A DNA stretch of 64,000 nt from positions 4,082,001 through 4,146,000 of the forward strand of contig NZ_CP061080.1 of assembly GCF_014495845.1 (NCBI RefSeq), given 5' to 3'. Position numbers and translations under genes: made by a program. This document shows, in pieces, positions 1 through 64,000 of this stretch. The notes beneath the pieces were generated by a model. The model did no database searches. It had not been told where the DNA came from and worked only from the letters and a program-made list of their open reading frames with translations. This DNA is from Aquibium microcysteis. Lineage in GTDB: Bacteria; Pseudomonadota; Alphaproteobacteria; Rhizobiales; Rhizobiaceae. Numbering within the stretch: position 1 is the stretch's first letter; every line of letters begins with the position of its first letter.

Positions 1-81
1 GACGCGTTCAGGAAGGCGGCGGAGTAGCGGGAGGGGCGGGTGTGTCTTGCCAACGCTTCAAGCCGGCTCATTGAGCCCATA

Positions 82-716
82 TCACGGGTGGCGCGCGGCG
101 CGGAGGACAAGCGCCGCGCTCGTTTGGAGCGCCATGCCAACGGCTTCCGCGAACCGAATGTGCAGAACGTTGCCGTCGTCGAGATTGTTCTCGACGACGC
201 TTCGATCTTCGATGGACATCAACATAGCAGGTTCGATCGCTCGCTGTTGTCGAACAACAGCGAGCGATCGGCAAGGCGAATGGCGGAAGGCAGTCGCGAG
301 AAGGCCGTTTCGTAGCGCCTGCGTACAACGTTCTCGGGGATATCGTGCCCACCGGCCGCGACACGCTCTGCCACTCGTCTGACGTTCAAGTCGACCGAAC
401 TGAGTGTGATGAAAACGAGAGATACCTCGTATCCGACGGATCTGCAGCGCGCCATCAGACTCACGGACTGGTGGCTGCTGAGCGTCGTCTCCTACACGAA
501 ATCCCGGCGAGCCTCGATGACATGATCCAGATGCATCAGCACCTGCCGCCCGGCTGCGAGGTACACGGTCTCCGGTGATTCGGGATTCAGCCCTCTGGCG
601 ACGATGTCAGCGTTGACGAACTCGCCCGGCGGCTGGAGGTATCGATAGAGCGTCGACTTCCCCGAGCCATTGGCGCCGCCGAGGATCGTGCAATATGGCC
701 TCCTTGCGTCGGGCAC
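82..716 (-). pseudogene. Zeta-toxin/COG4185-type P-loop kinase, doubly disrupted
   Basis: This reads as a protein of about 210 residues that is broken twice. A GTG at 716 opens the frame, and Walker A GGANGSGKST lies at residues 13-22, followed by FVNADIVARGLNPE. An in-frame TAG at 492-494 separates RRDFV from ETTLSSHQS, two blocks normally continuous in this family. After the FDNSE motif the frame is lost near 225-228. The shifted frame, from an ATG at 219 overlapping a TGA as TGATG, continues with a family-like tail (NNLDDGNVLHIRFAEAVG) to a TGA at 82-84. Intact relatives phosphorylate UDP-sugars or are annotated as predicted ABC-type ATPases. The GTG overlaps the stop of the upstream 70-residue gene by one base, so the two were translationally coupled. 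The family call is firm for the N-terminal half. The C-terminal reconstruction is inference. Confidence 0.72.
234..270. repeat. Perfect 17-bp hairpin with 3-nt loop
   Basis: Arms 234-250 and 254-270 are perfectly complementary around the loop CGA. The hairpin lies inside the 3' part of the zeta-like pseudogene, over the ADRSLLFDNSERS segment, three to five bases upstream (on the coding strand, downstream) of the point where the frame is lost. It may have promoted the slip, or arisen by a local inverted duplication. Confidence 0.85.
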
Positions 717-928
717 TAGAGTCTGGGGCCGATTTCCCGGACGACGACGTCCTCGCCATTGATGAACTCGACGAGATGGCGTGAACCGTCGGGCAACTCG
801 CGCACCACGCCCCCCTCGCGCGGGTCGTGATAGTAGGCCGGCGCACCGGCGCAGCGCGCCTCCTCGACGGCGATCCGGCCAGCCTGACGAAGCTTGGCCT
901 GATTCCTGCGCCATTGCTCGATGATCAT
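716..928 (-). CDS. Small protein coupled to zeta-like gene, putative antitoxin
   Basis: A 70-residue protein with a basic, helical N-terminus (MIIEQWRRNQAKLRQAGRI) and a charged C-terminal half rich in beta-type residues (GVVRELPDGSRHLVEFINGE). No family is recognised with confidence. Its TAG stop shares one base with the GTG of the zeta-like gene (TAGTG), the arrangement expected for a coupled toxin-antitoxin or chaperone-effector pair. If the partner is dead, this gene may be an orphan antitoxin on the way to loss. The antitoxin role rests only on position and size. Confidence 0.55.
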   Translation of the reverse strand: MIIEQWRRNQAKLRQAGRIAVEEARCAGAPAYYHDPREGGVVRELPDGSRHLVEFINGEDVVVREIGPRL

Positions 929-1060
929 GACCGGACACCTTTCGTGGCTCCCGGCGCACCAGCCCGGAGCAAGGGCGCTGCGCCGTCTGACGAAGCCTGT
1001 CTGCCGAACGCAGATAGGGATCTTCGCCCGAAACGACGATATGCGTCTCGAATTCTAAAA

Positions 1061-2125
1061 TCACTGCTGCCTTGGGCTACTTGGGGAGCTGAAAGCCTCA
1101 ACCCGCGCCCGCGCGAACCGCTCTGCGACGTCGGCGGGCGACCAGTCGCGGCGGCCCGCCTCGCATGCCTCCACCATCGCGACCATGGCCTCGGCGAGCG
1201 GCGCGCGCAGGCCGTGCCCGGCGGCGAGCCGCACCACGGCGCCTTGCAGGAACCGCACCTCGGTGGTGCGTCCGCGGGCAATGTCCTCGGCCATCGACGA
1301 CGTGGCCTGCGGGTCGATGGCGAGCATGCGGCGGGCGACGAGGCGAAACAGCGGGTCGGGCAGCCGGAGCAGATGCGGGATCAGCGCCGGGCGGATGCCT
1401 TCGATGCGCGGCAGAGCGAGCCCCGCGGAACGGGCGATGCCGAGCGCCTCGGCCATCTGGTCGGCGACGAGCAGGCGCCAGGCCCGGTGCGACAGCTGCG
1501 CCTTCAGCGGCAGACCGGACAAGGCGTTGAGCGCGTTGTTGAGGTTGAGGATCAGCTTCGACCAGGCAAGGCCGGCCATGTCCGGATGCATGGCGACGGG
1601 CAGGCCCTCGACCGCGAGCAGCGCCGCGAGATCGGGATGGCCCGCTTCGATGGTGAGCGAACCGGCGGTGGCGCGGTGGAAGCGCGGCGTCGTGCCCTGT
1701 CCCGACGTCTGCACGACGTTAAACGGCACCATGCCGGCGACCACCCGACGTCCCGGAAGCCGGCTGCGCAGGATCGGGGCGTTGTCGACGCCGTTCTGCA
1801 GGCTGACGACGACGGCGCGGGGCGGCGCATGAGCGGCGATCAGCCCTGCCATCGCTGCGGTGTCGCCGCTCTTGACCGTGACGAGGACGAGATCTGCGTC
1901 GCGCAGTGCCGCCGACGGCTCGGCCGCGAGGCCGATCAGGTCCGGCCCGACATGGCGCCCGCGCGCCTCGAGATCGGTGATCCACAGCCCCTGCGCGGCG
2001 ATCGCCTGCACGAGCGGCAGCCGGGCGAGCAGCGTGACGTTCCGGCCGGCTGCCGCGAGCGACCCGCCGACGAAGCAGCCGATGCTGCCGGCACCCGCCA
2101 CCACGATGCGCGCCGCCTCATCCAT
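1061..2125 (-). CDS. Ketopantoate reductase (ApbA/PanE) family protein
   Basis: A 354-residue NADPH-dependent reductase of the 2-dehydropantoate 2-reductase family. The dinucleotide-binding motif GAGSIG lies at residues 11-16. It is followed by the family blocks VTVKSGDT, SLQNGVDN and LAWSKLILNLNNALNAL, the last carrying the usual catalytic Lys. A C-terminal helical domain contains TSSMAEDIARGRTTEV. It is about 50 residues longer than E. coli PanE, typical of the paralogous group used in catabolic operons. It is third in a minus-strand operon with an M20 amidohydrolase (18 bp upstream) and an FAD dehydrogenase. That context argues for reduction of a keto-acid in a degradative route rather than pantothenate synthesis, but CoA biosynthesis cannot be excluded. 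Confidence 0.85.
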   Translation of the reverse strand: MDEAARIVVAGAGSIGCFVGGSLAAAGRNVTLLARLPLVQAIAAQGLWITDLEARGRHVGPDLIGLAAEPSAALRDADLVLVTVKSGDTAAMAGLIAAHAPPRAVVVSLQNGVDNAPILRSRLPGRRVVAGMVPFNVVQTSGQGTTPRFHRATAGSLTIEAGHPDLAALLAVEGLPVAMHPDMAGLAWSKLILNLNNALNALSGLPLKAQLSHRAWRLLVADQMAEALGIARSAGLALPRIEGIRPALIPHLLRLPDPLFRLVARRMLAIDPQATSSMAEDIARGRTTEVRFLQGAVVRLAAGHGLRAPLAEAMVAMVEACEAGRRDWSPADVAERFARARVEAFSSPSSPRQQ

Positions 2126-2143
2126 GCCGGCGCCCGCCCCGCC

Positions 2144-3307
2144 TCACCCCAGCATCGTCCGCGCCGCGCGCAGGAAGATGCGCGCGCCGATCGGGATCAG
2201 GTCGTCGGGAAAGTCGTAGTCGGGATTGTGCAGCTGCGGGTGCGTCTCGCCCGCGCCGAGGAACAGCATGGCCGACTTCGCGCCGTGGCCGAAGCGGCCG
2301 AAATCCTCCGAGGCGCGCATCGGAAGTTCGGCCTCGTCGTGGCTGACGCCTTCCGCATCCAGCGCGGCTTCCAGATGCGCGGTTGCGTCCGGATCGTTCA
2401 GGCTCGCGAGAAAGACCTCGTGATAGTCGACGGCATGGCCAAGGCCGCCAGCGCCGGCCTCCTGCCGCACCAGCGCCTCCGCCGCAGCCATCAGATCCGC
2501 CATCCGCTCGTCGAGCCGGGTACGCAGCGTGCAGCGTATCTCGGCCTGGCCGGGCTGGATGCCGTAGACAGGTTCGCCCATGGCGACGTGGCAGACGGTG
2601 ACCAGCGCGAAGTCGTCGCGGCTGAAATGGCCGGCCGACAGCGCGGTGAGGGCCGGCATCAGCCGGCTTACCGCCATCATCGGCGAAATTCCGGTCTCGG
2701 GCATCGAGGAATGCGCGGTCCTGCCCGTGAGAACGATGCGCATGCCGCGCGAGGCGCAGTTCACCACGCCCGGCTTCAGCCGCACGTGGCCGAGCGGCGT
2801 GCCCGGCAGATTGTGCAGCGAGAACGCGTAATCCGGCGCGATTTCGGGGAAACGCGGGTCGGCGATCACCCCGGCCGCGCCTTCGCCCGTCTCCTCGGCA
2901 GGCTGGAACAGCAGGACGACGCGGCCCGTCGCCGGTCGCCGTCGCGCGAGCTGGCGCGCCATGGCGGCGAGGATGGCCGTGTGCCCGTCATGGCCGCACA
3001 TGTGCGACTTGCCCGGCACCCGCGACCGGTGCGGCGCATCCGAAAGCTCCTCGATCGGCAGCGCGTCGAGTTCGGAGCGGAAGAGCAGCGTCTGCCCCGG
3101 CCGGCCGCTGTCGAAGACCACCGCCACGCCATGCCCGCCCATCTCCGTCAGCACCCGGTCGGGGCCGGTTTCGGCGAGGAAGGCGACGACCTCGCGCGCC
3201 GTCCGTTCTTCCTCGCCGGAAATTTCCGGATTCTCGTGGAGCCTGCGTCGCCACGCCGTCAGCTCGGCGATGTCGGCATTGGTGAAATCGTGCTGCATCA
3301 GGTCCAT
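2144..3307 (-). CDS. M20 family amidohydrolase
   Basis: A 387-residue zinc-dependent aminoacylase/hippurate hydrolase-like enzyme that cleaves N-acyl amino acids or related amides in the cytoplasm. Metal-binding and catalytic motifs are present: MCGHDGHTA with C104 and H106, PAEETGEGA with E138/E139, and the histidine in SLHNLPG at H165. The start at 3307 is chosen because AGGAGAGCGGT precedes it and the product begins in register with the family (MDLMQHDF); the frame stays open further upstream but only over the neighbouring gene. The stop of the upstream FAD dehydrogenase is 10 bp away, so the two are surely co-transcribed. The substrate is unknown. Confidence 0.9.
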   Translation of the reverse strand: MDLMQHDFTNADIAELTAWRRRLHENPEISGEEERTAREVVAFLAETGPDRVLTEMGGHGVAVVFDSGRPGQTLLFRSELDALPIEELSDAPHRSRVPGKSHMCGHDGHTAILAAMARQLARRRPATGRVVLLFQPAEETGEGAAGVIADPRFPEIAPDYAFSLHNLPGTPLGHVRLKPGVVNCASRGMRIVLTGRTAHSSMPETGISPMMAVSRLMPALTALSAGHFSRDDFALVTVCHVAMGEPVYGIQPGQAEIRCTLRTRLDERMADLMAAAEALVRQEAGAGGLGHAVDYHEVFLASLNDPDATAHLEAALDAEGVSHDEAELPMRASEDFGRFGHGAKSAMLFLGAGETHPQLHNPDYDFPDDLIPIGARIFLRAARTMLG

Positions 3308-3317
3308 ACCGCTCTCC

Positions 3318-4964
3318 TCATCGCGCCGCGTGGCGGCCCGCATTCCTGCCCGAGAAGATGCAGCCGCCGAGGAATGTTCCCTCCAGCGCGTTGGTGCCGT
3401 GGTAGCCGCCGCCGCCGAAGCCCGCAACCTCGCCGGCCGCGTAGAGACCGGGGATGGGCTCGCCGGCCGCGTCCAGCACCTGCCCGTCGAGGTTGGTGTG
3501 CAGCCCGCCCAGCGTCTTGCGCGTCAGGATGTTGAGCTTCACGGCGATCAGCGGACCGTTCGCGGGATCGAGAATTCGATGCGGCCTGGCGGTCCGGATC
3601 AGCTTGTCGCCGAGATAGGCGCGCGCACCCCGGATCGCCGTCACTTGCGCATCCTTGGAGAAGGGGTTGTCGATCTCGCGGTCGCGCGCCTCGATCTGCA
3701 TCCGCAGCCGGCCGGCATCGATCATGGCTTCGCCGGTCATCGCGTTCATCGCCTCCACCAGCGCACCGAGATCGTCGCGCACGATGAAGTCCGCGCCCTT
3801 TTCCTTGAAGGCTTCGACCGGCGGCGGCGCAGACGCGCCGCGGCGGTTCCGCAGCACCGCCCGCCAGTCCTTCGCCGTGAAATCCGGGTTCTGTTCGGAG
3901 CCCGACAGCGCGAATTCCTTCCTGATGATCGTCTGCGTCAGCACGAACCAGGACCAGTCATGGCCCGTCGCGAGGATGTGCTTCAGCGTCGACAGCGTGT
4001 CGAAGCCCGGCATGCAGGGCGCGGGCAGCCGCTCGCCGCGCGCGTCGAACCACATCGACGACGGTCCGGGCAGGATGCGGATGCCGTGGTTCGGCCAGAT
4101 CGGATCCCAGTTCCGCACACCCTCGGTATAATGCCACATGCGGTCCGCATTGATCACCGCTGCACCGGCGTCGCGGCTGATGGCGATCATGCGGCCGTCG
4201 ACATGGTGCGGCACGCCGGCCACCATGGTCTTCGGCGCTGGCCCGAGCCGGTCGACCGGCCAGGCCTTGCGCACCAGATCGAGGTCGCCGCCGATGCCGC
4301 CGGAGGTCACCAGCACGGCGCCGGCCGACAGCTCGAAGCCGCCGGTCACCGCGCGGCCGGACCTCTGCCCGCGCTGCACGGTCGACGGCTCCAGGATCTC
4401 GCCCGCCACACCCGTCACCGCGCCATTGGTGCGGACGAGGCGCGAGACGCGGTGGCGGAACTTCAGCGTGATCAGGCCAGCGGCCGCATGCGCCCGCACG
4501 CGCCGCTCGAAGGGCTCGACCACGCCCGGCCCGGTGCCCCAGGTAATATGGAACCGTGGCACCGAATTGCCGTGGCCATGTGCATGGCCGCCGCCGCGCT
4601 CGGCCCAGCCGACGACGGGAAACCAGCGCATCCCCATGGCATGCAGCCAGGGCCGCATCTCGCCGGCCGCGAAGTCGACATACGCCTCGGCCACCTTGCG
4701 CGGCCAGAAATCCTCCGGCCGGCTGAACTGCGCCGATCCCATCCAGTCCTGCAGCGCGAGTTCCCGGCTGTCGCGGATGCGCAGGCGGCGCTGCTCCGGG
4801 CTGTCGACGAAGAACAGGCCGCCGAGCGACCAGAAGGCCTGTCCGCCGAGAGAATTTTCGCCCTCCTGTTCGAGGATGGTCACGCGCCTGCCGCGATCGG
4901 CCAGTTCCGCCGCCGCGACGAGGCCGGCGAGCCCCCCGCCGACGATGATGGCATCGCAATCCAT
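3318..4964 (-). CDS. FAD-binding dehydrogenase (KsdD/fumarate reductase-like)
   Basis: A 548-residue flavoprotein of the conserved FAD-binding dehydrogenase group related to 3-ketosteroid 1-dehydrogenase and fumarate reductase flavoprotein subunits. The FAD Rossmann motif is IIVGGGLAGLVAAAELA (residues 7-23) and the C-terminal FAD block is GLYAAGEVAGFGGGGYHGTNALEG. The start at 4964 follows a strong GGGAGGGACC site. It heads the three-gene operon with the M20 amidohydrolase and ketopantoate-reductase-like gene. No signal peptide is seen, so it is cytoplasmic. The length matches the family. The substrate is not defined; steroid specificity should not be inferred from the fold. Confidence 0.88.
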   Translation of the reverse strand: MDCDAIIVGGGLAGLVAAAELADRGRRVTILEQEGENSLGGQAFWSLGGLFFVDSPEQRRLRIRDSRELALQDWMGSAQFSRPEDFWPRKVAEAYVDFAAGEMRPWLHAMGMRWFPVVGWAERGGGHAHGHGNSVPRFHITWGTGPGVVEPFERRVRAHAAAGLITLKFRHRVSRLVRTNGAVTGVAGEILEPSTVQRGQRSGRAVTGGFELSAGAVLVTSGGIGGDLDLVRKAWPVDRLGPAPKTMVAGVPHHVDGRMIAISRDAGAAVINADRMWHYTEGVRNWDPIWPNHGIRILPGPSSMWFDARGERLPAPCMPGFDTLSTLKHILATGHDWSWFVLTQTIIRKEFALSGSEQNPDFTAKDWRAVLRNRRGASAPPPVEAFKEKGADFIVRDDLGALVEAMNAMTGEAMIDAGRLRMQIEARDREIDNPFSKDAQVTAIRGARAYLGDKLIRTARPHRILDPANGPLIAVKLNILTRKTLGGLHTNLDGQVLDAAGEPIPGLYAAGEVAGFGGGGYHGTNALEGTFLGGCIFSGRNAGRHAAR

Positions 4965-5159
4965 GATGGTCCCTCCCGGTGTGCCGGGCCGAGTTAGGCA
5001 CGCGGCGCGAGACCGATCAAGCCGAAGCACGTCGCCGGCCGGTTCACCACCGAACGGGCCGCACGTCTTGAGCGGGCCATGCGGGCGGAGCGCCTCCCCG
5101 GCCTTGACGGCGCCGCGGGTCGGACGTCATGTCTCCCGACCGAAAAACGGGGGTGCCGA

Positions 5160-5513
5160 ATGGTCTCGACGATCCTGATCGCGCTGGTGGCGGCGCTGCA
5201 CGTCTATTTCATGTATCTGGAGATGATCGCCTGGGACACGCCGGCCGGCCACAAGGCCTTCCGGCTCGATCCGGCCTTCGCGGCACGCTCGAAGGCGCTG
5301 GCGATGAACCAGGGACTCTACAACGGCTTCCTCGTCGCCGGGCTCGTCTGGGGCCTCTGGCTCGGGGCGGAAGGCTTCGCCATCAAGCTCTTCTTCCTCG
5401 GCTGCGTGGTCGTGGCCGGCCTGTTCGGCGCCGCCACGGTCTCCCGCAAGATCCTCTATGTCCAAGCGCTTCCCGCCGCGCTGGCACTGGCGGCACTGCT
5501 GATCGGATGGTGA
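5160..5513 (+). CDS. DUF1304 family small membrane protein
   Basis: A 117-residue integral membrane protein with four hydrophobic segments. The N-terminal signature MVSTILIALVAALHVYFMYLEMIAWDT is followed by a conserved MNQGLYNGFLVAG block, both typical of DUF1304. The start at 5160 is chosen because family members begin exactly at this MVS-type N-terminus, and upstream in-frame sequence is not family-like. The function is unknown. It is convergent with the MotB-like gene, whose stop lies only 4 bp away. Confidence 0.85.
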   Translation: MVSTILIALVAALHVYFMYLEMIAWDTPAGHKAFRLDPAFAARSKALAMNQGLYNGFLVAGLVWGLWLGAEGFAIKLFFLGCVVVAGLFGAATVSRKILYVQALPAALALAALLIGW

Positions 5514-5517
5514 GGCC

Positions 5518-6549
5518 TCACCGCTCGGTCAGCTTGAGCTCGATGCGGCGGTTTCTGTTGCGGGCGTCGGGGGTGTCGCCTTCGACCAGCGGCTGGAACT
5601 CGCCGAAGCCGGCGGCCACGAGCCGGGCGGCGGGAACGCCCTGCGCGACCAGATACTTCACCACCGACACGGCACGCGCCGAGGAGAGTTCCCAGTTGTC
5701 GCGGTAGCGGCCGGTGCCCGACAGCGGGACGTTGTCGGTATGGCCGTCGACGCGCAGGACCCAGTTGATCTCGGGCGGAATCTCGCGCTGCAGGTCGATG
5801 ATGGCGGCGGCGAGCTTGGCCATCTCGACGCGCCCGGCCTCGTTGATCACCTCCGAGCCGGAGGGGAAGAGCACCTCGGACTGGAACACGAAGCGGTCGC
5901 CGACGATGCGGATGTTCTCGCGGTCCGACAGGATCTCGCGCAGCCGGCCGAAGAAGTCGGAGCGGTAGCGGTTCAGCTCCTGGACGCGCTGCGCCAGGGC
6001 GACATTGAGCCGGCGGCCGAGATCGGCGATCTTGGCATTGGACTCGCGGTCGCGCGTCTCCGAAACGTCCAGCGCGTCCTCCAGCGCCGCGATCTGGCGC
6101 CGCAGCGCCGAGATCTGCTGGTTGAGGAGCTCGACCTGCGACAGCGCGCGCTGCGAGATCTGCCGCTCGCTCTCCAGCTCGCCGCTGAGCGCGCCGATCT
6201 GGTCGCGGGCAGCGGCGTCGGCGCCCGAGCCGGCGGCGAGCAGGCTCTCCAGCCGCGAGCGCTCGGTCTCGGCCGCCGTGAGCGAGGCCTGCAGGTTGGC
6301 GAGCTGGTCTTCCGTGTCCTGCGCGTTCGACCGTTCGAGCGCAAGCAGCTGGGTCAGCTCGTTGATCTGCGAATTCAGCCGGTTCAGCACCTCGTCCTTG
6401 CCGCTGATCTCGCGCGACAGCAGGAACTGCGCCAGCACGAACACGGACAGAAGGAACATGATGGCGAGGAGCAGCGTCGACAGGGCGTCGACGAAGCCCG
6501 GCCAGTAGTCGATGCCGCGTTCCCGCCGGCGTCCGCGCGCCAGCGCCAT
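5518..6549 (-). CDS. OmpA/MotB-domain peptidoglycan-associated membrane protein
   Basis: A 343-residue inner-membrane protein. One N-terminal transmembrane helix (GFVDALSTLLLAIMFLLSVFVLAQF) is followed by a long coiled-coil-like region (about residues 50-195, rich in Glu, Gln and Leu heptads). The C-terminal OmpA-like domain contains VDGHTDNVPL and NRRIELKLTE and should bind peptidoglycan. The Asp in the first helix (VDALST) corresponds to the proton-coupling residue of MotB/TolR. It lies one base after the MotA-like gene (TGAcATG), so the two form an ion-driven stator-like pair. A flagellar role is unlikely, as no flagellar genes are nearby. Confidence 0.85.
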   Translation of the reverse strand: MALARGRRRERGIDYWPGFVDALSTLLLAIMFLLSVFVLAQFLLSREISGKDEVLNRLNSQINELTQLLALERSNAQDTEDQLANLQASLTAAETERSRLESLLAAGSGADAAARDQIGALSGELESERQISQRALSQVELLNQQISALRRQIAALEDALDVSETRDRESNAKIADLGRRLNVALAQRVQELNRYRSDFFGRLREILSDRENIRIVGDRFVFQSEVLFPSGSEVINEAGRVEMAKLAAAIIDLQREIPPEINWVLRVDGHTDNVPLSGTGRYRDNWELSSARAVSVVKYLVAQGVPAARLVAAGFGEFQPLVEGDTPDARNRNRRIELKLTER

Positions 6550-6550
6550 G

Positions 6551-7573
6551 TCAGCTGCCTCCCCGCTTCTTCAGCGACTGTGCGATGCTTTCAAGCACCG
6601 CGCGGGTCGCCCGCTGTTCCTCGGCCTGCGATTCCACCCAGTCGCGCATCATCTGCTGCTCGCTGCGCATGTTCTTCACCAGCCCCGAGATGCCTTCCGC
6701 TAGGTTTGCCATCGAGGTTGCGACGCGCTGGCTGGAGCCGCCGGTCTCGCTGATCGAGCGCAGCTGCTCGGCCATCCGGCGCATTTCTTCCGACGACGTG
6801 TTGCGACCCGGGTCGATGGCCGGCGCATCGGATCCGAGATCGGTCACCGACGACAGCCAGTTTTCGAGTTCGGTGTAGAAGCGCGTCTGCGCCCGGCCCG
6901 CCTGCAGGTCGAGGAAGCCGAGCACGAGCGATCCCGCAAGACCGAACAGCGAGGACGAGAAGGCCGTTCCCATGCCGGCGAGAGGCGCGGCGAGGCCCGT
7001 CTTCAGCGCATTCAGCACATCGTTGGCATCGCCCGATCCCGGATCGAGCGACTGGATCGTGTCACCGATGGAGCCGATGGTCTGCAGGAGGCCCCAGAAG
7101 GTGCCGAGCAGGCCGAGGAACACGAGGAGGCCGATCAGGTAGCGCGAGATGTCGCGGCTCTCGTCGAGGCGCGTGGCGATGGAATCGAGGATGGTTCGAA
7201 GCGACACCGTGGTGAGCGCCGTCGCCGAGGACCGGCCGAGCAGCACCTTCATCGGCGCCAGCAGCACCGGATCGCGCGTCTCCAGGCCGCCCGCGCGGAA
7301 GGAGTTGACCCAGCGAACCTCCCGGAACAGCCGCACCACCTGGTTGAAGGCGAGCAGCACGCCGACCGCCAGCACGCCGATGATCAGGCCGTTGAGGCCG
7401 GGATTGGTGGTGAAGGCGGCGGAGATCTGCCGGTACAGGATGGCGGCGACGAAACCGGCGATCGCCAGGAAGATCAGCATCGACAGCAGGAAGACCTGCG
7501 GACTGGAGAGCTTCTGCGGGTCGTACTGGCCGCCCGAAAGCGCCTCATCCGCCGTTGATCCGAACCATGCCAT
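6551..7573 (-). CDS. MotA/TolQ/ExbB proton-channel family protein
   Basis: A 340-residue membrane protein forming a stator-like channel with the adjacent MotB-like protein. Hydrophobic helices occur near residues 27-47, 63-82, 143-165 and 200-222. The core GLLGTFWGLLQTIGSI and LAAPLAGMGTAFSSSLFGL blocks are the MotA/ExbB signature. The C-terminus is a charged cytoplasmic tail (EQQMMRDWVESQAEEQRA). Pairs of this architecture are widely conserved in rhizobia as chromosomal genes. The energised process is unknown; cell-envelope maintenance is the likely setting. Confidence 0.85.
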   Translation of the reverse strand: MAWFGSTADEALSGGQYDPQKLSSPQVFLLSMLIFLAIAGFVAAILYRQISAAFTTNPGLNGLIIGVLAVGVLLAFNQVVRLFREVRWVNSFRAGGLETRDPVLLAPMKVLLGRSSATALTTVSLRTILDSIATRLDESRDISRYLIGLLVFLGLLGTFWGLLQTIGSIGDTIQSLDPGSGDANDVLNALKTGLAAPLAGMGTAFSSSLFGLAGSLVLGFLDLQAGRAQTRFYTELENWLSSVTDLGSDAPAIDPGRNTSSEEMRRMAEQLRSISETGGSSQRVATSMANLAEGISGLVKNMRSEQQMMRDWVESQAEEQRATRAVLESIAQSLKKRGGS

Positions 7574-7681
7574 GCCAAGCCTCAGTCTCTGTCCCGCACC
7601 GATGGCGACTGTATCCGCAATTGTGACGAAAATGAAAGGACGCGCCCCGCGCCACTGCCGACGAATTGGCCTTTTCCGCCG

Positions 7682-8365
7682 TCAGAGCCGATGGATGACC
7701 AGCAGGTCCATCATCGCCGCCAGGTGAAGTCCGGCGCCGGACACCACGAAGCCGTGCCAGACCGCCGACTGGAAGCGAAGGTCGCGCCAGACGAAGAAGA
7801 TCACGCCTGCCGAATAGCAGATCCCGCCGGCCGCGATGTACCAGATCGTGCTCGCGGGGACGATCTCGGCGAGATCGCCCGCGATCACGATCCCGCTCCA
7901 CCCGATGGCGAGATAGAACCCGATCGCGACGCGGTCGAGACGGCCGGGAAAGGCCAGCTTCAGGGCGATCCCGGTCAGCGCGGCGCCCCAGACGACGGTC
8001 AGCATGATCCCGGCGGTCGGGCCGTCCAGCTGCGCCATCAGCGGCGTATAGGTTCCCGCGATCAGGAGGTAGATCGCGGAATGGTCGAACCGCCGCAGGA
8101 TCCATTTGGCGCGCGACGCCGGCCACAGATTGTAGGCGCACGATACCGAAAGGACGGTCAGCAGCGACACGACGTAGAAGATCGTCGCGACGTACTCGGC
8201 CACTGCCGTTCGCCCCGCGGCGAGCCACAGCAGGATCGCGCCGGCCGTGATGGCGAGAACGATGCCGACCGCATGCACGATCCCGTCAGCCAGCAGTTCG
8301 GCCCGGGTTATTCGGCGCCAGTCGGCGTGGAGATTGACGTAAGGGTGGCGGCGGTTGAGCGTCAT
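7682..8365 (-). CDS. Hemolysin III family (PAQR-like) membrane protein
   Basis: A 227-residue protein with seven predicted transmembrane helices. The family histidine-rich signatures are present: ADGIVHAVGIVLA near the N-terminus, FDHSAIYLLIAGTYTPL in the middle and WHGFVVSGAGLHLAAM near the end. These supply the histidines and Ser/Asp that bind zinc in the PAQR/alkaline-ceramidase superfamily. Length is normal. The name hemolysin III is historical. The bacterial role is probably in lipid or membrane homeostasis. It appears monocistronic, with about 100 bp on either side. Confidence 0.9.
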   Translation of the reverse strand: MTLNRRHPYVNLHADWRRITRAELLADGIVHAVGIVLAITAGAILLWLAAGRTAVAEYVATIFYVVSLLTVLSVSCAYNLWPASRAKWILRRFDHSAIYLLIAGTYTPLMAQLDGPTAGIMLTVVWGAALTGIALKLAFPGRLDRVAIGFYLAIGWSGIVIAGDLAEIVPASTIWYIAAGGICYSAGVIFFVWRDLRFQSAVWHGFVVSGAGLHLAAMMDLLVIHRL

Positions 8366-8459
8366 GCAGGCACCTTGGCAGGCCGATGTGACGGAATTAT
8401 CGCCGCCCCTGCCCGCACCTGCAACCGAACTCGCTTCGGACGATCCCCGGCGCCCGGTC

Positions 8460-9266
8460 TCAGGCCGGACGCGGCGTCAGCGGCTTGCGCAGCTGCCGCA
8501 GCAGCACCCGGTGGATGGTCTCGTTGCCTGCGACGACGTTGCCGCTCTCCAACATGTCCTGGCCCCCTTCGCGGTCGCTGGCGAAGCCGCCCGCCTCCCG
8601 GATGAGCAGCAGGCCGGCGGCCATGTCCCACGGCGAGAGACCGCTCTCCCAGAAGCCGTCGAGCCGCCCCGCCGCGACATAGGCCAGATCGAGCGCGGCG
8701 GCCCCCATGCGGCGGATGCCGGACACTTCGCCCATGACGTTGCGCAGTTCGATCAGCGCGTTGCCGTGGTGGCCTCGGCCGAGGTGCGGAATGCCGGTGC
8801 CGATGACGCTGTCGGAGAGCTTGGTCCGCCCTGCGACGCGGAGACGGCGGTCGTTCATGAAGGCGCCGCCGCCGCGCTCGGCCGTGTAGAGCTCGTCCAT
8901 CGCGGGGTTGTACACCAGAGCTGCCTGGAGCTGGCCCTGACGCTCGAGCGCGATCGAAATGGCGAAGATCGGGATGCCGTGCAGGAAGTTGGTCGTGCCG
9001 TCCAGCGGATCGACGATCCAGCGGTGCTGGGAATCCTCGCCCTCCACGGCGCCCCGCTCCTCCATCAGGAACGAGTAGCCGGGCCGCGCGCGCGACAGTT
9101 CCGTGAAGATGATCTCCTCGGCCTTGCGGTCGGCCTGGCTGACGTAGTCGCCGGGCCCCTTCATCGAGACCTGGAGGTTCTGCACCTCGCCGAAGTCGCG
9201 CGACAGCGAGCGGCCCGCCTTGCGCGCCGCCTCGACCATCACCCTCATGAGCGCGGAATACGCCAT
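8460..9266 (-). CDS. suhB: Inositol monophosphatase family protein (SuhB-like)
   Basis: A 268-residue magnesium-dependent phosphatase. The metal-binding motifs are FLMEERG (E69/E70), VDPLDGTTNF (D86, D89) and LSPWDMAAGLLLIREAGG, the full set of the IMPase family. It probably hydrolyses inositol-1-phosphate or related sugar phosphates; SuhB in enteric bacteria also helps ribosomal RNA processing complexes. It lies 31 bp downstream of efp in the same direction, so co-transcription with the elongation factor is likely. This pairing recurs in rhizobia and may link it to translation. Confidence 0.9.
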   Translation of the reverse strand: MAYSALMRVMVEAARKAGRSLSRDFGEVQNLQVSMKGPGDYVSQADRKAEEIIFTELSRARPGYSFLMEERGAVEGEDSQHRWIVDPLDGTTNFLHGIPIFAISIALERQGQLQAALVYNPAMDELYTAERGGGAFMNDRRLRVAGRTKLSDSVIGTGIPHLGRGHHGNALIELRNVMGEVSGIRRMGAAALDLAYVAAGRLDGFWESGLSPWDMAAGLLLIREAGGFASDREGGQDMLESGNVVAGNETIHRVLLRQLRKPLTPRPA

Positions 9267-9297
9267 TCGATCCAGTCCCGTCCGGGTGTTCGGCGCG

Positions 9298-9864
9298 TCA
9301 GTCGGCGCGGCGGATGTAGGTGATCTCGTTGGTGTCGACGAGAATCTTCTCGCCGGCCGAGATGAAGGGCGGCACCAGCACGCGGATGCCGTTCTCGAGC
9401 ACGGCCGGCTTGTAGGACGACGCGGCGGTCTGCCCCTTCACCACCGGATCAGCCTCGGTGATGGTGAGCACCACCTGGTCGGGCAGAGAAATGCCGATCG
9501 GCTTCTCCTCGTAGAGTTCCACCGTCACGGTCATGCCGTCCTGCAGGAAGGCGGCGCGGTCGCCGACGAAATCCTTCTGCAGTTCGAGCTGCTCGTAGCT
9601 CTCGGTGTCCATGAACACCAGCGCATCGCCCTGCTCGTAGAGGAAGGAGAAGTCCTTCTGCTCGAGGCGAACCTTCTCGACCGTCTCGGCCGAGCGGAAA
9701 CGCTCGTTGAGCTTGGTGCCGTCGATCAGGTTCTTCAGCTCGACCTGATTGTAGGCGCCGCCCTTGCCGGGCTTGACCGCATTCGTCCGGACCGCGACCC
9801 AGAGACCGCCATTGTGTTCGATCACGTTGCCTGGACGGATTTCGTTGCCGTTGATCTTGGCCAT
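9298..9864 (-). CDS. efp: Translation elongation factor P
   Basis: A 188-residue EF-P that rescues ribosomes stalled at polyproline. The start at 9864 gives the canonical N-terminus [14 protein letters not shown]. The modification-site loop [12 protein letters not shown] carries K34, the lysine that EpmA beta-lysylates in other bacteria, so that type of modification is expected. The three beta-barrel domains are complete, ending [17 protein letters not shown]. It is followed 31 bp later by the inositol monophosphatase gene. No upstream start is needed, although the frame stays open further. Confidence 0.97.
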
Positions 9865-9976
9865 TCTTGCATCTTTCGGAAGAGCTGGACCCCGAGAGGC
9901 CGTTTCGGCGCCTCCAAGACCATAAATCGCATCGGGAGGCAAGAGTTGCCGTCCGCGGGCGCCGGGACGCGTTCAG

Positions 9977-11035
9977 CTACAGCCGGTTGGCGCGCTCGAT
10001 CGCCTGCTTCTGTTCCTCCGCCGTCAGCCCCCGGAGGAAGTCCTCCATCTCCAGGTCGCGAAGGCCTGCCCGCCGCGCCTTGATGTACCAGGCAGCCGCC
10101 AGGATCGGGTCCGGCTCGGTGCCGAGTGCGTAGACGTAGAGCTTGGCGAGGCGGTTCTGCGCCGCCACGTTTCCCGCCTCGGCGGCCCGCCGCATCCAGC
10201 CGAAGCCCGCGTCGTAGTCGATCCTGCCGCCCCGCCCCTCGACCAGCCAGGTCGCGAGATCCAGCTGCGCGGAATCGAAGTTCTGCATCGCCGCCATCGC
10301 GAGGTAGTTGCGAGCCTTGATATCGTCCGGCGGACCGAGCACGCCGGTGGTGTAGATCTGCGCCATGGCATACTGGGCATCGGCCAGGCCTGCGCGGGCG
10401 GCCTGCTCGTAGTAGGGAACGGCCTTGCCCATGCCCTTGGGCCCGCGCTCGCGATCCACGAGCATCTGGGCGTAATTGAAGGCGGCCAGCCGGTTGCCGG
10501 AATCGGCGGCTTCCTTCATCAGCTCGAAGGCGCGGTCACCGTTCTTTTCGGCGAACTTCCCGTCGATCATCAGCAGCGCATACTGGAACTTCGCTTCGGG
10601 AATGCCGGCCTCGGCCGCCTTGCGGTACCATTCGGCGGCCTCGGCCGGCTTGCGGGGGACCCCGAGCCCTCTCGACAGGATTTCGGCCACCAGCGTCTGC
10701 GCGGCCCCGTCGCCCTTCTCGGCCCGCGGCAGCGCGAGATTGTAGGCGGTGATGTAGAGCCCGCGCTGGAACGCGCCGAAGGCCTCGTCCGGCGCCTTTG
10801 CGCCGAAGCGGGAGGGAATGGCGGGCGCCGAGAGCAGGGTGGTCGGTGTCTCCCCGGATGCGGTGGGGGCCTTGCCGATCGCGTCAGGGGCCACCGGCAC
10901 CACTCCGCGGGCGAGCGCGGGCGCATCGGCGGGAAGCTCGGCCGGCGGCGGCGCAAGCTCGTCGACCAGCGCCGGCGCGGGGCCGGACGCCGCCGTCAGG
11001 AACAGCAAGGCGAGGGCCAGCCGCCCAGGCGTCAC
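9977..11035 (-). CDS. Secreted Sel1/TPR-repeat protein
   Basis: A 352-residue exported protein. The GTG start at 11035 overlaps the stop of the ThiE-like gene by four bases (GTGA) and begins a signal peptide (VTPGRLALALLFLTAASGPAPA). A Pro/Ala-rich linker is followed by at least five Sel1-type helical repeats, for example PAEAAEWYRKAAEAGIPEAKFQYALLM, MGKAVPYYEQAARAGLADAQYAMAQIY and YDAGFGWMRRAAEAGNVAAQNRLAKLY. Such repeats mediate protein-protein contacts; rhizobial relatives include periplasmic envelope and exopolysaccharide regulators. The coupling to the ThiE-like gene looks stable but has no obvious functional meaning. Confidence 0.85.
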   Translation of the reverse strand: MTPGRLALALLFLTAASGPAPALVDELAPPPAELPADAPALARGVVPVAPDAIGKAPTASGETPTTLLSAPAIPSRFGAKAPDEAFGAFQRGLYITAYNLALPRAEKGDGAAQTLVAEILSRGLGVPRKPAEAAEWYRKAAEAGIPEAKFQYALLMIDGKFAEKNGDRAFELMKEAADSGNRLAAFNYAQMLVDRERGPKGMGKAVPYYEQAARAGLADAQYAMAQIYTTGVLGPPDDIKARNYLAMAAMQNFDSAQLDLATWLVEGRGGRIDYDAGFGWMRRAAEAGNVAAQNRLAKLYVYALGTEPDPILAAAWYIKARRAGLRDLEMEDFLRGLTAEEQKQAIERANRL

Positions 11036-11688
11036 GTCTCGGCCTCGAGCGTCGGCATCGCTTCGTCCAGCAGGCGGTTCGCCTCGGCCACCGCCGCCGC
11101 AGGGTCCGTTGCCCCGAACACCGCCGCCGAGACGGCGACGAACTCGACGCCCGTGCGGGCGACGTCGGCGACGGAGGCGATATCGCTGCCGGCCATCACG
11201 ATGCAGGGCACCTCGATCATCTCCGCCCACCAGGCCCCCAGAGTGAGGTTCCGATGATGTGGAGCCGGCGTATTGTCGTAGCCGAAGCGGCCGAAGAAGA
11301 GGTAGTCGGGTCTGAGTTCGCCGAGGTCCAGGGCGTCGTCGCGGGTCTTGGCGCCGCCAGTACCCACCATCATCTTGTCCTGCAACCGGTCGATCGCGTC
11401 GGCCAGCACGTCCGGCTTGCCCTCGACATGGACGCCGTCGGCCTTGACCCGCGCCGCCACGCGCGTGTCGCCCGCGATCATCGCGGCGGCGCCCCGGGCC
11501 TGGATCACCGGCACGAGGACCTCCGCGAGCTTCTGGAAGGCCGCGTCGTCGAGGCCATACTGCGGCAGGATCACCGACGCGACGTCGCCACCCGAGAGCG
11601 CGGCCTCGAGAGCGGCAGCGCCGACGTCCTCAGGAGCGATCAGCACGAGGCGGCAGCGGATTGGGGCGTCGTCGGTCATGGTATCCAT
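11032..11688 (-). CDS. ThiE/TenI-like TIM-barrel protein
   Basis: A protein of about 218 residues from an ATG at 11688 (an alternative ATG is at 11679). It has thiamine-phosphate-synthase-like order: an N-terminal strand RLVLIAPED, GDTRVAARVKADGVHVEG, VGTGGAKTRDDAL, DYLFFGRFG and a terminal GVEFVAVSAAVFG. Several hallmark residues of active ThiE, such as the HLGQ/D pair and the pyrophosphate-binding VGP element, are altered (HVEG, FGRFG). It is probably a ThiE paralogue rather than the main enzyme. No other thiamine gene is near. It is translationally coupled to the Sel1 protein. Confidence 0.75.
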   Translation of the reverse strand: MDTMTDDAPIRCRLVLIAPEDVGAAALEAALSGGDVASVILPQYGLDDAAFQKLAEVLVPVIQARGAAAMIAGDTRVAARVKADGVHVEGKPDVLADAIDRLQDKMMVGTGGAKTRDDALDLGELRPDYLFFGRFGYDNTPAPHHRNLTLGAWWAEMIEVPCIVMAGSDIASVADVARTGVEFVAVSAAVFGATDPAAAVAEANRLLDEAMPTLEAET

Positions 11689-11847
11689 CTCGGGCAGGCC
11701 TATGGAGCCGGATCGTGGTCTCAATTTGGCATAGACAAGTGCAGGACGCATTGCCAGCGCCGCGCTTTCGGCAGTCCAGCCGCCGTTTCGGCTCGCAATC
11801 GCCGGCCGGAGCGTCTATCGCTGCGCCTCCTCCGACGTGACCCCGCC

Positions 11848-12618
11848 ATGGACGCCCTTCCCACCGATCCCTTCTTCTACGCCGCCGCCATCCCCGCGGT
11901 GATTCTCGTCGGCCTCGCGAAGGGCGGGCTTGGCGGCGCCATGGGGTTTCTCGGGGTGCCGGTGATGGCGCTGGCGATCTCCCCCATTCAGGCGGCCGCC
12001 ATCCTGCTGCCGATCCTCGTCGTCATGGACATGGTCTCGCTCTGGTCGTGGCGCGGCAATCATCACCTCCCCACGCTCGCCGTGCTCCTGCCCGGCGCCA
12101 TGGCCGGCATCGGGCTCGGCTGGCTGACGGCCGCCGTCGTCACGCCCGACATCGTCCGCCTCATCCTGGGCATCGTCACCACGGTTTTCGTGCTCCGCTG
12201 GCTTTGGCAGAAATATGCGCGCTCCGACGTCGCGGCCCCGCAGCGTCCCCTGTTCGGCGTGTTCTGGGGCCTCGTCAGCGGCTTCACCAGCTTCGTGGCC
12301 CATGCCGGCGGGCCGCCTTTCCAGGTCTACGTGCTGCCGCAGCGCCTGGCGCCCGCGCTCTACGTGGGAACCAGCGTCATCTATTTCGCCGTGGTGAACG
12401 CGGTGAAGCTGGTGCCCTACTTCGCGCTCGGCCAGTTCGACGCCGCCAATCTGGCGGCTTCGGCGATCCTGCTGCCGCTCGCGCCGGTCGCCACCCTGCT
12501 CGGCGCCTTCATCGTTCGCCGGCTGAAGCCGGAGGCCTTCTACGGCCTCACTTACGCGACCGTCATGGTCGTCGCGCTGAAGCTGCTCTGGGACGGCCTG
12601 TCGGCGCTCTTGACGTGA
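11848..12618 (+). CDS. TauE/SafE family sulfite or organic-anion exporter
   Basis: A 256-residue membrane protein with about eight transmembrane helices in two homologous halves. The repeated signatures GLAKGGLGGAMGFLGVPVMAL (first half) and GLVSGFTSFVAHAGGPPFQVYVLPQ (second half) identify the TSUP family, which moves sulfite, sulfoacetate and other anions across the inner membrane. The start at 11848 is the first ATG in a good context. A second, more divergent TSUP gene lies at 17442-18224 in this window. The substrate is unknown, and no sulfur-metabolism gene is adjacent. Confidence 0.85.
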   Translation: MDALPTDPFFYAAAIPAVILVGLAKGGLGGAMGFLGVPVMALAISPIQAAAILLPILVVMDMVSLWSWRGNHHLPTLAVLLPGAMAGIGLGWLTAAVVTPDIVRLILGIVTTVFVLRWLWQKYARSDVAAPQRPLFGVFWGLVSGFTSFVAHAGGPPFQVYVLPQRLAPALYVGTSVIYFAVVNAVKLVPYFALGQFDAANLAASAILLPLAPVATLLGAFIVRRLKPEAFYGLTYATVMVVALKLLWDGLSALLT

Positions 12619-12702
12619 CCGGGCCTGGAATGCTGCACCTGCGTAATCAACTGTGATTCGCCGCGACGGAACTTCGCCCGAATCACCGACTTTTCCCACG
12701 CC

Positions 12703-13938
12703 ATGTCTCAGATGCCCGCTCCCTCGCGCGACACGCGCCTCGACGTCTTTCGCGCGCTGGCGCTGGTCACGATCTACGTGAACCACGTGCCGGGCACGAT
12801 CTACGAAAACCTGACCCACAAGAACGCCGGCTTCTCCGACGCGGCCGAGGCCTTCGTGCTGATCTCCGGAATTGCCGCAGGCTTCGCCTACGGGACGAAG
12901 TTCCAGCCGGGCCGCCGACTGCTGACCACGCTGCGGGCCTGGCGGCGCGCGGGCGTGCTCTACGTGGCGCACATCATGACCACCATCGTCACGCTCGGCA
13001 TCTTCGCGGCCGGTGCGCTGTGGTTCGCCGAGCCCGCACTGATGGGGAGCATCAACATCCAGGCGGTCGTCCAATCGCCCGTGGAAGCCCTGTTCGGGCT
13101 CGTCTCGCTTGGCCACCAGCTGGGCTACAACAACATCCTGTCGATGTACGCGGTCGTGCTGCTGATGCTGCCCGGCTTCCTCCTGCTCATGCGCTTCGGG
13201 CTGGGTCCGCTGCTGGCCGTCTCCTTCGCCCTCTGGCTCGGGGCGGGATTGTGGCGGGTCGGACCGGTCAACTACCCGCAGGACGGGCTGTGGTTCCTGA
13301 ACCCGCTGTCCTGGCAGTTCCTCTTCGTCATCGGCCTGTCGGGAGCCGTCCATGTCCGGCGCGGCGGGACGATTCCCTTCGTGCCCTGGCTCGCCGCCGC
13401 GGCGCTCACCTACCTCCTCGTCGGCTTCGCCTGGGTGCGCATCCCGCTCTGGGGCATCGACGTCTCGATGGGCCTGCCGGCGGTGCTGACCGGCTTCGAC
13501 AAGACCTTCCTGTCGGCGCCGCGCCTGCTGCACGTGCTGGCCGCCGCCTACCTGATCGTCACGATCGCGCCGCTCAACGCGCTCGCCCGCACCGATCCGC
13601 GCAACCCGCTGGCCGTGCTCGGCCGGCACGCGCTGCCCGTGTTCATCGCGGGGACGCTGCTCGCCATGGCCGGACAGGTGCTGAAGCAGGTTCTCGCCGG
13701 AAGTCTCGCGCTCGACACCGCGCTGATTGCCGGCGGCATCGCGCTTCAGTTCGCGCTCGCCTTCTGGTTGGAGTGGCTCGGACGGCTGGAGAAGCAGGTG
13801 GCGGCCCGCCCGGTCGGCGGCGGCCGGGAGCAGGCCCCGCTGCCTGCCTGGCCCGCCTCCCAGCCGAAGGCGGCCTCTCCGGCGGGCGCCGCCGCATTCG
13901 ACCGCGCCGCCGCGATTTCGCCGAGGACGTCCTTGTAG
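12703..13938 (+). CDS. opgC: OpgC-type membrane acyltransferase
   Basis: A 411-residue polytopic membrane protein with about ten helices. It matches OpgC, the succinyltransferase that decorates osmoregulated periplasmic glucans in rhizobia. The diagnostic N-terminus is DTRLDVFRALALVTIYVNHVPGTIYE, followed by FSDAAEAFVLISGIAAGFAYG and LGHQLGYNNILSMYAVVLLMLPGF. The last 50 residues (from about 360) are a Pro/Ala/Arg-rich soluble tail with no family resemblance and may be of recent origin; the antisense strand over that tail carries an unrelated open frame. No opgG/opgH genes are in view. Confidence 0.88.
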   Translation: MSQMPAPSRDTRLDVFRALALVTIYVNHVPGTIYENLTHKNAGFSDAAEAFVLISGIAAGFAYGTKFQPGRRLLTTLRAWRRAGVLYVAHIMTTIVTLGIFAAGALWFAEPALMGSINIQAVVQSPVEALFGLVSLGHQLGYNNILSMYAVVLLMLPGFLLLMRFGLGPLLAVSFALWLGAGLWRVGPVNYPQDGLWFLNPLSWQFLFVIGLSGAVHVRRGGTIPFVPWLAAAALTYLLVGFAWVRIPLWGIDVSMGLPAVLTGFDKTFLSAPRLLHVLAAAYLIVTIAPLNALARTDPRNPLAVLGRHALPVFIAGTLLAMAGQVLKQVLAGSLALDTALIAGGIALQFALAFWLEWLGRLEKQVAARPVGGGREQAPLPAWPASQPKAASPAGAAAFDRAAAISPRTSL

Positions 13939-14105
13939 TCGGTCGCGATCGTCTCGCCGGCCCGCGCCGACGCGTCCAGGCCGACATGATCCTGCAGGAT
14001 CGGCGCGACGGTCAGCGGCCGCATCTTCTCGTCGAGCTTCAGTTCCGGCACGCGCTTGATGCGCTGTTCGAGCGCCTTCTTCTTTTATGCGGAGAGTTTT
14101 TGCAT
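13746..14105 (-). pseudogene. Possible remnant ORF with early stop, antisense to opgC 3' end
   Basis: On the minus strand an ATG at 14105 reads MQKLSA, then a TAA at 14085-14087. The same frame then runs on through KKKALEQRIKRVPELKLDEK, MRPLTVAPILQDHVGLDAS and ETIATDYKDVLGEIAAA before turning into low-complexity sequence over the end of opgC. The charged, amphipathic run looks more protein-like than chance, and changing the single TAA codon would join it. A GTG at 14051 could also start translation after the stop. The family is not recognised. This could equally be a fortuitous open frame in GC-rich DNA. Confidence 0.25.
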
Positions 14106-14233
14106 GAGCTCGACGCCGTTGCGGCTTGACGTCGACACCCCCGCGCTTGCGGCCGGGCTCGGAGCAGGTCACTCTTGCGTCGGCGCGAGACACACCATAG
14201 GCCATCGACGCCACCAAATGAAGGGGAGGTCGC

Positions 14234-15907
14234 ATGGAAGCCAGGCACGCAGGCGCGGCGGGAGCCGCAGCAGGGATGTACGACGAGGGGCTCGGCCGTA
14301 ACCCGGCCAATCACCAGCCGCTCACGCCGCTGACCTATCTGGAGCGCGCGGCGCGGACCTTTCCGGACCAGACGGCGGTCATCCATGGCGAGGCGAAGCT
14401 GACCTATGCGCGCTTCTACGCGCGCAGCCGCATGCTGGCCTCCGCGCTCGCCGGCAAAGGCATCGGCAAGGGCGACACGGTGACGGTGATGCTCTCCAAC
14501 ACGCCGGCCATGCTGGAAGCGCATTTCGGGGTGCCGATGGTCAAGGCGGTGCTGCATTCGCTCAACACCCGCCTGGATGCGGCGATCATCGCCTTCCAGC
14601 TCGACCACGCCGAAACCAGGGTGCTCATCGTCGATCGCGAGTTTTCCGCCGTCGTGCGCCAGGCGCTGGACCTTGCGACCGTCCGGCCCCTCGTCATCGA
14701 CTACGACGACCCCGAATATCCTGCCGACGCCCCCTATCCCAAGGGAGAGCGCATCGGCACGGTCGACTACGAGGCCTTCGTGGCATCGGGCGATCCCGCC
14801 TTCGAATGGTCCATGCCCGACGACGAGTGGGACGCGATCTCGCTCAACTACACGTCCGGCACGACCGGCAATCCGAAGGGCGTCGTCTACCACCATCGCG
14901 GTGCGGCGCTGATGGCGTATTCGAACACCATCCATGCCGGCATGGGGCGGCACCCCGTCTATCTCTGGACGCTGCCGATGTTCCACTGCAACGGCTGGTG
15001 CTTCCCCTGGACGCTCGCCGTCCAGGCCGGCACCCATGTGTGCCTGCGCTGGGTGCGGGCGAAAGCCATGTACGACGCCATCGCCGACCACGGCGTAACG
15101 CATCTCTGCGGCGCACCCATCGTCATGTCGACGCTGATCAACGCGCCCGAGTCCGACAAGCGCGCCTTTTCGCAGACGGTCTGCTTCAACACCGCGGCCG
15201 CCCCGCCGCCGGAAGCCGTGCTGGCCGGCATGGCCGATGCGGGCTTCATGGTCACCCATCTCTACGGCCTCACCGAGACCTACGGTCCTGCCGTGGTGAA
15301 CGAGTGGAAGGGCGAGTGGGATGCGCTCGACCGCGGCGCGCGCTCGGCGAAGAAGGCGCGCCAGGGCGTCCGCTATGCGGCCCTCGACGCACTCACGGTG
15401 ATGAATCCCGAAACGATGACGCGCACCCCCGCCGACGGCGAGACGATCGGCGAGGTCATGTTCCGCGGCAACATCGTCATGAAGGGCTACCTGAAGAACC
15501 GGGCGGCGACGGAGGAGGCGCTGGCCGGCGGCTGGTTCCACTCCGGCGATCTCGGCGTCATGCACCCCGACGGCTACATCCAGCTGAAGGACAGGTCGAA
15601 GGACATCATCATCTCCGGCGGCGAAAACATCTCCTCGATCGAGGTCGAGGACGCGCTCTACAAGCATCCGGCCGTCGCCTCCTGCGGCGTGGTCGCGAAG
15701 CCGGACGAGAAGTGGGGCGAGACGCCGATCGCCTATGTCGAGCTGAAGCCCGGCAGGACGGCCACCGAGGAAGAGATCCTCGCCCATTGCCGCACGCTGC
15801 TCGCGCGCTTCAAGGTTCCGAAGCAGATCGTCTTCGCCGAGATCCCGAAGACCAGCACCGGCAAGATCCAGAAGTTCCGGCTGCGGGACATGGCTAAAGC
15901 AGGCTGA
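14234..15907 (+). CDS. Acyl-CoA synthetase (AMP-forming, medium/long-chain type)
   Basis: A 557-residue adenylate-forming ligase that activates a carboxylic acid with ATP and CoA. The AMP-binding motif YTSGTTGNPKG lies at about residues 206-216. It is followed by YGLTETYGPAV (A5 motif), HSGDLGVMHPDGYIQLKDR (A7/A8 hinge) and the catalytic lysine in KTSTGKIQKF at the C-terminus. The group is the acyl-CoA synthetase set related to dimethylsulfoniopropionate/methylmercaptopropionate and medium-chain ligases. AGGGGAGG eight bases before the ATG fixes the start. It is monocistronic. The true substrate cannot be read from sequence. Confidence 0.92.
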   Translation: MEARHAGAAGAAAGMYDEGLGRNPANHQPLTPLTYLERAARTFPDQTAVIHGEAKLTYARFYARSRMLASALAGKGIGKGDTVTVMLSNTPAMLEAHFGVPMVKAVLHSLNTRLDAAIIAFQLDHAETRVLIVDREFSAVVRQALDLATVRPLVIDYDDPEYPADAPYPKGERIGTVDYEAFVASGDPAFEWSMPDDEWDAISLNYTSGTTGNPKGVVYHHRGAALMAYSNTIHAGMGRHPVYLWTLPMFHCNGWCFPWTLAVQAGTHVCLRWVRAKAMYDAIADHGVTHLCGAPIVMSTLINAPESDKRAFSQTVCFNTAAAPPPEAVLAGMADAGFMVTHLYGLTETYGPAVVNEWKGEWDALDRGARSAKKARQGVRYAALDALTVMNPETMTRTPADGETIGEVMFRGNIVMKGYLKNRAATEEALAGGWFHSGDLGVMHPDGYIQLKDRSKDIIISGGENISSIEVEDALYKHPAVASCGVVAKPDEKWGETPIAYVELKPGRTATEEEILAHCRTLLARFKVPKQIVFAEIPKTSTGKIQKFRLRDMAKAG

Positions 15908-16105
15908 ACCGGCTTGCTGCGCCGGGTGCCGCCCAGGCACCCGGTCGCGCCTGCCGACGTCGCTGCTTTTTTAGCTTTGTGCGAAATACCTAACAGTATC
16001 GATCCCGGCATTCGTCCAGACAGCATCTCGACGCCGCCACGTGCCTTTCGTCGGAAATCGAAAGGTCGCAGCGGCGAATCGCTGAAACGACGAAAGGCAT
16101 CCGAA

Positions 16106-16531
16106 ATGCAGGGCGCTGCACGCAATTTCTTCACCCTCGCCATCCTCTATGCGGTCGGCGGGCTGATGCTCGGTCTCCACATGTCCATCACCCATGATCA
16201 CGGCCAGATGCCGGTCCATGCCCACGCCATGGTGGCGGGCTGGCTCATGTCGGCGGTCTTCGCCTTCTTCTACCACCTCTTCCCCGTTGCCGGGCAGTCG
16301 CGGCTGGCCGCCGCGCATTTCTGGCTCCAGGGCCTCTCGGGCGTTGCGCTGATCGTCGGGCTCTTCTTCCTGCTCGCCGGCAATGGCGGCGTCGAGCCGC
16401 TGGTCGCGATCGCCTCGATCGGCTTCTTCGCCGGCGTCCTGCTCTTCGCCGCGATCGCCCTTCCCGCGGTCTGGCGCGGAGCGGCCCAACCCGAGCGCCG
16501 CATCCCCGCCTCGGCGCTCCAGCAACCGTGA
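16106..16531 (+). CDS. Small four-helix membrane protein, cytochrome-oxidase-like histidines
   Basis: A 141-residue membrane protein with four helices. It has a conserved-looking histidine cluster in the first loop and second helix (LHMSITHDHGQMPVHAHAMVAGW) and another His in FYHLFPVAG. The pattern recalls the heme-ligand helices of heme-copper oxidase subunit I and related small proteins found in rhizobia, so heme or metal binding is plausible but unproven. The start at 16106 is chosen because sequence upstream is not membrane-like. No partner gene is adjacent on this strand. Confidence 0.7.
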   Translation: MQGAARNFFTLAILYAVGGLMLGLHMSITHDHGQMPVHAHAMVAGWLMSAVFAFFYHLFPVAGQSRLAAAHFWLQGLSGVALIVGLFFLLAGNGGVEPLVAIASIGFFAGVLLFAAIALPAVWRGAAQPERRIPASALQQP

Positions 16532-16597
16532 TTTCGGGAAGTATATCCTTCCTCTCGACTGTACGGAGACAGCAAAAATGCCCCCGCTTGCCAGGCG

Positions 16598-16612
16598 TTA
16601 ACCCTCCATTAA
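16598..16612. promoter_or_regulatory. CtrA-type box 1 (TTAA-N7-TTAA)
   Basis: TTAACCCTCCATTAA. Read on the minus strand, with the neighbouring base, it matches the full TTAA-N7-TTAAC consensus for the cell-cycle regulator CtrA. It lies about 300 bp upstream of rcdA and just before a possible small transcript ending at 16732. Confidence 0.6.
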
Positions 16613-16732
16613 GCTTTACGGGCGTTTACTATGCCCGTCCAGTCTTCTGGATTTCAACCGAGCGGCTGGGGTCGCCCGGTTTGACGCCTCCCTGAAAACT
16701 CCTGAGAGCCGCCTCGCGCGGCTCTTTTTTTT
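16613..16732 (+). ncRNA. Candidate small RNA ending in an intrinsic terminator
   Basis: The 380-bp gap between the small membrane protein and rcdA contains a strong terminator without a gene in front of it. The DNA upstream of it has a CTTGCC element near 16587 with TTAAGC 17 bases on, a possible promoter that overlaps CtrA box 1. The presumed transcript contains two C-rich anti-Shine-Dalgarno-like runs (GCCTCCCTG and CTCCTGAG), a feature of several alphaproteobacterial small RNAs. The 5' end is a guess. The terminator might instead simply end the upstream gene's message. Confidence 0.35.
16706..16732 (+). terminator. Intrinsic terminator
   Basis: Stem GAGCCGC (16706-16712) pairs with GCGGCTC (16718-16724) around a five-base loop, followed by eight T residues (16725-16732). 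This is a textbook Rho-independent terminator on the plus strand. Confidence 0.85.
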
Positions 16733-16771
16733 GTCGCGGCTCTTCCCGGGCCGCCATCCCCCGGCGCGCCG

Positions 16772-16786
16772 TTAACCTTCTGTTAA
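16772..16786. promoter_or_regulatory. CtrA-type box 2 upstream of rcdA
   Basis: TTAACCTTCTGTTAA, again matching TTAA-N7-TTAAC on the minus strand. It lies 125 bp before the rcdA start, downstream of the terminator at 16732, and is well placed to control rcdA transcription. In Caulobacter, rcdA belongs to the CtrA regulon. Confidence 0.65.
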
Positions 16787-16910
16787 ACATCAGCTTGCCT
16801 TGCCGTGGGAGAACGCGCATTTTCGGCCGCAGCAGGCTTCAGGCCGGAACGGCAGGCGCGTAGAGGCGTTCGGATCGGTCCGCGACGGGGAGCGTTCGAG
16901 GGGTGATGTC

Positions 16911-17435
16911 ATGAGTGAACCTGTCCGCCACGATGCCACGACCATCAAGCTGGCCGAACGGCGCATCTTCTCCGCGTCGTTCAAGCCGCTCTACAACGAG
17001 GGCATGGGGCTGGTGGAGCAGACTGCGGAGTATCTCGACGGCGAAGGCCGCGCCGCGGCCAAGACGCTGTCGCGCCTCGCAGCCACGCTCTATGCTGCCG
17101 AATCCATGCGCCTGACCACGCGGCTGATGCAGATCGCCTCCTGGCTGCTCCTGCAGCGCGCCGCCAATTCCGGCGAGATGACGCGCGACCAGGTCGCGGC
17201 CGAGAAGGCCAAGGTGCGGCTCGACACGGCGTCGGCCCAGAACGACGTTCCCGGCTGGAACGAACTGCCGCAGGCCTTCAAGGATCTGGTCGATCGCTCG
17301 CTGAGCCTGCAGGGTCTGGTCCGCCGCATGGACGACGAGATCTACGGCAGCGGCGCGATGCCGGCGCAGCCGCCGCGCGCCAATCCGGTTTCCGACCAGA
17401 TCTCGCTGCTCAACACCGCCTTCGGCCGCGGCTGA
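16911..17435 (+). CDS. rcdA: RcdA, regulator of CtrA degradation (DUF1465)
   Basis: A 174-residue helical protein matching RcdA/DUF1465, the adaptor that helps deliver CtrA and other substrates to the ClpXP protease at the cell pole. Recognisable blocks are KLAERRIFSASFKPLYNEGM near the N-terminus, YAAESMRLTTRLMQIASWLLLQRA in the middle and LDTASAQNDVPGWNELPQAFKDLVDRSLSL near the end. It finishes with a disordered Pro/Ala tail carrying the VSDQISLL peptide. Length agrees with Caulobacter RcdA. GAGGGGTGATGTC precedes the ATG. The CtrA box 125 bp upstream suggests that CtrA drives its own turnover factor. Confidence 0.92.
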   Translation: MSEPVRHDATTIKLAERRIFSASFKPLYNEGMGLVEQTAEYLDGEGRAAAKTLSRLAATLYAAESMRLTTRLMQIASWLLLQRAANSGEMTRDQVAAEKAKVRLDTASAQNDVPGWNELPQAFKDLVDRSLSLQGLVRRMDDEIYGSGAMPAQPPRANPVSDQISLLNTAFGRG

Positions 17436-17441
17436 ACGCGA

Positions 17442-18224
17442 TCAGGGTCCCCACAGCGCGAGCGCCCATCGGACGCCCGACTCGGTCGCGGGCGAGGCCA
17501 GCACCGCGGCAGTCACGATGAGGCCGAAGGTCACCCTCCGGTAGGTCGCCTCGGTCGCCAGACCATAGAGCCTTGCGCCGATGGCCAGCCCCGCGAAATA
17601 GACCGGCGCAGCGGCGATGCCGAGCATCACCGGCCCGCGGTCGAACAGTCCCGCGGTCCAGAGATTGCCGATCGACAGCACCTCTCCCAGGAAGAACAGC
17701 GTGAGCAGGTTGGCCCGCAGCAGCGCGGCGGGCAGGCCGGACGCGAGCCAGTAGAGGATCACCGGCGGACCCGGAATGGAGGCCATGCCGCCGAGCAGTC
17801 CGGCCAAGCCGCCCACCCCCGCCGCGACCGCCGCATTGCGCGGTCCGCGCCACGTCCAGCCGCTCCACAGCGCCGCCGCGCAGGCGAGGATGGCGATCGA
17901 GATCGCCCACCGCAGCGTCACCGGATCGCCCGCCTTGAGGAGCAGTACGCCGACCGGCAGCATCACGAACAGCCCGGCCGCCACCGGGAGCACATCGCGC
18001 CAGCGCGCCTGCCTGAGCGCCGGCAGCGTCACCGGCAGGACCGGCAGCGAATCCATGATGACGATGACGACGATCGCCGCCTGCGGGCCGTAGAGCGCGC
18101 CGGCCACGGGCGCGACGATCATGCCCGTACCGAAGCCCGAAAGGCCGCGCGCGATGCCCGCCAGCAGCACGGTGACCAGAAGCACGCCAAGCGCGGCGTC
18201 GGGGACAGGCAGGTCTGTCGGCAC
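17442..18224 (-). CDS. TSUP (TauE/SafE) family membrane transporter
   Basis: A 260-residue membrane protein with about eight helices. The two family repeats appear as GIARGLSGFGTGMIVAPVAGALYG and GLAGLLGGMASIPGPPVILYWLASG. The GTG at 18224 is chosen because upstream in-frame sequence is Arg/Pro-rich and not membrane-like. It converges with rcdA (6 bp between stops) and is divergent from ruvC. It belongs to the same superfamily as the gene at 11848 but to a different branch. The substrate is unknown. Confidence 0.82.
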   Translation of the reverse strand: MPTDLPVPDAALGVLLVTVLLAGIARGLSGFGTGMIVAPVAGALYGPQAAIVVIVIMDSLPVLPVTLPALRQARWRDVLPVAAGLFVMLPVGVLLLKAGDPVTLRWAISIAILACAAALWSGWTWRGPRNAAVAAGVGGLAGLLGGMASIPGPPVILYWLASGLPAALLRANLLTLFFLGEVLSIGNLWTAGLFDRGPVMLGIAAAPVYFAGLAIGARLYGLATEATYRRVTFGLIVTAAVLASPATESGVRWALALWGP

Positions 18225-18300
18225 TGTGCACGTCTCGCGCCCTGACGCATGTCTCCCGGAAGCGGGCACCGGTTCGGGGGAAAGACATGGGAGAAAAGGA

Positions 18301-18377
18301 CCTGAAGCGTGCGGCGCGGATCTGCAAGATCGCGGCACGCTTCAGGCGGGTTCCGGCCGCCGTCCCCTGGACGGCGG
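18301..18377. repeat. Two tandem hairpins between divergent genes
   Basis: CCTGAAGCGTGC (18301-18312) pairs with GCACGCTTCAGG (18335-18346), with a smaller GATCT/AGATC dyad in its loop. A second hairpin pairs CCGCCGTCC (18357-18365) with GGACGGCGG (18369-18377). They fill the 218-bp gap between the TSUP gene and ruvC and may be a dispersed palindromic element or regulatory structures. Confidence 0.6.
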
Positions 18378-18442
18378 TGGAAATGTTTCTCATTTGTTCA
18401 CTTCAGCATGGCAATGGTCCTCGACTCGCATAGGATAGGTCC

Positions 18443-18961
18443 ATGGCAGAGACGATTCGCATCATCGGCATCGACCCGGGCCTCCGGCGCACCGGATGGG
18501 GCATCATCGAGGCCTGCGGCAATTCCCTGCGCTTCCTCGGCGCCGGCACGATCCGGTCCGACGACAAGGCCGATCTCGCCTCGCGCCTGTGCCAGCTGCA
18601 CGACGGTCTCGCCGCCATCGTCCACGCCGAGCGGCCGGACGAGGCGGCGGTCGAGCAGACCTTCGTCAACAAGGACGCCACCGCGACGCTGAAGCTCGGC
18701 CAGGCGCGCGGCGTGGCCATGCTGGTGCCGGCGCTGGCCGGCCTGCCGGTTTCCGAATACGCGCCGAACGCGGTCAAGAAGACCGTCATCGGCGTCGGCC
18801 ATGGCGACAAGCGGCAGATCCACATGATGGTGAAGGTGCTGATGCCGCGGGCCGCCTTCGACAGCGACGACGCTGCCGATGCGCTGGCGATCGCCATCTG
18901 CCATGCCCATCACCGGCAGAGCGCGGCGGGGCGTCTGGCGGCACTGGCCAGGGCAGGCTGA
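18443..18961 (+). CDS. ruvC: Holliday junction resolvase RuvC
   Basis: A 172-residue endonuclease that resolves Holliday junctions with RuvAB. All four catalytic acidic residues are visible: D11 in [14 protein letters not shown]71 in AAVEQTFVN, and D143 and D146 in [11 protein letters not shown]. The length is normal. Unlike many relatives where ruvC, ruvA and ruvB are contiguous, here ruvC is followed by a minus-strand carbonic anhydrase gene and no ruvA or ruvB is in the window. Confidence 0.96.
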
Positions 18962-18987
18962 TCGGCGCCTGCGGTCGCGCACGCGCC

Positions 18988-19632
18988 TCAGGCGAGTTCG
19001 GGCCGCTCGAAATCGCCCGACTGGCGGTTCATCGCCCACAATTCTCCCGTCGAAATGTCGAACCAGGCGCCGTGCAGCGACAGCCGGCCCTTGTCCTCCA
19101 GGATCTTGACGCAGGGAAAGGTCCGCAGATTGGCGATCGAGAAGCGGATCGAGATCCGCTCCAGCGCGGTCTGCCGTTCGCCGGCGGTCATCATGCTGTT
19201 GTGGCTGACGACGTCGGCCGCCGGTGCCACCATGCTCATCCACTTTCCGATGAAATCGCCCGGCGACAGCGGCTCGGCGGCCGGATCGAGCGCGGCGCGG
19301 ATGCCGCCGCAGCGGCCGTGGCCGAGCACGACGATGTGCTTCACCTTCAGGCTCTGCACCGCGAATTCCAGCGCCGCCGACGTGGAATGGTGCCCCCCGT
19401 CCGGCTGGTAGGGCGGCACGAGATTGGCGACGTTGCGCACGACGAACAGTTCGCCCGGCCCGGCATCGAAGATCGTCTCCGGCGCGGCGCGGGAATCGCA
19501 GCAGGCGATGACCATGGTCATCGGCTTCTGGCCGGACGCCGCCAGGTCCCGGTAGCGCTGCGTCTCGGTCGAATAGCGCCCGCCCATGAAGTTGCGATAG
19601 CCCGAAAGCAGGTGGTCCGGCAGATGATCCAT
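18988..19632 (-). CDS. Beta-class carbonic anhydrase
   Basis: A 214-residue zinc enzyme interconverting CO2 and bicarbonate. Zinc and catalytic residues are present: C45, D46 and R48 in ACCDSRAAPE, and H105 and C108 in LGHGRCGG. FVVRNVANLVPPY is the usual strand between them. No signal peptide is seen, so it is cytoplasmic. It converges on ruvC with 26 bp between stops. The start at 19632 gives the family-like N-terminus MDHLPDHLLSGYRNF. Confidence 0.94.
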   Translation of the reverse strand: MDHLPDHLLSGYRNFMGGRYSTETQRYRDLAASGQKPMTMVIACCDSRAAPETIFDAGPGELFVVRNVANLVPPYQPDGGHHSTSAALEFAVQSLKVKHIVVLGHGRCGGIRAALDPAAEPLSPGDFIGKWMSMVAPAADVVSHNSMMTAGERQTALERISIRFSIANLRTFPCVKILEDKGRLSLHGAWFDISTGELWAMNRQSGDFERPELA

Positions 19633-19682
19633 GGGCAACCCATTGCGGCAGATGGACACACGCGTCAATGGTCTGCGGACCG

Positions 19683-20462
19683 TCAGGTCCAGATGGCGAT
19701 CGGCAGTCCCCACCCATCCCTTCCGGGCGGATCGGGAAACGGCAGCGCCTCTCCGGCCGAATGTCGTGCGGCGATCAGCATCATCGCGGCCGCATCCAGG
19801 TAGTCGTCCGCGCCCGCTCCGCGCGGCGGCGCGGCGTCGAGAAAGGCGCGGTCGATGCCGCAGGCTTCCAGCAGCGCCTTCCGCTCCTCCATGCCCTCCG
19901 GGTTCACGCTTCCCTTGACCTTCTTCGGCGTCTGCATGGCGCGCTCGCCGTTCAGCCGCCAGAAGGCGGCTTCGGGATGCGATTCGATCACCCGCTCGCA
20001 CAGCCCCGGCCGCGCGCGCAGCAAGGCGTCGAGCTCGCGGATCTTCGGGAAGATGCCGAAGGCCTGGATGGAGATGGCACGCGGCGGCTCGGACGTTGCG
20101 CGCGCCACCACACTCGCCCGGCGATGCGCCGCATGCCACGCGTCGACCGTGGTGAAGGCGTCCGCTTCGGCGAACACCGCTGCCCGCGAGGGGATGGAGA
20201 AGACGCTGGACTGCCGGGCGCCGAGCTTCTCCCGCACCAGCCGCTCGGGTCCGCGCCCGCCGTGCCCGACCCGCTCCGGCAGGCCGATCGGCATGTCGAC
20301 GGCGATCACCGCCTGCGCATCGAGCGAATCGACGAGATCGGCCAGATGCGCGAAGACGGCCGCATCGAGCGCGGCGCCGGGCCGGCGGATGACCGCGATC
20401 CAGCCCGCCCTGCACCCGTCGACCCCGGCGACAGTGGCGGTTGCCGCAACCGGAGGCGTCAC
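19683..20462 (-). CDS. DUF429 predicted RNase H-fold nuclease
   Basis: A 259-residue protein of the DUF429 (COG4923-like) family, thought to have an RNase H-like fold. Acidic motifs are GVDGCRAGW near residue 12, AVDMPIGLP in the middle and DDYLDAAAMMLIAAR near the C-terminus, consistent with a metal site. SIQAFGIFPKIRELD is also family-typical. The GTG start at 20462 overlaps the pdxY stop (GTGA), so it is translated by coupling. No biochemical role is established for the family. The operon with a vitamin B6 kinase is unexplained. Confidence 0.82.
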   Translation of the reverse strand: MTPPVAATATVAGVDGCRAGWIAVIRRPGAALDAAVFAHLADLVDSLDAQAVIAVDMPIGLPERVGHGGRGPERLVREKLGARQSSVFSIPSRAAVFAEADAFTTVDAWHAAHRRASVVARATSEPPRAISIQAFGIFPKIRELDALLRARPGLCERVIESHPEAAFWRLNGERAMQTPKKVKGSVNPEGMEERKALLEACGIDRAFLDAAPPRGAGADDYLDAAAMMLIAARHSAGEALPFPDPPGRDGWGLPIAIWT

Positions 20463-21343
20463 GCGCGCCGGTCCCGGCTGGGGTGCATCAGCTGGCGCAT
20501 GTGCACCATGGCCATCGGATGCGAGAGGCTGCCGGCATCGGTCTCGATCTGAAGCTCGTCGCCGCCGCGCTTGGCCGTGCGCGCCAGAATCTCGAACACC
20601 GAAGCGGTGGTGGACTGCAGCGCCCTGTCCGGCTTCTCGCCCGCCATGAGCCGCGCCAGGAACACCGCCGCGGTCAGGTCCCCGAGACCGTTCGGCGGCC
20701 GTTCGATCATGCGGTGCTCGGCGAGCCAGGCATGCGAGGGCGTGACAAGGAGGTTGCCGATCCCGCCCGCCATCATCGCCGGGGCCGACGTGACCAGCAT
20801 CGTCGGCGGACCCGCCATCAGCGCCGCCTCCATCACCGCGCGTGGCGTGTCGAGCGCGGCCTGGACGATCCACTGCAGTTCGAACCGGTTGGGCGTGGCG
20901 ATGTCGGCCAGCGGCAGCAACCGGTCGCGGATCGCCGCCGCCAGCGCCTCCGGGACATAGAGCCCGCCACTGTCGCCGATCACGGGATCGCAGACGTAGC
21001 GCAACCCGGGATTGCGGGCCTTCAGCGAAGCGACGAGGCGCGCGACGCTCTCGGCCTGCGCGGCCGAGCCGAGATAGCCCGACAGGACCGCGCCCACCTC
21101 GCCCACCCAGGGCGCACCCTCGAGATCGCCGATCAGCGCCGCGAACGCCGCGTCGTCCGGCACGATACGGGTCGCCCGCCCATGTCCCGGGTGCCATGGC
21201 AGGATGACCGTCGGCACGGCCCACACCGGATGTCCGAGCGTCTCCAGCGCGAAGACCGCGGCCCGGTTGCCGACGGAACCGCGCGCGACGTGGCTGGAGA
21301 TCACGATCACGGCCCGTGGTGGCGGAGCGTCCTGGAGGCTCAT
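20459..21343 (-). CDS. pdxY: Pyridoxal kinase (PdxY type)
   Basis: A 294-residue ribokinase-fold enzyme that phosphorylates pyridoxal in the B6 salvage route. Family signatures are VISSHVARGSVGNRAAVFALE at the N-terminus, the substrate loop PTVILPWHPGHG, YVCDPVIGDSGGLYVP and NRFELQWIV. The ATP-binding block near PPNGLGDLTAAVFLARLMAG carries the catalytic Asp. It is the middle gene of a three-gene operon: an 82-residue membrane protein starts upstream and the DUF429 gene is coupled downstream. Confidence 0.93.
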   Translation of the reverse strand: MSLQDAPPPRAVIVISSHVARGSVGNRAAVFALETLGHPVWAVPTVILPWHPGHGRATRIVPDDAAFAALIGDLEGAPWVGEVGAVLSGYLGSAAQAESVARLVASLKARNPGLRYVCDPVIGDSGGLYVPEALAAAIRDRLLPLADIATPNRFELQWIVQAALDTPRAVMEAALMAGPPTMLVTSAPAMMAGGIGNLLVTPSHAWLAEHRMIERPPNGLGDLTAAVFLARLMAGEKPDRALQSTTASVFEILARTAKRGGDELQIETDAGSLSHPMAMVHMRQLMHPSRDRRA

Positions 21344-21347
21344 CGCT

Positions 21348-21596
21348 TCAGCCGCCCGCGAAGTAGGACAGGAGCCAGCCGGCCAGCACGACGAGCAGCA
21401 CGATCCCGATGGCGCGCCCGATCCGCGTGCCCCAGACCTCGATCGGATCCGAAGGGTCGGCGTCGTCGGCGCGCATGTGCTTCTCCACGCGCCGCGCCGT
21501 CCGCACCGCCAGCGAGCCGGAGGGATCGGATTCCCGGGCGATCCGGTCGAGGATGCGCCGCGATTCCTCGTTCTCGTTGGGCGTCTTGCCTTTCAT
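21348..21596 (-). CDS. Small single-helix membrane protein
   Basis: An 82-residue protein: a charged cytoplasmic part (MKGKTPNENEESRRILDRIA, then many Asp/Arg) and one C-terminal transmembrane helix (AIGIVLLVVLAGWLLSYFAGG), so it is tail-anchored. The ATG at 21596 is preceded by AGGGAGAGG. Its stop is 4 bp before pdxY. Rhizobial genomes carry similar small proteins next to pdxY. The function is unknown. Confidence 0.72.
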   Translation of the reverse strand: MKGKTPNENEESRRILDRIARESDPSGSLAVRTARRVEKHMRADDADPSDPIEVWGTRIGRAIGIVLLVVLAGWLLSYFAGG

Positions 21597-21843
21597 CCGG
21601 CCTCTCCCTGTCGTCGGCGGTCCGGTGTTCGTCGCCGACCGGCTGCTCCGGACCCGAGACTTGCTCCCGGACCGGACGCTGGAGCTTGCGGAGCGAAACC
21701 GGAAGATCACGGATCGCATTAGCCCATCGCAACCGACCGCGAAAGCCGGGCTCCTCCGCCCACCGCGTCAGGCGCCGTCGGCGCAGGATTTGATCTGCGG
21801 ACTCTTGCATGCCAGCGCGCCGGGGCGGTAAGGTTAACAAATC

Positions 21844-22353
21844 ATGAAGACCGCTTTGACCATAGACATCCGCCGTGCCGAGGAGAAGGACGCCTCGGCC
21901 ATCGCGGACGTGCATATGGAATCCTGGCTCGGCGCCTATTCGGGCCTCATTCCCCACAAGGCGCTGAACCGGATGATCGGCCGCCGCGGCCGGTCGTGGT
22001 GGGAGAACGCGATTCGCCGCGCGTCGGCCATCCTGGTCGTCGAGGTCGGCGATGCCGTCGTCGGCTATGCCACGCTCGGGCGCAACCGCGCCCGCGAACT
22101 GCCGCACCAGGGCGAGATCTACGAACTCTACATCCGCCCGGAATACCAGGGCGTCGGCCTCGGCAGCAGGCTGTTCGCCGCCGCGCGCGAGCGTCTTGCG
22201 AGACATGGACTGAAGGGCCTCGTCGTCTGGGCGCTCGAGGACAACGCCACCGCCCTGTCCTTCTATCACGGGGCCGGCGGCCGCGACGTTGCCGAGGGCG
22301 TGGAAGTGTTCGAGCAGCGCGCGCTCAGGAAAGTCGCCTTCGTATGGGAGTGA
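21844..22353 (+). CDS. GNAT family N-acetyltransferase
   Basis: A 169-residue acetyl-CoA-dependent transferase of the RimI/GNAT fold. The acetyl-CoA-binding motif A is LYIRPEYQGVGLGSRLFAAARERL (R/QxxGxG/A present as QGVGLG). It is followed by GLVVWALEDNATALSFYHGAGGR, the motif B region. The N-terminus IRRAEEKDASAIADVHMESW is typical. The acceptor is unknown. It stands 99 bp upstream of ppa in the same direction. Confidence 0.88.
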   Translation: MKTALTIDIRRAEEKDASAIADVHMESWLGAYSGLIPHKALNRMIGRRGRSWWENAIRRASAILVVEVGDAVVGYATLGRNRARELPHQGEIYELYIRPEYQGVGLGSRLFAAARERLARHGLKGLVVWALEDNATALSFYHGAGGRDVAEGVEVFEQRALRKVAFVWE

Positions 22354-22452
22354 CGGGCAGGCCGCCGCCTTCCGTTCGCCGCCTGCCGGCAGGCTTGCGC
22401 TGCATTGCACAAAAAGCTAATCGCCTGCGCGACCCTGAAGGAGTTGAATTCC

Positions 22453-22986
22453 ATGCGCATCGAAGCGATCGACATCGGCGACAATCCGCCGAACGACGTC
22501 AACGTCATCATCGAAGTGCCGGTCGGCGGCCAGCCGATCAAGTACGAGATGGACAAGAAGGCGGGCACCCTCGTCGTCGACCGCTTCCTCTACACCTCGA
22601 TGACCTATCCGGGCAATTACGGCTTCGTGCCGCACACGCTGTCGGGCGACGGCGATCCGATCGACGTGCTCGTGTGCAACACCCGCCAGCTCATCCCCGG
22701 CTGCGTCATCAACGTGCGCCCGATCGGCGTGCTGATCATGGAGGACAATGCCGGCCAGGACGAGAAGGTGATCGCGGTACCCTCCCCGCACCTGACGCGG
22801 CGCTACGAGAAGGTGCACAACTACACCGACCTGCCGGAGATCTCGCTGAAGCAGATCGAGCACTTCTTCGAGCACTACAAGGATCTGGAAGCGGGCAAAT
22901 GGGTCAAGATCGGCTCATGGCACGATGCCGACCACGCCAAGCAGATGATCGTCGAGGCGATCGCCCGCGCCAGGCAGGCGGGCTGA
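22453..22986 (+). CDS. ppa: Inorganic pyrophosphatase (family I)
   Basis: A 177-residue soluble pyrophosphatase hydrolysing PPi to phosphate, essential for pulling biosynthetic reactions forward. The signature [11 protein letters not shown] carries the metal ligands D66, D68 and D71. The fourth acidic patch lies in [14 protein letters not shown], and [11 protein letters not shown] is also diagnostic. The start at 22453 follows GAAGGAG and matches the family N-terminus MRIEAIDIG. Confidence 0.97.
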
Positions 22987-23053
22987 CCGGCCGGGCTGTG
23001 TCCCTGCTGGGGCGGCGGCCACTCCCCTCCGCCCCGCGCCACCCCTGCCCGCA

Positions 23054-23700
23054 TCATTCCGGACAGCCGCCCCGCGCTTCGCGCGGTTCGTCTTCCGGAA
23101 CGGCGCAGGATGGCGGCCGGCGCCGCAACCGCCATCGCTTTCGCACGGCGTCCCCATCCCCGCCTTCGTCATCCCGGAACGGCGTCCGAGCGCAGCGAAG
23201 GACGACGTATCCGGGATCCATGCCTCGCCGTCCTTGCCCGCACTCCGGTGCGGGGCGACACACGGCCCGCCGTCTCCGCGATCCCGCCCCCTCTGCGCCG
23301 TCCGGCCTCTCGACCACCGCAGGGTCATGGGCGTGGCAACCGCTGCAGCGATGACGGCGGCGGTGTCGCGGGGGCGGCCGAGAGAGGTGATCCTGCCCCG
23401 GATCGCGGGGAGGGGCGGCGAGGCATGGATCCCGGATACGTGCCGTCTCGCTTCGCTCGACGTCGCGTTCCGGGATGACGACGGTGAAAGGCGTCCCGCA
23501 AGATTGAATGGATCCCGTCCTGCGCTGCCTCCGGCTTCGCCCGGGACGACGACGGTGAAAAACCCGCCGCAAGTGTAATGCGGGGCCACTGCAAAGGCCA
23601 GGCAGGCGGGCGGAACGTGTCTCCGGGCGCACCCGCCCCTGCCCGCGTCATTCCGGACCGGATGCCGAGCGCAGCGAAGGCATCCGGATCCGGAACCCGT
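23054..23700. repeat. Cluster of inverted intergenic repeats
   Basis: The 775-bp gap after ppa holds no credible gene but several copies of one palindromic element. One copy (23167-23228) starts TCATCCCGGAACG and runs to GTATCCGGGATCCATGCC. A second copy in opposite orientation (23417-23484) reads GGCATGGATCCCGGATAC and ends CCGGGATGACGACGG. Degenerate copies are at 23054-23110, 23529-23560 and 23648-23700. All contain GAGCGCAGCGAAGG or its complement. This is the style of rhizobial dispersed palindromes. Confidence 0.8.
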
Positions 23701-23761
23701 TCCGTGACCTCCGCAGGAGCGGCCTCGACACCCTCGACGTCCAGCCCCGGAGCCGCTGCTC

Positions 23762-24391
23762 TCAGTTCTCGGCGCGCGTGAACGACGGCAGCGCCACGTC
23801 GCCCTGGTCGATCGTCGGCTGGTCGGCCCCGCAGACGAAATCGCGCGCCACCGCATCGGCGATGCGCCGCGCCTTGGCATTGGCGTCGCCATTGCCCTCA
23901 GCCGCCACGTAGCCCACCGCGCACCCGTCCCGCTCGTAAGGCTGGCCCACCTTCTCGACCACCAGCACCTGCACCCGTTCATCCGGATCCTCCGGGTCGC
24001 TGACGAACCAGCGATGGATGGTGGCGAAGGGCACGGCGCCGTCGCCGCGTGCCTCCAGCCGCCATTCGATCTTCGGGCCCGTCGCGTTGAAGGCGTCGAA
24101 GCTCTCCCAGACCGGGGCGAGATCGCCGGCCGGTGGAAAGCCGTAGAACAGCGATTCCCGCGCATCGGCATAGGCGATGAAGACGGGGTAACCGCGATAG
24201 CCGTCGCAGACGAGGTTCGCCCAGTCGCCGCCCTCGTCGGGATCGGCCCCGGCAAACGTCGTGCAGTTCTCCTCGACGACGAGGTCGGTATAGGCGCTGG
24301 ACACCTCCTGCGCCGCGGCGGGCGCCGCAAGCAGCGCGACCGCCAGCACCCATGCCGCGAAAGCCCCCTTCGTCCCGACGTCGTTCACCAT
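23762..24391 (-). CDS. Exported hypothetical protein
   Basis: A 209-residue protein with a signal peptide (VNDVGTKGAFAAWVLAVALLAAPAAAQE) and a mature part with four cysteines (ENCTTF, LVCDGYRGYP, RDGCAVGYV, DFVCGADQP), enough for two disulfides in the periplasm. GGAGGATGCGGGG precedes the ATG at 24391. No enzymatic motif is seen. The family is not recognised by name but looks like a conserved rhizobial periplasmic protein. It precedes the DUF167 gene by position only and reads away from the repeat field. Confidence 0.7.
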   Translation of the reverse strand: MVNDVGTKGAFAAWVLAVALLAAPAAAQEVSSAYTDLVVEENCTTFAGADPDEGGDWANLVCDGYRGYPVFIAYADARESLFYGFPPAGDLAPVWESFDAFNATGPKIEWRLEARGDGAVPFATIHRWFVSDPEDPDERVQVLVVEKVGQPYERDGCAVGYVAAEGNGDANAKARRIADAVARDFVCGADQPTIDQGDVALPSFTRAEN

Positions 24392-24544
24392 CCCCGCATC
24401 CTCCGGCCAGCGTTTCCGTCCGGATGCTAGCGCATCCGGCCCGCGCCTGTGAACCTCCCGTTGCAGCGGTGCGATCCGCACCCCGTCCGCGTCCGGCACC
24501 GGATCGAAGGAAGCCGCGCGGGTCCCACGCAGGGGACGACGGCT

Positions 24545-24856
24545 TCAGCCCTTGGCCGCCAGGGCGCCCAGCCGTTCCGCCAGGTCCCGCGCGTCGCCCG
24601 ACAGCCGCACCGTCTTCAGCCGCGCCGTCCCGCCGGCCACGACGCTGACCGACCGCCGCGGCAGGCCGAGCGACGCGGCGAGAAGCTTTTCCAGCGCGGC
24701 ATTGGCCGCGCCCTTCTCCGGCGCCGCGCGCACTCGCGCCTTGAGATGGGAGCGCCCGTCGGCCGTCTCCTCCACCCCGTCGACCGCATCCTCGCCGCCG
24801 CGCGGCGTCAGCCGCACGAAGAGGTCGAGCCCGTCCTTCGCCGGACGGAAGAACAT
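24545..24856 (-). CDS. DUF167 (YggU-like) protein
   Basis: A 103-residue soluble protein of the DUF167/UPF0235 family. LFVRLTPRGGEDAVDG and HLKARVRAAPEKGAANAALEKLLAASLGLP are the signature blocks, with VSVVAGGTARLKTVRL following. The function is unknown. The gene lies 5 bp after the yggT-like gene, an association conserved across many bacteria that suggests a shared envelope or translation-linked role. Confidence 0.88.
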   Translation of the reverse strand: MFFRPAKDGLDLFVRLTPRGGEDAVDGVEETADGRSHLKARVRAAPEKGAANAALEKLLAASLGLPRRSVSVVAGGTARLKTVRLSGDARDLAERLGALAAKG

Positions 24857-24861
24857 TTGGG

Positions 24862-25152
24862 TCAGATCAGCGCCGGCGCGATGGTGGTGATGATCAGCTG
24901 GCGCACGAAGAACAGGATCAGCAGCAGGATGATCGGCGAGATGTCGATGCCGCCGAGATCGGGCATGATGCGCCGGATCGGCCGCAGCGCCGGCTCGGTC
25001 ACGCGGTAGAGAAAGTCGCCGATCGTCGCCACGACCTGGTTGCGCGAATTGATCACATTGAAGGCGAACAGCCACGAGAAGATCGCCGAGGCGATGATGA
25101 GCCACCAGAAGATGTCCAAGGCCAGAAGAAGGGTCTGGATAAGCGCAACCAT
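24862..25152 (-). CDS. yggT: YggT family membrane protein
   Basis: A 96-residue protein with two hydrophobic hairpins: [28 protein letters not shown] and [22 protein letters not shown]. The linking segment [23 protein letters not shown] is the YggT signature. It is widely conserved; in some bacteria its relatives help in osmotic stress or cell-division-site placement. The downstream DUF167 gene is in the same operon. Confidence 0.9.
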
Positions 25153-25290
25153 GCCGGTCTCCGATCGTTTCGCGACATGTAGCCATTGCCCTGCCCGGGG
25201 GCAAGGGAGAGTGCGGCGCGCGCCAACGCCGCCGCGCGTCCCGCTTGACAGCGCCCGCCCCGCGCTCGTAAAAGCCGCCATCCGCTGGAC

Positions 25291-25366
<76 letters not shown>

Positions 25367-25696
25367 GTGGAAATTCTTTGCCTTCGGCGGCTTGTGAGCG
25401 TCGAAAGCCCCCCACTTCCCCTCCCTTTGCCGAAACCCGGCCGAGCGTCAGCGCAGGGTGGCTGGCCCACGGCATCCGGAAGACCTCCTTCGCCCGGATC
25501 GGCGAAGTGCTGCAGATCCGTGTCCATCCTTCAGTTCCTGAGAAGTCTCTCTGGGTGATCAAGCGACCGTCCGGCAGGCGGCCGTTCCACCGCCCACAGG
25601 GCGGACAGGACCGGCTTCGACGTCAGACCTCCTTCTGGTCCGCAGAGGGCGGGCAGGCCGGAGCCGTCGCGCATGGAGACGGCTCCGGCATCCTCC
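25367..25696. other. Intergenic, no gene recognised
   Basis: About 330 bp between the tRNA and the convergent 3' end of the autotransporter gene. Only short, non-conserved open frames are present, and no T-tract terminator or attachment-site duplication of the tRNA 3' end was seen. Confidence 0.5.
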
Positions 25697-27979
25697 TCAG
25701 AAGTTCACGCGCCAGTTCGCCGCGATCCAGGCGTTGGAACTCTCCCCAGCGGTGGTGACGTTGCCCATGACGGAGAGCGTCGATCCGGCGACATCGAGTT
25801 CGAAGCCGGCGCCCGCGCGAAGCCAGTCTTGCTTGTGCTTTTCCGCCCCGAAATCGAACGTCTGCAGTCCCACGAGTTCGCCGGTCACATTCGATCCGCG
25901 GCCTTCGAAACGGTGCACCCCCTCCAGCGTGCCGATCAGGCGGAGTCTTTCGTTCAGCGGCATCTTCGCATCGACGCCGTAGCGAAGTTCGGTGCTGTCG
26001 CTGCAAAGCTTTCCGAAACTTGCCGGGAAGGCACCGCCGCTTTCCGTGTACCCGTCGAGGCATGCGCGGGCGTATGACAGTTCGCCGTAGGGGGAGAGGT
26101 ACGGGAAGAGGTTCTCGTACTGGAGACGTCCGCGGATCCCCGAGGCTCCGACATCCGTGCGGCCCGTCGAGGTGCCGATTGCGCCGCCATTGACCAGATA
26201 GTTGCGCGCGATGTCGGCGCCGCCCCGGAGCCCGGTGGCGGTGACGATCCCCCAGAGACCGCCGCTTGCATCTCCCGTGATCCGACCCATCGCCTCGAGC
26301 TTGAGGTATCCCGCGTCCACCTCGGTCGATCCGCCGAGCAGCGTGTGCTGGGTAAGCCGGGTGAGCCCCGCGACGGCATTCAGCTGGAGGACGCCGAGGT
26401 TGTATCCGAGCCCGATCTCGCCGATCCCGAGCGCCCCGTCGCGCCCGCCGTGATCGTCACGGCCGAGATCGCCGCCGACCCAGGCGGTGAACCGGCCTTC
26501 GGACACACGCCGATCGAGAGGCCGTGATCCCGCGCCATTGACGATGACGCCGAGGCCGTTGACCACGGACGTATTGGCCGTCCCGGACGTCGCCAGGCTC
26601 GCGCTCAACTCTTCCAGGACGCCGAGACCGGCGTTTCCACCGGATCCGCCGCCTCCGCCGTTGCCCGAGCCGCCGGTACCGCCGCCGGAATTGCCGCCGG
26701 GATCGCCTTCGCCTTCTCCGCCCCCGGTGCCGCCTTGCCCGCCGCCGCCGCCTTGATTGCCGCCGCCGGAATCCGGTTGTCCGGCGGGTCCGGTACCGGT
26801 GCCGCGAGCGACGTACACCTTGTTGTCATGGGTCAGACCGACGACGACGGAGCCGTCCGCATTCGTGGCTTCCGCCGTCTGCGTGATCCTGAACCGACCG
26901 AAATCGTCCCTCGGTATGTCGGCGCCGCTGTCCTCCAGCCACTCTTCGACCTGCTGCATTCCGCTGTCTTCCGTCCAGCGGAAACCGTAGAACGTACTGT
27001 CCTCCTTCATGGCCTTGCCGACGATGGTCATGCCGTTGCCGGAAACACCCAGAGACTGGGACTGCCGGTCGGTCGAGCCTTCCAGGTCTCCGAGTTCCGA
27101 GATCTGCCCGTCGTCCCAGCGGACGGCCCTGGTCGTGTAGCCCTTCAAAGAATGCCCGACGATGACCTGGCCGTCCCAGGATACGTCGGTCGCGGTCGCG
27201 GTGTCGTTGGCGACCGAATAGGCGCTGAGCGTCGGCAGCGTGGTCATCCCGGAGGCGTCGGTCCAGCGGAAGGCCTGAAACTTGTTCTGAGCCGACACGG
27301 CCGATCCGACGATCACGGAACCGTCCCAGGAGACGGCAGTCGCCCGATCGTTGCCCTTGCCTTCACCGCCCTCCAGCCAGCCGAGGCCGACCATGCCCGT
27401 ATCCTCGGTCCAGCGAAAGGCCTGCCCGCCGTTGGCGCCGATGTATCCGACGATGACCGACCCGTCTCCGGAAACCGATGTGGCTTCGGAGAAGACGTTG
27501 TCGTCGTCGAGATTCTCGAACCCGCCACCCGCCGTCCAGCGATAGGCGCGTTGACCGAACGGCGCGCCGGACACCCCGCTTGCCGCCTTGCCCACGATCA
27601 CGCCGCCGTCCGCCGAGATATCGGACGCGGTGTAATACTGATTGGCCGCGAGCGGTCGGTCGGTGGTGGCATCACCCGCCGGCACGATCCCGCCTTCTGC
27701 CGTCCAGATGAACCCGGTGTAGATGCTCTGGGAATAGCTGCGGTACACGGTGCCGACGAAGGCGCCGCCATCGGCCGTCACACCGCCGATCAGGGCTAAG
27801 TCGGTCAGGTCGCTGCTGAAGGAGGGTTCGGCAGGATCGCCGTACCGGTCGCGGATGATCTGCGTTGCCGCATGTTCATCGTAGCTGGCAGCTTCCTGGC
27901 CAAATCCCGGCGCCGCCACCAGAACGGCAGCCGTTGCGAGCGCTGTCGTCTGCAGCAAACCCATGCGTCGTTTGATCAT
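25697..27979 (-). CDS. HAF-repeat autotransporter
   Basis: A 760-residue outer-membrane autotransporter. Residues 1-28 form a signal peptide (MIKRRMGLLQTTALATAAVL...GFGQ). The passenger, about 40-390, is built from HAF-type repeats of the form VSGDGSVIVGYxxxxGGQAFRWTEDTGMVGLG, at least seven copies, likely a beta-propeller or beta-helix. A Gly/Ser/Gln-rich linker of about 60 residues (near 405-465) leads to a C-terminal beta-barrel ending in Phe (NAWIAANWRVNF), as needed for BAM insertion. Only two Cys are seen in the barrel (ACLDGY, KLCSDS). It is divergent from a two-component system and shares its operator region, so it is the obvious regulatory target. Confidence 0.88.
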   Translation of the reverse strand: MIKRRMGLLQTTALATAAVLVAAPGFGQEAASYDEHAATQIIRDRYGDPAEPSFSSDLTDLALIGGVTADGGAFVGTVYRSYSQSIYTGFIWTAEGGIVPAGDATTDRPLAANQYYTASDISADGGVIVGKAASGVSGAPFGQRAYRWTAGGGFENLDDDNVFSEATSVSGDGSVIVGYIGANGGQAFRWTEDTGMVGLGWLEGGEGKGNDRATAVSWDGSVIVGSAVSAQNKFQAFRWTDASGMTTLPTLSAYSVANDTATATDVSWDGQVIVGHSLKGYTTRAVRWDDGQISELGDLEGSTDRQSQSLGVSGNGMTIVGKAMKEDSTFYGFRWTEDSGMQQVEEWLEDSGADIPRDDFGRFRITQTAEATNADGSVVVGLTHDNKVYVARGTGTGPAGQPDSGGGNQGGGGGQGGTGGGEGEGDPGGNSGGGTGGSGNGGGGGSGGNAGLGVLEELSASLATSGTANTSVVNGLGVIVNGAGSRPLDRRVSEGRFTAWVGGDLGRDDHGGRDGALGIGEIGLGYNLGVLQLNAVAGLTRLTQHTLLGGSTEVDAGYLKLEAMGRITGDASGGLWGIVTATGLRGGADIARNYLVNGGAIGTSTGRTDVGASGIRGRLQYENLFPYLSPYGELSYARACLDGYTESGGAFPASFGKLCSDSTELRYGVDAKMPLNERLRLIGTLEGVHRFEGRGSNVTGELVGLQTFDFGAEKHKQDWLRAGAGFELDVAGSTLSVMGNVTTAGESSNAWIAANWRVNF

Positions 27980-28043
27980 TTTACACAGTCCCAACACTTC
28001 GGATGTCCCTGGGTAAAGGCTGGTAAAGACAGTGATCCGCTTG

Positions 28044-28093
28044 CGGCATCACCTGAACAGGTGAGGCTGAACTCACCTGTTCAGGTGATGCCG
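28044..28093. promoter_or_regulatory. Double palindromic operator in divergent promoter region
   Basis: Arms 28044-28065 and 28072-28093 are a perfect 22-bp inverted repeat with a 6-base spacer. Each arm itself contains a 16-bp near-perfect palindrome, TCACCTGAACAGGTGA (28049-28064) and TCACCTGTTCAGGTGA (28073-28088), 24 bp apart centre to centre. It lies 65 bp from the autotransporter start and 48 bp from the kinase start. Such paired dyads are typical operators for a dimeric regulator binding cooperatively. The LuxR-type regulator encoded just downstream is the first candidate. Confidence 0.75.
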
Positions 28094-28141
28094 ACGACGC
28101 TCTGCCTGCTATACGGGCACGCGAATCAGGTTGAAGGAGAC

Positions 28142-30298
28142 TTGGGCTTGCGGGCCAGAGCAACACCATCCGCCATCCTCGCCATGGTCGCAGCGGCCGG
28201 CCTTGCAGCCGCCGCCGTCGCGCTGCACCTTGCGCTTTCGCAGCCCTGGCTCGGACTGACCTTGTCCGTCGACGCGCTGACGCGGCAGGTCGTGGTCGAT
28301 CGAACCTCGTCGGGCGGCCCTGCCGACGGCATCCCTACTGCCACGGCCCTCGCCCGGATCGGCGGACTGCCGGTAGAGCCCGACGATCTCATCGAAGAGC
28401 CCGACGTCGTGGAGGACTACGCTGCCATGCATCGGTTCTTCGACCGTCAGACGGAATTTTCGGAGGCGGTTCGGGCTGCCCGGGTCGCGATTGCATCGGC
28501 GGGCAAGCCCGCCTCGGCCTGGGAGGTGCAGCCCCGGCCAAGCCGGCCTCTTTCGAGTCTTCCTCTCGTATTCTGGGTCCAGATCGGCGCGGGCCTGATC
28601 AGCCTCGTCATCGGGTGCTGGGTCTGGTGCATTCGCAGCCGCGAGGCGTCGACGAGACTGCTCGCCATGGCTGGCCTCGGAATCCCGGTATCGGCCTTTC
28701 CGGCTGCGATCTATTCGTCGCGGGAACTCGCTTTGCCGGGCGACCTTTTCCGCGCCCTGTCGTCGCTGAACTATCTCGGTTCGCTCACGTTCGGCGTCGC
28801 GATGGCTGCGCTGTTCTTCGTCTATCCGAACCGGCTGATTCCCGCGCGCGCGCTCATCGCGCTGCCGGCCCTGTTCCTGCCCATTTGGTCGGTGGATGCG
28901 CTGCAGCTGGGCTTTGCCGGCCCGGTCGAGGGTCGGCATCTGCCCATCGTCATCCTGATGCTGCTGATTTTGGCGGGAGGTGCCTGGCAGTATCGTGCAA
29001 GTCGCCCTGATCCCGCCGCCAGGGCCGTCGTCCGGTGGTTCGCGCTGTCCGTCGGCCTTTGCGCCGGAACCTTCGTCGTCGTCGTGCTCGCGCCGAATCT
29101 GTTCGGCATCAGGACGGCCGTCTCTCAGGGATATGCCTTCGTGCTGTTCGCGCTGCTCTTCCTCGGTGTCGCAGCCGGCGTCGCACGCTACAGACTGTTC
29201 GAAGTCGAACGCTGGGCGTTCGCACTTCTCTACTACTTCGGCGCGATCGCCTTGCTGCTGACGATCGACGCTTTCCTGATCTATGCGATCGCCATGGAGC
29301 GGCCGGCCGCCTTCGGCGTGTCGCTTCTCTTCGTCGGTCTCTTCTACCTTCCGGCACGCGACTGGTTGTCGAAATCGCTGATGCGCAGGCGCGTCCTCGA
29401 CCGCGGCGAGATCTTTCGAAGGCTGGTCGACACGGCGATGAACTCCGACAATGCCCGACGCAGGAACGGATGGGAAGGCGTGCTGAGGGATGTGTTCGAC
29501 CCGCTGCAGGTCGCAACGGCAACGCAACCGGCGCCGAGACGGCCGGCATTGGTCGAAAACGGACTGGCACTTCTCGTTCCTCCCGTACCTGGCCTCCCGG
29601 CCTTCGAACTCCGCTATGCCCACGCCGGACGCAAACTGTTCACGCGGTCCGACGAGCGGCTCGTCGCTGAACTCGGCGCCATCCTCGAGCATGCCGTTTC
29701 GAGCCGCGCCGCTCATGAAAAAGGCGCTGCCCTAGAGCGGACGCGGATCGCGCGCGACATGCACGACAACATCGGAGCCCAGCTTCTGTCCGCGCTGCAC
29801 AGCGACAGGCGCGAGAAGAAAGATGCCTTGATCCGCGAGACGATCTCGGACCTCCGCGACATCGTCAACAACGCGTCGAGAGGCATGCGGACGCTCGAAG
29901 AGGTGCTGGCCGACCTCCACGCCGAAGTCGGCGAACGGCTTGCCGTGGCGCGCATCGACCTGTCGTGGCGGCAGTCGCTTGCCGAACCGGACCGGCCTCT
30001 CGAGCCGAATGTCGCCCACGCTCTTCGTTCGATCCTGCGCGAAACCGTGAGCAACGCGATCAAGCATTCCGCGGCCCGCACAGTCACGGTGGAGATCCAG
30101 GCATCGGACAGACGGGTGTGCATGGGAATCCGGGACGACGGTGCCGGCCTGTCCGGGGGCTCTCTGCGACGTGGTCATGGACTTTCGAACATCGAGGCAC
30201 GCGTGCAGGCTCTCGGCGGCAGCCTGTCCCTGGCCGATGCCTCGCCGGGGCTTGCCGTGACGATCGAAATTCCTTCTGCCGCCGGCGCAGTGACATGA
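28142..30298 (+). CDS. Membrane sensor histidine kinase (HisKA_3 type)
   Basis: A 718-residue sensor kinase. The TTG at 28142 is preferred because GAAGGAG lies six bases before it; the in-frame ATG at 28088 would start inside the operator. A first helix (about 10-32) is followed by an extracytoplasmic PDZ-like segment (about 38-130, VDRTSSGGPADGIPTATALARIGG). About eight helices (roughly 140-420) follow. The dimerisation/phosphoacceptor block TRIARDMHDNIGAQLLSAL carries H541, and the HATPase has RETVSNAIKHSA, IRDDGAGL and GHGLSNIEARVQALGG. The layout resembles ComP-like kinases. It overlaps its response regulator by ATGA, so the two are translated together. Confidence 0.9.
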   Translation: MGLRARATPSAILAMVAAAGLAAAAVALHLALSQPWLGLTLSVDALTRQVVVDRTSSGGPADGIPTATALARIGGLPVEPDDLIEEPDVVEDYAAMHRFFDRQTEFSEAVRAARVAIASAGKPASAWEVQPRPSRPLSSLPLVFWVQIGAGLISLVIGCWVWCIRSREASTRLLAMAGLGIPVSAFPAAIYSSRELALPGDLFRALSSLNYLGSLTFGVAMAALFFVYPNRLIPARALIALPALFLPIWSVDALQLGFAGPVEGRHLPIVILMLLILAGGAWQYRASRPDPAARAVVRWFALSVGLCAGTFVVVVLAPNLFGIRTAVSQGYAFVLFALLFLGVAAGVARYRLFEVERWAFALLYYFGAIALLLTIDAFLIYAIAMERPAAFGVSLLFVGLFYLPARDWLSKSLMRRRVLDRGEIFRRLVDTAMNSDNARRRNGWEGVLRDVFDPLQVATATQPAPRRPALVENGLALLVPPVPGLPAFELRYAHAGRKLFTRSDERLVAELGAILEHAVSSRAAHEKGAALERTRIARDMHDNIGAQLLSALHSDRREKKDALIRETISDLRDIVNNASRGMRTLEEVLADLHAEVGERLAVARIDLSWRQSLAEPDRPLEPNVAHALRSILRETVSNAIKHSAARTVTVEIQASDRRVCMGIRDDGAGLSGGSLRRGHGLSNIEARVQALGGSLSLADASPGLAVTIEIPSAAGAVT

Positions 30299-30942
30299 CG
30301 GCGATCCTCATCGTCGAAGACCTCGCGGAGAGCCGCAAATGGCTGTCCGACCTGTGCAGATCGGCATTCCCGGAACCGCACGACATCGACATGGCCGTGA
30401 CGTTGCGAGCGGCGATCGCGGCAGTGAGCCGCAAGGACTACGACATCGCTCTCGTCGATCTCGGCCTGCCCGACGGATCGGGGGTCGACGTCATTCGTGC
30501 GGTCAGATCGCGACAGAGCGAGACCTTGTGTGTCGTGACGACGGTCATGGGCGACGACATGCACATCGTTGCAGCCCTTTCGGCGGGCGCCAGCGGTTAT
30601 CTCCTGAAGGAGCAGCCCGCCGAGGTCGTCGTCAGGCAGCTTTCCCAGCTCGTGGACGGCATTCCGGCATTGTCTCCCGCCATAGCGCGTCGGATCATGG
30701 AGCATTTCCAGCTGACGGGCCCGGCGGCAGAACCCGAAGAAAGTCTGACCGAACGGGAACGCGAAGTGCTGGCGTTCATCGGCAGAGGGATGCGCACGGC
30801 CGAGGTCGCCAGACAGATGGTCCTGTCCGAGAACACGGTCGCCACCCACATCAAGGCGATCTACCGCAAGCTCGGCATATCATCCCGCGCCGAAGCATCC
30901 TGGCATGCGGCAAGGCTCGGACTGACGACAGAAGGACGATAG
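30295..30942 (+). CDS. NarL/LuxR-family response regulator
   Basis: A 215-residue response regulator. The receiver domain has acidic residues ED near position 8-9, phosphoacceptor D55 in ALVDLGLPDGSG and K105-region LLKEQP. The C-terminal LuxR-type helix-turn-helix is LTEREREVLAFIGRGMRTAEVARQMVLSENTVATHIKAIYRKLGISSR. Its ATG overlaps the kinase stop. It is presumably phosphorylated by that kinase and binds the paired palindromes at 28044-28093 to control the autotransporter and its own operon; the binding is inference. Confidence 0.93.
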   Translation: MTAILIVEDLAESRKWLSDLCRSAFPEPHDIDMAVTLRAAIAAVSRKDYDIALVDLGLPDGSGVDVIRAVRSRQSETLCVVTTVMGDDMHIVAALSAGASGYLLKEQPAEVVVRQLSQLVDGIPALSPAIARRIMEHFQLTGPAAEPEESLTEREREVLAFIGRGMRTAEVARQMVLSENTVATHIKAIYRKLGISSRAEASWHAARLGLTTEGR

Positions 30943-31173
30943 CTGCCGCCCGGTGTGTCCAGCGCTGACGATGGCGGAGCCAACTCCCGGTGGCCCGCTC
31001 TGCCTCTTACGGACCGAACACGTGTCCATGCCGGCCATCCGTACCGCCAGGTGCGATCTGCGGCAGTATCCTTTGGCAATGCAACGGTCCGGCAGCCTCA
31101 CCAGACACTCTTGCACGCGGGTCCGAAGACGCCGCCGGCCGGTCTCGCGATCCCGGCGGTATGCGCGTCCCCG

Positions 31174-31890
31174 CTACCCCACGCTCCCGCCCCCATCGAC
31201 CAGCACCACGCTGCCGGTCATGAAGCCGTTCTGCATCAGGTGGACGATCTGGGCGGCCACTTCCTCCGGCCGGCCGATCCGCCTCAGCGGCGTCGCCGCG
31301 GCCGTCTTGTCGAACAGGGCGAGGCGCTGGTCCGGCGGCAGGTAGTCCCACCAGGGGGTCTCGATGCGGCCGGGAGAGACGCAGTTGACGCGGACGGGCG
31401 CCATCTCGGTCGCCAGCGCCTTCGCCAGCGTGTCGATGGCCGCGTTGATGGCGCTGAGCATGGTGGCTGCGCCCGTGGGGCGGGTGCCGATCATGCCCGA
31501 GACCAGCGTCAGGCTGCCGCCGGCCACGATCCGCGCGGCATGGGCGACGTTGACGGCGCCCCAGAACTTGCTGTCCATCGCGGCGCACTCGTCGGCGAGG
31601 CTGCGCTGGCGCAGCGGGCCGACCGAGAGGTCCGCCGCCGAGACGACGACGTGGTGGAAGGGCTCGCGCGCGTCGAAGAAGGCGCGCACGGCCGGCGCGT
31701 CGCGCAGGTCGAGCGCCCGGGTCTCCGCGTCGCCGAGAGCCGCCCGCGCGCGGTCCAGGCGGTCTTCCGAGCGCGACACCAGCACGATCCGGGCGCCGAG
31801 CGCATGCGCGGCCTGCGCGGTGGCGAAGCCGATGCCCGACGACCCGCCGAACACCGCCACCGTCTGGCCCGCGAGCGGATGGGCGGTCAC
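31174..31890 (-). CDS. SDR family oxidoreductase
   Basis: A 238-residue short-chain dehydrogenase. The cofactor motif is FGGSSGIGFATAQ (GxxxGxG), and a C-terminal block reads RVNCVSPGRIETPWW. The usual catalytic SxnYxxxK is not canonical: the expected Tyr-Lys region reads SGMIGTRPTGAATMLSAINAAIDTLAKAL, with Met-Leu-Ser replacing the Tyr. This group of atypical SDRs may have changed chemistry. It is the last gene of the TRAP operon; its GTG lies two bases after the preceding stop, with GAGGAC as a ribosome site. Confidence 0.82.
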   Translation of the reverse strand: MTAHPLAGQTVAVFGGSSGIGFATAQAAHALGARIVLVSRSEDRLDRARAALGDAETRALDLRDAPAVRAFFDAREPFHHVVVSAADLSVGPLRQRSLADECAAMDSKFWGAVNVAHAARIVAGGSLTLVSGMIGTRPTGAATMLSAINAAIDTLAKALATEMAPVRVNCVSPGRIETPWWDYLPPDQRLALFDKTAAATPLRRIGRPEEVAAQIVHLMQNGFMTGSVVLVDGGGSVG

Positions 31891-31892
31891 GG

Positions 31893-32804
31893 TCAGTCCT
31901 CGTCGCCGCCGAGAGTCGAGCCGGCGAAGAGTTCGCTGAACTTCGCCACCGCGGTGTGGTCCTGGCCGGGTCCGAGATGCTTCTGCGCGCCGGCCCAGAT
32001 GTCCTTGCACAGGCCCGAGAACGGTGCCGGCGTCGCGGTGGCGTTGGCGACGCCGAGCGCGATGCCGAGATCCTTGACCATCAGGTCGAGCCCGAAACCG
32101 GCGTCGAACCGGCGCGACAGCACGAACTGCTTGAACTTCTTCTGCGTCGAGTTGTTCATGCCGGTCGAGACGTTGAGCACGTCGACCATCAGCGCCGGGT
32201 CGAGGCCGAATCGTTGGCCGATCAGCAGCGCCTCGATGCCGATCAGGAAGCCGCCGGCACTGACGAGGTTGTTCAGCGCCTTCATCGCATGCGCGCTGCC
32301 GATCGAGCCGGTCCGGATGACGGAGCTGCCCATCGCCTCGAGCACCGGCTGCGCGCGGTCGATCGCCGCGGCATCGCCGCCCGCCATGATGGCGAGTTCG
32401 CCCGTCTTCGCGCGCGACACCCCGCCCGACACGGGCGCGTCGATCATGGCGATGCCGTCGGCCTCGAGCCGTGCGGCGATCGCACGGGTCGCGTCCGGCA
32501 CCCCGCTCGTCATGTCGACGACGAGAGCCCCGTGCGAAAGCCCCCGCCGCGCGCCGGTGTCGCCGTCGAGCACCTTCTCCACGATCGCGCTCGACGGCAG
32601 CATCGTGACGAGGATGTCGCACCCTTCCGCGGCTTCGGCCGGGCTTGCCGCCGCACGGGCGCCGATCGCCTGGGCGATCCGGTCGGTGCGGCCGGCATCG
32701 GCATCGTGGACGACGACGGAGAAGCCGGCCGTCACGAGACGCGAGGCCATCGGTTCGCCCATGGCGCCGAGGCCGATGAAGCCGATGCGGGTGTTGCCGT
32801 TCAT
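31893..32804 (-). CDS. Beta-hydroxyacid dehydrogenase (3-hydroxyisobutyrate dehydrogenase family)
   Basis: A 303-residue NAD(P)-dependent enzyme oxidising a beta-hydroxyacid. The Rossmann motif is GFIGLGAMGEPMASRL at residues 8-23. The substrate-binding block DAPVSGGVSRAKTGELAIMAGG and the catalytic lysine in AMKALNNLVSAG are intact, and GFGLDLMVKDLGIAL is a family signature. It follows the TRAP large permease by 16 bp, which suggests that the imported compound or its first product is a hydroxy- or semialdehyde-acid. Confidence 0.92.
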   Translation of the reverse strand: MNGNTRIGFIGLGAMGEPMASRLVTAGFSVVVHDADAGRTDRIAQAIGARAAASPAEAAEGCDILVTMLPSSAIVEKVLDGDTGARRGLSHGALVVDMTSGVPDATRAIAARLEADGIAMIDAPVSGGVSRAKTGELAIMAGGDAAAIDRAQPVLEAMGSSVIRTGSIGSAHAMKALNNLVSAGGFLIGIEALLIGQRFGLDPALMVDVLNVSTGMNNSTQKKFKQFVLSRRFDAGFGLDLMVKDLGIALGVANATATPAPFSGLCKDIWAGAQKHLGPGQDHTAVAKFSELFAGSTLGGDED

Positions 32805-32820
32805 GTCTGGTCCTCGTCGG

Positions 32821-34134
32821 TCAGTTGAACATCTGGCGCGGCAGCCAGAGGGACAGGTCGGGGAAGGCGAGCAGCAGCGCGAGCACCACGGCCTCGATCA
32901 CGATGAAGGGCAGGATGCCGCGGTAGATCTCGGGCAGCTTCACCTTGCCCTCCGACGCGCCGATCACCGCAAAGAGGTTCATGCCCACGGGCGGACTGAG
33001 CACCGCCAGTTCCACCAGCTTGACCATGATGACCCCGAACCACACGCCGTCATAGCCGAGCGCGGTGACCATCGGATAGACGAAGGGCAGCGTCATCACC
33101 TGCATGGCCAGCGGGTCCATGAACATGCCGAGCACGATGAAGACGGCCACCAGGATCAGCATGAAGACGATCGGCGAGAGTTCGAGCGCCTGCAGCAGGT
33201 CGGTCGCCGACGTCACGGTGCCGGCGACGAGGAAGAAGCGGGTGAACATCAGTCCGCCGATGATGACGATGAACAGCGCCGCCGTCACGCCGGCGGCCGA
33301 GCGCAGACAATCCGCGAGGTCGGCGGTCGACAGGCGCCGCCGCGCGACCGCGATCACCAGCGCGCCGATCGCACCGAGCGCACCGGCGCCCGACGGCGTC
33401 GTGAAGCCGAGATAGATGCCGCCGATGACCAGACCGGCCAGCAGGAACGTGGCCCACAGCGCGATGGCGCTGCGCCCGATCTCGGCCGCACTCGCCCGCG
33501 GCTGCGGCTGCGGCGCCAGACCGGGCCTGGCCCGCACCAGGAAACCGGTGCCGATCATGTAGGCGGCGGCGGTCAGCACGCCCGGCACGACGCCGGCGAT
33601 CAAAAGTTCGGCGACCGATTCGCCGGTCAGCAGCCCATAGATGACGAAGCTGATCGACGGCGGAATGAGCGCCGCGATCGTGCCGGCCGCCGCGATGCAT
33701 CCGGCCGAGAAGGCGCGGTCGTAGCCGAGCCGCAGCATCTCGGTCAGCGCGATGCGCGTGAACAGCGCGGCATTGACGAGCGTCGACCCGGAGATCGCCG
33801 CGAAGCCGGCCGAGGCGAGGATCGTCGCCTGGTAGAGCCCGCCGCGCGTCGAGCGCAGGATCAGGTTGGAGAAGGAGAACAGTTCCTGCGTGATCCCCGA
33901 GGCCGACGCGATCGCCCCCATCAGGATGAACATCGGGATGACCACGAAACTGTAGTCCGACGCCTGGGCGAAGGGCAGGTTCATCAGCGTGTTGAGCGCG
34001 AAGGCCGGTCCGCCGGTGACCCAGAGGCCGACGACGGCGACGCCGGCCATGGCGATGCCCACCGGCACGCCGATCAGCGACAGCGCCAGCATGGCGACGA
34101 TGGCGATGAGGCCGATGGTCAACGGATCAGGCAT
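32821..34134 (-). CDS. TRAP transporter large permease (DctM type)
   Basis: A 437-residue membrane protein with about 12 helices, the ion-coupled channel subunit of a tripartite ATP-independent periplasmic transporter. Characteristic stretches are GVPVGIAMAGVAVVGLWV, SYSFVVIPMFILMG-like (SDYSFVVIPMFILMGAIASASG), AGTIAALIPPSISFVIYG and MGMNLFAVIGAS-like (VGMNLFAVIGASEG). It overlaps the small permease by 8 bp. The energy source is a Na+ or H+ gradient. It works with DctP at 34713 and DctQ at 34127. Confidence 0.95.
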   Translation of the reverse strand: MPDPLTIGLIAIVAMLALSLIGVPVGIAMAGVAVVGLWVTGGPAFALNTLMNLPFAQASDYSFVVIPMFILMGAIASASGITQELFSFSNLILRSTRGGLYQATILASAGFAAISGSTLVNAALFTRIALTEMLRLGYDRAFSAGCIAAAGTIAALIPPSISFVIYGLLTGESVAELLIAGVVPGVLTAAAYMIGTGFLVRARPGLAPQPQPRASAAEIGRSAIALWATFLLAGLVIGGIYLGFTTPSGAGALGAIGALVIAVARRRLSTADLADCLRSAAGVTAALFIVIIGGLMFTRFFLVAGTVTSATDLLQALELSPIVFMLILVAVFIVLGMFMDPLAMQVMTLPFVYPMVTALGYDGVWFGVIMVKLVELAVLSPPVGMNLFAVIGASEGKVKLPEIYRGILPFIVIEAVVLALLLAFPDLSLWLPRQMFN

Positions 34135-34654
34135 CGTGGCCGCCCTTCGTCTCGGTGGTGGCTTCGCGTCCGGCGATCAGCCGCAGCAGCTGCCGCACGA
34201 ATTCGGCGGCGGCGAGCCAGGCGCCGAAGGCCGCCACGCTCTTGAAGGGGGCCATCGGGAAGGCCAGCGCGCCGAGTGCGGCCTCGCTGATCGCCCAGGA
34301 ATGGATCGCGAGCCTGGTCGTCTGCCACGCCACGAGCCCCATCAGCGCGCCGGCGATCGCCAGCGAGACGATGCCCGAGAGGCGTTTCATGCGCGGACCC
34401 ATGTTCTGGGTCGCGACGTCGATGACGATGTTGGAGCCACGGGCCTGCGCCTCGGCGAGGCCGAGAAAGACGATCACCGCCAGCAGCGCGCCCGAGAGCT
34501 CCACCATGCCGGGAATGGGCTTCAGGAAGATGTTGGTCGACACGACGTCGGTCGCACCCATCAGGCCGACGATCAGCAGAAGCGCGGACGCCGCGAGGAA
34601 GCCGACATAGGAAACCCGCCGCAGCAGACGGTCGAGCCAGGCGAACAGGGCCAT
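34127..34654 (-). CDS. TRAP transporter small permease (DctQ type)
   Basis: A 175-residue four-helix membrane protein, the partner of DctM. Helices are near residues 15-38, 50-70, 92-113 and 130-155. Typical features are ASALLLIVGLMGATDVVSTNIF, PGMVELSGALLAVIVFLGLAEAQ and a Lys/Glu-rich C-terminus. The gene follows dctP by 58 bp and overlaps dctM by 8 bp. Confidence 0.92.
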   Translation of the reverse strand: MALFAWLDRLLRRVSYVGFLAASALLLIVGLMGATDVVSTNIFLKPIPGMVELSGALLAVIVFLGLAEAQARGSNIVIDVATQNMGPRMKRLSGIVSLAIAGALMGLVAWQTTRLAIHSWAISEAALGALAFPMAPFKSVAAFGAWLAAAEFVRQLLRLIAGREATTETKGGHDA

Positions 34655-34712
34655 GAAATCACCGGGAGGTTGGCCGCGCCGGCCGCAGCAGGGCCGGCGC
34701 GGAACGCTTGGA

Positions 34713-35729
34713 TCAGCGGTTGGCGCGGATGTAGTCGGCGAGTTCCTTCGCCTCGGCGCCCTTGCCCATCTCGTCCATCTTCTTGGCCCAGACGTCGAGC
34801 ATGTCCGGAACCTTGGCCTTCAGGGCGTCCGCTTCCTCGAAGGGGACGATCTCCATGCCCGCCTCCTTGAGCCCGTCCACGGCCTTGGCCTCGTCACCGG
34901 CGATCAGGTCGTTGCCGAAAGCCTCGGCGTCCGCCGCAACCTCCTCGAACAGCTTGCGCACGTCCTCCGGCCAGCCTTCCCACTTGGTCTTGGAGATGAA
35001 CAGCGTGTGGGCGCTGATCACGCCGAAGGAGAGGTCGGTGCCGTACTTCGCCACCTGGTCGATCTTGAAGGCCTTGACCGCGGAGTTGAACATGTAGGTG
35101 CAGTCCAGCGCACCCGACTGCATCGCCTGGATCATGTCGACCGGCGGGATGTTGACCGGGACGGCGCCGATCGCATCGAACATCACCGGCACGAAGGAGC
35201 CGTAGGACCGGATCTTGGTGTTCTCCAGGTCGGCCGTCGTCTTCAGCGGCTTGGTGCAGTAGACGCGGTAGTCGGGCAGGTAGCGATAGAGCAGCGGATG
35301 CAGGTTCGCCGCCGCGAGTTCGGCCTTGATGGTCTCGTTGGTGGTGAAGATGTCGGCGGTCAGCCGGTTCAGCTTCGGGCCGTCGGTGTAGGTGAACGGC
35401 AGGGCGTTGGTCACGGCCGTGAACGGCATGCGCGAGAACTGGTTGCCGGTGACGATCAGACCGAAGTCGACGGCGCCCGAGCCGACCAGATCCACCATCT
35501 CGGCCTCGCCGCCGAGCGTGTTGGCCCAGAAGTGCCGGATCTTGATCTTGCCGCCGCTGCGCTTCTCGATCTCGGAGGAGAAATAGGTGTCGATCTTCGA
35601 CGTGTTGACCACCTCCGGGATGTTGGAGGAGTAGCGGAGCGTCATCTCCGGATAGTCCTGTGCGAATCCGGCACTGGCGCCGAATGAGCAGAAAGCGACG
35701 ACGGGCGCCAAAAGGCGGGACATTTTCAT
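34713..35729 (-). CDS. TRAP transporter substrate-binding protein (DctP family)
   Basis: A 338-residue periplasmic receptor. It has a signal peptide (MKMSRLLAPVVAFCSFGASAGFA) and a mature start QDYPEMTLRYSSN. Family segments are FWANTLGGEAEMVDLVGSGAVDFGLIV and TKPLKTTADLENTKIRSYGSFVPVMFDAIGAVPV, where the buried Arg (KIRSY) normally pairs with a substrate carboxylate. GGGGAGGATTCCG precedes the ATG. The ligand is therefore probably a carboxylic acid. The gene is divergent from the MBL-fold hydrolase and shares its regulatory region. Confidence 0.93.
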   Translation of the reverse strand: MKMSRLLAPVVAFCSFGASAGFAQDYPEMTLRYSSNIPEVVNTSKIDTYFSSEIEKRSGGKIKIRHFWANTLGGEAEMVDLVGSGAVDFGLIVTGNQFSRMPFTAVTNALPFTYTDGPKLNRLTADIFTTNETIKAELAAANLHPLLYRYLPDYRVYCTKPLKTTADLENTKIRSYGSFVPVMFDAIGAVPVNIPPVDMIQAMQSGALDCTYMFNSAVKAFKIDQVAKYGTDLSFGVISAHTLFISKTKWEGWPEDVRKLFEEVAADAEAFGNDLIAGDEAKAVDGLKEAGMEIVPFEEADALKAKVPDMLDVWAKKMDEMGKGAEAKELADYIRANR

Positions 35730-35806
35730 CGGAATCCTCCCCGGATCATACTGCGCCGTGGCGCAGGGCTGATATCAAGATTGCGGCGTCCTGCCGCAAT
35801 GGCAGG

Positions 35807-35832
35807 CTGTCATACAACATGACGGTATGATA
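35807..35832. promoter_or_regulatory. Putative GntR/FCD operator, dctP/MBL divergent region
   Basis: CTGTCATACAA at 35807-35817 fits the GntR-family core NGTNNNACNA, followed by a partial inverted copy ATGACGGTATGATA (35819-35832). The same CTGTCATACAA occurs at 36690-36700. The site sits between the divergent dctP and MBL-fold genes and 36-60 bp before the latter. Confidence 0.55.
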
Positions 35833-35867
35833 AAGCAAGCAGGGTAGCAGGCGAGAGGGAGGAAACG

Positions 35868-36668
35868 GTGGAACCGACTTACGAGGTGCTGGCGCTCAGG
35901 TTCGCGCGCACCGCGCCCGACCGTCCGCGGCGCGAGAACTTCATGCCGGGCATGGACCTGCACGAGGGGCCCATGCCGCTGGACTATTACATCTGGGTGA
36001 TCCGCGGCCATGGACGCGTCGTCGTGGTCGACACCGGCTTCGGGCAGGAGGCCGCCGAGGAACGCGGCCGCGAACTCATCCACGCGCCCGCAGCCCTGCT
36101 GGCAAAAGCCGGGATCGACGCTGCGACCGTGAAGGACGTGGTGCTGACCCACCTCCACTACGACCACGCCGGATCGCTGAACGACTTTCCCGCCGCCACC
36201 TTTCACCTGCAGGACGAGGAGATGCGCTACGCGACCGGCCGGCCGATGTGCCATGCCTGCCTGCGGGCGCCCTTCAACCTGCGCGACGTGATCGATGCCG
36301 TGGCCCTTGTTCATGGCGGGCGGATGAAGTTCCACGACGGCGACGCGCAACTCTTCCCCGGCATCTCGCTGCACCGGGTCGGCGGCCACACCGGCGGCCT
36401 TCAGGTCGTCCGGGTGGCGACCGCGCGCGGGCCGCTGGTGCTGGCGTCCGACGCGTTCCACTTCTCCGAGAATCGCCGGCGCCGCGCGCCTTTCCCACTG
36501 GTCCATCATGTCGGCGAGATGCTGGACGGCTTCATCCGCTGCGAGGAACTGGCGGAGGGCCGGGAGGATCTGCTCGTCGCCGGCCACGACCCGGAGGTGC
36601 GCGAGCGCTGGCCGGAACTGATCCCCGGCTTCCCCGACATCGTCCGCCTCGACCTCGACCCTCGCTGA
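35868..36668 (+). CDS. MBL-fold metallohydrolase (lactonase-like)
   Basis: A 266-residue zinc hydrolase of the metallo-beta-lactamase fold, in the group annotated as N-acyl-homoserine-lactonase (AttM/AiiB-like). The zinc motif HLHYDHAG (HxHxDH) is intact; further ligands are the His in HRVGGHTGG, the Asp in LASDAFHF and a distal His in AGHDPE. It lacks a signal peptide. In a TRAP-transporter cluster it is more likely to open a catabolic lactone or thioester than to quench quorum signals. The start is unambiguous. Confidence 0.85.
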   Translation: MEPTYEVLALRFARTAPDRPRRENFMPGMDLHEGPMPLDYYIWVIRGHGRVVVVDTGFGQEAAEERGRELIHAPAALLAKAGIDAATVKDVVLTHLHYDHAGSLNDFPAATFHLQDEEMRYATGRPMCHACLRAPFNLRDVIDAVALVHGGRMKFHDGDAQLFPGISLHRVGGHTGGLQVVRVATARGPLVLASDAFHFSENRRRRAPFPLVHHVGEMLDGFIRCEELAEGREDLLVAGHDPEVRERWPELIPGFPDIVRLDLDPR

Positions 36669-36681
36669 AGCGCCTGTAGTG

Positions 36682-36710
36682 TTGACATACTGTCATACAA
36701 ACTGATATCG
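36682..36710 (+). promoter_or_regulatory. Promoter with overlapping GntR-type operator
   Basis: TTGACA (36682-36687) and ATATCG (36705-36710) are 17 bp apart, or GATATC 16 bp apart, a plausible sigma-70 promoter. CTGTCATACAA (36690-36700) lies within the spacer, and TTGACATAC just before it is identical to the motif at 40316 read on the other strand. Binding there would block RNA polymerase. Confidence 0.6.
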
Positions 36711-36737
36711 GCTAGGGCGATTTTTCGGGGAGGTCCC

Positions 36738-37922
36738 ATGCAGTTCGATCGGTCGGTAAGCGCGCGCGGGCAGGAGTTCCGCCTTCAGGGGACCTGCGAT
36801 CCCGCTTTCGCCAGGGTCGCCGAAGCCTTCGCGGAGAATTTTGCCGTCGAGGAAGAAATCGGCGCGGCGACCTGCCTCTATGTGGAGGGCCGCAAGGTGG
36901 TCGATCTGTGGGGCGGCTATCGCGATGCGGCTGCGTCCGAGCCCTGGCAGGACGACACGATCCTCTGCATGATGTCGGTGGCCAAGGGCATCGCCGGCAT
37001 GGCCTTCAACATCCTGATCGACCACGGCCTCGTCGATCCCGACGCGCCGGTGGCGCGCTACTGGCCGGAATTCGCGCAGAACGGCAAGGAAGGCGTGCTC
37101 GTCCGGCACGTCCTCGACCACACCGCCGGCCTGCCCGTCGTGCTCGAACCCCTGTGGAAGGGCGCCGTGTTCGATTGCGACGCCATCGTCGCGGCGCTGG
37201 AGAAGCAGGCGCCGCTGTGGGAGCCGGGCACCGTCGCCGCCTATCACATCCACACCCAGGGCAACCTTCTGGGCGAGATCGCACGCCGCGTCACCGGCAA
37301 GCGTTTCCCGCGCTTCATCGCCGACGAAATGACCGGCCCGCTCGGCGCGGACTACCAGTACGGCAACCTCTCGGATGCCGATCTCGCCCGCTGCGCCGCG
37401 CTGGTGCCGACCGTCGAGGGGACGCTGCTCGCCAAGCGCGATTCGGAGCCGGACACGCTGGTGGCGAAAGGCTTCACCCAGTTTCCCGACGAGCCGCTGC
37501 CGGTGACGCTGAACTCCACCGCCTGGCGCCGCGCCGAGATCACCAGCGCCTCCGGCCACGGCAATCCCCGCGCGGTCGCCCGCATCTACGGCGCCGTGGC
37601 GCGCGGCGGCGAACTCGACGGCGTGCGGCTGATGTCGAAGCAGACCCTCGAGGACATGCTCGTCGAGCAGCACAACCAATTCGAGCGCATGCAGCAGCGC
37701 CCCTACCACCAGGGCCGCGGCATCCTGCTCAACACGCCCGTCTCCGTCTGGATGGGTCCCAATCCCCGCGCCTTCGGGCACCACGGCTTCGGCGGCTCGA
37801 TCGGCATGGGCGATCCGGACGCGAAGATCGGATTCTCCTACGGCTGCAACAAGATGCACGCCCGCGGCGACAACGGCCCGCGCGCCCGCCGCATCATCGA
37901 AGCACTCTACGAGGCACTCTGA
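36738..37922 (+). CDS. Serine hydrolase, class C beta-lactamase/esterase family
   Basis: A 394-residue protein of the class C beta-lactamase-like (EstB-type) esterase family. The nucleophile motif SVAK is at S80-K83 (LCMMSVAKGIAG). The second catalytic element is in VAAYHIHTQGNLLGEIA. The third is GHHGFGGSIGMGD near the C-terminus, corresponding to the KTG-region HxG. No signal peptide is present, so it acts in the cytoplasm and is unlikely to be an antibiotic-resistance enzyme. It starts a plus-strand operon with two SDR genes (37925 and 38731) and is preceded by a regulated promoter. Confidence 0.87.
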   Translation: MQFDRSVSARGQEFRLQGTCDPAFARVAEAFAENFAVEEEIGAATCLYVEGRKVVDLWGGYRDAAASEPWQDDTILCMMSVAKGIAGMAFNILIDHGLVDPDAPVARYWPEFAQNGKEGVLVRHVLDHTAGLPVVLEPLWKGAVFDCDAIVAALEKQAPLWEPGTVAAYHIHTQGNLLGEIARRVTGKRFPRFIADEMTGPLGADYQYGNLSDADLARCAALVPTVEGTLLAKRDSEPDTLVAKGFTQFPDEPLPVTLNSTAWRRAEITSASGHGNPRAVARIYGAVARGGELDGVRLMSKQTLEDMLVEQHNQFERMQQRPYHQGRGILLNTPVSVWMGPNPRAFGHHGFGGSIGMGDPDAKIGFSYGCNKMHARGDNGPRARRIIEALYEAL

Positions 37923-37924
37923 CC

Positions 37925-38713
37925 ATGGCCGCATCCTCCCAGGAACGCGTCGCGGCCGTCACGGGCGGCGCAGGCGGCATCGGCGAAGCCTGCGTCGCCC
38001 GGCTGCGCGCCACCGGATGGCAGGTCGTCGTCCTCGACCGCAACATGGACCTCGCCCGCGAGGTCGCCGCCCGCCATGGCGCCGTCGCCCGCGAGATCGA
38101 CCTTGCCGACACGGCGAGCATCGACGAGGCGGCGCGCTGGGTCGAGCGCGAGGTCGGCCCCTGCTCGGCGCTGGCCGCCGTCGCCGCCCATCTCGAGAAC
38201 CCGCATATGCCCGAGAAGCAGGACGACGCGGAATGGGATGCCATCCTGCGCGTCAACCTGACGGGCACCTTCCGCACGCTCACCGCCTTCGGCGCCGGCA
38301 TGCTGGAGCGCCGCGCGGGCTCCGTCGTCACGGTCGGCTCCATCACCGCCTTCAATTCGAGCCCGCTGCAGGCCTATGGCCCGACCAAGGCGGCGATCAT
38401 CAACATGTCGCGCAACTTCGCCGTCGCCTGGGGCCGCCGCGGCGTCCGCGTCAACTGCGTCTGCCCCGGCCCCACCCGCACGCCCGCCGTGGAGGCGAGC
38501 TATGCCCGCGGCGAGCGCAACCCCGACACGATGATCCGCCAGACGGCGCTCGGCCGCCTCGTCAGGCCCGAGCAGGTGGCGAACGCGATCGCCTTCCTGC
38601 TGTCCGACGAGGCCGGCGCCATCACCGGCATCGAGCTTCCCGTCGATGCCGGGACGCTGGCGACGCAGCTCTGGAGCCTCTACGGCGGCGTGCCGGATCC
38701 GGTCGGACCCTGA
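37925..38713 (+). CDS. SDR family oxidoreductase
   Basis: A 262-residue short-chain dehydrogenase. TGGAGGIGEA is the cofactor loop (about residues 14-23), NLTGTF follows, and the catalytic set is SITAFNSSPLQAYGPTKAAI (Ser, Tyr, Lys in SITAFNSSPLQAYGPTK). VNCVCPGPTRTP and GIELPVDAG complete the fold. It starts two bases after the stop of the serine hydrolase and is 17 bp before the next SDR. Confidence 0.92.
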   Translation: MAASSQERVAAVTGGAGGIGEACVARLRATGWQVVVLDRNMDLAREVAARHGAVAREIDLADTASIDEAARWVEREVGPCSALAAVAAHLENPHMPEKQDDAEWDAILRVNLTGTFRTLTAFGAGMLERRAGSVVTVGSITAFNSSPLQAYGPTKAAIINMSRNFAVAWGRRGVRVNCVCPGPTRTPAVEASYARGERNPDTMIRQTALGRLVRPEQVANAIAFLLSDEAGAITGIELPVDAGTLATQLWSLYGGVPDPVGP

Positions 38714-38730
38714 CCCATAGGAGAAATGCC

Positions 38731-39486
38731 ATGTCGGAAGATCTCAACCGCCAGGTCGTGCTCGTCACCGGGGCCGGCCGCGGCATCGGCGCAGCCACGG
38801 CGCGCCTCCTGGCGGCGCGCGGCGCCGCCGTCGGCGTTCTCGACATCGACGGCGACCTCGCCCGCGCCACGGCCGACGGCATCGCCGCCGCGGGCGGCAA
38901 GGCGCTGGCGATCGTCGCCGATGCGTCCGACCGCCAGGCGGTGTTCGATGCGGCAGCCGCCCTCGCCGGCGCCCACGGCCCGCTGACCGGCATCGTCAAC
39001 GACGCCATCTTCATCCGCTACGGCCCGGTCGAGGAGATCGAGGAAACCGTCCTCGACCGCATGTTCGCGGTCGGCATCAAGGGCGCCTTCTGGGGCGTCC
39101 AGGCGCTGCTCGCCCACCGGGGCGACAACCCGGCCTCGGTGGTCAATCTCGCCTCGCCGGTCGCCGATCTCGGCACCGCCAACACCGCCTCCTACACCGC
39201 CGTGAAGGGCGCGATCGTGGCGCTGACGCGGCAGCTCGCCGTCGAACTCGGGCCGAAGGGCGTGCGTGTCAACGCCGTCGCCCCGGGCGCCGTGCCGACC
39301 CCGGGCGCCCGCGCCATCGTCGACGAAGCCGGCTATGCGAAGCGCCGCGCCCAGACGCCGCTCGGCCGGCTCGGCGAAGAGGACGAGATCGCGGCCGCCA
39401 TCGCCTTCCTGATCGGCCCCGACGCCAGCTTCGTCACCGGCGAGGTGCTTCACGCGGATGGCGGCATCACCGTCAAGTCGATGTAG
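38731..39486 (+). CDS. SDR family oxidoreductase
   Basis: A 251-residue classical SDR. TGAGRGIGAAT is the cofactor motif, SPVADLGTANTASYTAVKG carries Ser, Tyr and Lys, and VNAVAPGAVPTPG and GEVLHADGGITV are the C-terminal signatures. The usual NNAG is NDAI here (GIVNDAIFIRYG). The ATG at 38731 follows TAGGAG. It is the third gene of the plus-strand operon and converges with the GntR gene. With the neighbouring SDR it could catalyse two successive alcohol/ketone oxidations. Confidence 0.92.
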   Translation: MSEDLNRQVVLVTGAGRGIGAATARLLAARGAAVGVLDIDGDLARATADGIAAAGGKALAIVADASDRQAVFDAAAALAGAHGPLTGIVNDAIFIRYGPVEEIEETVLDRMFAVGIKGAFWGVQALLAHRGDNPASVVNLASPVADLGTANTASYTAVKGAIVALTRQLAVELGPKGVRVNAVAPGAVPTPGARAIVDEAGYAKRRAQTPLGRLGEEDEIAAAIAFLIGPDASFVTGEVLHADGGITVKSM

Positions 39487-39521
39487 GCGGAGTGATGGCC
39501 ATGATGCGCCCGCAGCGCGCG

Positions 39522-40217
39522 CTAGGACGTCTTGGCGCCGATCGTCCGGAGCGCCGCGGTGGCCGCCGCCTCGACATGCGCCACGCAGACCTGCCAGGCA
39601 CGCTCCTCGTCCCGCTTCTCGAGCGCGTCGAGGAACTCGCGAAGCTCGCGGATCGACTGCTGCGCCCGCGTGGCGCTCGACAGCGACACGACGCGCAGCT
39701 GCGAGACGCGGGTGTGGATGCGCCGGAGCATGTCGGCGGCGACCGGGTTGCCGGCGCCTTCCAGCAGGACGTCGTAGAAATGCGTCTTGGCCGCGATGAA
39801 GGCCTCGGACGAGAAGTTGTCGTAGACCTCCGCGAGCCGGTCGACGCTCGCCCGCAATTCGCGCATCTGCGCTTCGGTGGCATGGCGGGCGAACAGGCGC
39901 GCCGCCAGCCCTTCCAGCATCGCGCGCACCTCGTAGATCGACCGCGCCGTCTCCTCGGAGACGACGCTGACGCTCAGGCCCTTGTTCGGCTGCAGGGTAA
40001 TGAGCCCGTCGGCCTGGAGCTCGCGCAGGGCCTCGCGCAGCGACGTCCGCGACACGCCCATCATCTCGCAGAGCTCGCGCTCGATCAGGCGCGCGCCGGC
40101 CGGGAACTTTCCCGTCGCGATGGCCATCCGAAGCCGCTCCGCGACCTGCTCGCGCAGGCCCGGCAGGGTCTGCACCTTCATCGACAGGTCCTCGCCCGTG
40201 GTCTTCGTCAGTGCCAT
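39522..40217 (-). CDS. GntR-family regulator with FCD ligand domain
   Basis: A 231-residue DNA-binding repressor/activator. The winged helix (about residues 18-80: LREQVAERLRMAIATGKFPAGARLIERELCEMMGVSRTSLREALRELQADGLI) is followed by an FCD domain. That domain has the metal/carboxylate-binding helices (VYDNFSSEAFIAAKTHFYDVLLEGAGNP and VAHVEAAATAALR). FCD regulators usually sense organic acids. The gene lies at the end of the catabolic cluster, divergent from the CMD-like gene, with operator-like motifs at three cluster promoters. Confidence 0.93.
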   Translation of the reverse strand: MALTKTTGEDLSMKVQTLPGLREQVAERLRMAIATGKFPAGARLIERELCEMMGVSRTSLREALRELQADGLITLQPNKGLSVSVVSEETARSIYEVRAMLEGLAARLFARHATEAQMRELRASVDRLAEVYDNFSSEAFIAAKTHFYDVLLEGAGNPVAADMLRRIHTRVSQLRVVSLSSATRAQQSIRELREFLDALEKRDEERAWQVCVAHVEAAATAALRTIGAKTS

Positions 40218-40315
40218 TCGCGCGCTCCTCTCCGCGGTCCCGTCCCGTGTCCCCCGGTTCCGTCGCTTCCCTTGCGGTGAGGCGATGCGAATCCGGCTGT
40301 CGCCATATTGTATTT

Positions 40316-40326
40316 TTGTATGTCAA
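40316..40326. promoter_or_regulatory. Putative GntR/FCD operator between regulator and CMD gene
   Basis: TTGTATGTCAA is the reverse complement of TTGACATACAA, sharing TTGACATAC with the promoter at 36682 and CATACAA with the operators at 35807 and 36690. It lies 17 bp before the CMD-like start and 99 bp from the GntR start, a fitting site for autoregulation. Confidence 0.55.
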
Positions 40327-40343
40327 AGAACAAGAGGAACACC

Positions 40344-40745
40344 ATGACCAACCCGACGAAGACCATCGGCGACCTGTTCGAGGACGGGCTTGCCCTGCGC
40401 CGCCAGGTGCTCGGCCACGAATATGTCGACCGGTCGATCAGTTCCGCCAATGATTTCATGATGGCCTTCCAGCACATCACGACCGAATGGTGCTGGGGCT
40501 ACGCCTGGGGCCGCGACACGCTGGATCTCAAGACCCGCAGCATGCTCAATCTGGCCATGCTGACGGCTCTGAACCGTGCCGCCGAAATCAAGCTCCATGT
40601 CCGCGGTGCCGTCAACAACGGCGTCAGCGTCGAGGAGATCAAGGAAGTTCTCCTCCACGCCACGGTCTACTGCGGCATCCCCGCCGGTCTCGACGCCTTC
40701 AAGGCGGCGAACGAGGTGCTGACGGAGATGAAGGCCTTCGACTGA
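40344..40745 (+). CDS. Carboxymuconolactone decarboxylase family protein
   Basis: A 133-residue helical CMD-fold protein. The signature EIKEVLLHATVYCGIPAGLDAFKAANEVL includes the conserved His and Cys. RSMLNLAMLTALNRAAEIKLHVRGAVNNGVS is the preceding helical block. Members include true 4-carboxymuconolactone decarboxylases and AhpD-like proteins. The length fits the short PcaC-like type. GAGGAACACC before the ATG at 40344 favours this start over one at 40308. It is divergent from the GntR regulator and almost certainly controlled by it. Confidence 0.92.
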   Translation: MTNPTKTIGDLFEDGLALRRQVLGHEYVDRSISSANDFMMAFQHITTEWCWGYAWGRDTLDLKTRSMLNLAMLTALNRAAEIKLHVRGAVNNGVSVEEIKEVLLHATVYCGIPAGLDAFKAANEVLTEMKAFD

Positions 40746-40772
40746 TCGAGGCGCTCGCCCTCGTAGCTGCGG

Positions 40773-41492
40773 CTACCGGCATTGGCGGCGGGGTCCGCCG
40801 CCATAAGGCTGGTAGGAGTTGTCGGACGGCCGATACGAACGATAGCGGTCGAAGCAGGACTGGATGTGCCGCGACGAAAGGTAGCCCCGGCGCTGCACGG
40901 AAGGCTGCGCCTGCGCATAGCTGCGCCTTGCGACGGGAACCTCTGCGGTCGCGCCGGAATAGGGCGACACGCAGGCGCGGCTGCCACCGCTGTAGGGCGT
41001 GTAGCTGTTGTCCTCGACGCGGTAGGACCGGTAACGGTCCAGACACCACCGGACATGAGCCATGCTCATCGCCGGAGCACGCAGCTGCGGCGCGTCGTCG
41101 TCGAAGCCGTCTGCCGGATCGTCATCGCTGCCGATGGAGGCGGTTCGCGTCTCGTCGACGGATCGCGGATCCCCGGCCTCTCCGGCGGACCATGTCTTCC
41201 CGAGGGACACCGCTTCGGCGGACATGCCCCCGGCACCCTCCTCGTCCGCCTCGTCGGCCGCCGCGGCGCTGGCCACCAACGTCCCGGAACCCGACCGCGC
41301 AGGCAGCCGCTCGAGGTTCTGGTCTTCGGCGACCTTGACCGGCTCGAGCGTCCACAGACCGCGCTCGTCCCGGTTCGGCTTCCACACGGGTGTCGGATCC
41401 GCACTCAAGAACGCCATGGCCGTGACGAAGCCGCTGCCATAGAGGCCGAGCGTCGCGACGACACCGCTCAGGATCACCAGCACGATCTTCAT
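40773..41492 (-). CDS. BA14K-type protein with duplicated motif
   Basis: A 239-residue membrane-anchored or exported protein. An N-terminal hydrophobic segment (MKIVLVILSGVVATLGLYGSGFVTAMAFL) is followed by an acidic low-complexity region. Two copies of the BA14K motif follow: HVRWCLDRYRSYRVEDNSYTPYSGG and HIQSCFDRYRSYRPSDNSYQPYGGG. Most relatives have one copy at the C-terminus. The family is an immunoreactive, lectin-like protein group in Brucella and rhizobia. Cysteines in each copy could form disulfides. GAGGAGGGACAGGAC precedes the ATG at 41492. Confidence 0.85.
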   Translation of the reverse strand: MKIVLVILSGVVATLGLYGSGFVTAMAFLSADPTPVWKPNRDERGLWTLEPVKVAEDQNLERLPARSGSGTLVASAAAADEADEEGAGGMSAEAVSLGKTWSAGEAGDPRSVDETRTASIGSDDDPADGFDDDAPQLRAPAMSMAHVRWCLDRYRSYRVEDNSYTPYSGGSRACVSPYSGATAEVPVARRSYAQAQPSVQRRGYLSSRHIQSCFDRYRSYRPSDNSYQPYGGGPRRQCR

Positions 41493-41619
41493 GTCCTGTC
41501 CCTCCTCGACATGCATTAAGCAATGCCCGCGTCGGCGAGGGGTTCCCGGACTGGCGTTCGAAAAGCGGCGCCGCGATGCCGCGGCCTCGGCAGCGTCTCG
41601 CCGGACCGCTGCCGCCGGC

Positions 41620-42543
41620 CTAGCTCTGGATTGTCGACAGCGCGTCGAACACGGCCTGCGGATCACGCCGCAGGCCGTGCACCGTATGGTGCTGCAGCGC
41701 GGCGGTGACGTCGGCCGGCTCGCCGACCAGACGCCCATGCGGGATGGGCCTGCCGAAGGTGATCGTGAAGCCGAACTTCTTCTTGTTGAGGAGTTCGTGG
41801 AAGACCGTCATGTCGCGAAGCTCGGTCGAGTGCTTGGCGAGAAAGTAGAACAGGCCGGAGTTGCGGGCTGTGATGCGGGCGGGCACGATCGGCACCTCGT
41901 ATCGCCGCGCCAGGGCAACCGCCGAGGTCTGCCAGGGACGCTCCGTCAGGGTTCCCTCGTTCCAGTAGGCGATGCGGCCGGACGGGAAGAGCACCACGGC
42001 CTTGCCGTCGGAGAAGGCCCGGGCGGTCATCGCGAGCGTATCGCGGCTCTTGGCATGCGATTTCTCGCCCGCACGCCATTCCACGGGGATGATCAGGTCG
42101 CGGAACCCGGGTGCCACGCGCAGCGCGTCGCGATTGGCGAAGATCGCCATGTCGGCCCGGTGGTGCTTCAGCGCATCGAACACGGCGATGCCGTCGGCAA
42201 TGCCGGTGGGGTGGTTCGGAGCCAGGATGAAGCTTCCCTGCGCGGGGAGATTTTCGATGCCCGAGAGCGCCATGTCCAGCGAGAGAAGGTCGCTCAGATA
42301 TTGCATCGCCTCGACGCCGGGAAGTCCCGCGATGGCATCCGCCATCCGAACCGCCTCATGGTAATTGAAGATGCGGAACAGGAACGGCCGCATCAGCGGC
42401 CAGAGCGGGTGCCGGGAAAGCTTCAGCGAGCGCTCGTGGATGAGCTGGTCCACGATGTGCCGGTCGGCGGCGCGTGCATCGTCATGAAGGGCACGGCTGC
42501 CGAGCAACCTGGCGATCGATGACGGCGACGTTTGCAGAGTCAT
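41620..42543 (-). CDS. PlsC-family glycerolipid acyltransferase
   Basis: A 307-residue acyltransferase of the 1-acyl-glycerol-3-phosphate acyltransferase superfamily. The catalytic block is FILAPNHPTGIADGIAVFDAL. The usual HxxxxD is extended by one residue here (H-PTGIA-D), a form seen in a subgroup of hemolysin-like acyltransferases. VVLFPSGRIAYWNEG is the second conserved motif and VPIVPARI the third. It is probably peripheral to the inner membrane, since no long helix is seen. The ATG at 42543 follows CGGAGGGGATGTC. The acyl donor and acceptor are unknown. Confidence 0.85.
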   Translation of the reverse strand: MTLQTSPSSIARLLGSRALHDDARAADRHIVDQLIHERSLKLSRHPLWPLMRPFLFRIFNYHEAVRMADAIAGLPGVEAMQYLSDLLSLDMALSGIENLPAQGSFILAPNHPTGIADGIAVFDALKHHRADMAIFANRDALRVAPGFRDLIIPVEWRAGEKSHAKSRDTLAMTARAFSDGKAVVLFPSGRIAYWNEGTLTERPWQTSAVALARRYEVPIVPARITARNSGLFYFLAKHSTELRDMTVFHELLNKKKFGFTITFGRPIPHGRLVGEPADVTAALQHHTVHGLRRDPQAVFDALSTIQS

Positions 42544-42650
42544 GTGACATCCCCTCCGGTCGCGTCCTGTCTTGACCATATCTGTGACGCAAGAATGACG
42601 ACGGCCGATTCAACGCCTCGAAAGCGAAGCCGTTCCGCCGCTCAGTCCGC

Positions 42651-43230
42651 TCACAGCCGGGCGAGGTCCTGCATCACGGCGAGTTGAAGGAAGGCTGCAA
42701 GCTCGCGCGCGGCGCGATTCTCGGCATCGCGTTCCGCCCGCGATTCGGCGAAGAGCTGCACCGGCCGGTCGAACGTGGCGGTCGCGCTGCGCGTGCCGCT
42801 GGCCACGACCGCGGTCGTGACCGGATCGACGAGTCTGTAGGTTGCCGTGAGCCGGACTGCTCCGGCGGAGGGCTCGGTCTCGTTGCGCTTGCGCTGCACC
42901 GTCGCGGTCTCGGTCGTCCGCTGCAGGACCTCCAGTTCCATCACGTAGCGCGGCGATTCAGGCTGCCCTGCCCCGCCGTTGAAGCCGAAGATCAGGTGAT
43001 TGCGCACCTCCTGGGCAGGGCGCTGCGCGATCTCCCGCCCTGCGGCCGTGCGGGACGCCGCCTCCTTGACGGCGATGGACGCGACGCGGGCCGAGGGTTC
43101 CCCCGGCGCGATGGAAGCGGTGGCGCTGCCGTACAGAGGCTGCACGGTGCAGCCCGAGACGGCCAGCATCAGCGCCCCTGCCAGGGCCGCCGCCGCCCTT
43201 CTGAACGCGCATGAACTCGACACGACCGTA

Positions 43231-43244
<14 letters not shown>
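42651..43244 (-). CDS. lptE: LPS-assembly lipoprotein LptE
   Basis: A 197-residue outer-membrane lipoprotein that plugs the LptD barrel for lipopolysaccharide insertion. The lipobox LAVSGC (Cys at about 31) follows a hydrophobic signal. The mature part starts TVQPLYGS, then [23 protein letters not shown] and an amphipathic [23 protein letters not shown] tail. Sequence conservation in LptE is low, so the position after leuS is part of the argument; this order is standard in alphaproteobacteria. Its start overlaps the leuS stop by 14 bp. Confidence 0.9.
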
Positions 43245-45858
<2,614 letters not shown>

Positions 45859-45992
45859 GGCCGTGAATTCGCTCGATAAGGTGCGCAAATCTTTGGGCGG
45901 ACCTTCACCACGGATCGCCCACGGAATCAACAAGAGACAGCCGGTCAGCGGAGCATTCGGCTTTGGACGCCAGGCCACGAACGAACCGGAGC

Positions 45993-46113
45993 CGTCATCC
46001 TCGGGCTCGTCCCGAGGATCTGCCGGCATTTCGGAACGATCGCTGGCGCGACACGTCGGAACGGCTCCAGACCTTCTGCTCGCAGCGGATTCCCGGGACA
46101 GGCCCGGGAATGA
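45993..46113. repeat. Inverted intergenic repeat
   Basis: The gap before yggS contains GTCATCCTCGGGCTCGTCCC (start 45993) with CCGAGGAT after it, and at the other end GGATTCCCGGGACAGGCCC ending GGGAATGACG. The two ends are arms of a dispersed palindromic element common in rhizobial genomes. The inner part shows no gene. Confidence 0.75.
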
Positions 46114-46135
46114 CGGCGCCTGGGAGGACGGACGA

Positions 46136-46798
46136 ATGACCGACAGCGTGACAAATCTCGACGCAATCCGCCGACGCATCGCGGCCGCGGAGGCGCAGGC
46201 CGGCCGGCCGGCGGGTGCCGTGACGCTCGTTGCCGTCTCCAAGACCTTCGACGCCGACGCGATCCGCCCCGTGATCGGCGCCGGCCAGCGCGTCTTCGGC
46301 GAGAACCGCGTGCAGGAGGCGCGGGCCAAGTGGCCTGGTCTCAAGGCGGACTGGCCCGACATCGAGCTGCACCTGATCGGGCCGCTGCAATCCAACAAGG
46401 CCATGGAGGCGGTGGCGCTGTTCGACGTGATCGAGACGGTCGACCGCGAGAAGATCGCCGGCGCCATCGCCGCCGAAATGCGGGCGCAGGGGCGAAAGCC
46501 CAAGCTCTACGTCCAGGTCAACACCGGGCTGGAAGAGCAGAAGGCTGGCATCGACCCCCGCGAGGCAGTGGCCTTCGTGGAACGCTGCCGCTCCGTCCAT
46601 GGACTGGCCGTCGAAGGCCTGATGGCGATCCCGCCCGCCGACGAGAACCCGGGCCCGCATTTCGCGCTCTTGGAGAAGCTCGCACGGCAGGCAGGGCTGG
46701 AGAAGCTCTCGATGGGCATGTCCGGCGACTTCGAGACGGCGGTGGCCTTCGGCGCGACCAGCGTCAGGGTCGGCAGCGCGATCTTCGGGGGGCGGTGA
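46136..46798 (+). CDS. yggS: YggS family PLP-binding protein (PLPHP)
   Basis: A 220-residue pyridoxal-phosphate homeostasis protein. PLP lysine K36 lies in [51 protein letters not shown] and [29 protein letters not shown] are the barrel signatures. The start at 46136 follows GGGAGGACGG. It maintains PLP levels and amino-acid balance. The final 16 residues recur in a scrap at 47376-47423. Confidence 0.96.
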
Positions 46799-46826
46799 AG
46801 CGAATGGACCAACCCAGAGACCGTTC

Positions 46827-47303
46827 ATGATGATCATGCGACCGCCGCTGGACATCGATATCGAGCCGCTGACGGATCTTTGGCATTCCGGCTGGCTCGA
46901 CGGTCACGAAGCCATCGTTCCTGCGGCGCTGGCGAGGTTGCGCACGCGCCGGAACTTCCGGGACCGGCTGCTCGCGCGGTGGGACTGCCTTCGTCTTGCC
47001 GGGCCGGCCGGAGCGCCGCTGGGATTCCACCTCGTCGTGGCGGACGAACTCAACCAGTTCTACGTTTCGGCAACGGCGCGGGGCACCGGGCTCGCCTCGG
47101 CGATGATGGCGGATGCCGAGAGCGGTTTTCGGGCCGCGGGCATTCGCCGCGCGTGGCTTTCCTGTTCGATCGGCAACGAGCGCGCCGCCCGTTTCTATAC
47201 GAAAATGGGATGGGTCAGGACCGGCGAGGAGACCATCGCCTGTGAAACGTCCGAGGGCGCTTTGCCGCTGGACGTCTGGCGTTACGAGCGCGTTCTCGAC
47301 TGA
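46827..47303 (+). CDS. GNAT family N-acetyltransferase
   Basis: A 158-residue acetyltransferase. The acetyl-CoA loop is VSATARGTGLASAMMADAE (R-G-T-G-L-A) and motif B is AWLSCSIGNERAARFYTKMGW. Its N-terminus is IEPLTDLWHSGWLDGHEAIVP. It begins 28 bp after yggS and sits between intact yggS and a duplicated fragment of its 3' end, so it may have arrived with a local duplication or insertion. Confidence 0.88.
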   Translation: MMIMRPPLDIDIEPLTDLWHSGWLDGHEAIVPAALARLRTRRNFRDRLLARWDCLRLAGPAGAPLGFHLVVADELNQFYVSATARGTGLASAMMADAESGFRAAGIRRAWLSCSIGNERAARFYTKMGWVRTGEETIACETSEGALPLDVWRYERVLD

Positions 47304-47375
47304 TCCCGCGTGCGGCGCGGGCCCGGATCTGGAACTCCGTGCCGGACGAACACCCCGTTGACATGACGCCATCCG

Positions 47376-47423
47376 TTCTGCGCGACCCGGGTGAGGGTCG
47401 GTGGCGCGATCTTCGGCGGACGG
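47376..47423 (+). pseudogene. Duplicated scrap of the yggS 3' end
   Basis: Read in frame, this 48-bp piece gives FCATRVRVGGAIFGGR, matching the yggS C-terminus [16 protein letters not shown]. The DNA is about 83 percent identical by eye (40 of 48). It has no stop at the equivalent place and reads on toward the antitoxin gene. It marks the right edge of the GNAT insert or a recombination scar. Confidence 0.75.
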
Positions 47424-47490
47424 CAGTCGAATTGCGGCAGGGACCTGCAGGGCCTATATACTGGCCAGTCCGCAAGCCAAGAGTACTCTC

Positions 47491-47745
47491 GTGGATTGGC
47501 ACCTGCAGGACGCCAAGAACAATTTCTCGAAGGTGGTCCGCCTGGCGCGCAGCGAGGGGCCACAGACGGTGACGTTGCGTGGCGAACGCGCAGCGGTGGT
47601 CCTTTCAATCGACGAATACGAGCGGCTGATCGCCAAGATCCCTCCGCTGGGCGAGTTTCTCCTTTCGGGACCTGTCTGGGACGACGAACTCGTCGAGGAG
47701 GTCAATCGCCGCAACACGTCCACGGCGCGCGACATCGACGTCTGA
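47491..47745 (+). CDS. Phd/YefM-type antitoxin
   Basis: An 84-residue antitoxin. The N-terminal DNA-binding/dimerisation fold is WHLQDAKNNFSKVVRLARSEGPQTVTLRGERAAVVLSIDEYERL, the Phd/YefM signature. The acidic C-terminal tail (PVWDDELVEEVNRRNTS) should wrap the toxin. The GTG at 47491 is the only in-frame start that gives this N-terminus. The toxin begins three bases after its stop. It probably represses its own promoter. Confidence 0.87.
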   Translation: MDWHLQDAKNNFSKVVRLARSEGPQTVTLRGERAAVVLSIDEYERLIAKIPPLGEFLLSGPVWDDELVEEVNRRNTSTARDIDV

Positions 47746-47748
47746 TCG

Positions 47749-48156
47749 ATGTTTCTCCTGGACACAAATGTCGTGTCGGCAGCCCGCAAGCGGGACCCGT
47801 TCGTGTCGCGATGGATCGCGGGACAGGAGCCGGATTCGCTCTGGTTGAGCGTCGTCTCCCTGGGCGAAATTACCAGGGGCGTTGAAATGAAGCGCCGACA
47901 CGACCCTGCAGCGGCACGACATCTGTCGAACTGGCTGGCGCGAATTCAGCTGGACTACACCAACCGCATCTTCGACAACGACCGCCGGGTTGCAGCCGAA
48001 TGGGGCGTTCTCGACGCGATACGGACGAGAAACACCGCCGACGGCCTCATCGCGGCGACTGCCATCGTCCACGGCTGCGCCGTCGTGACCCGCAACGTCG
48101 CCGATTTCGCGGACCTCGAGCTCGATGTGATCGATCCCTGGATGTCGATCGGCTAG
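47749..48156 (+). CDS. PIN-domain toxin (VapC type)
   Basis: A 135-residue ribonuclease toxin. The four acidic PIN residues are placed as expected: D5 in MFLLDTNVVS, E40 in SLGEITRG, D98 in NTADGLIAATAI and D119 in NVADFADL. It probably cleaves a tRNA or other structured RNA when unrestrained. It is paired with the Phd-type antitoxin and sits beside the yggS duplication scar, a usual kind of location for mobile toxin-antitoxin pairs. Confidence 0.9.
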   Translation: MFLLDTNVVSAARKRDPFVSRWIAGQEPDSLWLSVVSLGEITRGVEMKRRHDPAAARHLSNWLARIQLDYTNRIFDNDRRVAAEWGVLDAIRTRNTADGLIAATAIVHGCAVVTRNVADFADLELDVIDPWMSIG

Positions 48157-48244
48157 CCGGGCTCGCCGATCGCGACCGCGCTCCGCGCACGCCACCCGCC
48201 ATCACCGTCGGCACGCGAGCCCATCGTCGTGCTCGCAAACGCCC

Positions 48245-48517
48245 TCAATGCACCACGAACTCCCCCTTGACGTTGCGCCACTCGTTCGGTGCGACCAGGC
48301 GCCTGTGGGTGTAGCTGATCGAGTGCAGCGGGCCTTCCAGTTTCTGGCGCCAGAACTCGATGAAGCCGATCAGCGCCGGGAACTTCGGCGCGAGGTCGTA
48401 GTCCTGCCAGATGTAGGTCTGCAGCAGGTGCGGGTGATCGGGCATGTGGTAGAGGATCTGGGCCGTCGTCAGGCCGTAGCCCGACAGCATCAGTTCCATT
48501 TCAGAAGCGTTGCGCAT
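48245..48517 (-). CDS. usg: Usg family protein
   Basis: A 90-residue protein matching the small Usg family of alphaproteobacteria. The whole length is conserved-looking: MELMLSGYGLTTAQILYHMP, then LLQTYIWQDYDLAPKFPALI and SISYTHRRLVAPNEWRNVKG. GGAAGGATCGCC precedes the ATG at 48517. The function is unknown. It is divergent from acs. Confidence 0.9.
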   Translation of the reverse strand: MRNASEMELMLSGYGLTTAQILYHMPDHPHLLQTYIWQDYDLAPKFPALIGFIEFWRQKLEGPLHSISYTHRRLVAPNEWRNVKGEFVVH

Positions 48518-48832
48518 GGCGATCCTTCCGTCGTTGACCTCTGCTCGATGCGTGAAATTGTGCGCCGCAATGCTTAATCGTCTATTGAAATTTCCGTGAT
48601 CAGGGAATAGATAGCCCTGTAGATTCAATCTGTTAGCAGCACATGATTCCGGCTGCTGACACGGCGCGGCCCCCGCCCGGCTGGCGCGTGCATCCTTAAC
48701 GGCACCCAATCCAAGGTCTAATGTTGTGGTGCGGGGCGAATTGTTAATAATGCCCGCGAAACGCCGCGCTTCGAGGCGGCACCGGCCACCCCGCGGGTTC
48801 GGCCGGACGGGTGCAGCCGGGAGGGAGAACGC
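48518..48832. other. Divergent promoter region of usg and acs
   Basis: About 315 bp, noticeably richer in A and T than its surroundings between 48560 and 48640, as expected for promoters of both divergent genes. No clear operator palindrome or gene was recognised. Confidence 0.5.
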
Positions 48833-50788
<1,956 letters not shown>

Positions 50789-50879
50789 GGGCGTCCGCGG
50801 AATCGCGCGTGGGACAAGCGACTTAGGCCAGGCGGAACCAGGTCAACGATCCTGCGGATTGTAGCGCCTTCACTCTACG

Positions 50880-51037
50880 GCGCCCCCTCTGGCCTTCCGG
50901 CCATCTCCCCCACGAGGGGGGAGATCAATCGCTCAGCCGCCTTTGCCAATCGCAAGCAGCGAGAGACGAGCGCGCACGCCGAAGCTGCCGATCTCCCCCC
51001 TCGTGGGGGAGATGGCCGGCAGGCCGGAGGGGGGCGC
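50880..51037. repeat. Large inverted repeat, rhizobial dispersed element
   Basis: Arm 50880-50926 (starting GCGCCCCCTCTGGCC) and arm 50990-51037 (ending GGAGGGGGGCGC) are complementary over about 47 bp with one extra base. Both contain CTCCCCCACGAGGGGGGAGAT or its complement. The 63-bp centre has no gene. It fills most of the 306-bp gap between acs and the excalibur-domain gene. Confidence 0.85.
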
Positions 51038-51094
51038 GACCGAGCGCGAGGGCATTGCGACCGAGGCGACGGGCGATCGCTTGCCAGCGACTGC

Positions 51095-51400
51095 TCAGCA
51101 GTCGATCTCTGCGCGGATCGCGTCGACCTGTTCCTTCGTCCGGCAGACGTTCTCGCAGGGAATGCCGTCACCGTCCCCGTCCGCGCGACGATAGCCGCCG
51201 CACCGGAGCCGCACCGCCTCCTCGCAGGTGGACACCTGCTTGCAGCTGCGCGCGGCGGCGGGTGTGGAGAGCGGCGGCAGGTCACCAAGGTCTCCGTTTG
51301 CGGCGGGAAGCGCGAGAGCGAAAGGCGTGGAGAGCGCGACGGACAGCGTGGCGGCAGCAAGGACGTGCAGGCTGCGAACAAGTGAAGATTGCATGAACAT
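51095..51400 (-). CDS. Excalibur calcium-binding domain protein
   Basis: A 101-residue exported protein. A signal peptide (SLVRSLHVLAAATLSVALSTPFALA) is followed by the excalibur domain ARSCKQVSTCEEAVRLRCGG and DGDGDGIPCENVC, a Ca-binding DxDxDG loop with paired cysteines. It is small enough to be mostly this domain. It is likely extracytoplasmic. The start at 51400 is chosen, with 51394 possible. Confidence 0.85.
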   Translation of the reverse strand: MFMQSSLVRSLHVLAAATLSVALSTPFALALPAANGDLGDLPPLSTPAAARSCKQVSTCEEAVRLRCGGYRRADGDGDGIPCENVCRTKEQVDAIRAEIDC

Positions 51401-51528
51401 CTTCTAATTCTACCATCGCGGACTCCTCTCGGAAACCCGGCGACGAAAGACCGGACCGCCCCTTGCCATCGCCGCATTCGCACCCCACACTCTCCTCCGT
51501 GTCCAACCAACTGAAAGGAGGTGATCCG

Positions 51529-51597
51529 ATGTCGAGTGGTTTCGTTTTCCAGAGCGTGGCTCCGGCGGATTGCCTTTTCGGGAAGCAGCCTTCCTGA
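51529..51597 (+). CDS. 22-residue micro-ORF with exceptional Shine-Dalgarno
   Basis: ATG at 51529 and TGA at 51595-51597. The ribosome site AAAGGAGGTGATCC (51514-51527) is a 14-base match to the complement of the 16S rRNA 3' end, the strongest in the window. The peptide starts MSSGFVFQSVA and ends FGKQPS. A terminator follows 69 bp after the stop and a transporter gene 207 bp after. It could be a leader peptide or a small independent protein. Protein function is unknown. Confidence 0.6.
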   Translation: MSSGFVFQSVAPADCLFGKQPS

Positions 51598-51665
51598 CGA
51601 GCGTATGATGCGCGGCCGGTGACGACACGTCATCGCCACGAGCCGCGCCACGGACGGAAACACGG

Positions 51666-51692
51666 GGGCCGCCTTCAACGGGCGGCCCTTTT
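51666..51692 (+). terminator. Intrinsic terminator or attenuator after micro-ORF
   Basis: GGGCCGCC (51666-51673) pairs with GGCGGCCC (51681-51688) around a seven-base loop, followed by TTTTCC. It ends the micro-ORF message, or attenuates read-through into the substrate-binding protein gene 113 bp further on. Confidence 0.75.
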
Positions 51693-51804
51693 CCTTGGGT
51701 GGCGGAGCTGAATGCGCCCCCGTCTTGCAAGCCCCGCCGCGCCCGCTACAGTCGGCTTCGAAGCGGCCGGTCCGGTCGCGCCCGATCCCGACAGGAGACG
51801 CAAG

Positions 51805-52602
51805 ATGCCTGGCTTCAAGACCTTCCTCTGCGCCGCGTTCGCCACCGTCGCGGCTGCCGTCGCCGCACAGGCTGAGACCCTGCCCGACCTCGGCGGACGC
51901 GAGGTCGTCATCGTCACCGAGAACGCCTATCCGCCGCTGCAGTTCGTCGATCCCAAGACCGGCGAGCAGATCGGCTGGGAATACGACGCCATGAACGAAC
52001 TGGGTTCGCGGCTGAACTTCACGCCGGTCTACCGCAACACCTCCTGGGACGCGATGATCCAGGCCGTTTCCGACGGCCAGTACGACCTCGGCATGACCGG
52101 CATCACCATCCGCGATGACCGCAAGGAGAAGGTCGATTTCTCCGACGCCTACATGCGCTCGGAGATGTTCATGCTGGTGCGCGGCGACGAGACCCGCTTC
52201 GCCGATGCCAAGGAGTTCGCCGCCCTGGAGAGCGGTCTGGTCGGCGCGCAGCCGGGCACCACGCCCTTCTACGTCGCCGTCTACGACGTGCTCGACGGCA
52301 ACGAGGCCAACCCGCGCATCAAGCTGTTCGAGACCTTCGGCGCCACCGTCCAGGCCCTGCGCGCGGGCGACGTCGACGTGGTGCTGACCGACGGCACCGC
52401 CGGCATGGGCTATGTCGAGGCGTCCGGCGGCGCGCTGAAGCTGGTCGGCCAGGCGCTCGGAACCGAGGATTTCGGCTTCATCTTCCCGAAGGGCTCCGAC
52501 CTCGTCGCACCGATCAACGCCGGCATTGCGGCGCTGAAGGCGGACGGCACGCTCGACACGCTGAACAAGAAGTGGTTCCTCGACTACAAGATGGGTCAGT
52601 GA
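51805..52602 (+). CDS. Amino-acid ABC transporter substrate-binding protein (family 3)
   Basis: A 265-residue periplasmic binding protein. It has a signal peptide (MPGFKTFLCAAFATVAAAVAAQA) and a mature start ETLPDLGGREVVIVTENAYPPLQFV. WEYDAMNELGSRL, YDLGMTGITIRDDRKEKVDFSDAYM and LRAGDVDVVLTDG are the SBP_bac_3 blocks for polar amino acids or opines. ACAGGAGACGCAAG precedes the ATG at 51805. The permease follows 52 bp later; no ATPase gene is adjacent. Confidence 0.93.
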   Translation: MPGFKTFLCAAFATVAAAVAAQAETLPDLGGREVVIVTENAYPPLQFVDPKTGEQIGWEYDAMNELGSRLNFTPVYRNTSWDAMIQAVSDGQYDLGMTGITIRDDRKEKVDFSDAYMRSEMFMLVRGDETRFADAKEFAALESGLVGAQPGTTPFYVAVYDVLDGNEANPRIKLFETFGATVQALRAGDVDVVLTDGTAGMGYVEASGGALKLVGQALGTEDFGFIFPKGSDLVAPINAGIAALKADGTLDTLNKKWFLDYKMGQ

Positions 52603-52654
52603 AGCGGCACGCCGGACCCGCGCCGTCGAAGGCAGCGGCCTGGGGGCGCCCGGC

Positions 52655-53470
52655 ATGAGCGCCGCGCCGACCCGCGACACCGGCGCCGATTTCCCGTGGT
52701 GGCTGGTCGCCGCAGGGATCATCGCAGCGGCCGCCGCCGCGGCCATCGCCGCGAACGATCTCCACGCTCAGGTCTTCTCGGTGGTCGCCAGGGGCATCGG
52801 CATCACCGTCTTCGTCACCGTCGTCGCCTTCGCGCTCGCCTCGCTGCTCGGGCTAGGCCTTGCGCTGATGGCGCTGTCGGCCTCGAGGGTGCTGCGGCAG
52901 GTGGCGCGGTTCTACGTCGAGATCATCCGCGGCGTACCGATCCTGGTGCTGCTGTTCTGGATCGCCTTCGCCGGCGCGCCGGCCCTGGTGGCGGCCTGGA
53001 ACGTCGTCGCCGCGCCGCTGCACGCCGCCGGCCTCGGCGAGCCGCTGATGGTGCGCGACCTGTCGCTGCTCTGGCGGGCGATCATCGCGCTGACGATCGC
53101 CTATTCCGCCTTCCTCGCGGAGATCTTCCGCGCCGGCCTGCAGTCGGTCGACATCGGCCAGATCGAGGCGGCCAAGGCGCTGGGCCTCGGCCGCTACCGG
53201 CGCTTCCGCCACGTGGTCGGCCCGCAGGCCTTCCGCACCATCCTGCCGCCCTACGGCAACGACTTCGTCGCCATGGTGAAGGACTCCTCGCTCGTCTCCG
53301 TGCTCGGCGTCGCCGACATCACCCAGATGGGCAAGATCTACGCCTCCGGTTCCTTCCGCTTCTTCGAGACCTATTCCATCGTCGCCTACGTCTATCTGAT
53401 CCTCACCGTCGGCCTGTCGCTGGCGCTGCGGGCTCTGGAGCGGCGGCTGCGGCGGAACACGCAGGCCTGA
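52655..53470 (+). CDS. Amino-acid ABC transporter permease
   Basis: A 271-residue inner-membrane permease with five to six helices. It has the HisMQ-type entry (ITVFVTVVAFALASLLGLGLALM), IIRGVPILVLLFWIAF and the ATPase-docking EAA loop EAAKALGLGRYRRFRHVVGPQA. A longer insert (PLHAAGLGEPLMVRDLSLLW) is between helices. The cognate ATP-binding subunit is absent from the window and must be shared or encoded elsewhere. Confidence 0.92.
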   Translation: MSAAPTRDTGADFPWWLVAAGIIAAAAAAAIAANDLHAQVFSVVARGIGITVFVTVVAFALASLLGLGLALMALSASRVLRQVARFYVEIIRGVPILVLLFWIAFAGAPALVAAWNVVAAPLHAAGLGEPLMVRDLSLLWRAIIALTIAYSAFLAEIFRAGLQSVDIGQIEAAKALGLGRYRRFRHVVGPQAFRTILPPYGNDFVAMVKDSSLVSVLGVADITQMGKIYASGSFRFFETYSIVAYVYLILTVGLSLALRALERRLRRNTQA

Positions 53471-53480
53471 CGGAGACGAG

Positions 53481-54107
53481 ATGCCCCACCCGACCGCCCT
53501 CGACCGCGTCTATGCCGCGACCACGCCGGACGAACTCGCCGACGCCTATGCAGCCTGGGCGGCGGACTACGACCGCGACACCGCCGCGAGCGGCTACTGC
53601 CTTCCCTTCCTGATCCCGGCCTGGCTGGCGCGGCACCTGCCGGCGGGCGCGGGCCCGGTGCTCGACGCCGGCTGCGGCACCGGGCTGACCGGCCCCTGCC
53701 TGCGGGCGCTCGGCTACGACACGGTCGAAGGCCTCGACATGTCGCCGGACATGCTGGCCGTCGCGCGGGGCCGCGGCGCCTATGGCGTGCTGAAAAAGGG
53801 CATGCTCGGCGAGACGCTGCCCTGGCCCGACGACCACTTCGCCGCCTTCGTGTCGGCCGGTGTCTTCACCGCGGGGCATGCGCCCGCGGCCGGCCTGCGC
53901 GAACTCGTACGCATCACCCGGCCGGGCGGCTTCGCCGTGTTCACGGTGCGCGACGTGCTGCTCGGCAAGGCCGGCTTCCGGGCCGTCTTCGACGAACTGG
54001 CCGCGGCCGGACGCTGGCGCCCGGTGGAGGAGAGCCCGCCCTTCCGCGCCTTCGCCATCGCCGAGCCCGAGGTGCTGGTGCAGAGCTTCGTCTTCGAGGT
54101 GCTGTAG
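53481..54107 (+). CDS. Class I SAM-dependent methyltransferase
   Basis: A 208-residue methyltransferase. Motif I is VLDAGCGTGLTGP (about residues 60-72), then GLDMSPDMLAVARGRG, a post-I acidic segment. The N-terminus (TPDELADAYAAWAADYDRD) belongs to the common alphaproteobacterial WBSCR27-like subgroup. The substrate is unknown. It starts 10 bp after the permease stop, close enough to be in its operon. Confidence 0.87.
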   Translation: MPHPTALDRVYAATTPDELADAYAAWAADYDRDTAASGYCLPFLIPAWLARHLPAGAGPVLDAGCGTGLTGPCLRALGYDTVEGLDMSPDMLAVARGRGAYGVLKKGMLGETLPWPDDHFAAFVSAGVFTAGHAPAAGLRELVRITRPGGFAVFTVRDVLLGKAGFRAVFDELAAAGRWRPVEESPPFRAFAIAEPEVLVQSFVFEVL

Positions 54108-54213
54108 CCGGCGACCCGCGAGAGCGGGGGAGGACGCGGCGGCAGCGGGGCGGGGGATTTCCCCGGCGCCGCCGACGTGCTTGATGAACCTGAAACGACA
54201 CGCGGGAACAACC

Positions 54214-54507
54214 ATGATCACCTTGACCGCCATCATCCGCTGCAAGCCGGGATCGCAGGACAGCGTACGCGCGGCGCTCGCCGCCGTCGGCGATTTCGCA
54301 CGGGAGAACGAGCCCGGCACGATCTCCTTCTTCGTCACCGAGGGCGAGGCGGGCGGCGTCTTCGTCACCCACGAGCGCTTTCTCGATCGCGCCGCGATGG
54401 AGACCCACAATGCCGGTGCCGGCTCGAAGGGCTTCTTCGCCGCCACCGAAGGCCTGATCGACGGCGTGGAGGTGGTGATCGGCCGCGAGATCGTCCCGGC
54501 GGGGTGA
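54214..54507 (+). CDS. ABM-domain monooxygenase family protein
   Basis: A 97-residue dimeric alpha-beta barrel protein of the antibiotic-biosynthesis-monooxygenase type. TLTAIIRCKPGSQDSVRAALAAV, PGTISFFVTEG and FVTHERFLDRAAMETHNAG are typical. The family includes quinol monooxygenases and heme-degrading relatives, and many have no known role. The start at 54214 is chosen over an in-frame ATG at 54184. Confidence 0.82.
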   Translation: MITLTAIIRCKPGSQDSVRAALAAVGDFARENEPGTISFFVTEGEAGGVFVTHERFLDRAAMETHNAGAGSKGFFAATEGLIDGVEVVIGREIVPAG

Positions 54508-54540
54508 GCGGACGGGAACCCGCCACGTTGTGCGGCGTTC

Positions 54541-55110
54541 ATGGCCATCACTGCGGGGACTCACGTGGAACAGCTGCTGGAGGACATCGGCCATCACACC
54601 CATATCCCGTTTCCGGTGATCGCCGGGCGGCTGGCGCTGGCGACCCTGCTCGGCGCCATCGTCGGTCTTGAACGGGAATGGCGCCAGCGTCCGGCCGGCC
54701 TGCGCACCCACATCCTCGTCTGCCTCGCGGCAGCCCTGGTCGCGATCCTCACGATCGAGATCGCCCATGTCTCCTATTTCGATGCGGACCGGATGCGCCT
54801 CGATCCGCTCCGTGCCATCGAGGCGGTCACATCGGGCATCGCCTTTCTCGCGGCGGGGCTGATCGTCTTCGCACGCGGCGAGGTGCAGGGCCTGACGACC
54901 GGCGCCGGCATGTGGCTGGCGGGCGCGATCGGGCTGTGCTGCGGGCTCGGCTTCTGGGGCATCGCCGTCTTCACCACGGTTCTGGCCGTCCTCGTGCTGT
55001 CGCTGCTGCGCACCGTCGAACGCCGGCTGTCGCTGAAGGCGGAGCGGGAGCGCGACGCGCGGGCGCACGCGGCGCAGTCCGGCGCGGCGGATGGTCCGGC
55101 CGGCCCCTGA
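54541..55110 (+). CDS. MgtC/SapB family membrane protein
   Basis: A 189-residue protein with four to five helices. The family signature is LALATLLGAIVGLEREWRQRPAGLRTHILVCLAAALVAILTIEI, then IEAVTSGIAFLAAGLIVF. A C-terminal soluble tail is rich in Arg and Ala. MgtC proteins modulate ATP synthase, magnesium or phosphate homeostasis and help intracellular survival in some bacteria. It stands alone. Confidence 0.9.
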   Translation: MAITAGTHVEQLLEDIGHHTHIPFPVIAGRLALATLLGAIVGLEREWRQRPAGLRTHILVCLAAALVAILTIEIAHVSYFDADRMRLDPLRAIEAVTSGIAFLAAGLIVFARGEVQGLTTGAGMWLAGAIGLCCGLGFWGIAVFTTVLAVLVLSLLRTVERRLSLKAERERDARAHAAQSGAADGPAGP

Positions 55111-55163
55111 GCCGGCGATCTGGCCGATTGCCGGGCCGGCGAAAGCTTGGTAATGACCCGGTC

Positions 55164-55286
55164 ATGGAAGCACTCTTCGGCGACCCGGCCTACAAGCGGT
55201 TCGTCCTGCAGGACCGCAAGCGCCTGCCGGCGCGCTTCTTCGCGCGCATGACCGGCACGCCCAACGCGCGCCTCGCCTGCGCCTGA
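55164..55286 (+). CDS. Small basic protein, 40 residues
   Basis: ATG at 55164, stop at 55284-55286. The product starts MEALFGDPAYKRFVLQDRKR and continues LPARFFARMTGTPNARLAC, strongly basic and possibly nucleic-acid binding. It lies 57 bp before leuC in the same direction. It has no recognised family. Codon use is like its neighbours, so it may be a genuine small gene or a leader in the leuC transcript. Confidence 0.5.
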   Translation: MEALFGDPAYKRFVLQDRKRLPARFFARMTGTPNARLACA

Positions 55287-55343
55287 CGTCTCCGGGCCCC
55301 TGCCCTTCGCTTCTTCCAGACGCATTCCACGAAAGCGACCATC

Positions 55344-56753
55344 ATGACCGCACCCCGCACACTTTACGACAAGATCTTCGACGATCACGTCGTCGACCGC
55401 CAGGAAGACGGTACCTGCCTGCTCTACATCGACCGTCACCTCGTCCACGAAGTGACCAGCCCGCAGGCCTTCGAGGGCCTGCGCATGGCCGCCCGCAAGG
55501 TCCGCCATCCCGAGAAGACGCTCGCCGTCGTCGATCACAACGTGCCGACCTCGCCCGACCGCAAGCAGGGCATCAAGAACGAGGAAAGCCGCATCCAGGT
55601 CGAGGCGCTGGCGCAGAACGCCGCCGATTTCGGCATCGAATATTATGATGCCGCCGACCTGCGCCAGGGCATCGTCCACATCATCGGCCCCGAGCAGGGC
55701 TTCACCCTGCCCGGCATGACGATCGTCTGCGGCGACAGCCACACCTCCACGCACGGCGCCTTCGGCGCGCTGGCGCACGGCATCGGCACGTCGGAGGTGG
55801 AGCACGTGCTGGCCACTCAGACGCTGATCCAGAAGAAGGCCAAGAACATGCTGGTGCGCGTCGACGGGCAGCTGCCCGAAGGCGTCACCGCCAAGGACAT
55901 CATCCTGGCCATCATCGGCGAGATCGGCACCGCCGGCGGCACCGGCTACGTCATCGAATATGCCGGCGAGGCGATCCGCGCGCTGTCGATGGAAGGCCGC
56001 ATGACCATCTGCAACATGTCGATCGAGGGCGGCGCCCGCGCCGGCCTGATCGCGCCGGACGAGACCACCTATGCCTACATCAAGGGCCGCCCGAAGGCCC
56101 CGACCGGCGAGGCCTGGGACAGGGCGATGGCCTACTGGCAGACGCTGAAGTCCGACGAGGGCGCGCATTTCGACAAGGTGATCGTGCTCGACGCCGCCAA
56201 GCTGCCGCCCATCGTCACCTGGGGTTCCTCGCCCGAGGACGTGGTCTCCGTCACCGGCGTCGTGCCGAACCCGGACGAGATCGCCGACGAGAACAAGCGC
56301 AACTCCAAGCGCCGCGCGCTCGAATACATGGGCCTGACGCCCGGCACGAAGATGACCGACGTCGAGATCGACCGCGTCTTCATCGGCTCCTGCACCAACG
56401 GCCGCATCGAGGACCTGCGTGCCGCCGCCAAGGTCGCCGAGGGCCGCAAGGTGCATCCCCGCGTCGACGCCATGATCGTTCCGGGCTCCGGCCTCGTGAA
56501 GGCGCAGGCCGAGGCGGAAGGCCTCGACCGCATCTTCAGGGAGGCCGGCTTCGACTGGCGCGAGCCGGGCTGCTCGATGTGCCTGGCCATGAACGACGAC
56601 CGCCTGAAGCCCGGCGAACGCTGCGCCTCCACCTCGAACCGCAATTTCGAGGGTCGCCAGGGCTTCAAGGGCCGCACCCATCTCGTGTCGCCGGCCATGG
56701 CCGCGGCAGCGGCGATCGAAGGCCGCTTCGTCGACATTCGCGAGTGGAAGTAG
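55344..56753 (+). CDS. leuC: 3-Isopropylmalate dehydratase, large subunit
   Basis: A 469-residue [4Fe-4S] aconitase-family enzyme for the second step of leucine synthesis. Cluster cysteines are in [13 protein letters not shown] and [13 protein letters not shown] (CxxC). [33 protein letters not shown] is the substrate-binding block. The length is normal. leuD is not adjacent, so the subunits are encoded apart, as in many rhizobia. Confidence 0.97.
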
Positions 56754-56760
56754 CAGCAGA

Positions 56761-56793
56761 TGCCCGGACGCCGGTTCAGCCGGCGTCCGGGCA
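56761..56793. terminator. Perfect 14-bp hairpin between convergent genes
   Basis: TGCCCGGACGCCGG (56761-56774) pairs with 56780-56793 around TTCAG. It begins 7 bp after the leuC stop and includes the stop of the minus-strand lipoprotein gene, so it could end both transcripts. There is no T-tract, so it may act only as an mRNA-stabilising or Rho-assisted structure. Confidence 0.6.
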
Positions 56794-57378
56794 AGGCGGC
56801 AGGTGGTCGAGCGGGACGCCCTCCAGCGCCTTCATCAATGGCTGTTCGCGCGTCAGCGGGAAGAACGGCCGCCCCTCGTCCGTCCGCATGAACGTCGCCA
56901 GCCGAGCGCTCTCCGCATCCAGCTCCCCGTCGCGACATCCGCCTGAGACGCCGATCGCCAGTGTTCCGCGCCCCCTCGGCTCGGCCCTGGCCTTGTAGGC
57001 CCGAACGCGCGCCTGGATGGCGGCGAGCCGTGCTCGGTCCTCCTTCGCCACGCTGGCCACATGCACGCGCTCCCGCCGTTCCGGCTCGACGGGAATGCCG
57101 GCCACATCCGCACCTTCGACGATCGCCAGACGCAAGGTCTCGTCGAAAGCCTCCGCCGGATCGTCGGCGGCCAGCGCGATCCGCAGGCTGACGTCGCCCG
57201 TCCGGAGGCGCAGCGCCCGCGTGGAACGGACAGCGACCGCAAGCGCTGCCGGGTCGGCGGAGAATGGATCGAACCCTGCGAGATTGACGGCCGCCCCCGG
57301 CGACAGGGAGCTGCAGCCGGAGAGCCACGCGGCCATGGCGCCGAGGATGAGGGTTGGAAGCGGGACGAGGCGCATCAT
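56776..57378 (-). CDS. Hypothetical lipoprotein
   Basis: A 200-residue lipoprotein. Its signal is MMRLVPLPTLILGAMAAWLSGCSSL, with the lipobox LSGC at Cys22 or so. The mature part is Arg/Ala/Glu-rich with LRIALAADDPAEAFDETLRLAIVEGADV and ends with a Cys-containing tail (GGCRDGE and PPCPDAG). The start at 57378 has AAGGA eight bases upstream; other ATGs lie at 57393 and further up. It is divergent from the DUF2975 gene. No family is recognised. Confidence 0.7.
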   Translation of the reverse strand: MMRLVPLPTLILGAMAAWLSGCSSLSPGAAVNLAGFDPFSADPAALAVAVRSTRALRLRTGDVSLRIALAADDPAEAFDETLRLAIVEGADVAGIPVEPERRERVHVASVAKEDRARLAAIQARVRAYKARAEPRGRGTLAIGVSGGCRDGELDAESARLATFMRTDEGRPFFPLTREQPLMKALEGVPLDHLPPCPDAG

Positions 57379-57453
57379 TGTCGAATCCTTCATGCTGGAC
57401 AAGATTGTTTTATTGTTTTACGTTAATTCCGTGTTGTCAAACAGGAGTTCGCT

Positions 57454-57996
57454 ATGTCCTACGATTTCGAGAAGGCGCGCCGGCTGAGCAGGATCATGAG
57501 CGTCGTCACCGCATTCGGCGGCATCGCCGTTGCGGGGACGGGTCTCGCTTTTGCCGCCATCGCCGCTTTCGACCCCGAATGGTTCGGCCGGATCGTGTCC
57601 CGCCAGATCGCGCAGGACCTGCCCGTCACGCCGTCAGCCTCGGCGGTGGTTCTCGCGCTGACCGGCGTGCAGCTCGCCATCCTGCTCGCCGCGCTCTATT
57701 GCCTGTGGCGGATGTTCGACGTCTTCGCCGCCGACGAGCCCCTGTCGCCGCGCGCGGCGCTCTGGATGCGCCGGGCCGGAGGAATCTTCCTGTTCAGCGT
57801 GGCATCCGGGCTCCTGATCCGCACCGGGGTGATCGCCGCCTTGACCATGGCGAACCCGTCAGGCCAGCGCATGATCGCGATCTCCGTCGGCTCGCCGGAT
57901 CTGCTCGCGGTGCTGATGGCCGGCGTCCTGCTGATGGTCGGGCACATCCTGACGACCGCGGCGGAAATCCAGGACGACAACCGGACCTTCGTGTGA
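57454..57996 (+). CDS. DUF2975 family membrane protein
   Basis: A 180-residue four-helix membrane protein. Helices are near residues 15-37, 64-84, 108-128 and 143-166. LYCLWRMFDVFAADEPLSPRAALWMRRAGGIFL is the DUF2975 signature. It is followed immediately by a small HTH regulator with a GTGA overlap, the standard DUF2975-HTH cassette found in many bacteria. The function is unknown. Confidence 0.88.
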   Translation: MSYDFEKARRLSRIMSVVTAFGGIAVAGTGLAFAAIAAFDPEWFGRIVSRQIAQDLPVTPSASAVVLALTGVQLAILLAALYCLWRMFDVFAADEPLSPRAALWMRRAGGIFLFSVASGLLIRTGVIAALTMANPSGQRMIAISVGSPDLLAVLMAGVLLMVGHILTTAAEIQDDNRTFV

Positions 57997-58208
57997 CGAT
58001 GCCGATCGTCGTCAATCTCGACGTCATGCTGGCGAAGCGGAAGATGCGGTCGAGGGAACTGGCCGAACGCATCGGCATCACCGAGCAGAACGTATCGCTC
58101 CTCAAGTCGGGCAAGGTGCGGGGTGTCCGCTTCGAGACCCTCGAACGGATCTGCGAAGCGCTGGATTGCCAGCCGGGAGACATCCTGGAGTACCGCACGG
58201 ACGCCTGA
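57993..58208 (+). CDS. Small XRE-family regulator (YozG type)
   Basis: A 71-residue (GTG at 57993) or 69-residue (ATG at 57999) DNA-binding protein consisting of one Cro/C1-type helix-turn-helix: MLAKRKMRSRELAERIGITEQNVSLLKSGKVRGVRFETLERICEAL. It is the regulator of the DUF2975 cassette. The short length leaves no ligand domain, so any signal must come through the membrane partner. Confidence 0.9.
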   Translation: MTMPIVVNLDVMLAKRKMRSRELAERIGITEQNVSLLKSGKVRGVRFETLERICEALDCQPGDILEYRTDA

Positions 58209-58330
58209 AACACGGCGTTCCGTCGTCACGTGGGCTTGGGGAAAGCGGGGCATTCCCGGGATCGGCTTAACCTCTTCTTCGCTTCGATGCCCTATGCAGC
58301 GGCGATCTCGAAAGGGTCGGACGAGCGGGC

Positions 58331-59524
58331 GTGACTGGATACATCCTGGCAATCAACCTGGTGGTCGCCGGCCTCTTCGCCGGCGCATTCGCCTGGCTGG
58401 CATCCTACCCGCGGGCGCGCGCGGCCGCCCGCTGGATTGCCGCCGCCTACCTGCTCGGATCCGTCAACTTCATGATCGAGTGGCTGGTGCCGGTGTTCGA
58501 CAGGCCCCGCGTCGTCGTCTTCGCCGCCTTCGCCACGTCGCTCGCCGGGCTCGCGCTGCTCGCCTTCGGGATCGCGCGGCGATACGGCCGCCCGCTGCCG
58601 GTCCGGGCCGTGGCCGCGATCCTCCTGTCCGGCTATGCGCTCAATCTCGTCATCTTCGACATGCCGCGCCAGTCGATCCTGCGCATGGGGCTCTACCAGG
58701 CGCCCTATGCAGCGATCCTGGCGCTGGCCGCATGGCAGGTCTTCCCGGCCGCCGAACGCAGGCGGATGGACGCCCTGCTGGCCTGGCTGATCGCGGCGTC
58801 TTCGGCGCATTTTCTCTCGAAGCCCGCGCTCGCCTCGATCTTCGGAAGCGGCGCGACGCCACAGGACTACATCCACACCATCTACGGCGTCATCTCGCAG
58901 TCGATGGGCGCGATGTTCATGGTCGGGCTGGGCCTGATGCTGTTCGCGGTGCTGGTCAGCGACATCCTGTCCGATGCGACGACCAAGTCCGAGACCGATC
59001 CGCTGACGGGTCTCCTGAACCGGCGAGGCTTCGAGGCACGCGCGCGGCTGGTCGGTCCGCTCGTCGGCCGGACCGGCATTCCAGCCTCGATCGTCATCTG
59101 CGACCTCGACCACTTCAAGTCGATCAACGACAGTTTCGGCCACGCGGCCGGCGACAGGGTCATTGCCGCCTTCGCGGTGCATCTGTCGGCAGCGATGGCC
59201 GACGATCACGTCGCCGGACGCATCGGCGGCGAGGAATTCGCCGTCATCCTGCCCGGCGCGAATGCTGCGGCCGCAAGGCTCTTCGCCGAGTCGATCCGCA
59301 CGACGTTCTCCGAAGCGGGCGTAGAGGGCCTCCCTTCCGGCGTCCACCCCACCGCAAGCTTCGGCGTCGCCGAGCTTCGCCAGGGCGATACCATGTCGAC
59401 CATGCTGAAACGGGCAGACCACGCCTTGTATCGGGCGAAGGCCGAGGGCCGCGACTGCGTCCGCGTGGCTTCGCCGGACGAGACCGGGGACGTCGCAAGT
59501 CGCCGCATGGCACGCGGCGGCTGA
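58331..59524 (+). CDS. Membrane diguanylate cyclase (GGDEF)
   Basis: A 397-residue protein: a GTG start, six to seven N-terminal helices (about residues 3-205) and a C-terminal GGDEF domain. SETDPLTGLLNRRGF opens the domain, and DLDHFKSINDSFGHAAGD is the Mg/GTP block. The active-site motif is GGEEF in RIGGEEFAVIL, an active-type variant. The inhibitory RxxD site five residues upstream is absent (MADD instead), so product inhibition is unlikely. It makes c-di-GMP in response to an unknown membrane signal. Confidence 0.92.
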   Translation: MTGYILAINLVVAGLFAGAFAWLASYPRARAAARWIAAAYLLGSVNFMIEWLVPVFDRPRVVVFAAFATSLAGLALLAFGIARRYGRPLPVRAVAAILLSGYALNLVIFDMPRQSILRMGLYQAPYAAILALAAWQVFPAAERRRMDALLAWLIAASSAHFLSKPALASIFGSGATPQDYIHTIYGVISQSMGAMFMVGLGLMLFAVLVSDILSDATTKSETDPLTGLLNRRGFEARARLVGPLVGRTGIPASIVICDLDHFKSINDSFGHAAGDRVIAAFAVHLSAAMADDHVAGRIGGEEFAVILPGANAAAARLFAESIRTTFSEAGVEGLPSGVHPTASFGVAELRQGDTMSTMLKRADHALYRAKAEGRDCVRVASPDETGDVASRRMARGG

Positions 59525-59531
59525 GCAGCGT

Positions 59532-60389
59532 CTACCGCTTCGCCGCCATCTTCGTATCGCCGCCAGCGAGCCGGTAGTCCTGCATCTCCTGGACGGACAG
59601 ATAGTACAGCGAGCGCGGCGGCGTATCCAGCGCATGCAGCCACAGCGCCGGATCGACGCCCATGTCCGACAGGTGCCTCGAGATCCGCGCGGTCGTGGCC
59701 TGGGCATCCGACATCGCCTGCGCCGCCTCGGCCGGTTCGTCGCTGACCGAGTAGAACTGGTGAACGCCCACCGCCGCCTTGACGCTGATCGATCGGGCGG
59801 TTCCGCCCGCCAGGACCAGCGGACAGGACGAGGCGCAGAGCGCGCCGTCCTCCACCGCGGTGGCGATGCCCTTCTCGCGGATCAGGCGTGCCATTCCGAT
59901 GGCGTCGTCGAGCGAGCCGCCCGGCGAATCCAGCGCCACGACCCGCACATACTCCCCGCGCGCCTCGATCTCCTCCTCGAAGCGCGTCCTTGCGCCCATG
60001 TCGATGTAGCCGCGCGCCGTCAGCACCCCGCCCGGCTCGAGCGTGAACTGCATGGGCGCGCGCAGCACCTCCTCGTCGGCCGTAACGTGATCGCGCGGAT
60101 CCGTGGTGCCCGACGCCGCACCGCTGCCGCGGTCGTGCACCGCCGGCGGCAGGACCGCCGGCGCGGCAAGGTGCTGGCCAGGCATGGTCGAGGGCGCGGA
60201 GCGCGCGTGGATCAGGTCGTGCATGTCGAAGCCAAGCACGCCGAACGTGCCGACGAGCAGCCCGCCGAACGCCCAGCGGATGACCTCTCCCTCGTCGAAA
60301 CGGCTAAAATAGCGCGCCAGCAGTCCGGGCTTGCGCTCCGGACCTGCCTCCGCCGGCCGTTCCTGCTGCATCTGTTCCAGGACGCTCAT
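59532..60389 (-). CDS. Membrane-anchored ClpP/SppA-fold protein (COG3904-like)
   Basis: A 285-residue protein with one membrane helix (about 38-57, WAFGGLLVGTFGVLGFDMHDL) and a periplasmic ClpP/crotonase-like domain. LDSPGGSLDDAIGMARLIREKG and the nucleophile-like block DGALCASSCPLVLAGGTARSIS are typical of periplasmic proteins annotated COG3904. The catalytic Ser is probably in CASSC. It overlaps the upstream membrane-protein gene by four bases (ATGA), so the pair forms a two-gene module. Confidence 0.82.
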   Translation of the reverse strand: MSVLEQMQQERPAEAGPERKPGLLARYFSRFDEGEVIRWAFGGLLVGTFGVLGFDMHDLIHARSAPSTMPGQHLAAPAVLPPAVHDRGSGAASGTTDPRDHVTADEEVLRAPMQFTLEPGGVLTARGYIDMGARTRFEEEIEARGEYVRVVALDSPGGSLDDAIGMARLIREKGIATAVEDGALCASSCPLVLAGGTARSISVKAAVGVHQFYSVSDEPAEAAQAMSDAQATTARISRHLSDMGVDPALWLHALDTPPRSLYYLSVQEMQDYRLAGGDTKMAAKR

Positions 60390-61705
60390 GGGTCGTGCCT
60401 CTTTCGTTCGGACAAGGCGATGGGCGTGACGTTCTCGGCGGTCGCGGGTCGCGGCGGGACGGGAGGATTGGCGTCGGCCGCCGGCACGTCGCCGCCCTGT
60501 CCGGGCCGGAGCTGCCTGCGCGCCATCAGCGCATCGTGCAGTTCGATCGATCGGAACATGTCCGACGCGGTGATGCGATCGGCGTCGACCATCCGCTCCT
60601 CGCCGCGCCGGATGACGCCCTGGACGATGCTCATGATCCCGATCAGGACGCCCGGCAGGAGGTCGATCGAGATCGCGCCGGCCCAGCTCGGGATGAAGTC
60701 CCCGGCATAGCGCAGAACGGCCTCCGCCGACGACAGCGGCACGTAGCGCCGCTCGGCCACCTTCGGCTGCACGAGGATCTCGGCGGCAGCGTCGGACAGC
60801 GCCTTGGACTGCGAATCGACCGACGTCCGGATGGTCGCCATCACCTGGTCCTGCCGGCCCGCCAGGTCGGGCGACATGCCGTCCGCCACCGGCGCGATGA
60901 AGCCGCCGGAGAGATCGGCTGCCGCACGGGCGACGGAGGGGGCGATGGACGTCTGCTGGAGCGAAGAGACGACGCCGGCGAGCGCCACCGCCTGTTCGGC
61001 GAAGCGGTCCGACCGCGGCGCGATCGCACCGGGCTCGGATACCAGGCCGCGCATCGCGGCGAGATGCTCCTGACCCTCGCGGAAGAGCGTCCCGACCAGC
61101 TCCTGCGAGCCGCGGATGTTGGCCTCGAGCTCGCGCATCTGGGCGCTCATCTGGGTGAGCAGCTGGACGACGCTGCCTGCGCCAGACGTGCCGGTCAGCG
61201 CGCCGGAGCTGCGCTCCTCGTCGGCCAGCCGCGCGAAGCGTTCGCCCGCGCGCTGGATGTCCGGCAGGAGCGACAGCGCGCCGAGGGCGTTGCCGTGCGC
61301 CTGTTCGAGATCGGCGGTATAGCCTTCGAGCGTCTCGGCGAGATGCTGCTCGACCGCGGCCGAACCGGCCAGCGCGGCAGCGTTCAGCCAGGACGACATC
61401 GCCACGATCATCACCGACCCGACGGCCATCACCGCGAACATCGCCAGCCGTGACGCGCCGTCGCGCATCTCCGGCAGGAACCGCATCAGGTAGCTCCAGA
61501 ATCCGTACATCCCGACCGAAACGGCCGCCGAATAGACGATCGCCGCGAAGAAGACGATCGCGGCCGACCCGTCGAGCAGGCTGCGAACGCCGAGATAGGT
61601 ATAGACACCCGACGCCAGCGCGAGCGTGGCCAGCACGAAACGCGTCATCGTCTCCAGCGAGGCGGCGTGGTCCTTGAGGCGGCGGGCAGTGACGGCTTCG
61701 CTCAT
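60386..61705 (-). CDS. Hypothetical membrane protein, partner of ClpP-fold gene
   Basis: A 439-residue protein. Three hydrophobic segments (about residues 22-45, 50-75, 88-115) are at the N-terminus. A long helical region follows (about 120-320) of Glu/Gln/Ser-rich coiled-coil character (LLTQMSAQMRELEANIRGSQELVGTLF). A fourth helix pair occurs near 345-372 (WAGAISIDLLPGVLIGIMSIVQGVI), then a Pro-rich tail. No family is recognised. Its stop overlaps the start of the ClpP-fold gene, and both probably act in one inner-membrane assembly. Confidence 0.78.
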   Translation of the reverse strand: MSEAVTARRLKDHAASLETMTRFVLATLALASGVYTYLGVRSLLDGSAAIVFFAAIVYSAAVSVGMYGFWSYLMRFLPEMRDGASRLAMFAVMAVGSVMIVAMSSWLNAAALAGSAAVEQHLAETLEGYTADLEQAHGNALGALSLLPDIQRAGERFARLADEERSSGALTGTSGAGSVVQLLTQMSAQMRELEANIRGSQELVGTLFREGQEHLAAMRGLVSEPGAIAPRSDRFAEQAVALAGVVSSLQQTSIAPSVARAAADLSGGFIAPVADGMSPDLAGRQDQVMATIRTSVDSQSKALSDAAAEILVQPKVAERRYVPLSSAEAVLRYAGDFIPSWAGAISIDLLPGVLIGIMSIVQGVIRRGEERMVDADRITASDMFRSIELHDALMARRQLRPGQGGDVPAADANPPVPPRPATAENVTPIALSERKRHDP

Positions 61706-61778
61706 GCGCGCTGCGGTGCTTCCGTTGATGTTTCGTTAACCTTCTCCTGCCGGAGAAGGCGCGACGAAGGTGTTCAAA

Positions 61779-62159
61779 TCAGGGCCTGGCGCAGGGATGC
61801 TCGAGCACCGGCACCACGTCGTCCGGCAGTCCGTACATGTAGGAGCGACCATGCAGCAGCACGCCCTGCGAACGGCAGCGCCGCACCGCCCGGTGCCCCT
61901 CGGACGGATCGAGGTAAACCACCTCCGGCTGGCCGCCACGCGTGTAGTCGGCGAGTTCCTGCGCCAGATGCCCCTGCCCCACGACGATCCGCTTGTAGCC
62001 GGACGGACTGTAGATGATGAGGTTGCCGAAACTGTCGGCGTGCACCCGGTCGTGGTAGCCGCCCGCCGCGGCCGACCCGGCGATGGTCATGGCCGACAGC
62101 ACCAGCGCGGCCCGGGCCGCGCGCGCTGCGCTGACTGAAAGACTGCTCTGCGTCGTCAT
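61779..62159 (-). CDS. Exported hypothetical protein
   Basis: A 126-residue protein with a signal peptide (SLSVSAARAARAALVLSAMTIAGSAAAGG) and a mature part YHDRVHADSFGNLIIYSPSGYKRIVVGQGHLAQEL. Two Cys (RCRSQG, EHPCARP) could pair. No family is recognised. The upstream region carries a CtrA-type box at 62203-62217, so it may be cell-cycle regulated. Confidence 0.7.
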   Translation of the reverse strand: MTTQSSLSVSAARAARAALVLSAMTIAGSAAAGGYHDRVHADSFGNLIIYSPSGYKRIVVGQGHLAQELADYTRGGQPEVVYLDPSEGHRAVRRCRSQGVLLHGRSYMYGLPDDVVPVLEHPCARP

Positions 62160-62202
62160 GGCTCGTCCCTTCGGTTCGCGTCGAGCCCCCTCGGCTGCAA
62201 AC

Positions 62203-62217
62203 TTAACGCTTTCTTAA
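62203..62217. promoter_or_regulatory. CtrA-type box 3 (TTAA-N7-TTAAC)
   Basis: TTAACGCTTTCTTAA followed by C, the complete consensus on the plus strand. It is 44 bp from the start of the exported minus-strand gene and 75 bp from the plus-strand GNAT gene, so it could serve either or both. Confidence 0.6.
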
Positions 62218-62291
62218 CCCAAGTCACGCCGAGACGTGCCACCTCGCGCGGGCCAATTGACAGACATGGTTAATATCCTCAAAGGAACCGC

Positions 62292-62765
62292 ATGACAGAC
62301 ACGCCCCCCGCCCAGCCCGCCATCGACATCGCCCAGCTGCGCCTGAAGGACGCGCTCGACTTCGCGCCGCTGCTCGCGGCCTATGCCCAGGCGCTGAAGC
62401 GCGGCGCGCCGCGGCGCCCGGACCAGTACTACGCCGAGACCCTGCTGCAGGACCGCACCGCGGAGGTGATCGGCGCGCGCATCGACGGCCGGCTCGTCGG
62501 CTTCGCCATCTTCACCGACCAGCCGGAACCCGTGTCGGGCATGCGCTGCGGCGCCTGCGATCACATCTACGTGCACCACGAGCACCGCAACAAGGGCATC
62601 GCCAAGGCCATGGTCGACGTGCTGGCCGACCAGGCGGAGGAACGTGGCTGGACCAAGCTGATCCTCAACGCCCCGCGTCAGCCGGAGGACGGTCGCAAGC
62701 TCTATGAGCAGATCGCCGCGCCGGCCGACTGGACGAGCTTCGTCATCCGCTTCGACGGCAAGTAG
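62292..62765 (+). CDS. GNAT family N-acetyltransferase
   Basis: A 157-residue acetyltransferase. The acetyl-CoA loop is YVHHEHRNKGIAKAMVDVLADQAEERGW (R/K-N-K-G-I-A). The middle segment GMRCGACDHIYVHH is unusual in having two Cys before the motif. LILNAPRQPEDGRKLYEQI completes the fold. The acceptor is unknown. It lies 75 bp after a CtrA box. Confidence 0.88.
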   Translation: MTDTPPAQPAIDIAQLRLKDALDFAPLLAAYAQALKRGAPRRPDQYYAETLLQDRTAEVIGARIDGRLVGFAIFTDQPEPVSGMRCGACDHIYVHHEHRNKGIAKAMVDVLADQAEERGWTKLILNAPRQPEDGRKLYEQIAAPADWTSFVIRFDGK

Positions 62766-62902
62766 CCGGCTGCACGCGTGGTGGCAGTCGTCAGGGACCG
62801 GTCGCACCATGCGTTACCGGAAGCGGGCACGACTTCAATCGATTGAAGCACTTGCCGTCGTCTCAACCGCACTAAATGGCAGGTTACAGAGGTGTTTGCG
62901 GC

Positions 62903-62930
62903 TTTGACGCGCTGCAAAAACCGCACTAGA
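62903..62930 (+). promoter_or_regulatory. Candidate sdh promoter
   Basis: TTTGAC (62903-62908) and ACTAGA (62925-62930) with a 16-bp spacer, 66 bp before sdhC. This is a modest match to the alphaproteobacterial sigma-70 consensus. Confidence 0.4.
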
Positions 62931-62995
62931 AAGCGCCATCAAAGGGCCGTGGGGCAGCAGGAACGCAAGCCTCCGGCCCTCGTCCTGGGGAAGCC

Positions 62996-63409
62996 ATGAG
63001 CAACTCGACAGCCACCCGTCCCGGCATGAAGCCACGCCCGCTCTCGCCGCATCTGCAGATCTACCGGTTCACCCCGACCATGGCGATGTCGATCGTGCAT
63101 CGCATCACCGGCGTCGCGCTCTACGGCGGCACGCTGCTGGTGGCCTGGTGGCTGGTCGCCGCCTCGACGTCGGAGAGCGCCTTCGCCACCGCCGCGGCGG
63201 TGATGGGCTCGTGGTTCGGCATCCTGGTGCTGATCGGCTTCACATGGGCCCTGTTCCACCACCTGCTCGGCGGCATCCGGCACCTGATCTGGGACACCGG
63301 CCGCGGCATGGAGAAGCACAGCTCGTCGCAGATGGCGATCGCCACGCTGGTCGCTTCCGTGGCGCTGACCGTGCTTCTGTGGATCGTCATCCTGTTCGTG
63401 GGAGCCTGA
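62996..63409 (+). CDS. sdhC: Succinate dehydrogenase cytochrome b556 subunit
   Basis: A 137-residue three-helix membrane anchor for respiratory complex II. RPLSPHLQIYRFTPTMAMSIVHRITGVAL is the SdhC signature with the quinone-site Ser and Arg. The heme-ligand His is in ALFHHLLGGIRHLIWD. Helices lie near residues 35-56, 66-90 and 113-135. It starts the sdhCDA operon. Confidence 0.97.
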   Translation: MSNSTATRPGMKPRPLSPHLQIYRFTPTMAMSIVHRITGVALYGGTLLVAWWLVAASTSESAFATAAAVMGSWFGILVLIGFTWALFHHLLGGIRHLIWDTGRGMEKHSSSQMAIATLVASVALTVLLWIVILFVGA

Positions 63410-63412
63410 GCG

Positions 63413-63796
63413 ATGGTCGACATGCAGACCCCCCTCCGCAAGGTTCGCGGCCTCGGCGCCGCCGGACACGGTACGGCCGAGTTCTGGCGCAACCGGGTTA
63501 CGTCGGTCGCCCTGATCCCGCTCAGCCTCTATGCGGTCTGGCTCGTGGTGTCGCTGCTCGGAGCGAGCCTTGCGGAAACCCGCGCCACGCTCGCTCATCC
63601 GGTCGTGGCGATCCTGCTCGTCCTCTTCATCGTCATCAGCCTCGACCACATGCGCCTGGGCATGGTCGAGATCATCGACGACTACATTCACCAGGAAGGC
63701 GCCAAGCTGGCGTGCCTGATGCTCAACATCTTCTTCACCATCCTCGTCGGCGGGGCCTGCGTGTTCTCCCTGCTCAAGATCGCGTTCGGAGGCTGA
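63413..63796 (+). CDS. sdhD: Succinate dehydrogenase hydrophobic membrane anchor subunit
   Basis: A 127-residue three-helix anchor. [58 protein letters not shown] (with the heme-ligand His and quinone-site Asp-Tyr) and [21 protein letters not shown] are the helices. It follows sdhC by 3 bp and precedes sdhA by 7 bp. Confidence 0.96.
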
Positions 63797-63803
63797 CCCG
63801 CAC

Positions 63804-64000
63804 ATGGCCAAGGCAACATCGGTCAACGGCAAGGCCTATACCTTCGTCGACCACAAGTTCGACGTCGTCGTGGTGGGCGCCGGCGGCGCGGGGCTTCGCG
63901 CCACCCTCGGCATGGCCGAGCAGGGCCTGAAGACCGCCTGCATCACCAAGGTCTTCCCGACCCGCTCGCACACGGTCGCCGCCCAGGGCGGCATCGCCGC
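63804..64000 (+). CDS. sdhA: Succinate dehydrogenase flavoprotein subunit (partial)
   Basis: Only the first 65 residues are in view; the gene runs off the right edge. The FAD-binding motif [21 protein letters not shown] and the FAD-attachment region [14 protein letters not shown], with the covalent-link His, are present. It is the catalytic flavoprotein of complex II. The order sdhC-sdhD-sdhA is normal. Confidence 0.96.

Follow-up and report, generated by a model that had tools for sequence, protein, structure and literature searches.

In the window (the whole stretch of 64,000 nucleotides that was analysed), a membrane kinase and a response regulator form, with a probability of roughly 0.77, a NarL/DesK-type two-component switch dedicated to the neighbouring surface protein, in a family that has repeatedly exchanged this partner and kept the operator. 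An envelope or external signal would cause the kinase to autophosphorylate on H539 and to pass the phosphate to D55 of the regulator. The phosphorylated regulator would dimerise via its GerE domain on 7-2-7 palindromes between the divergent promoters and jointly control the kinase-regulator operon and a beta-propeller autotransporter, whose propeller would be displayed on the surface. Across relatives, the family would swap its partner (HAF autotransporter, Slam plus lipoprotein, RTX/DUF4214 or VPLPA-CTERM protein) with retention of the operator. The features of the cassette are the following.

25291..25366, + strand, tRNA-Ala, left edge of the variable segment
25697..27979, - strand, HAF-repeat autotransporter, 760 aa (TIGR02913, 1.7e-22; PF03797, 2.1e-15)
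25700..26611, - strand, autotransporter beta-barrel, residues 457-760
26612..27835, - strand, beta-propeller passenger, residues 49-456 (modelled)
28044..28065, no strand, candidate operator copy 1 (21-bp block invariant in 5/5 clade-I promoters aligned)
28072..28093, no strand, candidate operator copy 2, inverted duplicate (window only, among five promoters)
28110..28115, + strand, possible -10 TATACG of the kinase operon (ad hoc scoring, weak)
28148..30298, + strand, multi-helix membrane sensor kinase, 716 aa (PF07730, PF02518)
30295..30942, + strand, NarL-type response regulator, 215 aa (PF00072, 5e-16; PF00196, 5.8e-17)

The kinase-regulator operon (28148-30942, + strand), in which the two genes overlap by 4 bases, diverges from the HAF autotransporter gene (25697-27979, - strand). 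The three genes named in an earlier, sequence-only reading of this DNA as a HAF autotransporter, a kinase and a LuxR-type regulator are real, with matches to TIGR02913, PF03797, HisKA_3, HATPase_c, Response_reg and GerE. The shared divergent promoter, which that reading had put at about 160 bp, measures 168 bp from the TTG start of the kinase at 28148. This start is preceded by AGGAG, and ATG at 28184 is the alternative; the database entry P0001 has 704 aa, so its start probably lies 12 codons further in.

In a congener (G004), the same flanks, namely the tRNA-Ala gene on one side and, on the other, the stretch from 31159 onwards with its SDR gene, enclose other genes, for a glycosyltransferase and an oxidoreductase (functions read from the sequence). 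The cassette therefore sits in a variable segment (25367-31158) beside a tRNA gene, a variable insertion place. In two further congeners, the left flank alone was present in the stretch compared. Near the right border (30901-31300), the tRNA-Ala end (25301-25420) is not directly repeated over 11 or more bases, and for this reason no attachment site is claimed. The kinase is absent from 4/4 congeners of the host (one genome 69% complete) and its role is therefore accessory.

The kinase matches HisKA_3 (4.8e-5) and HATPase_c (1e-9) and has the H-box, N-box and G-boxes of HisKA_3 (NarX/DesK-type) kinases, with residues H539, N636, D663/G665 and G676/G678 invariant in a 28-row alignment. The solved DesK structures 3gig and 5iuj are the best structural matches of its core; unlike in DesK-DesR, the N-terminal sensor is much larger and the target is different. 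The PDZ-like sensor of the sequence-only reading is weakly supported. A profile of 14 N-terminal kinase parts matched mostly PDZ chains in the PDB, weakly (E 0.12-0.86), with a non-PDZ chain as the top match (E 0.032), and PDZ_6 was matched in 2/28 family members, the window's own protein being without a match. The regulator consists of Response_reg and GerE domains and carries E8/D9, the phospho-acceptor D55 and K105 in the receiver and T184 in the recognition helix of the C-terminal GerE domain, as expected of the NarL/FixJ type. Its closest solved structures are DevR/DosR and NarL.

The autotransporter scores 79.1 bits against TIGR02913, with a curated cut-off of 22.65, and is thus a HAF-repeat protein. 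A signal peptide (judged by eye), a propeller passenger, a Gly-rich linker and a PF03797 barrel ending in a C-terminal F identify it as a classical (type Va) autotransporter. In the AF2 model (mean pLDDT 86.9), the passenger is predicted to be a beta-propeller with seven blades, counted by hand from the DSSP strands, and its last strand comes after the Gly-rich linker. The consensus of alignment A2 shows LGxL repeated. By this repeat pattern the protein may be likened to XatA of Xylella fastidiosa, a classical autotransporter with LGxL repeats of about 50 aa and a predicted propeller, which confers autoaggregation and biofilm formation according to extracts of PMC3426408. XatA has six repeats versus the seven blades counted in the window passenger, and those extracts mention no neighbouring two-component system controlling XatA. 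The earlier statement that HAF-repeat proteins have no known job would not wholly hold, provided that XatA is a member of their repeat family. One HAF autotransporter is named as a likely attachment protein in an extract of PMC8685578, and the displayed propeller is probably an adhesin.

Two 16-bp palindromes TCACCTGWWCAGGTGA (28049-28064 and 28073-28088) are located in the divergent gap and belong to a perfect 22-bp inverted repeat (arms 28044-28065 and 28072-28093, 6-base loop), exactly as first described. Each of them is a 7-2-7 site (TCACCTG-WW-CAGGTGA) with half-sites 2 bp apart. The longest invariant block of five clade-I divergent promoters, GGCATCACCTGAACAGGTGAG (21 bp), contains the site, and the flanks GGCA/G of operator copy 1 are conserved. 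This comparison included the window and four orthologous promoters, with L141 left out, its promoter being missing. What is conserved among the five is a single palindrome; the double operator proposed earlier, with its second, inverted copy, was found in the window alone among them. At L141 (G406, about position 7268), the HAF autotransporter and kinase matches abut, and both N-termini and the operator are gone; the junction is either a genuine deletion or a misassembly.

In extracts of PMC7419079 and PMC4549865, NarL sites are inverted heptamers with 2-bp spacing, and at E. coli ogt, similarly to the window, NarL uses two 7-2-7 sites, one abutting the -35 element (PMC7419079, extract). The E. 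coli NarX-NarL system likewise joins a HisKA_3 kinase and a NarL-type regulator with 2-bp-spaced inverted heptamers. In contrast to it, the window heptamer is TCACCTG and not the NarL consensus, the sensor is multi-helix, the target is a surface protein, and one local target was found for the window pair compared to the wide regulon of NarL. The LuxR/NarL-type regulator of the cassette is the best-fitting owner of the operator; the half-sites that the first reading likened to LuxR-type ones have a NarL-type 7-2-7 geometry and not that of a quorum-sensing lux box. In lux boxes, ACCTG half-sites lie about 10 bp apart; a lux box was ruled out by the 2-bp spacing of the half-sites and by the receiver in place of an autoinducer domain. 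Taking TATACG at 28110 as a -10 element (ad hoc scoring) would centre operator 2 near -41.5, a weak placement because a consensus scan around the site found no promoter. Activation is favoured over repression solely on account of this possible placement at about -41.5, which is an activator position.

The partners of the kinase family were determined in 63 kinase loci (the window, 37 loci of a first set and 25 of a second set), mainly from the host family, the host order and the family of a Cypionkella genome. A HAF autotransporter was adjacent by tblastn in 12 loci (window, L139, L140, L141, L144, L145, L146, L173, L174, L176, L177, and L181), a Slam and/or lipoprotein gene in 25, an RTX or DUF4214 gene in 5 (L151-L155), and a VPLPA-CTERM gene in 1 (L224, with an exact site in front), and 1 locus had a distant HAF autotransporter. 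The other 19 had no recognised partner in the sequence examined (L033, L039, L041, L042, L043, L045, L046, L142, L143, L156, L175, L178, L182, L219, L221, L232, L241, L242, and L243), some being on short contigs and several also without the site. TIGR02913 was confirmed for L145, L174, L176, L177, and L181, and also at the places of L139, L140, L144, L145, and L146. The distant HAF autotransporter (718 aa; L180, genome G535) is encoded 193 kb from the kinase, and a one-mismatch site TCCCCTGTTCGGGGGA lies 83 bp in front of its start.

Slam (PF04575) and/or lipoprotein genes accompany the kinase in seven first-set loci (L034, L147, L149, L148, L150, L044, and L179) and in 18 of the second set (L220, L222, L223, L225-L231, and L233-L240), where partners were identified by tblastn to first-set partners and by the lipobox. 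A lipoprotein alone, with no Slam seen, was present in L179, L223, and L228. Pfam confirmed 2/2 of the second-set Slam proteins, and 0/6 lipoproteins reached the cut-off. PF04575 was found in 16/37 genomes searched, in 6 of them beside the kinase. Relatives of the kinase-regulator pair, often with the operator, thus adjoin Slam and lipoprotein genes, whereas the window's genome has no PF04575 match and carries the autotransporter instead. Three lipoprotein genes stand in tandem beside the kinase at L228 (3742-5979). At L149 (5476-6896), the match to Slam is split over two overlapping stretches in different frames, and the gene is apparently broken, in this genome only.

Loci left out of the counts were L035 (kinase 23% identical), L047-L050 and L058 (partial kinase), L040 (same contig as L150), L051-L118 except as background, L157-L161 and L183-L192 (not kinase loci), and the short loci L001-L032, L119-L138, L162-L172, and L193-L218 (fragments of the same loci, or unrelated kinases). 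Kinase relatives, taken to E 1e-80 with the 28-row family profile A1, occurred in 20/394 genomes of the host family, 11/297 of the host order and 26/394 of the family of the Cypionkella genome. The HAF repeat was found in 21/394 genomes, 6 of them shared with the 20 kinase genomes (Fisher P = 2.6e-4, assuming that the two draws of 394 genomes are the same set). With a HAF gene adjacent in 12/63 kinase loci, the autotransporter and the kinase are co-conserved, in agreement with the self-contained sensing and display cassette initially suggested, but the kinase-regulator family is not specific for HAF proteins, and Slam/lipoprotein is the commoner partner among these loci (25/63). In a tree of the kinase from 37 rows of the first set, the HAF label needs 3 changes and the Slam label 5; at least 2 HAF changes and at least 4 Slam changes are forced by well-supported branches, and L148 (Slam) and L181 (HAF) are sisters with 100/100 support. 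The surface partner was therefore exchanged more than once.

The slotting of one kinase-regulator family and its operator beside interchangeable surface proteins appears to be new, and the component families are known. Among the matches listed in the open PubMed Central literature, neither such an association was found nor a regulator dedicated to HAF/propeller autotransporters or Slam lipoproteins. The cassette provides a candidate dedicated regulator and a concrete operator for two routes of surface display, that of HAF/propeller autotransporters and that of Slam-dependent surface lipoproteins. The switching of individual surface proteins in alphaproteobacteria, and the joint move of a regulator and operator to a new partner, thereby become open to experiment.

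The operator pattern was defined from the first locus set, and the second set of 25 loci was kept independent. In 549,517 bases of the 38 first-set loci, allowing at most 2 mismatches gave 29 sites (15 exact), of which 18 lie no more than 500 bp upstream of the kinase; dinucleotide shuffles gave 4 sites, none exact, in 1,648,551 bases. The second set contained 17 sites in 324,865 bases, and 11/25 loci had a site (up to 2 mismatches) in the 500 bp preceding the kinase, where the shuffles predict 0.027. Control loci L047-L118 had 2 sites in 833,698 bases, and the shuffles are the better background because many of these loci are Firmicutes by name. Scanning 31 kinase-bearing genomes whole placed 15/16 exact sites at the kinase locus, in 14 genomes, and no exact site was found in 6 genomes without the kinase. 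With one mismatch allowed, the pattern was present in 23/37 genomes and the reversed-pattern control in 2/37. At L034, L147, and L149, the site precedes a lipoprotein-Slam-kinase-regulator array, 2.8 kb from the kinase, and at L179 it precedes the lipoprotein gene. The operator moves with the partner gene.

Sites off the kinase locus bear on how wide the regulon may be. Off-locus one-mismatch sites were found in other genomes, two of them directly before autotransporters. One site, TCCCCTGATCAGGGGT at L160 6104 (G301:C38:205603, Martelella), lies 98 bp upstream of a PATR-type autotransporter of 1911 aa. Regulators of the NarL family commonly act on many targets through degenerate sites, and this background together with the site before a second autotransporter type in G301 would suit a general envelope regulator, with a real operator and regulator but with the autotransporter as one of many targets. 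We regard this as unlikely, since, in the search for further copies proposed at the outset, exact TCACCTGWWCAGGTGA occurs at only two sites in the 6,109,263-base genome of the window, both in the cassette gap, and TCMCCTGWWCAGGKGA with one mismatch gave no further site in that genome.

A further reading, an improbable one, is a closed assembly loop. The extracytoplasmic PDZ-like part of the kinase could read the exposed aromatic C-terminal tail of its own unassembled partner barrel and match synthesis to insertion, the module being re-used across export routes by swapping the partner gene and operator together. The PDZ domain of DegS reads the tails of porins in this way, and the partner barrels end in ...WRVNF (HAF autotransporter) and ...KEF, ...REF or ...RSF (Slam). 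The RTX, DUF4214, and VPLPA-CTERM partners speak against such an assembly loop as a general rule because they are not barrels.

The link between the operator and the regulator of the cassette was further analyzed at the level of single residues. Regulator T184 aligns with NarL residue 189 and DosR N183. The NarL residue is index 188 of the aligned chain, which is numbered one behind native: D55 falls on index 58, and NarL is phosphorylated at Asp59 (PMC4549865, extract). DosR N183 is among three base-contacting residues (PMC4082495, extract). Under the looser pattern (up to 1 mismatch), the site with the best palindrome near the kinase was taken at each locus, and a complete palindrome was usable in 23/57 loci entered. 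In these, T184 occurred with A at operator base 3 (9/9) and S or G184 with C (14/14). The exceptions are T184 with imperfect C-type sites (L033, L180, L236, L237, and L239) and one mixed site at L224 (S184). Correction for the tree left 1-3 independent contrasts, none opposed, which is not significant, and some contrasts do not differ when imperfect sites are included. Position 184 was the sole column of the DNA-binding domain separating the two operator types in 12 versus 9 loci, and regulator positions 150 and 206 separated them equally well in the strict comparison of 9 versus 6 loci. The agreement of residue 184 with base 3 supports, and does not prove, a tie between the regulator and the operator.

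It is improbable that the palindrome belongs to another regulator, such as a TetR- or GntR-type repressor encoded elsewhere, with the pair acting on other genes. Near-perfect short palindromes are typical of these repressors, and one exact site in genome G041 lies away from its kinase, but the site accompanies the kinase family in two locus sets beside different partners, 15/16 exact copies are at the kinase locus, and base 3 matches residue 184 in 23/23 complete palindromes, albeit with few independent contrasts. The G041 site (L157 5197, C11) lies just upstream of a GH3 gene (glycoside-hydrolase family 3) whose product begins much like a signal peptide. A role of the 22-bp inverted repeat at the RNA level (hairpin, attenuator or bidirectional terminator) in place of an operator is very improbable and was rejected. 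The window repeat could fold into a stem of 22 bp closed by a 6-base loop, but the four orthologous promoters keep one 7-2-7 palindrome unable to make this stem, the site precedes different transcripts in Slam loci, and a search for a terminator-like site found none.

Variation was also seen at the residue next to 184. At L181 (9239), the variant palindrome CCCCCTGTTCGAGGGG is located between the regulator (G184-Y185) and the HAF autotransporter. Regulators with Y185 had C at operator position 1 in 7/7 complete palindromes, and those with H185 had T in 14/16.
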